A stretch of 48,813 bases of DNA from Minisyncoccota bacterium. GTDB taxonomy: Bacteria > Patescibacteriota > Microgenomatia > PFEM01 > JAFGMK01. The notes under the pieces are model-generated. The model was not told the origin of the DNA. It saw nothing but the letters and a program-made list of their open reading frames with translations, and did no database searches. Position numbers and translations under genes: made by a program. Shown here in pieces: positions 1 through 48,813 of this stretch (position 1 is the stretch's first letter; each line of letters opens with the position of its first letter). The stretch spans positions 101,942-150,754 of the forward strand of contig JAFGMK010000006.1 in NCBI GenBank assembly GCA_016927565.1, in the 5' to 3' direction.

Positions 1-375
1 CTTTTCACCTACTATCGGACGCTTTACTCTTTTTCCCGAAAAAAAATTAAGGGCATTAAAGAAATCCCCCTTCAGGCTTTCAGTCCGCTAAAACTTCCTC
101 TTTCACTGACAACAATCAGACTTCTGGGGGAAAATTTCTTTTACCGTTTTGTTCCTGGTCAAATCAATAACTTCTTAATTCACCCTTGGGAACTAACCGA
201 AGCCTGCCAAAAAAATCTTTCCTTTAGGGAAAAATTAGCTATGAACTCTCCTTTTTATCTTAATACCGGCCCCAAAGCTTTTACAATCCTGGAAAATCTT
301 TTAATATATCTTAAAACAGAAGGATACCACTTTATTACCTGCCAAGAATGGCCAATAAAACAAGCGGTTAACTAA
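1..375 (+). CDS. Polysaccharide deacetylase-like protein, C-terminal fragment (5' truncated by window edge)
   Basis: Frame 1 is open from base 1 to TAA at 373-375; the translation ...[10 protein letters not shown]...[28 protein letters not shown]... resembles the C-terminus of polysaccharide deacetylases. Confidence 0.6.
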
Positions 376-1369
376 CAGATTTCACCTTTTGCCAAATTTC
401 TTTTTCCAGCCCGGCCATTACTTTCTTATTTTCCCTTAAAAAAAGCTTCGTTGCTTCCCGGCCCTGACCAATCACTTTGCCCTGATAACGGAAAAAAGCC
501 CCTGATTTGGCCAGAAGACCATGCTCCACTCCCAAGTCAACCAAATCACCCTCCCGCGAAATTCCGCCGACATTCATAATGTCAAACTCGGCTTCGCGAA
601 AGGGCGGAGCCAGTTTATTCTTTTTTATCCGGGCCCGATGGCGGGAACCAATGGCAATCTCGCCGTCTTTAATGGTGGCAATTTTTCTAAGATCTATTCT
701 AACTGAGGCATAAAACTTCAAAGCCAGACCACCCGGAGTCGTTTCCGGATTGCCAAACATCACTCCGATTTTGTGACGGATCTGGTTAGTAAAGACAACC
801 ACTGTTCTGGACTTTGAAATCGCCGAGGCTAATTTTCGTAAGGCCTGAGACATTAATCTTGCTTGAACTCCAACCATAGCATCGCCCATCTCGCCTTCGA
901 TTTCGGCCCGAGGTACTAAGGCCGCCACCGAGTCGATCACCACCACATCAATGGCGCCTGAACGGACTAAAGTCTCTACAATCTCCAGCGCCTGTTCGCC
1001 GGTATCAGGTTGGGAAATCAAAAGCTCGGAAAGATTAACCCCAATGCTCTCCGCCCGGGCCGGATCCAAAGCGTGTTCGGCATCAACAAAAGCGGCCACC
1101 CCGTCTGTCTTTTGTGCCTCCGCCACCACATGAAGAGCCAAAGTGGTTTTTCCTGAAGCTTCAGGTCCATAAATCTCACTTACTCTGCCTCGAGGCAAAC
1201 CGCCAATTCCTAAAGCTATATCTAAAGCCAAAGACCCGGTAGAAACTGCTGCTATTTTTTTCACTTCCGGCTTGTCCCCTAATTTCATAATGGCACCTTT
1301 GCCGTATTGTTTTTCAATTTGCTCCATTGCCATCTTGACAGCGGTTAGCTTTTTGGTGTCTTTTGTCAT
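368..1369 (-). CDS. recA: Recombinase RecA
   Basis: GPEASGKTT Walker [53 protein letters not shown] upstream of the start. Confidence 0.98.
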
Positions 1370-1427
1370 AAATCCTCCTTTGTTGATTTTATTCTGGCAT
1401 AAATTTTGCTAAAATTAAAGGAGGGAA

Positions 1428-1500
1428 CGGGGATTGGCGCAGCTGGTAGCGCGCGCGTATGGGGTACGCGAGGTCGCCGGTTCAAATCCGGCATCCCCGA
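1428..1500 (+). tRNA. tRNA-Pro(GGG), no encoded CCA
   Basis: Cloverleaf folded by hand: CGGGGAT/ATCCCCG acceptor, GCGC/GCGC D-stem, CGCGT-ATGGGGT-ACGCG anticodon arm (anticodon GGG, G37), GCCGG-TTCAAAT-CCGGC T arm, discriminator A; 73 nt. Confidence 0.95.
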
Positions 1501-1744
1501 CTAAGCTAGACAGTGAGTGTTTGAATTTGGAAGGGAATACGAATAGATAAAAACAATGAAAAGCGAAATCATAAATTTTGGAAAGCAACTCCGCGAAGCC
1601 CGCTTAAAAATAGAATTCACGAATGTCTGGGTGATCATACCCGACCCGGGTCTTAGGAAAGGAGATTAGATTAAAAGTCCAAAAGGCGTATAGCCTGTGC
1701 AAAAGTTGTCTTTTAGATCTGGAAAGAGTTATTATTTAAATTAG

Positions 1745-2227
1745 ATGTCTGAACAAAGTAAAGTTAAAAAAATCCCCTGGTCAACGCTGATTCCGATTAC
1801 AGCTTTGGCTGTTTTTGTTTTAAGCCTGAATCTGATAAAAAAATTTCGGACTGCCTCTCAAGACAGCCAGTTTATAATGATTAACGGCCAAAAAATCTTC
1901 GTAGAAATCGCCGACACACCGGAAAAAATCGGCCAAGGCCTTTCCAATCGCGAATCGATGCCTGAAAATCAGGGAATGCTTTTTATTTTTAAGCAATCAG
2001 CGGTTCGGCCTTTCTGGATGAAGGAAATGAAATTTGACCTTGACTTCGTTTTTATCAAAGATAAAAAAGTGATTGATCTGGCAACAGATATTCCCAGACC
2101 GGCTGACAACCGACTACCGACAGTCATCATTGCCAAGGCCGATTTCGACCAGGCTCTTGAAGTTAACAGCGGTACGATTAAAAAGCTGGGAATAGAAATC
2201 GGCCAGGAAGTAACTTTCAGGAAGTAG
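1745..2227 (+). CDS. DUF192 family protein with N-terminal membrane anchor
   Basis: N-terminal TM segment followed by IADTPEKIGQGLSNRESMPENQGMLFIF...FWMKEMKFDLDFVFI, typical of DUF192/UPF0127. Confidence 0.85.
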   Translation: MSEQSKVKKIPWSTLIPITALAVFVLSLNLIKKFRTASQDSQFIMINGQKIFVEIADTPEKIGQGLSNRESMPENQGMLFIFKQSAVRPFWMKEMKFDLDFVFIKDKKVIDLATDIPRPADNRLPTVIIAKADFDQALEVNSGTIKKLGIEIGQEVTFRK

Positions 2228-2239
2228 CTTTTCCAAAAA

Positions 2240-2267
2240 TAGTTCAATGATTCAGTTCATTGAACTA
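2240..2267. repeat. Perfect 11-bp inverted repeat with 6-nt loop
   Basis: TAGTTCAATGA-TTCAGT-TCATTGAACTA just downstream of the DUF192 gene. Confidence 0.75.
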
Positions 2268-2502
2268 AAATTCAGCTGGTCAATCCTCCTCTTAAGACCC
2301 GCCATTGGCGACGGGTTTATCAGAGGCGCTTTAATAAATTAAAGTTTCTATTGAGCTTTTTGCGTTAATGAAGCAAGATGATCAAGATCGGCCAGTTCGC
2401 TGGAGGACAAGAAATGAAAACGGCCACAAGCAGAATCCTGAAATAAACTTTCTGAAGTTGCGGCTAAACTGCTATACCCAACCTGATATCTCGCAGGAAA
2501 AA

Positions 2503-4758
2503 TTAACCTTTAAAATAATCTTTTAAGTAACGGCCGGTAATTGACAACTTGTTTTTGCTAACCTCCTTCGGAGTTCCTAAGGCAACAATCTCCCCTCCCT
2601 GCTCGCCCCCACCCGGACCTAAATCAACCAGCCAATCGCACTGGGCAATAACCTGGAGGTTGTGCTCAATCACAATCACCGTATTGCCCTCATCAACCAA
2701 TTTATTCAAAACTTCCAAAAGCTTGCCTATATCAGCCAAGTGGAGACCGGTGGTTGGTTCATCCAGGATATAAATTTGGCCTTTTTTTCTTAGCTGACTA
2801 ATCAGTTTTATCCGTTGAGCTTCGCCGCCGGAAAGGGTAGTTAAAGGCTGGCCCAATTCAAGATAATCCAGGCCGACTCGCTCTAAAAGAACCAATCTCT
2901 CTTTAATCCTTTCGTTTTCAAAATAATTTTTCGCCTCCGAAGCAGTCATCTTTAAAATATCAGCGATATTTCTACCCTGATGTTTAATCTTTAAAACTTC
3001 CTCACGATATCTTTGACCTTGACAGCGAGAACAGGTTATAACAACAGCTTCTAAAAAATTCATATCAATTTTCTTGACTCCCAGCCCTTGACATTGGGGG
3101 CAAGCTCCCCGAGAGTTAAAACTGAATAGGCCCGGCTGCCGGCCGGTTTTCAGAGCAAACTCTTGGCGGATAAGATCAAAAACCTTAATGTAAGTCGCCG
3201 GGTTAGAGCGGCTCATCCGGCCAACACTTTTTTGATCAACAACAACAGCTTCAGGATGGTCGCTGGCAAAACAATCGTTAATAAGGGTACTTTTACCGGA
3301 ACCGGCAACCCCGCTGACTCCAACAAAGACTCCCAGGGGGATATTAAGAGAAACATTTTTTAAATTGTGAAGAGAAGCATTATTTATTGACAAACTACCT
3401 CGGGGTCGGCGGTAATCTCCTTTGATCTTAGCTGTTTCCTTTTTTAGCCACAAACCAGTAATTGACTCAGGGCAATTTTTAAGACCGGCAACCTGACCTT
3501 GATAAACCAGCCGCCCGCCGAACCTGCCCGAACCAGGACCCAGATCAATAATCTGATCCGCAATTTTAATGATGGCCGGGTCGTGTTCGACAACGAAAAC
3601 AGTATTGCCTTTTTCTTTTAATTTTTTCAGAATCCCAATCAATTGAGTCATATCCTGGGAATGGAGGCCAATACTCGGTTCGTCCAGAATATAGATTTGT
3701 TCAATTAAATTACTCCCAAGCTGACGGGCCATTTTCACCCGCTGGGATTCTCCGCCGGACAAGCTATTAACGGACCGATCAAGGCTGAGATAACCAACGC
3801 CAATCTCAATCAAGTGAGAAAGACTCTCTTTTATTTTGACAACAATCGGATCGGCCAGAGGGTCAAAAATTTTTTTAAAAAAGGGCGGGAGGCGAATTAA
3901 TGGCAAAGCGACTAACTCGGGCAAAGTTTTACCAGCGACTTTAACTATCCGGGCCTTCTCGGTAAGCCGGGAACCGCCACAATCATCACAAGGAGCGCTT
4001 TTAAAGAACTTTGTTTCCCGATCCGAGGAGGAAAGCAGTAAGCCTCTTTTGTCCAATCGGCGTCTTTTAATGCCGGTTACAATCCCCTCAAAACTGTAGT
4101 GCTGAACAAAGCCCTTATCATCTTTTCCTGTCAACGGCACTGATTCGGAGAATAAAAGCTTATTTATCTCTTCTTGAGAGAAGTTTTTTAAGGGCCGGTC
4201 CATTTCGAAAAGACCACTAACCCTGAGAATGCTCCATCGGCGGCCGGCAACAGCGTATTCTGAATGTCTGATTGCTCCTTGATTAAGAGTTTTTTCCCAG
4301 TCTATAAGCCGATCTTGATTCACTACCAGCTTTTCTCCCAAACCCCGGCAAGTCGGGCACATCCCCTCGGCTGTATTAAAGGAGAACAAAGTTGAATCAC
4401 CAATTCTTGGCTGGCCACACCGGGAATACAAAAGTCTTAGATAGGTATAAATTTCGGTCACTGTTCCGACGGTTGATCTCAAATTTTGGCCCAATTTCTT
4501 TTGATCAATCATAATCGCCGGCGATAAATTGCAAATCTCGTCAACCTTGGGCCGGGAAAAAACGGGCAGTCTTTTACGGGCAAAAACACTTAAAGACTCC
4601 AAATACTGGCGCTGGGCTTCGGCGTAAATCGTATCAAAAACTAAAGACGATTTTCCCGATCCTGATAAACCGGTGAAAACGACCAGCCGGTTGCGCGGAA
4701 TCTCAAGAGTGAGGTTTCTCAGGTTGTTTTGGCAAGCATTTCTAATCTTGATCTTCAT
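2503..4758 (-). CDS. UvrA-like ABC ATPase (short UvrA2-type excinuclease subunit A homolog)
   Basis: Two ABC modules ([53 protein letters not shown]), CxxC pairs, about 751 aa; start [12 protein letters not shown] at 4758 preferred over the TTG at 4797, which lies in the -35 box. Confidence 0.9.
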
Positions 4759-4766
4759 AACTCGGA

Positions 4767-4797
4767 AGTATAAACTATGACGTAATGTTAGAGTCAA
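4767..4797 (-). promoter_or_regulatory. MerR-type promoter/operator of the uvrA-like gene
   Basis: Minus strand TTGACT-(19 bp)-TATACT with an imperfect dyad ACTCTAAC-ATTAC-GTCATAGT in the spacer; the 19-bp spacer and central dyad are MerR-family hallmarks. Confidence 0.8.
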
Positions 4798-4807
4798 GGA
4801 TTAGTTT

Positions 4808-5605
4808 ATGATGCTGAAAACTAAAGCCTTTGCCCAGCTTTGCGATACTACCAAAAGGACAATTATTTACTATGATGAGATCGGCCTCTTAAAACCTTTC
4901 CGCCGGCAGGGGTTCTACCGGCTTTATCAACCCCGACAAGTTTTAAAATATCAAAAGATTTACCTGCTAAAGTCTTTTGGCTTGTCCCTGCTTGAGATCA
5001 AAAAACATCTACCCTCCAACCGGAATCTGCTTGGAATGTTTTCTGAAAAAGAGAAAACTTTAAAAAACAAAAAAGAGGTCTTAGAAAAACGATTGGCCAA
5101 AATTAAAGAATTTACTACCAACCTTAAAAAGGGATTGCCCCTGATAGTTCCCAAGATCAAGGAAATTCAGCCTTATTCCTTTTACGCCTTGGAAAAATCT
5201 GGCCGCTATGCTGATATTTCCAGCCACCAGAAAGAAATTTTCGGAATGATCGGGGACTTTAAGTTTAAGCATGTCGGTTTAACCGTTTTCTACGATGAAG
5301 GCTATACTCCTCATCAAGCAAGGATGACAACCGGAGTATTGATTAAATCAAATAAAATAAAGAACTTCCCGGGAATAAAAATTATCAAAGTTCCCCGACA
5401 CCAAGCAATTGCTTATACTCATATCGGCTCATACAAGTATCTCTCTTACATTTGGCAATTTTTAAATCTTTTTTTCAAAAAAGAAAAATACCAACACCAC
5501 CCGCAGCTATTTGACCGGGAATTTTACATTGTTAATGGTGCCGGGAATAGGAACGAAGAAAATTTAGTAACTGAGTTGGTAATTCCAATCTTACCTAAGA
5601 ATTAA
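4808..5605 (+). CDS. MerR family transcriptional regulator with GyrI-like effector-binding domain
   Basis: N-terminal MerR HTH (TKRTIIYYDEIGLLKPFRRQGFYRLYQPRQVLKYQKIYLLKSFGLSLLEIKKHL), coiled coil, C-terminal GyrI-like domain. Confidence 0.88.
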   Translation: MMLKTKAFAQLCDTTKRTIIYYDEIGLLKPFRRQGFYRLYQPRQVLKYQKIYLLKSFGLSLLEIKKHLPSNRNLLGMFSEKEKTLKNKKEVLEKRLAKIKEFTTNLKKGLPLIVPKIKEIQPYSFYALEKSGRYADISSHQKEIFGMIGDFKFKHVGLTVFYDEGYTPHQARMTTGVLIKSNKIKNFPGIKIIKVPRHQAIAYTHIGSYKYLSYIWQFLNLFFKKEKYQHHPQLFDREFYIVNGAGNRNEENLVTELVIPILPKN

Positions 5606-5640
5606 GAAGTTTATTGTCTTAAAACAAAGTTTTTTAAAAT

Positions 5641-6810
5641 ATGCGACAATCGCACACCTGGACGGATAAAGATATTTTATTTGTCTATCTTAAAGGGAAA
5701 AATCCCTACGAAATCGGTTACGAACAGGGACGACTTTTAAAGACGGAAGTTGAAAGCGAGGTAGAATGGATTAAAAAATTTTTTAATCTCTTTCTTACCC
5801 CTCTTTTCGGGCCTTTAACATTCAGAGTCTTAGAATGTTTCTCCAAAAAATTATCGGAAAGATTCTCTAAAGAGTCTATCGAAGAAATTAGAGGGATGGC
5901 TGACGGAAGTGGCCAAAAATTTAAAACGGCGATTTTGGCAAATACGATTTTTGATATCACTTCCAAAATTCCGAACTTTTTGAATGCTAATTTCTGCTCA
6001 GGTTTCTTAACTTATCTTGAAAAATCAAATGAAGTTATCATGGGTAAAAATAGCGATGTCTCTCCGCAAAACGCAGAATTATTTGCCAATCATAAAGCAA
6101 TGATCATTTATGACTGCAAATGGTTAGAAAATAAGTATCTTACTCCCAGCTACGGATTGGCCTTAATTGGCGATTCTTTCATTTTTGAAAATGGTCTGAG
6201 TATTGGTTTCATGGGCGGCGGCTTTACTTATGTGGCTAGATATGACCTCAAAAAGACTTTTTTTTCGGAATTAGTTAAACGATTAACCAGAGCTGACGGA
6301 AATATAAGCAAGACAATAAAGATTTTAAAAAAACAGAAGCCGATGAAGCCTTTTGTGCCGATTGTGACCGATGGTACCAAAAAGAATTCTTTTGCTTTCG
6401 AAGTTTCCAGTTCAAAATATCAAAAGCATCATCTAAGAAAAATGAATGACTGCCTGGTACAAACCAATCACCTCCTTTGCCAAGATTTAATTGATGACCA
6501 TTACCGAAAAAAATATTCCAAAGATCATCACTATCTTGGCTCTGTTTGGCGTCAAAAAAACATTGAAAAAGAAGTCAAAAAAATTACTAATTTAAAAGAG
6601 GCAACCCGGATTTTGGAAATACACGAAAAGACCATGGATCAAAACAAAGGCTCAATTTCTAATTTAGGAACCGTTCATTCCTTTGTTTATTCTGCCAAAC
6701 AAAAAAAGCTCCTGATTGCCAACGGCAGGAAGGCGCCAGTAGCCTTCTCTGGTAAGTGGGTCGAGTTTAATTTGGATGATATTTTCAATCATAAGAGTTT
6801 TTCATCCTAG
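5641..6810 (+). CDS. C45-like Ntn-hydrolase / acyl-coenzyme A:6-APA acyltransferase-like protein
   Basis: GYEQGRLLK...EIRGMADGSG...ANFCSGFLTYLEKSNEVIMGKNSDVSP; Cys followed by GKNSD is characteristic of the C45/PLB-like superfamily. Confidence 0.7.
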   Translation: MRQSHTWTDKDILFVYLKGKNPYEIGYEQGRLLKTEVESEVEWIKKFFNLFLTPLFGPLTFRVLECFSKKLSERFSKESIEEIRGMADGSGQKFKTAILANTIFDITSKIPNFLNANFCSGFLTYLEKSNEVIMGKNSDVSPQNAELFANHKAMIIYDCKWLENKYLTPSYGLALIGDSFIFENGLSIGFMGGGFTYVARYDLKKTFFSELVKRLTRADGNISKTIKILKKQKPMKPFVPIVTDGTKKNSFAFEVSSSKYQKHHLRKMNDCLVQTNHLLCQDLIDDHYRKKYSKDHHYLGSVWRQKNIEKEVKKITNLKEATRILEIHEKTMDQNKGSISNLGTVHSFVYSAKQKKLLIANGRKAPVAFSGKWVEFNLDDIFNHKSFSS

Positions 6811-6823
6811 AAGCGGATTTTTT

Positions 6824-7153
6824 ATGCAGACTTACTACCAGGGCGTGATTTGGACAAACCATGCCTTGCAACGCCTAAGAGAAAGAAAAATCAGTCAAAG
6901 TGATGCCTGGTACACTTTTCGGCGGCCGGATAATTCGAGAAAAGGAAAATCGGCCGGTTCGCGATGTTTTTACAAAACCTACGGCAATCAAAGAATTGAA
7001 GTGGTAGCGAAAAAAAATGAAAAAGCAGAATGGGTGATCCTTTCCTGTTGGTCAAAAATAATCGGCACCGGCAAACCTATTTTTACTCAACCGCAGGGTT
7101 TATTCGGAAAAATAATAAAGAACCTGTTAAATATCCTAATGAATAAAAATTGA
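6824..7153 (+). CDS. DUF4258-like protein
   Basis: WTNHALQRLRERKISQSDAWYTFRRPDNSRKGK...QRIEVVAKKNEKAEWVILSCW; internal ATG at 6824 gives a more natural start than 6776. Confidence 0.65.
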   Translation: MQTYYQGVIWTNHALQRLRERKISQSDAWYTFRRPDNSRKGKSAGSRCFYKTYGNQRIEVVAKKNEKAEWVILSCWSKIIGTGKPIFTQPQGLFGKIIKNLLNILMNKN

Positions 7154-7224
7154 GGCCCCAATAAACCGGCAACATCCTGAAGCAAAATACCGATGCCGGA
7201 CCGGCAAAAAACATTGTCGGCGAA

Positions 7225-7536
7225 TTATTTTTCTACACACCTGTCATCAACGCATTCGCAGTTAATCCCAGCAGCATCCTCGCTGCCCCCGCATTTGTCA
7301 ACAAAATTTAAATTTACACAGCCGCACTTTTCAGTATAGGCACAAGTCGCCAAATCAACAGTTGAGTCGCACTTTTGCTTATCAACCCCAGCATTATCAC
7401 AAATATGATCACAACAGCTAAAGCAATCAGGTTTCTCCCTGCGGCACTTTTCGCAAGACGTCTTTTGGCTGCAGCTTATTAAAAGAACAGTTAAAACAGC
7501 CAAGCATCCGAAAATTAAAAAAATTTTAAGCTTCAT
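7225..7536 (-). CDS. Cys-rich putative lipoprotein
   Basis: Hydrophobic signal with LLISC lipobox-like site; 15 Cys from the lipobox Cys to the C-terminus. Confidence 0.65.
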   Translation of the reverse strand: MKLKIFLIFGCLAVLTVLLISCSQKTSCEKCRREKPDCFSCCDHICDNAGVDKQKCDSTVDLATCAYTEKCGCVNLNFVDKCGGSEDAAGINCECVDDRCVEK

Positions 7537-7740
7537 ATTGCCCCTTTCGTCTGATACCTTACCTTTTCTGACTGCAGATAAACCGACTCTGATTTCATTT
7601 AATGTTCCGGCCTGGCCGACATTGCGGAGCCCAACTTATAATAACATATTAACCTGGGGTCACAAGAGGTAAGCAAAATTAATTTCGCATAACCCGTTAT
7701 ATTAGACGAACTACTTTCTTAATAATTGCTGAGATTGTTG

Positions 7741-7860
7741 AATAAAAATTTTCTCGCCGTCACCCTGGGCGGAAAGAAGAATCCCCGGCTTGAAACCAAA
7801 GGGATCCGGCCTCTGAATGACAGGGCGGGGATTCTTCGGCTTTTAGCCTCAGAATAACGA
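7741..7860 (+). repeat. Dispersed intergenic repeat, copy A
   Basis: AATAAAAATTTTC...GAAGAATCCCCGGCTTGAAACCAAAGGGATC...GGCCTCTGAATGAC.GGGCGGGGA; inverted copy at 41658-41796; internal IR GAAGAATCCCC (7776-7786)/GGGGATTCTTC (7827-7837). Confidence 0.8.
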
Positions 7861-7936
7861 GCAGCTAAAATATTATCCAATAACCTCAGTAATATAAATT
7901 GACTGTTATGCGGATAACAGCTATTATTTATCCCGA

Positions 7937-8395
7937 TTGCATTTTAGTACTTTCCCAACCAGTTGTCGCAAAAAAAAACTAGAATTAACGAGGCAAAGAA
8001 ATTACCGCTCAAAGGCCGCGCCGATTATTCATCTCAAACAAGCCAAAGGGCAGAAAAACAGAGTCAGTATTTTACCGGCAGAATCTGTTGACAGTTTTAA
8101 AAAACTTATCGCAGGAAAAGCGGATAAAGACTTCGTCTTTGAAAGTGAAACAGGCGGAAAATCAACAACCCGGACTGCCCAAAAATTATTTGAAAATTCT
8201 TTAGAAAAAACCGGAATTAAAAAGAAAGCAACCTTTCGTAGCTTATGGTATAGTTTCGCTAACCACTTGCTGAAAAACGGAGTTGATGTAAGATATGTTC
8301 AGGGAATTGCTCGGCCAGCAAAACATCAGAACGTCCCGGCAATATGCAAAGGCAAAATTAACCCTAGTTTTGCAAATATCAAAAGGCCGTTATGA
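7937..8395 (+). pseudogene. Degenerate tyrosine recombinase (XerC/D-like catalytic-domain remnant)
   Basis: IIHLKQAKGQKNRVSILPAE...FVFESETGGKSTTRTAQKLFENSLEKTGIKKKATFRSLWYSFANHLLKNGVDVRYVQ matches the integrase catalytic domain, but HxLR is RSLW and the terminal GH...YTH region is lost; no N-terminal domain. Confidence 0.8.
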
Positions 8396-9336
8396 AAAGA
8401 ATTAAAATCCAAAAGAATGCTCTCCTGGCTCCTCTGACTACTTTCAGAATTGGCGGTCCGGCCAAATACCTGGTCACAGTTAAAAACCCGGAGGATTTGC
8501 TGGAGGCAATCAATTGGAGCAGAAAAAAAAGAACGGAATTTAGAGTTTTCGGGGGAGGCAGCAACTCCTTTTTCCCTGATCAAGGTCTTGATTGTCTGGT
8601 AATCAGGTTTTTAGGAGGCAGGATTAAAAAGGAAAAAGAGAAGCTCAGTGTGGACGGAGGGGTTTTGCTGGCAAAATTAATCATTGAATCAGTTGATAAT
8701 AGTCTGGAAGGATTGGAAAAATTGGCCGGAATTCCGGGAACGGTCGGCGGAGCAATAGCAGGCAATGCCGGAGCTTACGGTCAGACAATTTCAGACACTC
8801 TTCAGGAAGTGGAAATTTTTGACGGAGAAAAAAGGCGTTGGATGACTAAGAAAGATTGTTTTTTCGGTTACCGAGACAGCCTTTTCAAACATCAACCATT
8901 AGTAATCTTGAAAGCAATTTTCAAACTTAGACCGGGAGATAAATCAAACCTAAAAGAAGCTGTTCAAGCAATTATAGCCAAAAGACACCGGCAATATGGG
9001 CCCAATCCTCATTGTCCGGGCTGTTTTTTTAAAAATAAAAAGACAGCCGAAATCAATCCTAAAATCTTGAAAAAAATTGATCAAAAAAGAATTATCAAGG
9101 GAAAAATCCCGGCAGGATATCTTTTGGAAGCAGTTGGCGCCAAGGGAATGAGAGTTGGCGATATTCAAGTGGCCAACTTTCATGCTAACTTTCTGGTTAA
9201 TGTCCGTCAGGGAAAAGCTTCCGAGGTAAAAGAACTGGCAGAAGTTTTGAAAAATAAAGTTAAAGAAAGATTCGGAGTGAATTTGGAAGAAGAAGCGTTA
9301 TATTTTCAACCAATACCGGTCTTGACAAGGAATTAA
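8392..9336 (+). CDS. murB: UDP-N-acetylmuramate dehydrogenase
   Basis: TTFRIGGPAKYLV, FGGGSNSFFPDQG, LAGIPGTVGGAIAGNAGAYGQ, GCFFKN, AGYLLEAVGAKGMRVGD. Confidence 0.95.
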   Translation: MKRIKIQKNALLAPLTTFRIGGPAKYLVTVKNPEDLLEAINWSRKKRTEFRVFGGGSNSFFPDQGLDCLVIRFLGGRIKKEKEKLSVDGGVLLAKLIIESVDNSLEGLEKLAGIPGTVGGAIAGNAGAYGQTISDTLQEVEIFDGEKRRWMTKKDCFFGYRDSLFKHQPLVILKAIFKLRPGDKSNLKEAVQAIIAKRHRQYGPNPHCPGCFFKNKKTAEINPKILKKIDQKRIIKGKIPAGYLLEAVGAKGMRVGDIQVANFHANFLVNVRQGKASEVKELAEVLKNKVKERFGVNLEEEALYFQPIPVLTRN

Positions 9337-9350
9337 TCTCCTACTAAACT
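9322..9350 (+). promoter_or_regulatory. Promoter of DUF362 gene
   Basis: TTGACA-17-TAAACT; the -10 lies inside the 23-bp motif at 9338-9360. Confidence 0.75.
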
Positions 9351-9360
9351 AGTGGTAGTT
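9338..9360 (+). promoter_or_regulatory. Shared operator motif, copy 1
   Basis: CTCCTACTAAACTAGTGGTAGTT; 20/23 identical to 10373-10395. Confidence 0.75.
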
Positions 9361-9380
9361 AAAAATTTCGAAAGGAAAAA

Positions 9381-10262
9381 ATGAGTCTTGTCAGTTTAGT
9401 TAAAAATAATCAGTCATACCGAGGAACCCTGGCGGTTTTGAGCCCTCTGAAAAAAGAGCTGGAGACTAAAATTGCTTCTTTGGACAGAGTCGTAATTAAA
9501 ATCAATTTTGTCGTTACCCACACTAAGCTGGCTACCACTCCGGTAGAAACAGTCAAAGCTTTGATTGATTTCACTAAACCTTTTTTCAAAGGTCAATACT
9601 TAATTGCCGAGGAAGCAACAAGCGGTAAAACTCCGAATGCCTTTGAAGAGTATGGCTTTCTGGATTTAGCCCTTAATGATTCCCAGATAGAGTTGGTTGA
9701 TTCGGGAACCGTCCCGGGCAAAAAATTAACCATTACCCATCCCCGGGGAAAAATTCCTTTTTCTCTGGCAACCACCTACACTGAGGCGCCGTTTATTGCC
9801 TCTGTCTGCCGAGCCAAAACCCACGATACGGTAGTGGTCACTTTGGGGATAAAAAACCTGTTAGTCGGCGCCATTCAGGGAGGCTTCAGCCAAAGACAAA
9901 AAATCCACCAAGGTAATAACATTCACTGGATTATGAAGGAAATCGCCGATTATGTTTATCCTGATTTGGTAATTATTGACGGCGTGGAAGGAATGGAAGG
10001 CAATGGCCCGATCAGCGGAACGCCGATCAGGGCAGAATGGCTGGCCGCTTCTCTTGATGCTCTCGCGGCTGACTCGCTGGCAGCGAATTTAATGGGTTTT
10101 AAAAACCAGGACATCGGCTATTTTAATCTTTTAAAAGACGCAAACAAGGGCAAACTTTACCCCGAGGATAAGATCCAAGTTATCGGAGAGAAAGCTGAAT
10201 CTCTAATCGTTCCATTTAAACCCCATCGAAGTTTTGCCCGGCAGCGCCAGTGGCACCAATAA
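9381..10262 (+). CDS. DUF362 domain-containing protein
   Basis: VVIKINFVVTH...TTPVETVKALIDF...AKTHDTVVVTLGIKNLLVGAIQGGFSQRQKIH...VIIDGVEGMEGNGPISGTP. Confidence 0.88.
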   Translation: MSLVSLVKNNQSYRGTLAVLSPLKKELETKIASLDRVVIKINFVVTHTKLATTPVETVKALIDFTKPFFKGQYLIAEEATSGKTPNAFEEYGFLDLALNDSQIELVDSGTVPGKKLTITHPRGKIPFSLATTYTEAPFIASVCRAKTHDTVVVTLGIKNLLVGAIQGGFSQRQKIHQGNNIHWIMKEIADYVYPDLVIIDGVEGMEGNGPISGTPIRAEWLAASLDALAADSLAANLMGFKNQDIGYFNLLKDANKGKLYPEDKIQVIGEKAESLIVPFKPHRSFARQRQWHQ

Positions 10263-10356
10263 TCAATGATAATAAGTTTTTTTCATTTTCTTCCGGTTTT
10301 GATCAGGATATTTTTATTCTGATCCGGGCTTTTTTCAACAATTCCCCAATCGCCTC

Positions 10357-10385
10357 TTGACAAAAGAAATAACTTCTACTAAAGT
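10357..10385 (+). promoter_or_regulatory. Promoter of ferritin-like/superoxide reductase operon
   Basis: TTGACA-17-TAAAGT; the -10 lies inside the 23-bp operator. Confidence 0.78.
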
Positions 10386-10395
10386 AGTAGTAGTT
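10373..10395 (+). promoter_or_regulatory. Shared operator motif, copy 2
   Basis: CTTCTACTAAAGTAGTAGTAGTT containing the perfect dyad CTACTA-AAG-TAGTAG; same offset from the -35 as copy 1. Confidence 0.8.
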
Positions 10396-10419
10396 TAAAA
10401 TTAGTTAACAGGAGGTAAA

Positions 10420-10698
10420 ATGCTATCCCAATTACCGGTTAATTTAAGCAAAGTTAAGAAAGAACATCTTAATCGGGAAATTTTAAGAGCAGGAATGATC
10501 GCCGAGTTGGATGCGGTCAGTTTTTATGAACAGCTGGCGGCAATGACGGATGACGAGAGATTAAAAGAAGTTCTCCTGGACATTGCCAAAGAAGAAAAAA
10601 CCCATCTGGGCGAGTTTCAAACTATGCTTTTAAGATATGATTCGGAACAGATTGAGGAATTAAAGAAAGGCCAGAAAGAAATTGAAGAATTAATTTAG
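10420..10698 (+). CDS. Small ferritin-like / rubrerythrin-family protein (encapsulated-ferritin-like)
   Basis: REILRAGMIAELDAVSFYEQLAAMTDDERLKEVLLDIAKEEKTHLGEFQTMLL; E...EExxH iron-ligand pattern in a two-helix 92-aa protein; SD AGGAGGT. Confidence 0.82.
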   Translation: MLSQLPVNLSKVKKEHLNREILRAGMIAELDAVSFYEQLAAMTDDERLKEVLLDIAKEEKTHLGEFQTMLLRYDSEQIEELKKGQKEIEELI

Positions 10699-10710
10699 AA
10701 AGGAAAGCCC

Positions 10711-11097
10711 ATGACACAACTCAGACAAATCTATAAATGCGATATTTGCGGCAACGTGGTGGAAGTACTCCATCCGGGCGCTGGCGAGCTCGTCTGCTGC
10801 GGCCAGCCGATGCGGCTTCTCGAGCCCAAAACCCGAGATGAAGGTCAGGAAAAACACATCCCGGTCGTTGAAAAAACTGAAAAAGGAATTAAAGTCAAAG
10901 TCGGCTCAATCCCTCACCCGATGGAAGAAAGTCATTTTATCCAGTGGATTCAAGCCACGGCTGACGGCAAAACTTATTTTTCTTTCTTAAAACCCGGCGA
11001 ACCGGCTGAAGCGGAATTTCCCATTTCAGCTAATCAAGTCACAATTTTGGAGTACTGCAATCTTCACGGGCTTTGGCAGGAGCAAGACAAGGCTTGA
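10711..11097 (+). CDS. dfx: Desulfoferrodoxin / superoxide reductase
   Basis: N-terminal desulforedoxin CDICG...CCGQPM; EKHIPVVEK; HPMEESHFIQWIQ; EYCNLHGLW. Confidence 0.95.
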   Translation: MTQLRQIYKCDICGNVVEVLHPGAGELVCCGQPMRLLEPKTRDEGQEKHIPVVEKTEKGIKVKVGSIPHPMEESHFIQWIQATADGKTYFSFLKPGEPAEAEFPISANQVTILEYCNLHGLWQEQDKA

Positions 11098-11100
11098 CAG

Positions 11101-11132
11101 AAAAAAGAAAGTCCTGTAGACTTTCTTTTCAG
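11101..11132 (+). terminator. Intrinsic terminator after dfx
   Basis: AAAGAAAGTC-CTGTA-GACTTTCTTTTC. Confidence 0.8.
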
Positions 11133-11200
11133 CTTATTCCGGTTTTTTTCAGAAAAAAACGATTGCTTAATTTAATTTTTTAAAAAAGGAGGTGGAAAAA

Positions 11201-11473
11201 ATGGCAATAGAAAATATGGCGGGTCCTGATTATAAAATTGAAGTTTACCAGCAGAAAAGTTCAGAGACAAAAGGGGGAGGAGAAGGAGGAGGAGGAGAAG
11301 TAGTTGGCAGAGAGGCCGGCGTCGGAGGCAACTATGATAAGGGTTTTTATCCCCCAGTAACAATAGAACCCTTACCAGAGGAACCAAGTGAACCTCCTCT
11401 GGCAGAAGATCCTAAATATGTTCCCTTGGAACAAATTCCTCAAGGAAATGAAATTACTGCAACTAAAGAATAA
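11201..11473 (+). CDS. Hypothetical Gly/Pro-rich small protein
   Basis: Good SD (AAGGAGGTGG) before ATG 11201; KGGGEGGGGEVVG segment and Pro/Glu-rich tail. Confidence 0.6.
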   Translation: MAIENMAGPDYKIEVYQQKSSETKGGGEGGGGEVVGREAGVGGNYDKGFYPPVTIEPLPEEPSEPPLAEDPKYVPLEQIPQGNEITATKE

Positions 11474-11499
11474 ATCACCCGGAAACTACCAGCTTCACC

Positions 11500-11537
11500 T
11501 GTCTATCTGCCTACTTAATTCAAGGGGCAGATAGACA
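11500..11537 (+). terminator. Perfect 12-bp stem hairpin downstream of the Gly-rich ORF
   Basis: TGTCTATCTGCC ... GGCAGATAGACA; no strong T-tract, so termination is not certain. Confidence 0.55.
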
Positions 11538-11663
11538 TTCCGGCAGTGATTCCTTGACAAACAAAGCCAATTCCGGTAGACTCAAGCACTGATCTAATTT
11601 AGAAGCTGTTTCTTCCCGCCCCGGAAAATCAAAAAAACCATTTATTAATTCAGCGAAAGAAAA

Positions 11664-12029
11664 ATGACTGTCGAACGAAGAAGACCAGGAGAAGTTGATG
11701 TTTTGCCAAAAGCCTTATTGGTAGTTGGCGAGAGAAGTATTTTCCTTTCTCCCGGCTCAAAAGGCGGAGCCGGTTTATATTTTCTTTGCCCTCTAGATAC
11801 TCAATTCAGAGAACCAAAAGATCCGGAACTTCCGGTTTTGGAAAGTAAAACGGGAATCCGCATTGCTCCGCTTCAGGTCAATGGCCAGAAGCCGAAAAAT
11901 GTAATTATCAGTCTTCCCGATACCGATTCCTATTTGGAAATTAAAGGAAGAACATTCCAAGTACCGGCAATGATGGAAAATCTTTTTGACGCCAATGGAT
12001 GTATCCGCGACCCCTCCTGCCTGAACTAA
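11664..12029 (+). CDS. Hypothetical protein
   Basis: 121-aa ORF, no recognised domain, coding-like composition. Confidence 0.5.
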   Translation: MTVERRRPGEVDVLPKALLVVGERSIFLSPGSKGGAGLYFLCPLDTQFREPKDPELPVLESKTGIRIAPLQVNGQKPKNVIISLPDTDSYLEIKGRTFQVPAMMENLFDANGCIRDPSCLN

Positions 12030-12040
12030 ACAGCCCTTCT

Positions 12041-13609
12041 TCATAAATTTTTAACCATATAAGTTTCTCTTAATTGATAGCCTGACTTAAGATAGTATTC
12101 TCTGGCACCAATCCCGGCAATAACGGCCAACCTGACAAAACCGGCTTCTCTGGCCAAAGCTTCGGCTTTTTTAAGAAGTTTTTTACCTAATCCCTGATGT
12201 TGGCTGGCTTCTCTGCCTTTTTCGCTGATTTCTAAAGACCGGCCATAAACATGAAGCTCCCTGATCAGAGCAGTTTTTTTAAGAACCAAAAAAAGAATTT
12301 TTAAATTTTTCGGGGGGAACCGCAATCTTAAAAGAGCATAAAGGCGATTTTTTGAGTCAACAAATTGCAAAAAATACTCCAATCCCCTTGAGGCCGCATA
12401 TTTGGTGATTTTTAATTGAAGATCCAACACTCCCGGAACAAGAAGCTTTTGATCTCTTATCTCCCGACAGCGGATGCACTGACAGACCAATCCCCCTCTT
12501 TTCAATTCTTTTTGGACCAATTCCCGAAGATGGCTGTAGCGGTAGCCGGCAACGACATTCCCTAAAGGAATATCCCGGCCCAAACGATTAATCCGGACAT
12601 AGGGAGGAATAATCTTCTTAATCTTGATCAGAAGTCCGATCAGCTCCTGATCGGTTAGAGGTATAAACTTGCCCTCCTGCCAACGTTGATACAAGGGAGC
12701 GTCTTCTAAAACAACACAAGGATAAATTTTTAAATAGTCCGGCCGGAAATGAGGGTCGTCAAAAACTTTTTCAAACATTGCCAAGTCTTTCAAAGCCGTT
12801 GATCCCGGCAATCCCGGCATCAAATGGTAGCAGACTTTAAAGCCGGCATTTCTTAAAAGCCGAGTTGCTTTAATCATGGCGCCGATATTATGACCTCTTT
12901 TGTTTTCTTCCAATACCAAAGGATCAAGCGATTGAATTCCCAACTCAACCCGAGTCACTCCCAATTGACGCAGAAAAACAATTTCCTTTTCATCTATCAA
13001 GTCAGGCCGGGTTTCAACCGTTAAACCGATAATCCTTCTTTTAGCGGTTTCATTCTGTCTTTGGGATTCAAGCAGAGTTTCTGATTTTTTCCGGTTAGCA
13101 GCTTCAAAACAGTTCCTGATAAATTTTTCCCGATAAGTCCGGGGATAAAAAGAAAAGCTTCCGCCCAAAACAATCAATTCGATCTTGGCTACCCGGTGGC
13201 CCATTAATTCAAAAACTCTGAGCCGGCATTTGACTTGCTCAGCTGCATCAAAATCAAACTGGCAGGCGCGCAAAACCGCCGGTTCGTCTGAGAGATAGCT
13301 TTTAGGAATTCCCCTTTGATCCGGACAATAAAGGCACTTGCCCGGACAAGGATAGGGTTTGGTCAGAACGGTTAAAGGCGTTACTCCGGAAAGCGTGCGA
13401 ATTGGCTTGGTCAGCAAAAGCTTTTCCAGCCAGATCTGCCTTTTGATTTTTTTTGTTTTTAAAAGCCGGTGATAATTTTTTAAAAGCCGGTAATGTTTGG
13501 GCAAAGGGAGAGTTTTGCTTTTGGCAAACCTTTTTTTAAGTTCCTCAAGTTCCTGCTTTGATTTTGGTTTTTGGCTGATTAGAGTTAAAATAAGCTCATC
13601 AAGCGGCAT
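12041..13609 (-). CDS. elp3: Elp3-like radical SAM / GNAT tRNA U34 modification enzyme
   Basis: CPGKCLYCP radical-SAM cluster, TVETRPDLIDEKEIVFLRQLGVTRVELGIQSL, LMPGLPGST, C-terminal GNAT (HQGLGKKLLKKAEALAREAGF). Confidence 0.93.
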   Translation of the reverse strand: MPLDELILTLISQKPKSKQELEELKKRFAKSKTLPLPKHYRLLKNYHRLLKTKKIKRQIWLEKLLLTKPIRTLSGVTPLTVLTKPYPCPGKCLYCPDQRGIPKSYLSDEPAVLRACQFDFDAAEQVKCRLRVFELMGHRVAKIELIVLGGSFSFYPRTYREKFIRNCFEAANRKKSETLLESQRQNETAKRRIIGLTVETRPDLIDEKEIVFLRQLGVTRVELGIQSLDPLVLEENKRGHNIGAMIKATRLLRNAGFKVCYHLMPGLPGSTALKDLAMFEKVFDDPHFRPDYLKIYPCVVLEDAPLYQRWQEGKFIPLTDQELIGLLIKIKKIIPPYVRINRLGRDIPLGNVVAGYRYSHLRELVQKELKRGGLVCQCIRCREIRDQKLLVPGVLDLQLKITKYAASRGLEYFLQFVDSKNRLYALLRLRFPPKNLKILFLVLKKTALIRELHVYGRSLEISEKGREASQHQGLGKKLLKKAEALAREAGFVRLAVIAGIGAREYYLKSGYQLRETYMVKNL

Positions 13610-13628
13610 AGTATAAGTATTTTAACTG

Positions 13629-14468
13629 ATGGAAGATAAAATTGTTAACCAATTACAGTCAGTATTAAAAGCTTCGGTTAAGAAAAATCTGGAAAAAGAA
13701 AAAAAAGTAGCCGTAATCTATTCAGGCGGAATTGACAGTTCGTTAATTGCTTATCTGGCCCATCAGAGCGGAGCCGGAATAACCACTTTTACGGTCGGAC
13801 TGCCGGATTCGGCCGATATTATATTCGTTCTGTCAATCAAGAAAAAACTTCCTTTTAAACCAGTCGTTAAAATAATTACCCGAAAAGAGCTTTTAAAAGC
13901 TCTGCCCCAAACCAGGAAAATAATTCAGCAGACTGATCTGAAGCCGAATTTAATGCAAATTTCTTTAGCAACTTGTCTTTTTTTAGTTTTTGAGGAGATT
14001 AAAAAGGCTGGTTTTGACTTAGTTTTATCAGGCCAGGGAGCAGACGAGATTTTTGCCGGCTACCATAAATTCGAACAATTTCCTTTCAGCCGGATTAATC
14101 AGTTATGCCAAAAAGAACTGGAAAGGGCTTTAGCGATTGACCGGATTCGCGATCAGGCAATTGCCGGGTTTTTTAAGATTAAACTTAAAAATCCTTTTTT
14201 AGAGTCGGAAGTAACTGAATTGGCTCTTAAAATCCCGCCCCAATTAAAACTCAAAAAAAAAGGCAAAAAAACAATTCATAAATACATCTTGAGGAAGTTA
14301 GGTCAGCGGGTCGGAATTTTAAAAGAAACTCTCACCCGGCCGAAAAAGGCTTTTCAATACTCAACCCTGATCCAGCGGGAAATTGAAAAAATTACCCGCC
14401 GCCAACAATTTTGCCCCCGCCCAGACAAACTGACCCTCGGTAAAAGACCGCCCATTGGCCGGGAGTAA
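13629..14468 (+). CDS. Stand-alone asparagine synthase-like ATP-pyrophosphatase domain (no glutaminase domain)
   Basis: VAVIYSGGIDSSLIAYLA PP-loop; LVLSGQGADEIFAGYHKF; starts directly at the synthetase domain. Confidence 0.82.
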   Translation: MEDKIVNQLQSVLKASVKKNLEKEKKVAVIYSGGIDSSLIAYLAHQSGAGITTFTVGLPDSADIIFVLSIKKKLPFKPVVKIITRKELLKALPQTRKIIQQTDLKPNLMQISLATCLFLVFEEIKKAGFDLVLSGQGADEIFAGYHKFEQFPFSRINQLCQKELERALAIDRIRDQAIAGFFKIKLKNPFLESEVTELALKIPPQLKLKKKGKKTIHKYILRKLGQRVGILKETLTRPKKAFQYSTLIQREIEKITRRQQFCPRPDKLTLGKRPPIGRE

Positions 14469-15486
14469 CGGCACGCTGGGGTTCTTGAAAAATTACTTTG
14501 GCTTTGTCTTGATTTATTAAAGAAAGAGTCGCTTTAATGGCGGGATGACGGGAGCGAATTTTAACCCTTAGCGAGCGGCCGATTTGGGGCGGGTGGCCGG
14601 AAATAAAGTGAAGGGGAGAAAGAATGGCTTCTGAGGAAAAGAGATTTTTTTTGTTTTTGGAAACAATCAGGGCGTTGTCGCGAGCCCGCTTCTCAACGAC
14701 AAAGTAGGGACCACCGGCAAGCTTAATCCCCTTTCTTTGGCCCAGGGTATAAAAATGTAGACCCTGGTGGTGGCCCAGGATCTGGTCTTGAGGGTTTTTA
14801 ATAGGCCCTTCTTTCTGACCAACAACCTGGGTTAAAAAACAGTTTAGGGAATTACCGCCGGCAACAAAGCAAAAATCCTGGCTTTCTTTTCTTTTTAAAA
14901 AAAAGTCGAAACCTTCTTTTAAAGCCAGTTGGTAAACCTCACTTTTTAAACGATCTCCCAGGGGAAAAACGATTCGATTAAGCCATTTTTGAGTTAGAAA
15001 GGCCAGAGAATAGGTCTGGTCTTTTTGTTTGTCCTTAGCAGCAAGCAATTGATATTTTTTTGTTTTGTCATCCTTTTTGATCCGAGCATAGTGCCCGGTA
15101 GCAACATAATTAATCCCTTCTTTTTTGGCCCAGACAAAAAGCTTTTTAAGCTTTAAAAAGCGATTGCAAATCAGGCAGGGATTGGGAGTCCGATTCCGCT
15201 TGAGCTCGGCGATAAAATAATCGATTACTTCTTTTTTAAATTCTTGCGAGACATCAAAAAAATAGTAAGGAACATTCAATTGGCGACAGACTTTTTGGGC
15301 AATCTCAAAAGACTCACTGTTGAAACAAATGTTTTCTCTTAATTTATTACTTGGATCTTGCCAAACAGCGTATTTTAAGCTAACTCCGACCGGCAACCAG
15401 CCCTGCTTTTTCAAAAGTAATAAAGCAACGGAAGAATCAATCCCGCCGGACAGACCGACAACAATCTTTTTAGATGTTTGAATCAT
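14392..15486 (-). CDS. mnmA: tRNA-specific 2-thiouridylase MnmA
   Basis: VVGLSGGIDSSVALLLLKKQGW, TPNPCLICNRFLKLK, ATGHYARI, KDQTYSLAFL, ESQDFCFV, HxGLHFYTLGQRKGI. Confidence 0.96.
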   Translation of the reverse strand: MIQTSKKIVVGLSGGIDSSVALLLLKKQGWLPVGVSLKYAVWQDPSNKLRENICFNSESFEIAQKVCRQLNVPYYFFDVSQEFKKEVIDYFIAELKRNRTPNPCLICNRFLKLKKLFVWAKKEGINYVATGHYARIKKDDKTKKYQLLAAKDKQKDQTYSLAFLTQKWLNRIVFPLGDRLKSEVYQLALKEGFDFFLKRKESQDFCFVAGGNSLNCFLTQVVGQKEGPIKNPQDQILGHHQGLHFYTLGQRKGIKLAGGPYFVVEKRARDNALIVSKNKKNLFSSEAILSPLHFISGHPPQIGRSLRVKIRSRHPAIKATLSLINQDKAKVIFQEPQRAVTPGQWAVFYRGSVCLGGGKIVGGG

Positions 15487-15736
15487 GGCTCTTGGAAAAA
15501 ATTATAACAAAAAGCCTGGCTGCCCACACTCTTTGACAATCCGAACCCGTCTGATTCCGGATCGGAATCGGCGAACAATCCGAAATCTTTGTCTCCCGGA
15601 TAATGTCCAAAAAAAGAATTATCAAGGAGATATTAAAACGGCGGTTAATCATTTTTCAGAACACTTATCCCGAAACTGATTTACCGGCAAGCGTCTTAAA
15701 GTCTTGATTTTTTAAGGATTCAGGAATAGGCTATTC

Positions 15737-17092
15737 TTGATGGCAAGTTGCCGCAAAAACCCGGATGTGATTATTGTCGGCGCTGGTCCGGCCGGACTCT
15801 TCGCCGCTTATGAATTGGTGAAAAAAGATCCCAAACTTTCGGTTTTGATCCTGGAGCAGGGAGCTGAGCTTTCAAAGAGGAAAAAAACTGAAACCCTAAG
15901 AGGGATTGGCGGTGCGGGGACTTTTTCCGACGGCAAACTTCACTTCACTCCAGTGCTTTCTCACGAAAAACTTTTGGATCTTTTTGAGGTGAATCGTTAC
16001 CAAAAACTGGTAAATTATGTAGAAAAGCTTTTTTTAAACTTCGGCGTGAGCGGCGAAGCAACTCCCAAAAACAATTCTCAGGTATTTGATTTAGTCAAAA
16101 ATTGTCAGCGAAAAGGAGTTCATCTGTATTTACGGAAATGCCGCCATGTGGGCAGCGATAAACTTCCGAAAGTAATCGGTAATTTAGTTTCTTTTCTTAA
16201 AAATAAAGGGGTAAAGCTGATCTGCAACACCCGGATTAAAGAAATTCTGACTGAGGCTGGCCAAATTATAGGTTTAAAAAACAATCGCCGGATTTATCGA
16301 GCAAAAAACTATCTGATTGCTCCCGGCCGGGTTGGCACCAGCTGGCTTCAACAACAAGCCCGCAAAATTGGTTTGGAATATTCTTATCAGAAAGTGGAAA
16401 TCGGAATGAGAATTGAATTTCCGGCAGGAATCATGGAAGAACACTCGCGAATCATGCACGAAAACATTTACTCGGTTCAGGCGCCGACTTATGACGATGT
16501 GGTGCGGAGTTTTTGTCCTTGTCCAAACGGTTATGTGGCAATTGAAAACTACGGAGATTATGTCTCGGTTAACGGCTATTCTGATTCCAAGCTTAATTCA
16601 ACCAATTCCAACTTTGATCTTTCAACTGTAGTCCAATTAACTGAACCGGTGGAAAACACAACTGATTATGCAATTGCAATCGCCAAAATCACCACCGGCA
16701 TCGGCGGCGGAAAGCCGCTGATTCAGAGGCTGGCTGACTTAAGAGCCGGCCGGCGAAGTACCTGGAATCGAATCAAAAAAAGTTACGTGACGCCAACTTT
16801 AAAAGAGGTAACGCCGGGAGATATCTCGATGGCTTACCCTCACCGGTTGGTAACCGACATTTTGGAAGGCCTCCAGATAATTGACAGAGTTTTGCCGGGA
16901 CTTGATAGCAGCGCAACTCTGCTTTACGCGCCGGAAATAAAGCTTCGGGGAAACCGGATAAAAATTAACAAAAAAATGCAAACTAAATTTAAAAATCTCT
17001 TTGTGGCCGGTGACGGGGCCGGCACTTCAGGCAACATTGTCGGAGCAGCAGTCTCAGGAATTTTGGCTGCGCGGGGAATCCTGCAGCAGTGA
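15737..17092 (+). CDS. FAD-dependent oxidoreductase (COG2509-like)
   Basis: DVIIVGAGPAGLFAAYEL, GGAGTFSDGKLHF, C-terminal LFVAGDGAGTSGNIVGAAVSG. Confidence 0.9.
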   Translation: MMASCRKNPDVIIVGAGPAGLFAAYELVKKDPKLSVLILEQGAELSKRKKTETLRGIGGAGTFSDGKLHFTPVLSHEKLLDLFEVNRYQKLVNYVEKLFLNFGVSGEATPKNNSQVFDLVKNCQRKGVHLYLRKCRHVGSDKLPKVIGNLVSFLKNKGVKLICNTRIKEILTEAGQIIGLKNNRRIYRAKNYLIAPGRVGTSWLQQQARKIGLEYSYQKVEIGMRIEFPAGIMEEHSRIMHENIYSVQAPTYDDVVRSFCPCPNGYVAIENYGDYVSVNGYSDSKLNSTNSNFDLSTVVQLTEPVENTTDYAIAIAKITTGIGGGKPLIQRLADLRAGRRSTWNRIKKSYVTPTLKEVTPGDISMAYPHRLVTDILEGLQIIDRVLPGLDSSATLLYAPEIKLRGNRIKINKKMQTKFKNLFVAGDGAGTSGNIVGAAVSGILAARGILQQ

Positions 17093-17149
17093 GGAAAATT
17101 GTTCCGGCTCATTATCGGGTTCGTTAAACTCTCAACAGATAATCAGATC

Positions 17150-17187
17150 AAAAAAACCGCCTCCCTTTTGGGAGAGAAGCGGCTTCT
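17150..17187 (-). terminator. Intrinsic terminator after small membrane ORF
   Basis: Minus strand CCGC..CTCCC-AAAA-GGGAG.GCGG-TTTTTTT. Confidence 0.65.
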
Positions 17188-17202
17188 ATTCAAATGGTGT
17201 TT

Positions 17203-17346
17203 TTACCTTTTGGTCCTTTTAGTTTTTTTAACTATTTCTCCTAAGAGAGAGCAGATCAGGCAGTAACCCCCGATTAGAAAAAGAAGATACCCTTTAATAA
17301 TCAAGAAAAGCAGGTCGGAAAAGGGTTTAGCAAAAAGCCTGACCAT
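17203..17346 (-). CDS. Small (47 aa) membrane protein, absent from supplied ORF track
   Basis: MVRLFAKPFSDLLFLIIKGYLLFLIGGYCLICSLLGEIVKKTKRTKR; GGAAAGGAGGTGATC SD upstream, TM helix, basic tail, terminator downstream. Confidence 0.6.
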   Translation of the reverse strand: MVRLFAKPFSDLLFLIIKGYLLFLIGGYCLICSLLGEIVKKTKRTKR

Positions 17347-17575
17347 CCTCGTCTGATCACCTCCTTTCCGAAAATAATATTTTTAATCTCGTCAGCATCA
17401 ACACAGGCAACTGAAATTTGATTTGGCAGTTCTTTTTTTTAAAATCAATTTTATTTTAGCTCCTGGAAGCACCTCCTGCTTGAGTCCAATCTCAGCAGAA
17501 ACTAGTCTTTTAGGTTGGGGAAAACTGAGCTTTCTGAGCGGGATAAAACGGGATAGATTTGTTATCATGTAAAAA

Positions 17576-19279
17576 ATGACTTTAAAAATTATCGACTGCT
17601 TAACTCCATTTTTTGAGCTGGTTGAAAAAAAAGACAAAATTAACTGGTCGGAAATTCCCTTCGGTCAAATCAACAAAATTTTTTATCGTCAGCTTGAGGC
17701 TAAGGCGTTAACTGCTCAGTTAGCGTTGAAATTTAAAAAATACCTGATTAAGATCAAATCACTCGGCTACAACGGCGTTATTCTCGATGATTTGGCCCAT
17801 ATGGTCAATTTGCCTTTTCTTAATAAAAGGCATCAAAAAATTCTGACCAATTTTCGACAATTGTATTCCCGTCTAATTAAAATCTGCCGCCAGGCAGACA
17901 TTGAAGTGTGGGTCAATACTGATTATATGTTTTCCAACAAACAAATTGAAAAATACTGCCAAGCCAAAAAAATCTCCCGGGCAGCCATTTTTAAGCTCTA
18001 TTTAAGGAAGATTTTCAAGGAATATCCGGTTGCCGGCATAATTGTCAGAATCGGCGAGAGCGATGGAACTGATGTCAAGGATATTTTTAAAAGCAAACTG
18101 GCAATCAGAAAACCAGAAGAACTAAACAGTTTTTTAAAAGAAATCCTGCCGGTTTTTGAAAAAAGCGGCAAGTATTTAATTTTAAGAACCTGGACAGTCG
18201 GCGCTTACCAAATCGGAGATTTGATGTGGAACAAAAAAACTTTTCTGGAAAGCTTCAAGCAAATCAGGAACCGGCAATTAATCATTTCTCTTAAACCGGC
18301 AGAGGCTGATTTTTTCAAATACCTTGAATTATCAAAGATATTTTTTTTAACTGATCATCAGAAAATGTTAGAACTTCAAGCCAGAAGAGAATATGATGGC
18401 TTCGGCCAAATACCAAACTTTATCGGCTGGCAATATTACCGATATCTCCGACAACTCAAGGACAGAAAAGACATTATCGGGATCAGCGTCTGGTGTCAGG
18501 GCGGCGGCTGGTCTTATTTCAAAGATCTCACTTTCGGCAAAAACAGCTCTATCTGGAACGAGCTGAACACCTATGCTATTTTAGAGCTTTTGAAAACAGC
18601 CTCCGAACCGGCGGCGATTATTCGAAAATTTTTTGAATCAAGAAGTGCCTGCCAAAAAAAAGAGATTGTCGAGATTCTCGAACTGTTCGAACAATGCTTC
18701 CGACAATTGTACTATGACCTGGCTGATCAGCAGTTTTATTTCAGAAGGATCAGAGTGCCTCCCGTAATCAGTGTTTGGTGGCAAACTATTTCCGTCAACA
18801 GTCTGACCATGGCTATCTTTCAGACATTTAATCAAAACTTTTCTCCGAATCAGGCGGAAAAAATTATTCGGCAGCTAAAACAAAAAAAGCAAAAATTAAA
18901 AAAAACAGTACTATATCCGTCCCTAAATTTCGGCTGCCGGACAATGGAACTGATCTTTTTAACCAGACAATATATGCGGCTTCCAGGTCAAATAAACTAC
19001 ACCAAGCTGATAAATTACTATCAAAAATATTCCCGCCAATACCCAACTCATTACCAATTGGAGATCCAAAAACCCGGCCTGAATAGCCGGATAAAGCTGG
19101 AAATGGCCAAGTTACTAAGCAAAATCCTTATCAGGAAACAACAAGATTACCGCTTGATCGATCGGGTTTTATTATCTCCACCAGCCGCGAAAATTTTATT
19201 ATTTTTTGGCAAAAGACTGGATTTTCTGCCATCATTTGTCAATAAAGAGGCCATGCCAATCGAAAAGATCCTCAGCTAG
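17576..19279 (+). CDS. Putative TIM-barrel glycoside-hydrolase-like protein (GH67-like at best), function unknown
   Basis: KSLGYNGVILDDLAHM, VAGIIVRIGESDGTD, ARREYDGFGQIPNFIGWQYYRYL, GISVWCQGGGWS, NSSIWNELNTY; (beta-alpha)8-like pattern. Confidence 0.5.
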   Translation: MTLKIIDCLTPFFELVEKKDKINWSEIPFGQINKIFYRQLEAKALTAQLALKFKKYLIKIKSLGYNGVILDDLAHMVNLPFLNKRHQKILTNFRQLYSRLIKICRQADIEVWVNTDYMFSNKQIEKYCQAKKISRAAIFKLYLRKIFKEYPVAGIIVRIGESDGTDVKDIFKSKLAIRKPEELNSFLKEILPVFEKSGKYLILRTWTVGAYQIGDLMWNKKTFLESFKQIRNRQLIISLKPAEADFFKYLELSKIFFLTDHQKMLELQARREYDGFGQIPNFIGWQYYRYLRQLKDRKDIIGISVWCQGGGWSYFKDLTFGKNSSIWNELNTYAILELLKTASEPAAIIRKFFESRSACQKKEIVEILELFEQCFRQLYYDLADQQFYFRRIRVPPVISVWWQTISVNSLTMAIFQTFNQNFSPNQAEKIIRQLKQKKQKLKKTVLYPSLNFGCRTMELIFLTRQYMRLPGQINYTKLINYYQKYSRQYPTHYQLEIQKPGLNSRIKLEMAKLLSKILIRKQQDYRLIDRVLLSPPAAKILLFFGKRLDFLPSFVNKEAMPIEKILS

Positions 19280-19380
19280 CCCAATTATTGCTCTCATTTT
19301 ACAAACTATAAACTTACCGATATCAACTCGTTCTACTCACCCGGCAAATGTTGCCTTTATAGAGTCAATATTCCCCCGGT

Positions 19381-19857
19381 CTAATTTCCACCATTCTCCT
19401 TCCTGGCAAGTTTGAGATTTTTTATTTTGACCTCATATTCCTCCCAGCCGGTCCTTTTAAAACCCAAACGCCGATACCAGCTTTGGGGAAAATTTTGGCG
19501 GGCATCGGCCAAAAGCTGAATTCCTTCCAGACCGTTTTTTTTGGCTTCCTGAACCGCCCTCTGAAGCAGGGCGGTGGCCACTCCCTGACAACGGAAATCT
19601 TTTCTTACTTGAACGCAATCAACAAATAGCAAAACCCCCTGATAATAAGGCATGGGCCGGCAGAAAATTCCCCCGAGACAACGATCCCGATCGTCAACCG
19701 CAACAAAACAATAACCGGCCGATTGGCTAGTATTCTGACGCAAATAACTGATAGCAGTCGCCGCATCCCATATAGCCTCAGACTCAGAAAAAACGTCTAC
19801 AAACAATTCTCCCATTTGGGGAAAATACTTTTCGTCAAAATTGATAATCTTCATCAA
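19381..19857 (-). CDS. GNAT family N-acetyltransferase
   Basis: VDCVQVRKDFRCQGVATALLQRAVQEAKKNGLEGIQL...WYRRLGFKRTG. Confidence 0.88.
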   Translation of the reverse strand: MMKIINFDEKYFPQMGELFVDVFSESEAIWDAATAISYLRQNTSQSAGYCFVAVDDRDRCLGGIFCRPMPYYQGVLLFVDCVQVRKDFRCQGVATALLQRAVQEAKKNGLEGIQLLADARQNFPQSWYRRLGFKRTGWEEYEVKIKNLKLARKENGGN

Positions 19858-19864
19858 TTCCTCC

Positions 19865-20434
19865 TTATTGGTTGTCCTTGATAATTTTTAAAAGCTCGGG
19901 AAATTTGATAAAGCCGGGGCTGGCTTCAAGATTAAAATGTTTTTTATCAGGAATAATGGTTGGCCTGACTCTTAATCTTTGGGATAAAAAATCAGTTTGT
20001 TCCCGGGAAATATAAGGATCATCCGGCGACCAGATCAGGACGATTTTCTTAACCTGGGAGCGAATTTTCTCCCAATTGTATTCCTTGGCAAACAAGCCCC
20101 GGCAACCCCAACCTTCGTCTTTATAAAAACCGGCAACTGAAACAGCCAGACCCACCTCTTTACCCGGAGGTAACTCATGCAAAAGACCAAAAACCGCCGT
20201 CGCGCCGGAACTGTGACCAATCAGGATGCTTTCCCGGTTAAAATCAAAATTTTTTAAGAAAAGCCAATATCGAGCCAGATTGGGTTCCCAAGCCTGAGGC
20301 AATTCCGGCAAAAAAACTTGGTAGTCTAATTGTTCCAATTTTTTTTTAAGCCAGGGGAACCAGTTATTAAATCTTTGTTGTTGCTTTTTCCCAAAATCAG
20401 TTCCGTGTAAAATTAGAGCATTTTTCATTTTCAA
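19865..20434 (-). CDS. RBBP9/YdeN-type alpha/beta hydrolase
   Basis: LILHGT, ESILIGHSSGATAVFGLL, IWSPDDPYI, HFNLEAS. Confidence 0.82.
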   Translation of the reverse strand: MKMKNALILHGTDFGKKQQQRFNNWFPWLKKKLEQLDYQVFLPELPQAWEPNLARYWLFLKNFDFNRESILIGHSSGATAVFGLLHELPPGKEVGLAVSVAGFYKDEGWGCRGLFAKEYNWEKIRSQVKKIVLIWSPDDPYISREQTDFLSQRLRVRPTIIPDKKHFNLEASPGFIKFPELLKIIKDNQ

Positions 20435-20614
20435 TCACTCCCGGCTAATTTCTTTAGCATGACCAGACTGGCTGTTTTTTGCCTGAGCAACTAAAGAAAG
20501 CTTATTTGTCTGTATTTTACTTTAAACAGTTTTCAGATTAAAGATAAACAATTCCAAAATCAGAGCAAAAAACCGGGGGCCAAATGATCTTTTCAGCCAA
20601 ATTTTGTCAAACTC

Positions 20615-21061
20615 CTACCGCTTTGGAGACTGTTTTTTGTGGCGGGCACGGCCGGCTTGGCCGGCTTTTCTTCTTTCCCTTGTCCGGGAATCCCGAGTCA
20701 GAAGTTTATGCTTTTTTAAAATAGTGTGGAATTTTTCCGGATTAGTTTTATCCAATGCCCTGGATAAACCATGGACTACCGCCGTTAGTTGCGATACTTT
20801 TCCTGACCCAGTCACCCGGGCTGTCAGATAGTATTTGCCTAGACAGTCACAAATTTTCAACGGCTGGGTATAATGAAATTCAGCTACTTTGCCGGGGAAA
20901 TAATCGGCAATTGGCTGATTATTAACCAGACTGGCCTGCTTCCCTTTGTAAAGCCTTACTCTGGCCGAGGCGCTTCGACGCCGGCCGACAGCGTAAACAA
21001 ACTCCCGGGAAGCTTTTTTCGGGGCTGGTTTCTTAGTCATTTTTACTTTTTTCTTCGGCAT
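20615..21061 (-). CDS. rpsI: 30S ribosomal protein S9
   Basis: AVGRRRSASARVRLYKG ... LTRDSRTRERRKAGQAGRARHKKQSPKR. Confidence 0.97.
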   Translation of the reverse strand: MPKKKVKMTKKPAPKKASREFVYAVGRRRSASARVRLYKGKQASLVNNQPIADYFPGKVAEFHYTQPLKICDCLGKYYLTARVTGSGKVSQLTAVVHGLSRALDKTNPEKFHTILKKHKLLTRDSRTRERRKAGQAGRARHKKQSPKR

Positions 21062-21086
21062 TTTTTTTGATATATGCAGTTATTAA

Positions 21087-21512
21087 TTATTTTTCACCTT
21101 TGAACTTATCTTCATAAGGATGCTTCTCATCAACAAAAACCTTTAATCTTGCCAGTCTTTTTTGCCTCAATTTATTCTTTGGCAACATTCCGGCTACGGC
21201 TTTGCGAATCACCTGCCGCGAGTCTTTTTGCAACTGCCGAGCCAGAGAAATTTCTTTAAAACCGCCCGGAAAACCCGAGTGGCGGTAATACATTTTTTTG
21301 GCTTTTTTGCCACCGGTAACTTTGATTTGGCCGGCATTAGCAGCAACCACCCAGTCACCGCAGTCAAGATGAGAAGCAAAGTAAGGCTTGTTTTTTCCCA
21401 TTAAGAGTTGAGCTATCTGAGTAGCCACCCGCCCCAGAACCTTGTCCTTAAGGTCAATTAAATGCCAGTTTCTTTTAATATCTGTCAGTCGAGGTGAATA
21501 GGTTTTTTTCAT
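21087..21512 (-). CDS. rplM: 50S ribosomal protein L13
   Basis: WHLIDLKDKVLGRVATQIAQLLMGKNKPYF; start MKKTYSPRL avoids overlap with rplQ. Confidence 0.96.
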   Translation of the reverse strand: MKKTYSPRLTDIKRNWHLIDLKDKVLGRVATQIAQLLMGKNKPYFASHLDCGDWVVAANAGQIKVTGGKKAKKMYYRHSGFPGGFKEISLARQLQKDSRQVIRKAVAGMLPKNKLRQKRLARLKVFVDEKHPYEDKFKGEK

Positions 21513-21513
21513 T

Positions 21514-21951
21514 TTATTTCTTTTTCGGTTCAACCTCAGCTTTTTTAGGCTGTTTTCTCTTTTTCTCTTTTGACTTTTTTGCCGGCTCTTTCTCCGGCTT
21601 ACTTACCAGTTCCAGTCTAACCAGCATTGCCCGGTCACCGCGCCGCTTGCCCAAACGAATAATCCGGGTATAGCCGCCCTCTCTCTGTTTGAATAAAGGC
21701 GCTATTTTATCAACCAGCTTATTGACCGAACCTTTGTCCTGCAAAAAAGCATGAGCTAAGCGACGAACATGGAGAGTGCCGGTTTTGGTTTTAGTTACCA
21801 ATTTTTCAAAAATCTTTCTGACTACCTTTGCCTTGCTTTCAGTTGTTTTAATCTCCTCATGTTTAATCAGAGATTTAATCAGATTCTTGAATAAGGCCTG
21901 ACGATGGTCACGGTCTCTGTTTAATTTTTTACCTGCTTGCCGATGGCGCAT
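21514..21951 (-). CDS. rplQ: 50S ribosomal protein L17 with Lys-rich C-terminal tail
   Basis: MRHRQAGKKLNRDRDHRQALFKNLIKSLIKHEEIKTTESKAK. Confidence 0.97.
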   Translation of the reverse strand: MRHRQAGKKLNRDRDHRQALFKNLIKSLIKHEEIKTTESKAKVVRKIFEKLVTKTKTGTLHVRRLAHAFLQDKGSVNKLVDKIAPLFKQREGGYTRIIRLGKRRGDRAMLVRLELVSKPEKEPAKKSKEKKRKQPKKAEVEPKKK

Positions 21952-21955
21952 ACCC

Positions 21956-22873
21956 TTATCCCTTTTTTAGAGCAACTCCTTTTTCCCGCAAAGCCGCATC
22001 TATAATTTTAATCGATTTCTCGCCTAGGTTTTTGACTTTCAAAAGATCTTCCGGAGCTACTTTAATTAAACTCTCAACCGTACCTAAGCCGCCCCTTCTC
22101 AGGGAATTGGCAATTCTGGTCGGCAAATTAAGCTCTTCCACCGCTAAAGTCATCACCTCGGAATGGATTGCTTTTTTCTTCTTCTTTTCCTGAGGCGGTT
22201 TTTTAGGTTTAACCACTTGATTAAAAAAAGCCGCCAGAATTTGAGCAGCTTCTTTGAGCACCTCAGTCGGAGTAATTGTCTTGTCAGTCGTAATCTCTAA
22301 AACCAGTCTATCCAGATCAGTCCGCCGTCCAACCCGGGTGTTTTCAACCTTATAAGCAACGTTTAGGACGGGCGTAAAAACGGCATCAATCGGAATCTCC
22401 CCCAAAACATTTCCGGATCTTCCTTCATAAGGCAAGTAGCCCACTCCCTGCTCAACCATAAAATCTATTTTTATTTTGTCTTTATTGCTGGCTAAATTAC
22501 CCAAAACCAACTCGGGATTAACAATTTTAACAGTTGAAGGAACATCAATATCCCCGGCTTTTATTTCTCCGGGGCCGGTTTTTTCCAAAGTGATTTTAAC
22601 CGGCTTCTTGCCTTGATAAGCTAACCGAATTTGCTTAATTTGTAAAATTAATTCAATTGTGTCCTCTCTTAACCCAACCATTGTCGAAAAACGGTGCTTA
22701 ATTCCTCTGATCTTAATCTGGGTTATCGCTGCCCCCGGAATACTTGAAAGCAAGACCCGCCGGAATGAGTTTCCCAGGGTATTGCCATAGCCTTTTTCTA
22801 AAGGCTCTATCACAAATTTAGCGTAATCCTGAGACTCCTTCTCCGCTTTAATAGTAAAGACAGGTTCTAACAT
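21956..22873 (-). CDS. rpoA: DNA-directed RNA polymerase subunit alpha
   Basis: FVIEPLEKGYGNTLGNSFRRVLLSSIPGAAIT; CTD LNLPTRIANSLRRGGLGTVESLIK; start MLEPVFTIK. Confidence 0.97.
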   Translation of the reverse strand: MLEPVFTIKAEKESQDYAKFVIEPLEKGYGNTLGNSFRRVLLSSIPGAAITQIKIRGIKHRFSTMVGLREDTIELILQIKQIRLAYQGKKPVKITLEKTGPGEIKAGDIDVPSTVKIVNPELVLGNLASNKDKIKIDFMVEQGVGYLPYEGRSGNVLGEIPIDAVFTPVLNVAYKVENTRVGRRTDLDRLVLEITTDKTITPTEVLKEAAQILAAFFNQVVKPKKPPQEKKKKKAIHSEVMTLAVEELNLPTRIANSLRRGGLGTVESLIKVAPEDLLKVKNLGEKSIKIIDAALREKGVALKKG

Positions 22874-22886
22874 AGAAAAATCCTCC

Positions 22887-23510
22887 TTATCTTGAATAAA
22901 ACTCAACAATTAGTTCTTCATCAATTTCGACTTCGATCTCATCCCGTGCGGGCATTTTCAGCACTTTCCCCACCGCTGCTTTTTTCGATAACCAAACCGG
23001 GATTTTAATACTCTTTTCCTTTAGCGATTGTTTGACCAAATCATTCTTTAGACCTTTGGGGCTTAAAGAGATTATTTGATCCGGCTTTAACTGATAAGAA
23101 GAAATGTTAACCTTTCGATTATTGACCAGAACATGACCATGGCTGATTAGCTGTCTTGCTACTGAACGAGAGGGAACCAATCCCAAACGATAAACAACAT
23201 TATCCAGCCGGGTTTCAAGCAATTGCAATAGGGCTCCCCCGGTGCCTTCTTTTTGTTTCAGGGCTTTGTTGAAATAAGCTTTAAACTGCCGTTCCAAAAT
23301 TCCATAAAGCCTCTTAGCTTTCTGTTTCTCTCTTAGCTGCCGGCCGAAGTTTGAAGGACGGCGGTGCGATTTTATCCCGTGCTGTCCGGGAGGAACAGCC
23401 CCCTTTTTCTCCAACGGACATTTTAAGGAAGAACATCTTGAAGCTTTTAAAAAAAGCTTTGCTCCCTCTCGCCGGCAAAGCCGGCATTTGGCATCTTTAT
23501 ATCTAGCCAC
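22887..23510 (-). CDS. rpsD: 30S ribosomal protein S4
   Basis: MARYKDAKCRLCRREG...LETRLDNVVYRLGLVPSRSVARQLISHGHVLVN. Confidence 0.97.
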   Translation of the reverse strand: MARYKDAKCRLCRREGAKLFLKASRCSSLKCPLEKKGAVPPGQHGIKSHRRPSNFGRQLREKQKAKRLYGILERQFKAYFNKALKQKEGTGGALLQLLETRLDNVVYRLGLVPSRSVARQLISHGHVLVNNRKVNISSYQLKPDQIISLSPKGLKNDLVKQSLKEKSIKIPVWLSKKAAVGKVLKMPARDEIEVEIDEELIVEFYSR

Positions 23511-23543
23511 GCTCCCTCACTTTCATTCGGCCAAATTTAAAAT

Positions 23544-23948
23544 TCATGTTCGCCTTGCCTTTCTGGGTCGAGGCCCATTGTGAGGAATCGGCGTAACATC
23601 AGCAATTAAATCCATCTTAAAGCCTGCTGCTTTTAAAGCCCGCAGAGCCGCATCTCTACCCGATCCCGGCCCTTTGATATAAATCTCCATCTCTCGGATT
23701 CCAAGCATTTTTCCTTTTTTGGCCACTGCATTCATCGCGGTCGTCGCTGCAAAAGGCGTGTGTTTCCGGGTTCCTCGAAATCCGGCTGCGCCTGTTGAGC
23801 CCCAGCAAAGCGTCTTTCCCTCGAGATCGGTGAAAGTAATAATTGTATTGTTAAAAGTAGACTGAATGTAAACCCGAGCCTTTCTTACAACTCGAGCCGG
23901 CTTAGCAGCTGATTTTTTGGCAGGCGTTTTCTCTGTTTTCTTTTTCAT
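23544..23948 (-). CDS. rpsK: 30S ribosomal protein S11
   Basis: IQSTFNNTIITFTDLEGKTLCWGSTGAAGFRGTRKHTPFAA. Confidence 0.97.
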   Translation of the reverse strand: MKKKTEKTPAKKSAAKPARVVRKARVYIQSTFNNTIITFTDLEGKTLCWGSTGAAGFRGTRKHTPFAATTAMNAVAKKGKMLGIREMEIYIKGPGSGRDAALRALKAAGFKMDLIADVTPIPHNGPRPRKARRT

Positions 23949-24358
23949 TAAACCTCTTTCTTTTTCTTAGTTGCCTCAATCTTAGCTAAAGCTTCTTTTT
24001 TCATTGCTCCGACCGTTAATCTTCTTCCCCGACCGGTCCGGGCATTCGATCTGGTCCTCTGACCTCTGACCGGCAAGTTCTGACTGTGACGGAGACCACG
24101 ATAACTGTTTATACTCTTAAGCCGGTCAATATCCTGATTGATCTTTTTTTTCAAAACCCCTTCAACTACCAGCTCATCAACTGCCTTCTGAAGCTTAAGA
24201 ACCTCGTCAGCAGTTAAATCTTCTACCCTTTTTTGATCAGCAATTCCGGTCTTTTCAAGAATCTCCAGAGACCGAAAATGGCCGATGCCATAAATTGCTG
24301 TCAGACCAGTCGCAAGTTTTTTCTTATCTGACAGAACTACTCCTGAGATTCTTATCAT
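23948..24358 (-). CDS. rpsM: 30S ribosomal protein S13
   Basis: LTAIYGIGHFRSLEIL...YRGLRHSQNLPVRGQRTRSNARTGRG. Confidence 0.97.
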   Translation of the reverse strand: MIRISGVVLSDKKKLATGLTAIYGIGHFRSLEILEKTGIADQKRVEDLTADEVLKLQKAVDELVVEGVLKKKINQDIDRLKSINSYRGLRHSQNLPVRGQRTRSNARTGRGRRLTVGAMKKEALAKIEATKKKKEV

Positions 24359-24365
24359 GATCGCT

Positions 24366-24479
24366 TTACCCCTGCCTTTGCTTATGGCGAGGATTTTCGC
24401 AAATAATAAATATCCGGCCCCGCCGCTTAACCGTTTTACATTTCCGACATCGTTCTTTTACTGATGCTTGAACCTTCAT
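24366..24479 (-). CDS. rpmJ: 50S ribosomal protein L36 (37 aa; absent from ORF track)
   Basis: [37 protein letters not shown], canonical L36 at the canonical position between rpsM and infA. Confidence 0.97.
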
Positions 24480-24488
24480 ATTTTAAAC

Positions 24489-24707
24489 TTATTTGTTCCG
24501 ATAAACAATTCTTCCTCTTGTTTTGTCATACGCCGAAAATTCCAATTTCACCTTATCGCCGACTAAAACTCTAACATAATGCATTCTCATCTTGCCCGAG
24601 AGATGGCAAAGTATAATCTGGCCATCTTCAATCTCAACTCTAAAAGTAGTATTCGGCAAGGCCTCGATTACTTTTCCCTCGACAGTCTCTTTTTTTGAAT
24701 CATTCAT
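24489..24707 (-). CDS. infA: Translation initiation factor IF-1
   Basis: [48 protein letters not shown]. Confidence 0.97.
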
Positions 24708-24894
24708 AAAAACTATTGTCTAATTCTACCAGAACTTTAGCTTCATCTCAAGCGGGAACATTCAATTACCAATTGGCGGCATTCACCCCAGGAGTGAAAT
24801 TTTTGAGACCCCCGTCATTCAATCCCGGAAAAGAAATCTGCAGACAATCCGGAATCACTATCCTTGTCAAAGAGAAAAGGCAATTACCTCTTAA

Positions 24895-25719
24895 TTACCA
24901 ATCGGTAAGGATTTGAACTCCTTTTTCTCTGACTAAAACCGTCTTTTCAAAAAGACCTGCTAAACCGCCGTCTCTGGTTACTATAGTCCAACCGTCATTT
25001 TCCACTCTCAAATCGGGCTCTTTTTCAACATAGATCGCTTCAATTGCCAAAGTCATTCCTGGTTCTAAAAGAAGGGTTTTCTTTATCTCTCCTTTTAAAA
25101 AGCAGGGAATGGTTGGCGGTTGATGCAATTTTCTTCCGATACCATGGCCGGTCAAGATTTTCACCGGTCTGAGATTATTCCTGGCCAATTCTGTTCCCAT
25201 CGCCTGGCTGATATGACCGATATGATTACCGGCTTTAACCGCCTGAATTGCTTTTTTAAGAGCTTCTTCGCCAGCTTTTAAAAATCTTTGCTTGTAATTA
25301 CTTTTGCTTTTTGATTGAGATAACGGTCCGGGATCGAAACCATCTGATGACCCCGGATCGTCTGATTGTGGTTGAGTCTGAACCAGAACAGTTTTAGCCA
25401 TATCGGTGTGAAAGCTCCGATAGAGCATCCCCAGATCAATACTAAGCAGATCATCAACCCTAAGCCGGTAATCATTGGGAATCCCATGAACTACTCCCTG
25501 ATTGATATTTAAACAGGTAGCCCAGTGGTACCCCGAAACCATTTTAAAATTGGGCTCTCCTCCTTGTTTTTTAATGAGCTTTTCGGCTAACCGGTCAAGT
25601 TCAATCAGGGTTATCCCCGGAATTACATTTTCCAGGACCTTTTTAAGAACCCGGGACAGCTTCTCCCCCCCCTCGCACATAGCCTGAATCTCTTTTTTGG
25701 TTTTAATAGGAATTGCCAT
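24895..25719 (-). CDS. map: Methionine aminopeptidase (type I) with in-frame insertion
   Basis: VHGIPNDYRLRVDDLLSIDLGMLYRSFHTDMAKTV...GHGIGRKLHQPPTIP...EPGMTLAIEAIY; insertion QTQPQSDDPGSSDGFDPGPLSQSKSKSN. Confidence 0.96.
   Translation of the reverse strand: MAIPIKTKKEIQAMCEGGEKLSRVLKKVLENVIPGITLIELDRLAEKLIKKQGGEPNFKMVSGYHWATCLNINQGVVHGIPNDYRLRVDDLLSIDLGMLYRSFHTDMAKTVLVQTQPQSDDPGSSDGFDPGPLSQSKSKSNYKQRFLKAGEEALKKAIQAVKAGNHIGHISQAMGTELARNNLRPVKILTGHGIGRKLHQPPTIPCFLKGEIKKTLLLEPGMTLAIEAIYVEKEPDLRVENDGWTIVTRDGGLAGLFEKTVLVREKGVQILTDW
25324..25360. repeat. REP-like palindrome inside map
   Basis: CGGTCCGGGATC-GAAACCATCTGAT-GACCCCGGATCG (10/12 IR); shares TCCGGGATCG and CCGGATCGTCT with the RAYT-flanking repeats. 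Confidence 0.65.
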
Positions 25720-25768
25720 TTAACTTCCAATTTAACCAAACACCCCTCCGTGGGCGGGGTGAACGGCT

Positions 25769-26434
25769 TTACTCTCCAACTAACCCGGCTTTTTTTAAAC
25801 GCTGGAAAATTGTTTCAAAAACGACCTCGGGGGGCGGATTACCATCAACTTCTTCTAATATTCCTTTTTGACGATAGAGATTGATTACCGGCACGGTTTC
25901 CTGTTGATAGATTGTATAACGATTATTAATTGCCTCGGCGCTTTCATCTGATCTTTTCTCAAGGACTGATTGGCATTTATCGCACTTACCGTTTTCCAAA
26001 GGGGGCTGGGTATAGATATTGTAATTAGCCCCACAGGAAACACAAACAACTCTCCCCAACAAACGTTTCTTAATTTCTTCTTGGCCGACAACCAAAAAAA
26101 ATGCTCGATTGATTGAGGTGTTTTTTTCTTTTAGTAACTGGTCAAGTATCCCAACCTGCTCTTGGGTCCGGGGGTAACCGTCAAAAACGATTCCCCGGCT
26201 TAAATTTCTTTCAGAAAGCGCTTTTCGGACCACCCCAGTTGTAATTTTCTCTGGTACCAGCAATCCTTTGGTGTTAATTATGTAATCTACCTGTTTTCCC
26301 AAGGAAGATTTTTGTTTTGCCAGTTTTCTCAATGCCTGTCCAATTGAAAAATGAACCAGGCCCAGCTTTTCTTTTAAGAAATCAGCCTGGACTCCCTTGC
26401 CTGACGCTTGTGGTCCGGCAATAATTAAATTCAT
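25769..26434 (-). CDS. adk: Adenylate kinase (Zn-lid)
   Basis: IAGPQASGKGVQADFL, DGYPRTQEQ, CVSCGANYN...CDKCQS. Confidence 0.95.
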   Translation of the reverse strand: MNLIIAGPQASGKGVQADFLKEKLGLVHFSIGQALRKLAKQKSSLGKQVDYIINTKGLLVPEKITTGVVRKALSERNLSRGIVFDGYPRTQEQVGILDQLLKEKNTSINRAFFLVVGQEEIKKRLLGRVVCVSCGANYNIYTQPPLENGKCDKCQSVLEKRSDESAEAINNRYTIYQQETVPVINLYRQKGILEEVDGNPPPEVVFETIFQRLKKAGLVGE

Positions 26435-26509
26435 TTGAAAACTCTTTCCTGTTAATCATTTCTGCAAGGAGTCCATTAGGACACTTCGCAGAAATGATCT
26501 TTTTTAAAT

Positions 26510-27796
26510 TTATTTAAGGAAGCCGTCATAACTTCGCATCACCATCATAGCTTCCAGCTGCTTGGTAGTTTCAAGGACAACGGAAACAACAATTAAAATT
26601 CCAGTACCGCCGATGCTCATTGATCCTACCCTGGTAATTGCCTGAGCAATCGAAGGCAAAATTGCGATCAGTCCTAAAAAAACCGCCCCCGGAAGGGTAA
26701 TGCGGGTCAAAATCCCCGAAAGGTAAGCAGCTGTCGGCGAGCCCGGCCGGATTCCAGGAATAAACCCACCGTATTTCTTAATCTCATCAGCGATTTTATT
26801 GGGATCAAAAACAATCGCTGTGTAAAAATAGGTGAAACCGATTACCAGACTGATGTAAACCAGATTATAAAACCAGCTGTTTGGCCGGAAAGCCTGAACC
26901 ATTATCTCAGCCAGCCGGGCTACTGTCGGATTCTTAACCCCGCTTAAAAAACTGCCCATCATCGACGGCAACAAAACGATCGAGATCGCGAAAATAATAG
27001 GAATTACTCCGGCCTGATTCAGTTTTAATGGCAAGTGTGTTGACTGGCCACCATACATCCGCCGGCCGCTAATCCGGCGGGCATAGGCAATCTTCACCTT
27101 TACGCTGGTCTCGTTCACCAAAACAACAAAAAAAACAACCGCCAACGCCATAACCAAGAAAACCAGAAAAGAGAATAAACTCTCTGCTTCAAAAAGAGAA
27201 AGCGACTGACCGAGAGCTACCGGAAATCGGCCAACAATACCGGCAAAAATTATCATCGAAATCCCATTGCCAATCCCATTTTCCGATAACAGCTCGCCTA
27301 ACCACATCAAAAATATTGTTCCGGTTACCATCGTGACCACGAAACTGATCAAATTAAGCCAGGGAAGTTTTAAAATTATTTGTTGATTCTTCAGAAGGGC
27401 ATACATTCCCAAAGACTGCAAAACCGCCAGGGGAATGGCGGCCAAACGGGTATATTGATTAATTTTTTCCCGGCCATATTCTCCTTCTTTTTGAAGCTCC
27501 TCTAAAGAGGGGATAACCATTGTTAAAAGATTCATTACAATTGAAGCATTAATATAAGGATTGAGGCCCAAAGCTAAAATAGAAAAATTGGCCAAAGTTC
27601 CCCCGGAAAAAATATCGAGCAATCCCAAAAGCTGACTTTGAGAAAAAAGTTTCCTTAAAGCTTCAATATTTACTCCCGGAACCGGTATATGAGCCGCAAA
27701 ACGGAAAATAACAAAAACAAAGAGGGTAAACAAAAGCTTCTTTCTAATCTCCGGGATCTTAACCGCCCTGGCAAAAACACCTAGGATTTTATTCAT
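26510..27796 (-). CDS. secY: Preprotein translocase subunit SecY
   Basis: Multi-[59 protein letters not shown]. Confidence 0.97.
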
Positions 27797-28250
27797 TTTT
27801 CTTTGTTACCTGGCCCCCTGCTTTCAAAATTTTTTCCGCCGCTGATCGGGAACAGGGCAAAGCTACTTTCAAACTTACTTCTAATTTTCCCCCGCCAAGA
27901 ATCTTAACCCGGCCAGTCTCTGCCTCTCCAGAAGAAACCACTCCCTTTTTCACTAAAGCTCCAAGATCAACCAAGCTGTCTTTGGGAAATAGATTCAAAA
28001 CCTCAAGATTGACTATTACCGGTTTCTCATTCAAAGATTTAAATTTTCCTTTACCCCGCCTAAAAGGCAGGCGCCTGACCAATGACTTTCTCAATTTTGT
28101 TCCGGCAAAGATCAAGCCTACTTTGCCGCGGCTCTTTTCTCCCTTGGCTCCTCTGCCGGTGGTATGGCCGCCCTTACCGGAACCATAACCCCGGCCTCGT
28201 CTTTTTTTGGCGGTTTTTTTAATTTTTATTAAATCAGTTAAATTAGCCAT
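27789..28250 (-). CDS. rplO: 50S ribosomal protein L15
   Basis: [29 protein letters not shown]. Confidence 0.96.
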
Positions 28251-28265
28251 AAATCTCCCTTTTTT

Positions 28266-28775
28266 TTATTTTTTACTCTTTGCTTCTTTCTTTTTCCCTT
28301 TTGACGAAACCAGCGGAACCAGTCTCAATCTTTTAAAGGCCTCAATGGTAGCATAAACATTACTTGCCTTATTCCTAGTTCCTAAAATTTTGGAAACCAT
28401 ATTAACTATCCCGGCCGCCTCGGCAACTGCTCTGACAGCTCCGCCAGTAATCAGACCGGTGCCCGCAGGGGCCGGCTTAATCAACACCTTAGCCGCTCCT
28501 TTTTTAATCAAAACTTGATGGGGAATAGTTCCTTTTCTAAGAGGAATCTTAAAAAGATCTTTTTTGGCTTTTTTAATTCCCTTTCTGATCGCCGAAGAAA
28601 CATCCCGCGCCTTACCCAAACCAACACCAATTTTTCCTTTCTTATCACCGATTACCATCAGAACTGAAAAAGCAATCCGGTTGCCTCCCTTGGTTTTTTT
28701 AGAAACCCGATTAACCTGAATGACTTTTTCGTCAAACTCTTTTTCTTCCCTTTCTGATTCTCTTCTTAAAGCCAT
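28266..28775 (-). CDS. rpsE: 30S ribosomal protein S5
   Basis: FDEKVIQVNRVSKKTKGGNRIAFSVLMVIGDKKGKIGVGLGKA. Confidence 0.97.
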   Translation of the reverse strand: MALRRESEREEKEFDEKVIQVNRVSKKTKGGNRIAFSVLMVIGDKKGKIGVGLGKARDVSSAIRKGIKKAKKDLFKIPLRKGTIPHQVLIKKGAAKVLIKPAPAGTGLITGGAVRAVAEAAGIVNMVSKILGTRNKASNVYATIEAFKRLRLVPLVSSKGKKKEAKSKK

Positions 28776-28793
28776 CTTTCCCCTTATTAATAA

Positions 28794-29162
28794 CTAAAAA
28801 TTTAAACCGGCCTTTCTCGCTCCTTCGGCCAGGGCCTTAACTCGACCATGATAAGCAAAAGAGCCCCGGTCAAAAACTACCTGCTTAATTTCTTTTTCAA
28901 GAGCTTTTTTAGCCAAAATTTCACCCACTAACCGAGCTTGGTCCATTTTTGACTCCCGGTCCGGAGAAGCCTTCCCTTCGGGCTTATCCAATTCCCGGCT
29001 ACAAACGGCTATCAAAGTTATTCCCTTCTGATCATCAATGATTTGGGCATAAATGCTTTTATTAGAACGAAAAACCGAAAGCCGAAGCCGATTGGCGCTG
29101 TTTCGGATTTTCTTTCTGGTTCTGGCCTTTCTTCTTAAAAAGGAACGGTTATTTTTCCTCAT
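28794..29162 (-). CDS. rplR: 50S ribosomal protein L18
   Basis: [18 protein letters not shown]...[27 protein letters not shown]. Confidence 0.96.
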
Positions 29163-29165
29163 ATC

Positions 29166-29756
29166 TTAAGCTCCTCCTCCGGCAGCGCCAACCTTACCGG
29201 CTTTCCCCGGTTTGGTTTTAACCACTTCACCTTGATAGCGGATTCCCTTACCTTTATAGGCATCCGGCGGCCTGATTTTTCTGATCTTAGCAGCCACATT
29301 GCCGACTAAGACCTTATCTATCCCCGAAACCACTATTTCTCTCGTATCGTTGACAGCAAATTCAATCCCTTCAGGGGGTTCAATTTCTACCTGGTGAGAA
29401 AAGCCAACCGAAAGAACCAAATTCTTATCATTTAAATTGGCCCGATAGCCTACACCCTGGATTTCAAGTCGTTTTTGCCAACCCTGGCTGACTCCGTAAA
29501 TCATATTGGCAATCAAACTCCTGCTTAAACCATGAAGTGATTTTAACATCCGGTTTTCTTCTTTCCTGGTAATAACCACTTCTTGTTGTTTAATTTCGAC
29601 CTTAATCCCCGGGTTGATTATTTGAGATAAAACACCCAAAGGACCGGCCACTGTCACTAAATTATCTTTGAGAGTGACTTTTACTTGAGAATTAATTGGA
29701 ATTGGCTTAATACCGACCCGAGACAATTTTTTCTCCTTTTTTAAAAAATGCGGCAA
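29166..29756 (-). CDS. rplF: 50S ribosomal protein L6
   Basis: SRVGIKPIPINSQVKVTLKDNLVTVAGPLG...RKIRPPDAYKGKGIRYQGE. Confidence 0.97.
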   Translation of the reverse strand: MPHFLKKEKKLSRVGIKPIPINSQVKVTLKDNLVTVAGPLGVLSQIINPGIKVEIKQQEVVITRKEENRMLKSLHGLSRSLIANMIYGVSQGWQKRLEIQGVGYRANLNDKNLVLSVGFSHQVEIEPPEGIEFAVNDTREIVVSGIDKVLVGNVAAKIRKIRPPDAYKGKGIRYQGEVVKTKPGKAGKVGAAGGGA

Positions 29757-30127
29757 ACGATCTCTCCGCCAAGATTCTTCTTTGCCGCTTTTCGATTAGT
29801 CATTAAACCCTGGCTGGTTGAAATAATCTCTATCCCCAGGCTCCGAACAGAGGACCGGATTTTTTTTGCGTTAGCATATAATCGCCGTCCGGGTTTTGAA
29901 ATTCTTTTTATCTGAGTCATTATCGGTTCTTTGTCCTTATAAACCAAAGTCAGAACAAGTTTTTTCGGCATCTCTTCCAAAATCGAAATTTTTTTAAGGT
30001 AGCCATGATGCCTTAAAATTTCGGCTAATCTTTTTTTCAGACCGGAATAATCTACCTTAACCTTTTTCCGGCCGGCCAGATAGCCGTTTCTGATTTGAGT
30101 AATCATTTCTCCAATCGGATCAGACAT
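29741..30127 (-). CDS. rpsH: 30S ribosomal protein S8
   Basis: MSDPIGEMITQIRNGYLAG...ISTSQGLMTNRKAAKKNLGGEIVCRIF. Confidence 0.97.
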   Translation of the reverse strand: MSDPIGEMITQIRNGYLAGRKKVKVDYSGLKKRLAEILRHHGYLKKISILEEMPKKLVLTLVYKDKEPIMTQIKRISKPGRRLYANAKKIRSSVRSLGIEIISTSQGLMTNRKAAKKNLGGEIVCRIF

Positions 30128-30143
30128 AGGTTTTAAACTCCTT

Positions 30144-30329
30144 TTACCAGGAGGATTTGGTTACTCCTGGCAATTCGCCTTTATTGGCTAATCTTCTGAA
30201 ACAAAGCCGGCAGAGACCAAAAAATCTTAAGAAACCCCTTGGCCGCCCACAAATAGAGCATCGATTTCGCTTTCGATTTGCGTACTTTGCCTTTTTGGTT
30301 TTTCTGACAATCTTTGATTTACTGGCCAC
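30144..30329 (-). CDS. rpsN: 30S ribosomal protein S14 type Z
   Basis: [40 protein letters not shown]. Confidence 0.97.
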
Positions 30330-30364
30330 GTTTCCTCGCTTCGCTTAGTTTTTTTAATAAAGTT

Positions 30365-30937
30365 TTATTTCCCTTTTTTTTCACTCTCTTCCTTTTTCTC
30401 AAATGGCATTCCCAATTCTTCAAATAACAACCGCGCCTTATCATCCGATCCGGCTGAGGTTACCAGAGTAATCTCCAGGCCCCTGACCTTGTCAATTTTA
30501 TCATAATCGGCCTCAGGAAAAGTTATCTGCTCCTTCAGGCCCAAGCTATAATTACCCCGGCCATCAAAACCTTTAAAAGAAAGGCCCTGGAAATCTCTCA
30601 AGCGGGGCAAAACAATCCGAATCAACTTTTCCAAAAAATCAAACATTCGTTCTCTTCTCAGGGTAACCATCAAACCGATCGGCATTCCTTCTCTTAACTT
30701 AAAAGTTGAAATGGAAACCCGGGCCTTGGTCACTTTTGGCTTTTGGCCGGTGATCAAAGTCAGTATTAAAGCCACTTTTTCAATCACAGTCTTATCAGCT
30801 ACTGCCTCTCCCAAGCCGACATTGACTACTATTTTTTCAATTCGAGGCGCAGCCAAAGGATTAGTCAGCCCCAGCTTCTTAACCAAAGAGCCAACAACTT
30901 TTTCCTGATAGTATTTTCTCAAATTATTTGTTGACAT
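30365..30937 (-). CDS. rplE: 50S ribosomal protein L5
   Basis: Start MSTNNLRKYYQEKVV preferred; GLTNPLAAPRIEKIVVNVGLGEAV, LPRLRDFQGLSFKGFDGRGNYSLGLKEQ. Confidence 0.97.
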   Translation of the reverse strand: MSTNNLRKYYQEKVVGSLVKKLGLTNPLAAPRIEKIVVNVGLGEAVADKTVIEKVALILTLITGQKPKVTKARVSISTFKLREGMPIGLMVTLRRERMFDFLEKLIRIVLPRLRDFQGLSFKGFDGRGNYSLGLKEQITFPEADYDKIDKVRGLEITLVTSAGSDDKARLLFEELGMPFEKKEESEKKGK

Positions 30938-31230
30938 TTCCGGCAAATCCTTACTTTTTTTGTCCCTGAAGACTGCCAACCAACTCGAGTTGGCCGGTTG
31001 CAGCGGGGGCAAATCAAAGCCACTTTCGAGATCGGCAATGGCTTAGAAATTTTAACTCTCCCTCCGGGTTTTCCTTCTCCTTGAGATTTGACATGCTTAA
31101 CTACCAGATTCATTCCCTGAACCAAGACCAAACCGCGACGGCGATAAACCTTTTCTATCTTTCCCTTTTTACCCCGATCCTTACCCAGCAAAACCTGAAT
31201 TTGATCATTCTTTTTAAGTTTACTTTTCAT
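30919..31230 (-). CDS. rplX: 50S ribosomal protein L24
   Basis: KKNDQIQVLLGKDRGKKGKIEKVYRRRGLVLVQGMNLVVKHVK. Confidence 0.96.
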   Translation of the reverse strand: MKSKLKKNDQIQVLLGKDRGKKGKIEKVYRRRGLVLVQGMNLVVKHVKSQGEGKPGGRVKISKPLPISKVALICPRCNRPTRVGWQSSGTKKVRICRKCQQII

Positions 31231-31232
31231 TT

Positions 31233-31601
31233 TTAAATAATCTCGGCTGCCAGAGAGGCGATTTTGGCATATCCTGCCTCTTTAATTTCCCGGGCAATCG
31301 GCCCGAAAATTCTGGTTCCCCGAGGGTTGCCTTCTTTATCAATAACTACCGCCGCATTATCATCAAAGCGGACGTAACTTCCGTCTTTTCTTTTAGTTTC
31401 TTTCCTACATCTAACTACTAACGCTCGGACGACCTCCGCGTCCTTAACTACTCCCTGAGAATCAACCTGGTCAACTACAGCGGTTATTATATCACCAAGA
31501 TGCCCGAAACGGCGCCTCGAACCGCCATGAACATGAATTACTACCAGTCTTTTAGCTCCGGAGTTATCGGCTGGTTTTAAAATTGATCTAAGCTGAATCA
31601 T
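31233..31601 (-). CDS. rplN: 50S ribosomal protein L14
   Basis: MIQLRSILKPADNSGAKRLVVIHVHGG...VRFDDNAAVVIDKEGNPRGTRIFGPIARE. Confidence 0.98.
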   Translation of the reverse strand: MIQLRSILKPADNSGAKRLVVIHVHGGSRRRFGHLGDIITAVVDQVDSQGVVKDAEVVRALVVRCRKETKRKDGSYVRFDDNAAVVIDKEGNPRGTRIFGPIAREIKEAGYAKIASLAAEII

Positions 31602-31607
31602 GTTGCC

Positions 31608-31874
31608 TCATTTTGTTTTTTTAACTGCTTTTTTTTCCTTTTTCTTTCCCCCTACTTTCTCCACTACCTGCCATTTTTTTGTCTTTGAAATCGGCCGGGA
31701 CGGGATTATTCTGACCAAATCCTCCAAAGCAACTCCCAATTCGTCGTGAACCTGATATTTCTTTTTTATTTTCATTATTTTTTGGTAAAAAGGGTGGCGC
31801 CTTTTTCTTTCCACCAAAACAGTAACTGTTTTTTTATTTTTGGCAGAAACCACCTTGCCGGTTAAACTTTTCAT
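31608..31874 (-). CDS. rpsQ: 30S ribosomal protein S17
   Basis: LTGKVVSAKNKKTVTVLVERKRRHPFYQKIM. Confidence 0.95.
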   Translation of the reverse strand: MKSLTGKVVSAKNKKTVTVLVERKRRHPFYQKIMKIKKKYQVHDELGVALEDLVRIIPSRPISKTKKWQVVEKVGGKKKEKKAVKKTK

Positions 31875-32068
31875 AATTTTCCTTTATTAAGAATGGTTTT
31901 TATTCTCGCCAGATTATGCCTCTCCCTACTGAGTCGATGAAGGTCTTTCTCTTTTCCGGATTTCATTCTGTTTCTGATTTCTACTAACTCTTTGGTTTTG
32001 GTTTTCAGCATTTCAGTCAGTTCTTTGCTTGTTTTTTGGACTAATTGCTCCAGCTGTTTCTTTTTCAT
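31871..32068 (-). CDS. rpmC: 50S ribosomal protein L29
   Basis: ELVEIRNRMKSGKEKDLHRLSRERHNLARIKTIL. Confidence 0.94.
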   Translation of the reverse strand: MKKKQLEQLVQKTSKELTEMLKTKTKELVEIRNRMKSGKEKDLHRLSRERHNLARIKTILNKGKL

Positions 32069-32076
32069 TAAACCTC

Positions 32077-32484
32077 CTATTGTCTGGCCACTACTTTCGT
32101 CTTAAAGGATAACTTGGCCGCGGCCAGGCGCATTGCCTTAACCGCCAGTTCTTTTTCTATTCCTGCCACTTCGAAAATAATCTTACCCGGCCTGATAACT
32201 ACCACATAGCCGGCGATGTCTCCTTTGCCCGAACCCATTTTAGCTCCGGATGATTTGCTGGTCACCGGCTTATCTGGGAAAACTCTAATCCAAACCTTGC
32301 CGGCTCTTTTAGTCACATGAGTAATCGCTCGACGGGCCGCCTCAATTTGACGGGCTGTCATCCAGCCCCTCCCGAGACTTTTTAGGCCAAATTCGCCAAA
32401 GGCCAAATTGACCCCTCTGTCTCTGATCCCCTTCATTGAACCTCTGAAATGCTTCCGATATTTACTTTTACCTGGCTGCAACAT
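32077..32484 (-). CDS. rplP: 50S ribosomal protein L16
   Basis: MLQPGKSKYRKHFRG...WMTARQIEAARRAITHVTKRAGKVWIRVFPDKPVTSKSSGAKMGSGKGD. Confidence 0.98.
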   Translation of the reverse strand: MLQPGKSKYRKHFRGSMKGIRDRGVNLAFGEFGLKSLGRGWMTARQIEAARRAITHVTKRAGKVWIRVFPDKPVTSKSSGAKMGSGKGDIAGYVVVIRPGKIIFEVAGIEKELAVKAMRLAAAKLSFKTKVVARQ

Positions 32485-32485
32485 A

Positions 32486-33124
32486 TTATTCTCCGGTGTA
32501 AATCCAAACTTTTACTCCGATATAACCAAATTTCGTTAAAGCCGGTTCCTGATCGTAGTCAATGTTAGCCCGGAGGGTTTGTAAGGGAACTTTTCCTTTT
32601 CCAAATTTTTCCGTCCGGCTGATTTCGGCGCCGCCAATCCGGCCGGAAAGAACAATTTTCACACCCTTAGCTCCAGCCGCCATTACCCTCTCCATCACTT
32701 TAGCAATCACCCGACGATGAGGAAAACGACGTTTTAACTGCTCGACAATCTGAGTCGCTATTAAATGAGCTGAGAGATCGGGACTTTTAACTTCTACTAC
32801 ATCCAGGTTTAAATTTTTTTCTGGCTCAGGAACAATTACTAATTTCTCCAGCTCTTTTTTAAGATCTTCCAGTGCTGCCCCTCCCCGGCCAATTACTACT
32901 CCGGGCCGGGAAACATGTAAAACAATGCTGACTTTATTGATTGATCTCTTAATTTCAACCGCAACAATCCCGGCCAATTTTAACTTCTCCATTAAAAAAC
33001 CTCTGACTTTAATGTCACCCCGGAGGTTTTTCCGATAAGCTTTAGACCGCGCAGCAAACCACGAAGAACTCCAACCAACTCCCTGACCTATCCTGAAAGC
33101 TATTGGATTAACTTTGTGCCCCAT
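32486..33124 (-). CDS. rpsC: 30S ribosomal protein S3
   Basis: MGHKVNPIAFRIG; KH domain VSRPGVVIGRGGAALEDLKKEL; GRIGGAEISRTE. Confidence 0.98.
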   Translation of the reverse strand: MGHKVNPIAFRIGQGVGWSSSWFAARSKAYRKNLRGDIKVRGFLMEKLKLAGIVAVEIKRSINKVSIVLHVSRPGVVIGRGGAALEDLKKELEKLVIVPEPEKNLNLDVVEVKSPDLSAHLIATQIVEQLKRRFPHRRVIAKVMERVMAAGAKGVKIVLSGRIGGAEISRTEKFGKGKVPLQTLRANIDYDQEPALTKFGYIGVKVWIYTGE

Positions 33125-33169
33125 ATTTTCTTACTCCGTGGTTCACCCAAAATTAAAAATAATAAATTT

Positions 33170-33637
33170 CTATTTTTTATCTTTACTAATGCCGGACTTG
33201 CCCTTCCGGTTTCTAATTCTTGCTACCAAACCGGTTTTTGCCTGTGATTGGTTATTTTTTTTAGACTGTTTAGTTTTTTTTGCCTCAGCCTTAATTCCCT
33301 CTTTTCCCTCTCCCTCCAGAACAACCCTTAAATGACTCGTTCTTTTTAAAATCGTCCGCGCTCTGCCCCGGCTGACCGCCCGCCATCTTTTAAGCGTCGG
33401 CCCCTTGTTTACCTGAATTTCTTTGATTTTTAAGTCGGTTTCCTTTAAACCAAAATTGTTAACGGCGTTCGCTGAGGCCTGTTTTAAGGTCAATAAGATT
33501 GGCCGGGCCGCTCTTTTGTCTAAATTTTCCAAAACCAATTTTGCCCGGGCCAAGTCTAAAGAGGCCACTGTTTTAGTCACCAGACGCATTTTCCTGGGAC
33601 TCATTCGAATAAACTTTGATTTGGCAATTATTTCCAT
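33170..33637 (-). CDS. rplV: 50S ribosomal protein L22 with extended basic C-terminus
   Basis: AKSKFIRMSPRKMRLV...NNFGLKETDLKIKEIQVNKGPTLKRWRAVSRGRARTILKRTSHLRVVL. Confidence 0.96.
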   Translation of the reverse strand: MEIIAKSKFIRMSPRKMRLVTKTVASLDLARAKLVLENLDKRAARPILLTLKQASANAVNNFGLKETDLKIKEIQVNKGPTLKRWRAVSRGRARTILKRTSHLRVVLEGEGKEGIKAEAKKTKQSKKNNQSQAKTGLVARIRNRKGKSGISKDKK

Positions 33638-33692
33638 CGATTAAATTCTAAATTGCAATTTCTTATTCTAATCTTCTGATTTTTAAATTATC

Positions 33693-33977
33693 TTAAGTTT
33701 TAGTTATTACTCTCTTTACTACCCGACCGTGGCCCCTGAAAGTCCGGGTCGGGGCAAATTCGCCCAAGCGATGACCAACCATTGCTTCAGTAATAAAGAC
33801 ATCAATGAAAATCCGTCCATTATGGACTTGAAAAGTTTGACCCACGAACTCGGGCGGAATCTGGCTTGCCCTGGCCCAAGTCTTGATCGGCTCTTTTTTT
33901 CCGCTTGCTTTTTGCAACGTCACTTTCTTAAAAAGCTTGGCATCTATATATGGTCCTTTTTTACTGCTTCTGGCCAT
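33693..33977 (-). CDS. rpsS: 30S ribosomal protein S19
   Basis: [19 protein letters not shown]...[27 protein letters not shown]. Confidence 0.98.
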
Positions 33978-34005
33978 TTTTCCTTCCCTTTTACAAAAAG
34001 ATTTT

Positions 34006-34845
34006 CTACTTTTTTCGGCTAATAATCAATTTATCCGAGTATTTTTTTCTTTTTCTGGTTTTTTTTCCCAAAGTTTTTTTTCCCCAAGGGCTTTTCGGTG
34101 AAGGCATTCCGATACCGGAACGGCCTTCGCCGCCACCATGAGGGTGAGATCCGGGATGCATTGCTACCCCGCGGACTGATGGCCGCCAGCCCATCCGGCG
34201 GCGGCGACCAGCCTTACCCAGAGTCCGAAGCTTGGCTTCTTGATTTCCGACTTGACCGATAGTAGCATAACATTCCGGTAAAAATCTTTTTCTTTCTCCG
34301 GAGGGCAATTTTAAAATCATCCATTTTTCTTCTCTGCCTAAAATGACAACTCCGTTACCTGCTCCCCGGGCAACTTGTCCGCCTTTTCCCGGCCTGATTT
34401 CGACATTGTGAACAACCGTCCCTATCGGAATTCTCGCTAACGGCAAAGCATGGCCGACTTTCAGCTCAGCCTTCTCTCCGGCCATTACTTCAGCCCCCAC
34501 CCTCAAACCATCGGGAGCCAAGATATAAGCGCGAGCGCCATCCTGATAAAGCAAATGAGCCAGATGGGCATTCCGATTCGGGTCATATTCCAAAGCAATC
34601 ACTTTAGCAGAGATATTACTCTTTTCCCTCCTCAAAAAATCAACCTTTCTTAAAAGACGTTTATGGCCGCCGCCCCGATGGCGGATAGTAACTTGACCGG
34701 CCGCGTTTCTGCCGCCTCTTTTCTTCAAAGTTTTGACCAGTTTTTTAACCGGTCTTGCTTTAGCCAGAAAACGATTGTCAGAAAATAAAGCAAACCTTCG
34801 ACCGGGCGTAGTTGGTTTTTGTTTTTTAAAAGCCATTTTATTCAC
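34006..34845 (-). CDS. rplB: 50S ribosomal protein L2
   Basis: [26 protein letters not shown]...[33 protein letters not shown]. Confidence 0.98.
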
Positions 34846-35131
34846 TCATCTCAAACAAATCAATTTTCTCCCCTTCTTTTAAAGACACTATCGCCTTCTT
34901 CCAATCAGAGAGAGTTGTTTGGCGTTGATACTTTTTGACCCTTTTGATTTTTCCTTTAAATTTCATCGTCCGGATTTTCAAAGGATGAACCTGAAAAAAA
35001 TCTTTTAGGGCTTTTTTAATCTCTGACTTAGTAGCTCTTCTGTCAACCATAAAAACATACTGACCGCCGCTTGCTTGGCGCATCGACTTTTCGGTGATAA
35101 CCGGCCGTTTAATTACGTCTCTCAGGTTCAT
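34838..35131 (-). CDS. rplW: 50S ribosomal protein L23
   Basis: VIKRPVITEKSMRQASGGQYVFMVDRRATKSEIKKALKDFF. Confidence 0.97.
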   Translation of the reverse strand: MNLRDVIKRPVITEKSMRQASGGQYVFMVDRRATKSEIKKALKDFFQVHPLKIRTMKFKGKIKRVKKYQRQTTLSDWKKAIVSLKEGEKIDLFEMSE

Positions 35132-35769
35132 TTTTTAGATTTTAAAAAGGTTTCCTCCAAAATTTTAATACTTTCAGGCAGAAAAATCAGTTTGCCGCCA
35201 TACAAAACCCGATAGGGATTCAGAAGTTTGACTTGAATTAACCGTACTCTTGCCAGATTACCGGTTGCCCGATGTAAATTTTCGAAACCGGGCGGTACAG
35301 CAATCAGAATTTTTTTTGCTTCCGGGATCAGTTTATCAAAAAAGGTTGCTGCTGTTTTTGTTTTCGGTTCAATTTTTTCAAGACCCTCAACCACCATTAT
35401 TCCGCCCGCCTTTAGACGGCCGGTAAGAACTGAAAAAAGCGCCTTGCGTTTCATTTTTCGGTTTAATACCAGCTGGTAATTTTCCCGACCGGTCGGCCCA
35501 TGCGCTACTCCGCCGCCCACAAAAATCGGAGCATATTGATCACCGTGTCGAGCCCGACCGGTGCCCTTCTGCCGCCAAATCTTCTTACCTGACCCCCTGA
35601 CTTCACCTCTGGTTTTTACCTTAGCCCCCGATCTTCTTTGATTAGCCCGGTAAACCCGGACTGCCCGGGCTACAAGATCAGGATTGATTTTGGCATTAAA
35701 AATCTTCTCCGGAAGAGAAATCTGCCTTGTTTTTTCCCCGTTGGTATTATAAACGTCAATTTTTATCAT
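35128..35769 (-). CDS. rplD: 50S ribosomal protein L4
   Basis: GEVRGSGKKIWRQKGTGRARHGDQYAPIFVGGGVAHGP. Confidence 0.97.
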   Translation of the reverse strand: MIKIDVYNTNGEKTRQISLPEKIFNAKINPDLVARAVRVYRANQRRSGAKVKTRGEVRGSGKKIWRQKGTGRARHGDQYAPIFVGGGVAHGPTGRENYQLVLNRKMKRKALFSVLTGRLKAGGIMVVEGLEKIEPKTKTAATFFDKLIPEAKKILIAVPPGFENLHRATGNLARVRLIQVKLLNPYRVLYGGKLIFLPESIKILEETFLKSKK

Positions 35770-36515
35770 TTCTCCAAAACCTCATCTTTGCCTGAAATTT
35801 CTTTTCCTTCAACCTCAGCCTGAGAATTTTCGCCAATTTCCAGGGCTTGGCCCAATTCCAAAAGATCGGTTACCCTTTTCACCCGGCCAATCTTTTTTAC
35901 TTGTAAAAAACATCCTCTAAAACCGGGAACTAGGCCGGAAACTAATAAAAAACCATCTTCGTCATTAATTGCTAAGACTTCCAGATTTTTAATCGTTACT
36001 CTTGCCTGACCTGAATGGCCGGCCATTTTCTTACCCTTAAAAACCCGTCCCGGCGTTGTTGTTTGCCCAATTGATCCCGGCGATCTCGGCCGGTCTGATT
36101 GGCCGTGAGTTCTGGGACCGCCGGCGAAACCCCATCTTTTCATTACTCCGGTAAAACCTTTTCCCTTTGAATAACCGGTTACTTTGACCAGATCACCGGC
36201 CTTTAAAATTTCAGTCGCTTTAATTTCCTGACCTTTTTTGAAAACATCGCCATCATCAACTCTAACTTCCCGAAAATATAAAGGAGCCTGTTTAATCCCG
36301 GCTCCCTTTAAACATTTCTGCTGCGGTTGGTTCAATCGACGCAACCGCCCTTCGCCAATACCAACTTGGACGGCCTGATAACCGTCCTTATCCTGACTTT
36401 TAATCTGGGTAATCACAAGAGGAAAAAACTTAATCTTCGTAGCCGGAATAAAAGCCCCGTCCCGAGTAAAATAACGCTGCGATCCTAATTTAGTTCCAAA
36501 AACAGTGTTTATCAT
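35766..36515 (-). CDS. rplC: 50S ribosomal protein L3 with acidic C-terminal extension
   Basis: VTGYSKGKGFTGVMKRWGFAGGPRTHGQSDRPRSPGSIGQTTTPGRVFKGKKMAGH. Confidence 0.97.
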   Translation of the reverse strand: MINTVFGTKLGSQRYFTRDGAFIPATKIKFFPLVITQIKSQDKDGYQAVQVGIGEGRLRRLNQPQQKCLKGAGIKQAPLYFREVRVDDGDVFKKGQEIKATEILKAGDLVKVTGYSKGKGFTGVMKRWGFAGGPRTHGQSDRPRSPGSIGQTTTPGRVFKGKKMAGHSGQARVTIKNLEVLAINDEDGFLLVSGLVPGFRGCFLQVKKIGRVKRVTDLLELGQALEIGENSQAEVEGKEISGKDEVLEK

Positions 36516-36533
36516 AATCTTTTATCAGACACT

Positions 36534-36556
36534 AAAAAAAGTGCCGGAGGCACCTT
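36534..36556 (-). terminator. Terminator-like hairpin in rplC leader (candidate attenuator)
   Basis: Minus strand GTGCC-TCC-GGCAC-TTTTTTT, about 20 nt before the rplC start codon. Confidence 0.7.
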
Positions 36557-36636
36557 CTTTTTCCAAAAAAGCGCTTCGCTTTGTAAGATTTCGTCTTAAG
36601 TGAACAAAGCTTTCACCTCCATATTTGGTTGCCGAG

Positions 36637-36665
36637 ATTATACAATTTTTTTTTCCTTCGTGCAA
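36637..36665 (-). promoter_or_regulatory. Promoter of rplC operon
   Basis: TTGCAC-17-TATAAT on the minus strand. Confidence 0.75.
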
Positions 36666-36734
36666 GTTTCTTTCTAAGCTGAATTCAGACATTTTCTCAA
36701 ATCGGCAAAGGAAGGACGAATAGCTCGCAATGTT

Positions 36735-36763
36735 TTGACAAATCTGCCGCGACATGGTATACT
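36735..36763 (+). promoter_or_regulatory. Strong plus-strand promoter, divergent from the rplC promoter
   Basis: TTGACA-17-TATACT, with TGG preceding the -10. Confidence 0.75.
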
Positions 36764-36790
36764 ATAATTGTTCTTGCAAGAGCACTAGTG

Positions 36791-36831
36791 ACCTAACTGG
36801 TCGCTTTTTAGAGCCCCTTCGGGGGCTCATC
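36791..36831 (+). terminator. Two consecutive hairpins about 20-60 nt after the plus promoter
   Basis: AGTGACC-TAACT-GGTCGCT-TTTT and GAGCCCC-TTC-GGGGGCTC. Confidence 0.55.
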
Positions 36832-36906
36832 CTTTTCTTAGGGAAAAATTCACCCCCGCTGTCAATCACCCCACTTTTAGGTGTAAATGGTTAAATGTGG
36901 TTAAAT

Positions 36907-37681
36907 GATCCGGGATCGTTTTCCTATTGACGATCCGGTAAAAGTCAATTATTCTGGATCTAGGATGCCTGCCAGACCAATTCCCCTTGTAACCGGAGAA
37001 ATATATCATGTTTTAAACAGGGGAGTCTTTTCTTTACCGATTTTTACCAGAGTTAAAGATTATAAAAGGTTTACAGAAACTCTTTTTTACTACCAAAACG
37101 AAAATTCTCAAAGTCAGTTTGCTAAGATATTAGAGCTTTCCCGATTGGATAAAGAAAATTTAAAAAAAGAGTTAAGGAAGAAGAAGGACTTTCTTGTTGA
37201 GATCGTTGCCTACTGCCTAATGCCCAATCACTTTCACTTACTGGTAAAACAAGCCAAAGATAGAGGCATTCGCAATTTTATTACTAAGTCTTGCAATAGT
37301 TATTCGCATTACTTCAGCACCAAATATAAAAGAAAAGGGCCTTTGTTTGAGGGAAGATTCAAAGCGATTAGAGTAGAGACAGAAGAGCAATTGATTCACC
37401 TGTCTCGCTATATTCACCTAAATCCATACTCCTCCTATCTAGTTAAGAACTTTAAAAAACTAGCAGCATATCCCTTTTCATCCTTGCCAGAATATTTAAA
37501 CAACATTAAGGATCCCATTTGCCAAAAAGAAATAGTTCTTAGTTACTTTTCGGGTTTTGAAGATTATAAGAAATTCGTTTTTCGCCAAGCAGAGTATCAG
37601 AGAGAATTAGGAAAAATAAAACATCTTGCCTTAGAATAATCTCCTCTTACCGGATCGTCTACTTAAAAACGATCCCGGATC
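36907..37681 (+). mobile_element. RAYT (REP-associated Tyr transposase) element flanked by inverted REP-like hairpins
   Basis: 38-bp flanks GATCCGGGATCGTTTTCCTATTGACGATCCGGTAAAAG and inverted GATCCGGGATCGTTTTTAAGTAGACGATCCGGTAAGAG (32/38 identical; stem conserved, loop variable) bracket a Y1_Tnp gene. Confidence 0.85.
36965..37639 (+). CDS. REP-associated tyrosine transposase (Y1_Tnp/TnpA-like)
   Basis: GEIYHVLNRGVF, YCLMPNHFHLLVKQ (HUH), YSHYFSTKYKRKGPLFEGRFKAIRVE, YIHLNPY; start MPARPIPLV preferred over the ATG at 36905 within the repeat. Confidence 0.93.
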   Translation: MPARPIPLVTGEIYHVLNRGVFSLPIFTRVKDYKRFTETLFYYQNENSQSQFAKILELSRLDKENLKKELRKKKDFLVEIVAYCLMPNHFHLLVKQAKDRGIRNFITKSCNSYSHYFSTKYKRKGPLFEGRFKAIRVETEEQLIHLSRYIHLNPYSSYLVKNFKKLAAYPFSSLPEYLNNIKDPICQKEIVLSYFSGFEDYKKFVFRQAEYQRELGKIKHLALE

Positions 37682-37703
37682 GTAAATTCGTAAATTGGTG
37701 AAT

Positions 37704-38012
37704 TTACATCTTCAGCTCGATATCGACGCCGGCCGGAAGGTCAAGATGCATCAAGGAGTCAATCGTTTTACCGGTCGGCTCTAAAATATCAATCAGGCGC
37801 ATATGGGTCAGAATCTGATAGTGGTTCCGAGCATCCTTATCGGTATGAGGCGAGGTTGTCACCACGATTAGTTTTCTCCTGGTCGGTAAAGGAACCGGAC
37901 CAATAACTTTCGCCCCCGTCGTCAGGGCGGTTTCTAAAATCTTCTGACAACTCTCATCGATAACCCGATGATCGTAACTTTTTAAACGTACCCGGATTCG
38001 GCTTTTTGGCAT
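37704..38012 (-). CDS. rpsJ: 30S ribosomal protein S10
   Basis: [67 protein letters not shown]. Confidence 0.98.
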
Positions 38013-38073
38013 TCGCTAGCTTTTTTGACTCATTAAGTTAAAAATGGCAGTGTCCAGTTTTCAGACTTTCCCG

Positions 38074-39282
38074 CTATTTAATGATTTTCGAGACAACTCC
38101 GGCTCCGATGGTTATTCCACCCTCGCGGATAGCAAACTGTTGACCTTCTTCCAAAGCAACCGGCACAATTAATTTAACTGTCATCTTGGCATTATCGCCC
38201 GGCATCACCATTTCCACTCCCTTGGATAGAGTAACTTCTCCGGTCACATCGGTCGTACCAATATAGAATTGAGGTTTATAACCGGAAAAAAAAGGCTTAT
38301 GACGTCCGCCTTCTTCTTTAGTCGAGATATAAACCTCGCCTTCAAATTCGGTATGAGGCGTTGTTGATCCCGGCTTAGCCAAAACCTGGCCCCTTTCAAC
38401 TTCGGTTTTTTCCACTCCCCGAAGCAAAACACCGATATTGTCACCTGCTTGACCTTCATCAAGCAACTTATTAAACATTTCCACTCCGGTTACTACGGTT
38501 TTTTTGGTGGCAGCGGCCAAACCGACAATTTCTACTTCCTCGTTGAGCTTGACCTTGCCCCGCGTTACCCGGCCGGTAACCACCGTTCCCCGCCCCTTAA
38601 TGGAAAAAACGTCTTCGATCGGCATTAAGAAAGGCTTATCAACATCTCTCGCCGGAGTAGGGATATAACTGTCAACTTTTTCCATTAATTCAAGAATGGA
38701 GCCGCACCATTCGCAATCTTTTTTTCCACAACCACACTCCAAAGCTTTCAAAGCGGATCCCCGGACTACCGGTACTTCATTCCCCGGAAATTTATATTTG
38801 TTCAAAAGTTCTCTAACTTCAACCTCGACCAAATCAACCAGTTCTTTATCATCAACCGCATCGACCTTATTCAAAAAAACAACCATTGCCGGAACATTCA
38901 CTTGTCGAGCCAAAAGGATATGCTCTCGGGTTTGAGGCATCGGCCCGTCATCAGCGGCAACGACCAGGATGGCGCCATCCATTTGAGCCGCCCCGGTAAT
39001 CATGTTTTTGATGTAATCTTTATGACCCGGACAGTCAATATGGGCATAATGGCGTTTTTCAGTTTCATACTCGATATGACTGATGGAGATAGTAACGCCC
39101 CGTTCTTTTTCTTCAGGAGCATTATCAATCTCATCAAAAGCGTAGTATTTATCCGTTTGACCGGAAGCATTCAAAACCTTGGTAATCGCGCTGGTCAGAG
39201 TTGTCTTGCCGTGATCAACATGACCAATAGTACCCACATTAACATGGGGCTTAGTTCTTTTAAATTTTTGTTTATCTGCCAT
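38074..39282 (-). CDS. tuf: Elongation factor Tu
   Basis: [48 protein letters not shown]. Confidence 0.99.
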
Positions 39283-39314
39283 AATGACCTCCCTTAGAAT
39301 AAAATGGTTTTTAT

Positions 39315-39343
39315 ATTATAAAGCTTGCTTGACTTGGGTTCAA
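39315..39343 (-). promoter_or_regulatory. Promoter upstream of tuf
   Basis: TTGAAC-17-TATAAT on the minus strand; SD AAGGGAGGT follows. Confidence 0.65.
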
Positions 39344-39369
39344 GGCCCTCTTTTTTCTTTTTTAAAAAA

Positions 39370-41517
39370 TTAAGCTGCCGTCCGGCCACCTTTTTTGGCT
39401 AAGATAATTTTTTCAGCAATTTGACTAGGCACCTCCTCGTAATGGCTCGGCTCAAGGTAAAAACTTGCCCGCCCCTGAGTCATGCTCCGAAGAGTGGTCG
39501 CGTAACCCGGAATCTCTGCCAGCGGCACCTGGCCTTTAATCACCCTAGTTTTACCTCTTATTTCCGTTCCCAAAATCTGCGATCTTTTAGCCGATAAATC
39601 GCCGATAACATCGCCCATAAACTCCTCAGGGGTAGTCACCTCAATCTTCATAATCGGCTCAAGCAGAACCAAATCAGCTTGCTTGGCCGCCGCCTGAAGA
39701 GCAATTGAACCGGCAATTTTAAAGGCAATTTCCGAGGAGTCAACTTCGTGATAGCTTCCGTCATAAACCGCCGCCTTCAGGTCAACCACCGGATAACCAG
39801 CTAAAACGCCGTTTTCCATCGCTTCTTTGACTCCTTTTTCAATTGCCGGAATATATTCTGACGGAACCGCCGTTCCTCTGATTTCATTGGCAAACTCAAA
39901 ACCTTCTCCCCGTCCCAATGGCTCCAACCGGAGCAAGCAATGACCGTATTGACCCCGGCCACCGGATTGACGAATATACTTTCCCTCAGCAGAGGCGGTT
40001 TTTTTAATCGTTTCTTTGTAGGCCACTTGAGGCCGGCCGGTAGATGCTTCAACCTTAAATTCCCGTTTCATCCGATCCGCAATAATCTCCAGATGCAGTT
40101 CTCCCATCCCGGAAATAATTGTCTGACCGGTTTCCCGATCCGAGCTAATTTTAAAAGTCGGGTCTTCTTCAGAAAGCTTCTTCAAAGCATAAGATAATTT
40201 TTCCTGGTCAGCCCGGGTTTTGGGTTCAATTGCCAGAGAAATTACCGGATCCGGAAATTTAATTGACTCTAAAACAAGAGGCTTATTTTTGTCGCAAAGA
40301 GTATCACCGGTAGTCGTTTCTTTTAAACCGACCACCGCTACTATTTCACCCGCTTCAGCCTGCTTGATTTCCTCCCGTTGATTAGCGTGCATCAACAAAA
40401 GCCGGCCGATTCTTTCCTGTTTATTGGCGGTAGCGTTTAAAACATTATCACCCGGCTTTAAGGTGCCGGAATAAATCCTGAGATAGGTCAATCGTCCAAC
40501 GTGGGGATCGGTTTGAATTTTAAAAGCAAGCGCTGCCAAAGGAGCCTTGGCCTCCGGCGGTCTTTTTTCTGCCTGTTCATTTTGAGGATTAACCCCTTCG
40601 ACCGGAGGAACATCCAAAGGATGAGGCAGGAAATTTACAATTCCGTCCAGCATTGGCTGGACACCTTTATTTCTTAAAGAGGCGCCGGTATAAATCGGTA
40701 TTAACTGATTGGCAACTGCAGCTTTCCGCAGGGCTTTTTTTAATTCAATGACGCCGATCTTTTCGCCATTTAAAAATTTTTCCGTAAGCCGGGTATCAGT
40801 TTCAGAAATTGTTTCCACCAGCTCTTCTCTAATCTTTTCAATTTTCGAAACAAGATTTTCGGGAATTTCGATCTCTTGAGGATTTTCCCCTTTGGGATCC
40901 TTATCATCATCCCAAACAAAAGCCTTTTTCTCCAAAACCAGAACAATTCCCTGAAAATCTTTTTCGGCTCCAATCGGATAAGCCAAAATCGCCACCTTTG
41001 CTCCTAACCGCTCCTTAACCATTCCTATTGTTCTTTCAAAATCCGCCCCCAATTTATCCATTTTGTTAATAAAGCAAATCCGAGGAACATGATAACGGTC
41101 AGCCTGGCGCCAAACTGTCTCGGATTGAGATTGAACTCCCTCTTCGGCGTCAAAAACCATCACCGCTCCGTCTAGAACCCGAAGCGACCTTTCAACCTCA
41201 GCCGTAAAATCGACGTGACCCGGGGTATCAATAATATTGATCCGATAAGCTCCATCAGGAACCGCTCCTTCTTCTTTGAGAGTCCAAAAGGTAGTTGTTG
41301 CCGCGGACATAATCGTAATTCCCCTCTCTCTTTCCTGCTCCATCCAATCCATTTGAGTCGTTCCCTCGTCAATGTCGCCGATCTTATAACTCTTGCCGGT
41401 GTAATAAAGAACCCGCTCAGTAGTAGTGGTTTTGCCGGCGTCAATGTGAGCAATAATACCAATGTTCCTGATTCGTTCAAGCTGAACTTTTTTACTGGGC
41501 TGTTTAGTTTCCGCCAT
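39370..41517 (-). CDS. fusA: Elongation factor G
   Basis: [50 protein letters not shown]; start [10 protein letters not shown]. Confidence 0.98.
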
Positions 41518-41533
41518 AATTTTTATTGAGAAC

Positions 41534-41563
41534 AAAAAATACTGCTTCTAGTCACGAAGCAGC
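41534..41563 (-). terminator. Terminator-like hairpin in fusA leader (candidate attenuator)
   Basis: Minus strand CTGCTTC-GTGACTA-GAAGCAG-TATTTTTT, about 20 nt before the fusA ATG. Confidence 0.65.
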
Positions 41564-41587
41564 TTTTTTTAATAAAGCCACATGGGG

Positions 41588-41616
41588 ATTCTACCAAACC
41601 AAAAACTTGATTGCAA
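41588..41616 (-). promoter_or_regulatory. Promoter of fusA
   Basis: TTGCAA-17-TAGAAT on the minus strand. Confidence 0.6.
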
Positions 41617-41657
41617 GCTCAAATCCTTTTGAGACACCGTTGAATGGTGTTTTGATC

Positions 41658-41796
41658 CATTGTCATTCTGATCCCGCCAACGGCGGGGGAAAGTCCCCGC
41701 CTCGTCATTCAGAGGCCAAAAAGACCGAAGATCCCTTTGGGTTCAAGCCGGGGATTCTTCGCTTGGCTCAAGATAACAGCAGGAAAATTTTTATTC
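41658..41796 (-). repeat. Dispersed intergenic repeat, copy B (inverted relative to 7741-7860)
   Basis: Reverse complement reads AATAAAAATTTTC...GAAGAATCCCCGGCTTGAACCCAAAGGGATC...GGCCTCTGAATGACGAGGCGGGGA. Confidence 0.8.
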
Positions 41797-41808
41797 CAGA
41801 TTCCTATC

Positions 41809-44800
41809 TTATCTGTCTTGCCGGCGGTAAAAAAACAAAATCAAACCCGTTAAAACAAACCCGCCGATCCCGGCGAAACTAAGTAATTGAGGCCAGAAAA
41901 AAAGAACCATTTGGAAATAACCTCGATTATTGATTAACCAGCCATTCTCCCAGGAATTAATCTTAACATGAGCCAGTTTTTTTCCAAAAATAAAGGGTAA
42001 TATAGTTTTGATCTTTGAGCTTTGCGCCTCAAGTTCATACCCCTCCCAGCCCTCGGCATAAGCTTGGGACAATCCTAAAAGCGACTGATCATCATTAACT
42101 TCAACATCGACTAAATAAAAGAAAGTGCCGATCTTTTTAACCTTTTTGATTTTAATCCCGTTAATCTGCCGGTAAGAGCCATTTTGAGGGACCAGCTTCA
42201 GACCAGACAACCAATTTAGGGGCAAAGGCGCAATTTCAATCGCCGAAAGTCTGTTTTCGGCTTTTTCCGGGCCAAATGACCTTGTCTCGAGAACTAAATC
42301 GTAGCTACCCAAACTATTGGTTTCCGGTAAAACAGTAAAGCTTTCATCAAAACTACCGGCAGGCAGCATTTCTTCCAAGTCATTATGGCGGGTATCATGA
42401 TTATTCAACCTGAACCTTAAAGACCGGCCGCCTTCATTTTCTCCAATAAAACGGAAAACATAACCCGAGCTTTCTTTAAAACCTGAATAGACAAAATAAT
42501 CACAACTGGATCCTTTGTCAACCGCCTGATAAATAATCGCTTCCGGACTAATAATCCGTCCGGCTTCGCCTCGGCCAAACAAATCACAATTTTTTCCTTT
42601 TTTCTGCCCTCGATCTTGCAACCAATCCTCATTCAGAATTAAGCCTTCTTCCGCTCCCAGAGGAATCTCCACTTTTAAATCTTTCCCCTGAACTTTAATT
42701 CTGACACCGGCCGGCAGAAAATCCGCCGGCAACTTCAAATCTTTGTCGATTATCGGCTGCTGACCAAGAATCGGCTCGGCTTGATACAATTTTATTTTCA
42801 ACCGGTCTTCGATCGGCCAAAGCAGAGAACCCAAGTGTTGCTCTGATTTACCCTTTAAAAGAAGAGCTGCTTCTTTCCCATTTAAAGAAATCAAAAGGTT
42901 GCCTTCAAAATCAGACTCTAGCAGAACAATCAATTCCCGCTCCCAATCCCTGGACCAAGATTGATCATCTATTCTTAATCGGGGCAAAAGAGTGACGAAA
43001 CGCAAGCGAATCTTGTCATTTTCTTCGAAAAGCCCGAAAATATCCACCGGAACAAAACTCTCTTTTTGTTCCCAAATCGGAACTTCAAGCCAATAATCTT
43101 CTTTAGCCGGCAGATGGCTGGTTAAAATTAAGAATTCCTCCTGAAAAAGATCTTTTCGGGCCCCATCTTTTAAAAGGTCGGCAAAGGGGTAAATTAATCC
43201 TGAATCCTCCTCTTCCCGGGAATGCCAATCTGATTCACTCCCGGGATAGATTTCCGTTTGTATCTCCGGGAATTCGGAAATATAAAAACCATTTTCCTCA
43301 AAAATCAAGTCCTGTCTGGAGTTAATCAGATCATTACCCACCCGGAAAAACTCGCTGGGAGCAAAAACAAAATTTTCCATTTGTCGGCTGTTGTCAACCT
43401 GATAAATTGCCAGGAAACCGAACTTAGCCACCCGGCTGATCTCTAAAGATCGTTCCAGCAGTTCTTTAGTTTCTTCACAAAACAACGCTTGAGGCCAACC
43501 GTCGGGTTGAAAAACCGATTCGTCCAAAACCACCCAAGCCACCTGGTATTTTTCAAAAACCTTTTCCAGACCCTCCAAATCCTCTTGATAAATCACCCGA
43601 GATAATTGCTGATAATAAGTTTGACTCTCCAAACTCCAGGGATCAAAGGCGCGGTGAAGAGTGGGATTTTTAATTCCCTGCCAGATAAAACCGCTGCCGC
43701 GATAACCCCAGCGGTTAAATTCCCAATTCCAAAAATGAGGCTGAGGCAAAAGAGCCACCCGGCCATTGCGGCCCGGCTGGTTAAAGAAATCAAAAACTTC
43801 AAAGTATTCCCGGGGAATTTTGAGCTTCAGCTCAGGATAAATAAAGTCACCGGAAAAAGAAGGCCGGCTTTGATAAAAAATGGCCCCGATTAGAAAAAAA
43901 GCCGGAAGCGACCTGAGAACTTTCCGCTTTTGGTAATTACTCGCCCTCTTTGACAAAGATAACGATCCCGGATTGTTAAAGAAACCGGGTAAAGACAGTT
44001 TCTCCACCCCCACGCTTAAAAAAACAGCCAGGGAAAGACCATAAACAAAGATAAACTTAGTAAAGGCAAAGCGGAATGCTTCTTGGTAGTAGGGCAGGTA
44101 ATTTAAAAGTGAACGCAGAAATTTTATTCCCGGGATCTGGGAGCCGAGGTTAATAAAGCTAAACAGAAAAAGAAAGACAAAGGGAAGGAGCTTTTTGTCT
44201 TTTTGCCAAAGAACCTTAAGGACCCCAAAAAAAGCCAGGCCGAAAAAGGAGTAGCCAATGAAAGTGACTATCGGCTTTTGCCAGTGATCCTGCCAAACTC
44301 TGAGCTGAAAGTCAAACCTAAGACCCTGGTCTTTTTGCCAGTCCTCATAGTCCAGACCAAAGCCGAGCAACCGGCTGGTACTTTTAAGATCGCCAAAGGC
44401 TTGATTCCTTAAAACTATTTCCGGGTTGGCAAGGCGGTTGGTTTTGGTCTGAACAATGATTGGGGCGGCTTTTAAAATTGAATAAGCATAGGGCAAAGCC
44501 CAAAAACTGTTAACCCCGAAGACAACCAAAGTAATCGCCAAAACCCGGCGCCAGGAGGTTGACTTTAAAATTGAAGCAACGGCCATTAGGCCAAAAAGGC
44601 AAAGAATAAAAACAATAAAGATTGTCGGCACATGAGCCTGAGAAAGACTCAGGAAGTTCAGAAGAAAAAAGATAATTAAGTTTTTTCTCCTGCCCTCTTT
44701 TAAATATTTATACGCCGCCAAAAATAGCCAGGGAATAAAACCAAAATGAACGGCAAATAGTTCGAAAGGCAAATAAAAAATCTGAATAGTGCCGGGATTA

Positions 44801-45291
44801 AGCCCGTAAAAAAGAGCCCCGACGAGTGCGGGAAGAGACAACACTTTCACCCCAGGGGCGAGCAAAGGCTCTCCCCTGGGGGAGATTAGTGTCGCCGACC
44901 CGGAGGTGGCAATAGGATTCCACCCCTGGGGTGGAAATTTTATTAGGTGGTTAATCAGCCAATAAGCTCCCAAAACCCCTAATCCGTGCATTAAAAAAAC
45001 AAATGCCCACCGGATAAGGTGAGCCGGCAGAATCAGATTTAAAAGCCAAATATAAACCCAGTGAACCAAATTGGCGCCGTGGGCCATGCCGTCAACCAGA
45101 CCCAAACCCCGGTACTCCTGCCAAAGACTGGAAATTCCCCGGATAAGATGAGCTTTAAAGTTCAGTTCCGGCTGGGTCGTATCCCAACCCACGAGCCAGG
45201 TTCCCGGCAGGTAGTTGGTTTTAAACAAAACCAGTTCCAGGATAAGGACAATTAGGATTGGAAAAAAGAATTTTAAGTATCTCTTTTTCAT
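41809..45291 (-). CDS. Large multi-TM envelope protein (YfhO/GT-C-like)
   Basis: 1160 aa; many N-terminal TM segments, large extracytoplasmic region, final TM plus basic tail. Confidence 0.7.
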   Translation of the reverse strand: MKKRYLKFFFPILIVLILELVLFKTNYLPGTWLVGWDTTQPELNFKAHLIRGISSLWQEYRGLGLVDGMAHGANLVHWVYIWLLNLILPAHLIRWAFVFLMHGLGVLGAYWLINHLIKFPPQGWNPIATSGSATLISPRGEPLLAPGVKVLSLPALVGALFYGLNPGTIQIFYLPFELFAVHFGFIPWLFLAAYKYLKEGRRKNLIIFFLLNFLSLSQAHVPTIFIVFILCLFGLMAVASILKSTSWRRVLAITLVVFGVNSFWALPYAYSILKAAPIIVQTKTNRLANPEIVLRNQAFGDLKSTSRLLGFGLDYEDWQKDQGLRFDFQLRVWQDHWQKPIVTFIGYSFFGLAFFGVLKVLWQKDKKLLPFVFLFLFSFINLGSQIPGIKFLRSLLNYLPYYQEAFRFAFTKFIFVYGLSLAVFLSVGVEKLSLPGFFNNPGSLSLSKRASNYQKRKVLRSLPAFFLIGAIFYQSRPSFSGDFIYPELKLKIPREYFEVFDFFNQPGRNGRVALLPQPHFWNWEFNRWGYRGSGFIWQGIKNPTLHRAFDPWSLESQTYYQQLSRVIYQEDLEGLEKVFEKYQVAWVVLDESVFQPDGWPQALFCEETKELLERSLEISRVAKFGFLAIYQVDNSRQMENFVFAPSEFFRVGNDLINSRQDLIFEENGFYISEFPEIQTEIYPGSESDWHSREEEDSGLIYPFADLLKDGARKDLFQEEFLILTSHLPAKEDYWLEVPIWEQKESFVPVDIFGLFEENDKIRLRFVTLLPRLRIDDQSWSRDWERELIVLLESDFEGNLLISLNGKEAALLLKGKSEQHLGSLLWPIEDRLKIKLYQAEPILGQQPIIDKDLKLPADFLPAGVRIKVQGKDLKVEIPLGAEEGLILNEDWLQDRGQKKGKNCDLFGRGEAGRIISPEAIIYQAVDKGSSCDYFVYSGFKESSGYVFRFIGENEGGRSLRFRLNNHDTRHNDLEEMLPAGSFDESFTVLPETNSLGSYDLVLETRSFGPEKAENRLSAIEIAPLPLNWLSGLKLVPQNGSYRQINGIKIKKVKKIGTFFYLVDVEVNDDQSLLGLSQAYAEGWEGYELEAQSSKIKTILPFIFGKKLAHVKINSWENGWLINNRGYFQMVLFFWPQLLSFAGIGGFVLTGLILFFYRRQDR
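44848..44933. repeat. Cluster of CACCCC[A/T]GGGGTG palindromes inside the 1160-aa CDS
   Basis: CACCCCAGGGGCG (44848-44860), CTCCCCTGGGGGAG (44871-44884), CACCCCTGGGGTG (44921-44933). Confidence 0.8.
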
Positions 45292-45299
45292 CTTAGCAT

Positions 45300-45336
45300 C
45301 ACACCTTCAAGGTGTAATAAAAAGACACCCGGAAGG
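45300..45336. repeat. CACCTTC.AGGTGT double-palindrome repeat, degenerate copy
   Basis: ACACCTTCAAGGTGTAATAAAAAGACACCCGGAAGG; related to 48502-48538. Confidence 0.7.
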
Positions 45337-45349
45337 CAAGTTATTTATC

Positions 45350-46354
45350 TTAGGTTTTGGTTAACGACCATCGTGTCAATAATTTCTTTAAGTCCAGACT
45401 ATTTTTAACAGCGGTCCAGCTTGAAGCTAATTGGTATTTATTAAAGCCTCTCAAAACCAGATAAAGCTGAAACATGATTTTTTCCGGCAAAAGGTAAACC
45501 AAAATCATCTGGGCCAAAAGAACAAACCAGCCAATCAGGCTGGCCTGATAGCCAAACCTGCCGACAGCCCGAAACCGGGTCCTTAGGGTATTTTTAAACA
45601 TCCGCCGGACATGGATCAGGGAATCATTTTTTTCGTGAATCCGGTAATAAATCAGTTTTTGAGGCAGGTTGGAAAACTTAGCTCCCCGGCTGATCATCCT
45701 CATCAGAGTGTGATAGTCATTATTAGTCGGATTGGCGGTCGAGTAAAGATTTTTTTTGCTTGGCAAATGAGACCGGCGAAACATCAGGCTCGGGTTAATC
45801 ATCGGGTGCCAAGAGAAGTAAGCCCGGTAAATATCTTCATGCTTGAGGGGGACTTTTTTTTCACCAACAACCTGACCTTGACTATTGATGACCTCGGCAT
45901 TAGTTCCCAGGACTGTCAGTTCCGGGTGTTTTTGAAAGAAATTTATCTGGGTTTGAATCCGTTCGGGCTTAGCGATATCATCAGCGTCCATCCGGGCGAT
46001 AAATTCCCCCCGGCAGTGTTGGTAGGCAACATTGGCGGCGGAATCCCCGCCCTGGCCAAGGTTTTGGCTGAGGCGGATCAGTCTGATTTTTTGCGGATAC
46101 AGTTTTTTAAACTCGACCAGGATCCGGCCGGTTTTGTCAGTTGAGGCATCGTCAACAATGACAATTTCTAAGTTCGGATAGGTTTGGTTTAACAAGCTCT
46201 CAATTGCCTCCACGACATAACCGGCCGAGTTGTAGACCGGCATAATGACGGAAACTAGGGGTTGCAAAATCACCCCAGGGGTGTCTGCAGATTTCACCCC
46301 TGGGGTGTTTGACCCACGGGGCGAAAAGCTAGTAGCTGATCTTTCTTTTTTCAT
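45350..46354 (-). CDS. Family 2 glycosyltransferase with repeat-derived N-terminal extension
   Basis: PLVSVIMPVYNSAGYVVEAIESLLNQTYPNLEIVIVDDASTDKTG, FIARMDADDIAKPERIQ; first ~33 aa encoded by the palindromic repeat. Confidence 0.93.
   Translation of the reverse strand: MKKERSATSFSPRGSNTPGVKSADTPGVILQPLVSVIMPVYNSAGYVVEAIESLLNQTYPNLEIVIVDDASTDKTGRILVEFKKLYPQKIRLIRLSQNLGQGGDSAANVAYQHCRGEFIARMDADDIAKPERIQTQINFFQKHPELTVLGTNAEVINSQGQVVGEKKVPLKHEDIYRAYFSWHPMINPSLMFRRSHLPSKKNLYSTANPTNNDYHTLMRMISRGAKFSNLPQKLIYYRIHEKNDSLIHVRRMFKNTLRTRFRAVGRFGYQASLIGWFVLLAQMILVYLLPEKIMFQLYLVLRGFNKYQLASSWTAVKNSLDLKKLLTRWSLTKT
46271..46307. repeat. Double-palindrome repeat
   Basis: CACCCCAGGGGTG-TCTGCAGATTT-CACCCCTGGGGTG, perfect 13-bp arms, each quasi-palindromic. 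Confidence 0.85.
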
Positions 46355-46473
46355 TTTTTTAAGACGTTTTTAATGCTGACTAAACCAGACTTTGATCAGA
46401 TCAAAAAATTAAAGACTTGCCTAGTAAGGATGAGTTTTACCAGTTTAATTTTTTAAATTGCTTCTGCATCCCT

Positions 46474-46501
46474 CACCCCTGGGGTGTTTTACCCGCGGGG
46501 T
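46474..46501. repeat. CACCCCTGGGGTG palindrome followed by ACCCGCGGGGT
   Basis: Same core as 46295-46307, followed by TTTTACCTGGAAGGTGTTTTGTC, which is related to the 48502 repeat. Confidence 0.75.
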
Positions 46502-46732
46502 AAAGAATAGTTATTCTTTTACCTGGAAGGTGTTTTGTCATTCAATTGTTAAAAAGCAACCTCAGGTCACAAGACCTTGCTTATGAGCTGGGGTTGTTGG
46601 CATACGGTTTGGCTTCTCTTTTAAATTTAATTTTTTCTCTTGTTTGTTCCCGCGCTAACGCGGGGTGAAAAAGTGGTTTTAAAGAGAAGCCGTCTCACCT
46701 TGCCTGCTGGTTAGGCAGACAAGGTGAGAGGC

Positions 46733-46770
46733 GAAAAAGAGCTGAACTGCAAACCCCGCAGCTCTTTTTC
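46733..46770. terminator. Bidirectional terminator-like hairpin
   Basis: GAAAAAGAGCTG-(14 nt)-CAGCTCTTTTTC. Confidence 0.75.
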
Positions 46771-46772
46771 TT

Positions 46773-46796
46773 GATCATGACGCCATTGTCATGATC
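46773..46796. repeat. Perfect 9-bp inverted repeat at the edge of the high-GC island
   Basis: GATCATGAC-GCCATT-GTCATGATC. Confidence 0.75.
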
Positions 46797-46827
46797 CTAG
46801 TCCCCCGGGGCTGGGGACGGAAAAGAC

Positions 46828-48177
46828 CTAGCGGCCTCCGATGGTGCCGAACATGCCGGCGGGCCAGGCCAGGAGACCGCGCGCTTGCAGGTCCTCCACG
46901 GTCAGGAGCGGGACTCCTGGGTTTGCCGCCTGCAACTCGGCGAGCTTGTTTTGGATCTGCCCGCAGCAGCCGAGGTGGATCACCCAGTATTCGCCGCCGG
47001 CAAGGACATCCCAACCACCCACGCGGTAGGGCCAGACGACCAAGAACTGGTCCTGACTCTGACCGGGTTGGTTAGTCCAGTGGAGGCCTACCACGAGCCC
47101 TTCGGGGATCTCCCAGGGGATGTCCACCTCAGGATCTCGACGAGCCCAGCTAAAGCCAGTCAGGCAGCTTTCTGGGTTATGGATCAACCCCATAGCGGCG
47201 AGTCCCTCAAAAGTGACAGGCGGAAGCGGGGAGGCGTCAAAGTCCGCCTGAACCTGGGTCTCACAGCCCAGAGCACGGCCCCAGTAAGCGCCACCACCAA
47301 GGATGTGCAAAACATCCGGATAAGCTGCCGGGTCAAGATTGACCACAGCGAGCTTATGCAGCGTTTGCGACTTCCCGTGCATATTCGTCCAGACTTCCAC
47401 GAATGCCGGGTTGGTAGTGGTGATTCCGAAGGCAGCGCATCCATTAATTGGCTCGACTTGGTCTTCCCAAATCACTGAGCAGGGCGCCAACGTCGGCGTG
47501 AGCGTAGCCGTTACCGTCGGCGTCAAGGTGGCCGTCGGAGTAACGGTCGGGGTGATCGTGGCCGTGGCCGTGGGGGTCATCGTTGCCGTGGCCGTGACCG
47601 TCGGGGAGACAGTCGAGGTCGGGGTGACCGTGACCGTCAGGGTCGGGGTGACCGTGGCCGTGGGGGTGATTGTCGCCGTCGGCGTCGGCATGAGCGTCGC
47701 CGTCGGCTCAGTTGTGGCCGTGGGAGACCCCGGTGTGCCCTCGGGAAGCTGATAGAGAACCAGCGGCAGGGCAACGCGCTCACCGCGGACTACGATCCTG
47801 ACCTGGTCAACACCGCCTAGCGACCCGTCGCTGGCGACGAGGCGCAGCACATAAGTGCCAGCGACAGAAAACCACGCCCTCGTCACGGGCGATGTTCGGT
47901 CCTCCCAGGTGACCGTGCCAGGGCCGCTGACCTGCTGCCACTGAGAAGTGACTTGCCCGGGGGGGTTCGGCCGGCCGTCGTCAGTGACGGCACCGCTCAG
48001 CTGAGCGGCGTTCGGCCAAACGATCTCCCGGTTCGGCCCGGCAGAGACCGATGGTGGGGCGTTGAGGGGGGAGTCCCCCGCGCCGCCCACGGGCGAAACT
48101 GGCAGCAGGATTGCCACCAGCACGATTGTCGCTAACGCCACCAGGCCAGCGACAAAAACCCATTTTTGCGATTTCAT
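46828..48177 (-). CDS. Secreted/anchored protein with PKD-like domain, Pro-Thr repeat linker and C-terminal domain; Chloroflexota-like
   Basis: Signal/TM N-terminus, PPSVSAGPNREIVWPNAAQLSGAVTDDG...GTYVLRLVASDG, then PTATxTPT repeats; high GC relative to neighbours. Confidence 0.85.
   Translation of the reverse strand: MKSQKWVFVAGLVALATIVLVAILLPVSPVGGAGDSPLNAPPSVSAGPNREIVWPNAAQLSGAVTDDGRPNPPGQVTSQWQQVSGPGTVTWEDRTSPVTRAWFSVAGTYVLRLVASDGSLGGVDQVRIVVRGERVALPLVLYQLPEGTPGSPTATTEPTATLMPTPTATITPTATVTPTLTVTVTPTSTVSPTVTATATMTPTATATITPTVTPTATLTPTVTATLTPTLAPCSVIWEDQVEPINGCAAFGITTTNPAFVEVWTNMHGKSQTLHKLAVVNLDPAAYPDVLHILGGGAYWGRALGCETQVQADFDASPLPPVTFEGLAAMGLIHNPESCLTGFSWARRDPEVDIPWEIPEGLVVGLHWTNQPGQSQDQFLVVWPYRVGGWDVLAGGEYWVIHLGCCGQIQNKLAELQAANPGVPLLTVEDLQARGLLAWPAGMFGTIGGR
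47490..47730. repeat. Degenerate tandem repeat encoding the P-T-A/V-T linker
   Basis: Recurring GTGGCCGTGGGGGTGATCGT / GCCGTCGGCGT units. Confidence 0.8.
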
Positions 48178-48501
48178 TGTTCCTCCTCGGAACGAGGCCC
48201 TTGCTTTGGCGCAGGTTTCGACCTGCTAGGGCCGGCGGACCCTTCCCTCCCGTCGCGCTACGCTTTTATAGCCCCTGACTCCATATAGGAGGGGCACGCT
48301 GAAACACGCGGTCGGGACGGAGTCCTGGTAAGTTTTCTCTCGTCCAAAGGACGAGAAGCTTTATAAAGCAATTCAAGCCCTTACCCAGAGCGCTTGATAG
48401 ATAAAGAGGTAAACACCTGCAAGGCGGTCGCGGAGCCGCGTTTGTCGCGGCGGAGTCGACCTCCTTGGAGGTGAATTAGCAGAAAGCGCTTCTTGTTAAC
48501 T

Positions 48502-48538
48502 CACCTTCCAGGTGTAATATGCAGACACCTGGAAGGTG
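48502..48538. repeat. Double-palindrome repeat, perfect 14-bp arms
   Basis: CACCTTCCAGGTGT-AATATGCAG-ACACCTGGAAGGTG. Confidence 0.85.
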
Positions 48539-48632
48539 TTTTGTCGCCACCTTCTTCCGAGGTGTTTGGGCGCTTCCTGATTCCTTATCTACCTAACGCT
48601 CCGGGTAAGTTTGACTTACCACAAGGAGGAGA

Positions 48633-48725
48633 ATGTTTGTGAATATTGTCGCGCTTATCAAATCTTTAGAGCGTAACCGCTCATCACACCTCCGAGGAGT
48701 CCGTTCGGACACCTCGCAGGAGTAA
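48633..48725 (+). CDS. Possible small ORF (ATG 48633 or GTG 48639)
   Basis: SD AAGGAGGAG before MFVNIVALIKSLERNRSSHLRGVRSDTSQE; C-terminus encoded by a palindromic repeat. Confidence 0.3.
   Translation: MFVNIVALIKSLERNRSSHLRGVRSDTSQE
48693..48716. repeat. Long hairpin
   Basis: CGAGG-A-GTCCG-TT-CGGAC-A-CCTCG. Confidence 0.75.
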
Positions 48726-48813
48726 TTTCGCTCTTTTTGCCGCTCCCGGTGAGTATTTTTGGTAAATATAAAAAAGCGCATTTTCACCTGGCCACCCCAC
48801 ACTCCAAGGAGGC

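Follow-up and report, generated by a model that had tools for sequence, protein, structure and literature searches.

Organisation of the locus

The window analysed here, a stretch of 48,813 nucleotides from a Minisyncoccota bacterium genome, carries a gene for a DUF362 protein and, downstream of it, genes for an encapsulated-ferritin-like protein and a desulfoferrodoxin (superoxide reductase, SOR). The features of the locus are given below, together with the regulator gene found on another contig (last line).

9322..9327, plus strand: -35 box TTGACA of the DUF362 promoter, within the final murB codons (from sequence and geometry)
9336..9360, plus strand: operator 1, 25-bp dyad ATCTCCTACTAAACTAGTGGTAGTT, covering the -10 box; 2 of 16 positions off the consensus; PWM score 24.5
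9345..9350, plus strand: DUF362 promoter, -10 box TAAACT at a 17-nt spacing to its -35 box
9381..10262, plus strand: gene for a DUF362 protein, 293 aa, predicted Rrf2 target (PF04015, E=1.3e-32)
10357..10362, plus strand: -35 box TTGACA of the ferritin-like/SOR operon promoter (from sequence and geometry)
10371..10395, plus strand: operator 2, 25-bp dyad AACTTCTACTAAAGTAGTAGTAGTT, covering the -10 box; no mismatches to the consensus; PWM score 29.8
10380..10385, plus strand: -10 box TAAAGT of the ferritin-like/SOR operon promoter (from sequence and geometry)
10420..10698, plus strand: gene for an encapsulated-ferritin-like protein, 92 aa (PF22277, 2e-7; EncB_fam, 6.4e-18; PDB 5n5e, 4.5e-22)
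10711..11097, plus strand: gene for desulfoferrodoxin (SOR), 128 aa (TIGR00320, 195 bits, cut-off 147; PDB 1dfx, 1.7e-47)
11107..11129, plus strand: probable intrinsic terminator of the SOR operon, GAAAGTC-CTGTA-GACTTTC-TTTT (read from the sequence)
G000:C27:71736-72146, minus strand: gene for an Rrf2-family regulator (PF02082, 3.6e-33), with a copy of the operator core in its own promoter

The desulfoferrodoxin harbors both iron domains and scores above the cut-offs of TIGR00320, TIGR00332 and TIGR00319, in agreement with its assignment as a superoxide reductase. The 92-residue ferritin-like protein is most similar to the ferritin-like portion of the P. furiosus (Pyrococcus) encapsulin; it lies above the cut-off of PF22277 (31.1 vs 27) and below that of the NCBIfam EncB_fam model (64.9 vs 90), and no encapsulin gene was found among the immediate neighbours of its own gene. 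Considering the probable terminator at 11107-11129, the ferritin-like and SOR genes look like a two-gene operon. Using Foldseek, the fold model of the DUF362 protein was aligned to LarA-type nickel-pincer racemases (E 2e-5 to 7e-4, TM 0.4-0.5); the alignment of this predicted structure is weak and shallow, and may offer a lead on DUF362 function.

Other parts of the window deserve a brief description. A truncated tyrosine recombinase (7937-8395; PF00589, 45 bits) lies immediately before murB, with a long region that has no clear gene ahead of it, and is a mobile element remnant. By eye only, a MerR-like regulator gene (4808-5605) was recognised beside a UvrA-like ORF (2503-4797, minus strand). 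At positions 46001-48813, the end of contig C5, the GC content climbs from approximately 0.43 to 0.57, and an ORF there (46828-48177, minus strand) contains Thr/Pro repeats and, by eye, a PKD-like region, unlike the rest of the window; this segment is possibly of foreign origin, or else the chimeric end of a contig.

Two promoters share a probable 25-bp operator

The initial annotation had reported two similar 23-mers at these promoters, placed where a bound repressor would be expected to block RNA polymerase. Both are present, at 9338-9360 and 10373-10395, and they are identical at 20 of 23 positions (differing at positions 3, 12 and 17). Each begins 16 nt past the first base of the TTGACA box, and the -10 boxes, both 17 nt from the -35, lie under them. 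The full unit is a 25-bp dyad, AACTnCTACN7GTAGnAGTT, of which the 23-mers are the cores, and both dyads have their centre at the -10 box of a promoter whose -35 is TTGACA. The shared operator stands as two dyads of one consensus, each containing the core CTACTANNNTAGTRG, and their coverage of the -10 boxes is a placement that should interfere with the polymerase.

The core occurs exactly three times in the 1.19-Mb genome, each time in a promoter, against an expectation of 0.18 per strand from base composition, so that the genome-wide frequency is well above background. Eight simulated genomes contained no core match, and none of the dinucleotide shuffles of the window matched the operator pattern. 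A PWM trained only on the Rrf2 promoters of relatives, this genome excluded, gives these two sites the two highest scores of the window, and the next score is 8.6. The third copy of the core is located on contig C27, in the promoter of the Rrf2-family regulator, around 40 nt upstream of the gene. The regulon, originally described as comprising two promoters, therefore includes both of these and at least one more. The remark that no regulator gene is adjacent also agrees with our results, the Rrf2 being encoded on a different contig, and the common operator supports the predicted co-regulation of the iron/oxygen-stress operon with the DUF362 gene. An operator-like match at C9:5883 (22.7 bits) falls inside a dCMP-deaminase-like ORF and was treated as chance; two near-matches to the core, at C6:36189 and C20:81710, were also discarded, both being inside ORFs.

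The Rrf2-family regulator

The C27 protein is the single Rrf2/IscR-family gene product detected in the genome, and exceeds the superfamily cut-offs of PF02082 (115 bits, cut-off 30) and TIGR00738 (111 bits, cut-off 73.3). Its AlphaFold2 model (pLDDT 84.6) shows a winged helix-turn-helix followed by a long dimerisation helix, and Foldseek matches this fold to CymR, RsrR and IscR. The cysteine cluster ECLQKEASCPWSGMC sits where IscR binds its [2Fe-2S] cluster: the C27 residues are C92, C99 and C105 (A1 numbering) and those of IscR are C92, C98, C104 and H107, the last with no obvious counterpart. Two of these cysteines are invariant among 13 aligned relatives and the third is present in most, and their spacing differs by family, being CX6CX5C here, CX2CX5C in G001-G003 and of other kinds elsewhere. 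Given that the three cysteines occupy the place of the IscR cluster ligands, the protein probably carries an Fe-S cluster, judging from its sequence. A contig search with a four-member Rrf2 alignment found three named relatives (Candidatus Shapirobacteria, a CPR/Patescibacteria lineage of the class Microgenomatia) and a Virgibacillus homolog.

Conservation of the operator at Rrf2 promoters

Relatives were sampled at the order and class level, none of them from the same genus or family, and the 100 nt upstream of 26 Rrf2 loci were scored against the 16-position consensus of the 25-mer. An operator matching at least 12 of 16 positions precedes 20 of the 26 genes, compared with 0.3% of control segments. 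As this consensus was partly derived from the same relatives, the test was rerun with a 12-position core taken from this genome alone, and 16 of the 26 loci reached at least 9 of 12 positions, compared with 1.4% of controls. Operator and regulator were both tested for in 137 genomes; all 13 with an intergenic operator carry an Rrf2, which is found in 46 of the 137 overall (hypergeometric 2e-7). In six genomes (G193, G238, G281, G324, G044 and G253) every match is intragenic and there is no clear Rrf2; three others with intragenic matches (G210, G292 and G100) possess an Rrf2. In G344 and G361, two members of one genus, operators precede superoxide dismutase (SOD) and other genes (L091, L092, L102, L103) and no Rrf2 was detected; a missing contig or a diverged regulator is a possible explanation. 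G028 has an SOD with a good operator, yet no Rrf2 match.

Genes under the operator across the class

We searched 374 genomes of the class for the operator. Exact 25-mers occur seven times, always upstream of Rrf2 (G001, G133, G346), of Fe/Mn SOD (G275, G339, G064) or of the SOR operon described here; the site in G346 also lies ahead of a divergent gene for an FNR-like oxidoreductase. When one mismatch is allowed the pattern is found in 41 places, compared with 28 for a reversed-pattern control, and since these counts alone are modest, the case for the operator rests on its position. Sites with one mismatch precede SODs (G361, G344), nitroreductases (G190, G275), a LUD-domain protein (G164) and SufC (G144, in a cluster with SufBD and Rrf2), as well as a few less interpretable genes that include a radical SAM protein, a RibD-C protein and DUF2207. 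Further operators, mostly weaker, precede SODs in G052, G190, G144, G164, G026, G081, G090, G028 and G137. The G144 cluster (L191; G144:C44:1-6000) has the order operator, SufC, SufBD, MGDG_synth/glycosyltransferase, Rrf2 and DUF1858, and is a minimal Suf system clustered with its own regulator.

Conservation at orthologs of the target genes is uneven, being strong upstream of Rrf2 and also seen upstream of SOD in relatives, but lacking upstream of SOR orthologs: no operator was found there in four class members, three of them with an Rrf2, or at the 28 SOR loci found across the phylum. Upstream of DUF362 the operator is absent from the two close orthologs, in G043 and G104, which say little because both genomes lack a clear Rrf2. 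The links of SOR and DUF362 to the operator come from this genome only. No Fe/Mn SOD was found in it, and for this reason a swap of enzyme is the natural reading, SOR probably replacing SOD within the regulon of this genome.

The position of the operator relative to the promoter differs between the predicted target genes and Rrf2. For target genes (SOR, DUF362, six SODs and the LUD-domain protein), counted from the first -35 base, the 25-mer starts after 14-15 nt and has its centre at the -10. In the promoter of Rrf2 itself, here and in nine relatives, it starts about 25 (25-26) nt from that base, so that only its left arm reaches into the -10 and the remainder covers the start site. The two offsets differ by approximately one helical turn. 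Some loci have no recognisable -35 in this comparison, and three depart from the rule: L011 (Rrf2, 14), L106 (Rrf2, 17) and L150 (SOD, 10).

Comparison with known Rrf2 systems

As long as its [2Fe-2S] cluster is reduced, IscR represses type-1 promoters, and it is released upon oxidation of the cluster (PMC12594620); in Pseudomonas aeruginosa its type-1 sites, with the motif ATASYYGACTRWWWYAGTCRRSTAT, overlap the RNA polymerase site (PMC3899308). The C27 protein resembles the Escherichia coli and P. aeruginosa IscR in its Rrf2 fold, the three cysteines in the same region and predicted autoregulation (PMC3899308, PMC12594620), and its presumed sites resemble the type-1 sites in being 25-bp dyads with an ACTA-N3-TAGT core in the same register and in overlapping the promoter (PMC3899308). 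However, it fails the TIGR02010 equivalog model (75.4 bits, cut-off 207.55), no isc genes lie beside it in the stretch read, its operator has outer arms AACT/AGTT and inner arms CTAC/GTAG, and the genes that it is predicted to control here belong to superoxide defence and iron handling. RisR of Myxococcus xanthus is also an Rrf2 repressor, acting on a GAC-N7-GTC dyad over the isc and suf promoters (PMC9973013); the N7-centred palindrome over the promoter is common to both systems, whereas the half-site here is TAC/GTA and the control of isc and suf belongs to RisR. RsrR and NsrR share the Rrf2 fold, and their DNA complexes have been solved (RsrR with the rsrR promoter, PDB 6y42; [4Fe-4S]-NsrR with the hmpA1 operator, PDB 7b0c), but identity is only 22-24% and the score of the NsrR model is far under its cut-off.

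Proposed mechanism and alternative explanations

In our view it is highly likely that both window sites are bound by an autoregulated Rrf2 repressor, probably an Fe-S-binding one, which blocks the promoters and is released under oxidative or Fe-S stress. Repression by a cluster-bearing dimer is the most likely form of this mechanism, given that the operator shares the length and core register of IscR type-1 sites. The C27 Rrf2 dimer would bind the 25-bp dyad, of IscR type-1 geometry, and cover the -10 of the DUF362, ferritin-like/SOR and own promoters, excluding RNA polymerase. Oxygen, superoxide or iron shortage would then oxidise or remove the cluster, and the release of Rrf2 may induce superoxide reductase, the ferritin-like iron-handling protein, DUF362 and Rrf2 itself. 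The SOR orthologs that lack the operator, and the operators of G344, G361 and G028, where no Rrf2 was detected, weigh against this reading.

An unlikely alternative is that the same protein binds these operators without a cluster and senses thiol oxidation or cysteine status, as CymR of Bacillus and Staphylococcus does. CymR is the nearest solved structure by sequence (2.3e-22) and by fold (TM 0.88), the C27 protein scores higher with the NCBIfam CymR model than with the IscR model (107 against 75 bits, neither reaching its cut-off), and the cysteine spacing varies among families. The 107 bits fall short of the 195 of the CymR equivalog (NF047409), and the gene sets differ. The cysteine-rich stretch has no counterpart in the CymR alignment, which, like the missing counterpart of H107, counts against the cluster-bearing reading. 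The conservation pattern of the cysteines described above speaks against cluster-free sensing, and the presence of SufC/SufBD and superoxide defence in the regulon suits Fe-S sensing.

It is very improbable that the window sites are bound by some other regulator, whether BlaI/MecI, Fur/PerR or a further one. The TAGTAG-armed dyad loosely resembles BlaI-type operators, and a BlaI/MecI repressor had been the first guess; this was abandoned, as the genome has no PF03965 protein (0 matches) and the regulator identified is Rrf2/IscR-like. The third exact copy in the Rrf2 promoter, and the way in which the pattern tracks Rrf2 across the class, argue against any such candidate. That the similarity of the sites reflects chance or promoter strength is scarcely conceivable: the dyad is A+T-rich and contains the -10, but shuffled and simulated sequences gave no match, and the pattern recurs before Rrf2 and SOD in many families. 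A function in RNA, as an attenuator or riboswitch stem, is suggested by inverted repeats close to the transcription start but is extremely improbable, for the window dyads span the -10 and end near the predicted start, and would be mostly untranscribed.

Returning to repression by an Fe-S-binding Rrf2, we give about even weight to a broader proposal, namely that a single dedicated, autoregulated and redox-responsive Rrf2 with its own 25-bp operator may operate throughout the Microgenomatia, where it would control the superoxide-removing enzyme of each lineage (SOD in several families, here SOR and an encapsulated-type ferritin) together with Suf and redox genes, replace SoxR/OxyR/PerR and have its own operator shifted by one helical turn.

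Significance

The literature describes the oxidative-stress response of CPR/Patescibacteria as largely unknown; in a survey of groundwater genomes, SOD genes were present but oxyR, soxR, soxS and rpoS were not found (PMC8672522). Our literature search returned no paper joining Patescibacteria with Rrf2, and none relevant to a CPR operator or regulon. The regulator family is known; the operator and the gene set are new, and come from a lineage in which little is known of redox regulation (PMC8672522). They suggest a way in which bacteria reportedly devoid of the usual oxidative-stress regulators may govern their defences. The appearance of a DUF362 gene under a predicted superoxide/iron regulator gives a handle on this protein, and the regulator, its operator and the gene set together make redox regulation in these mostly uncultured bacteria testable in vitro.
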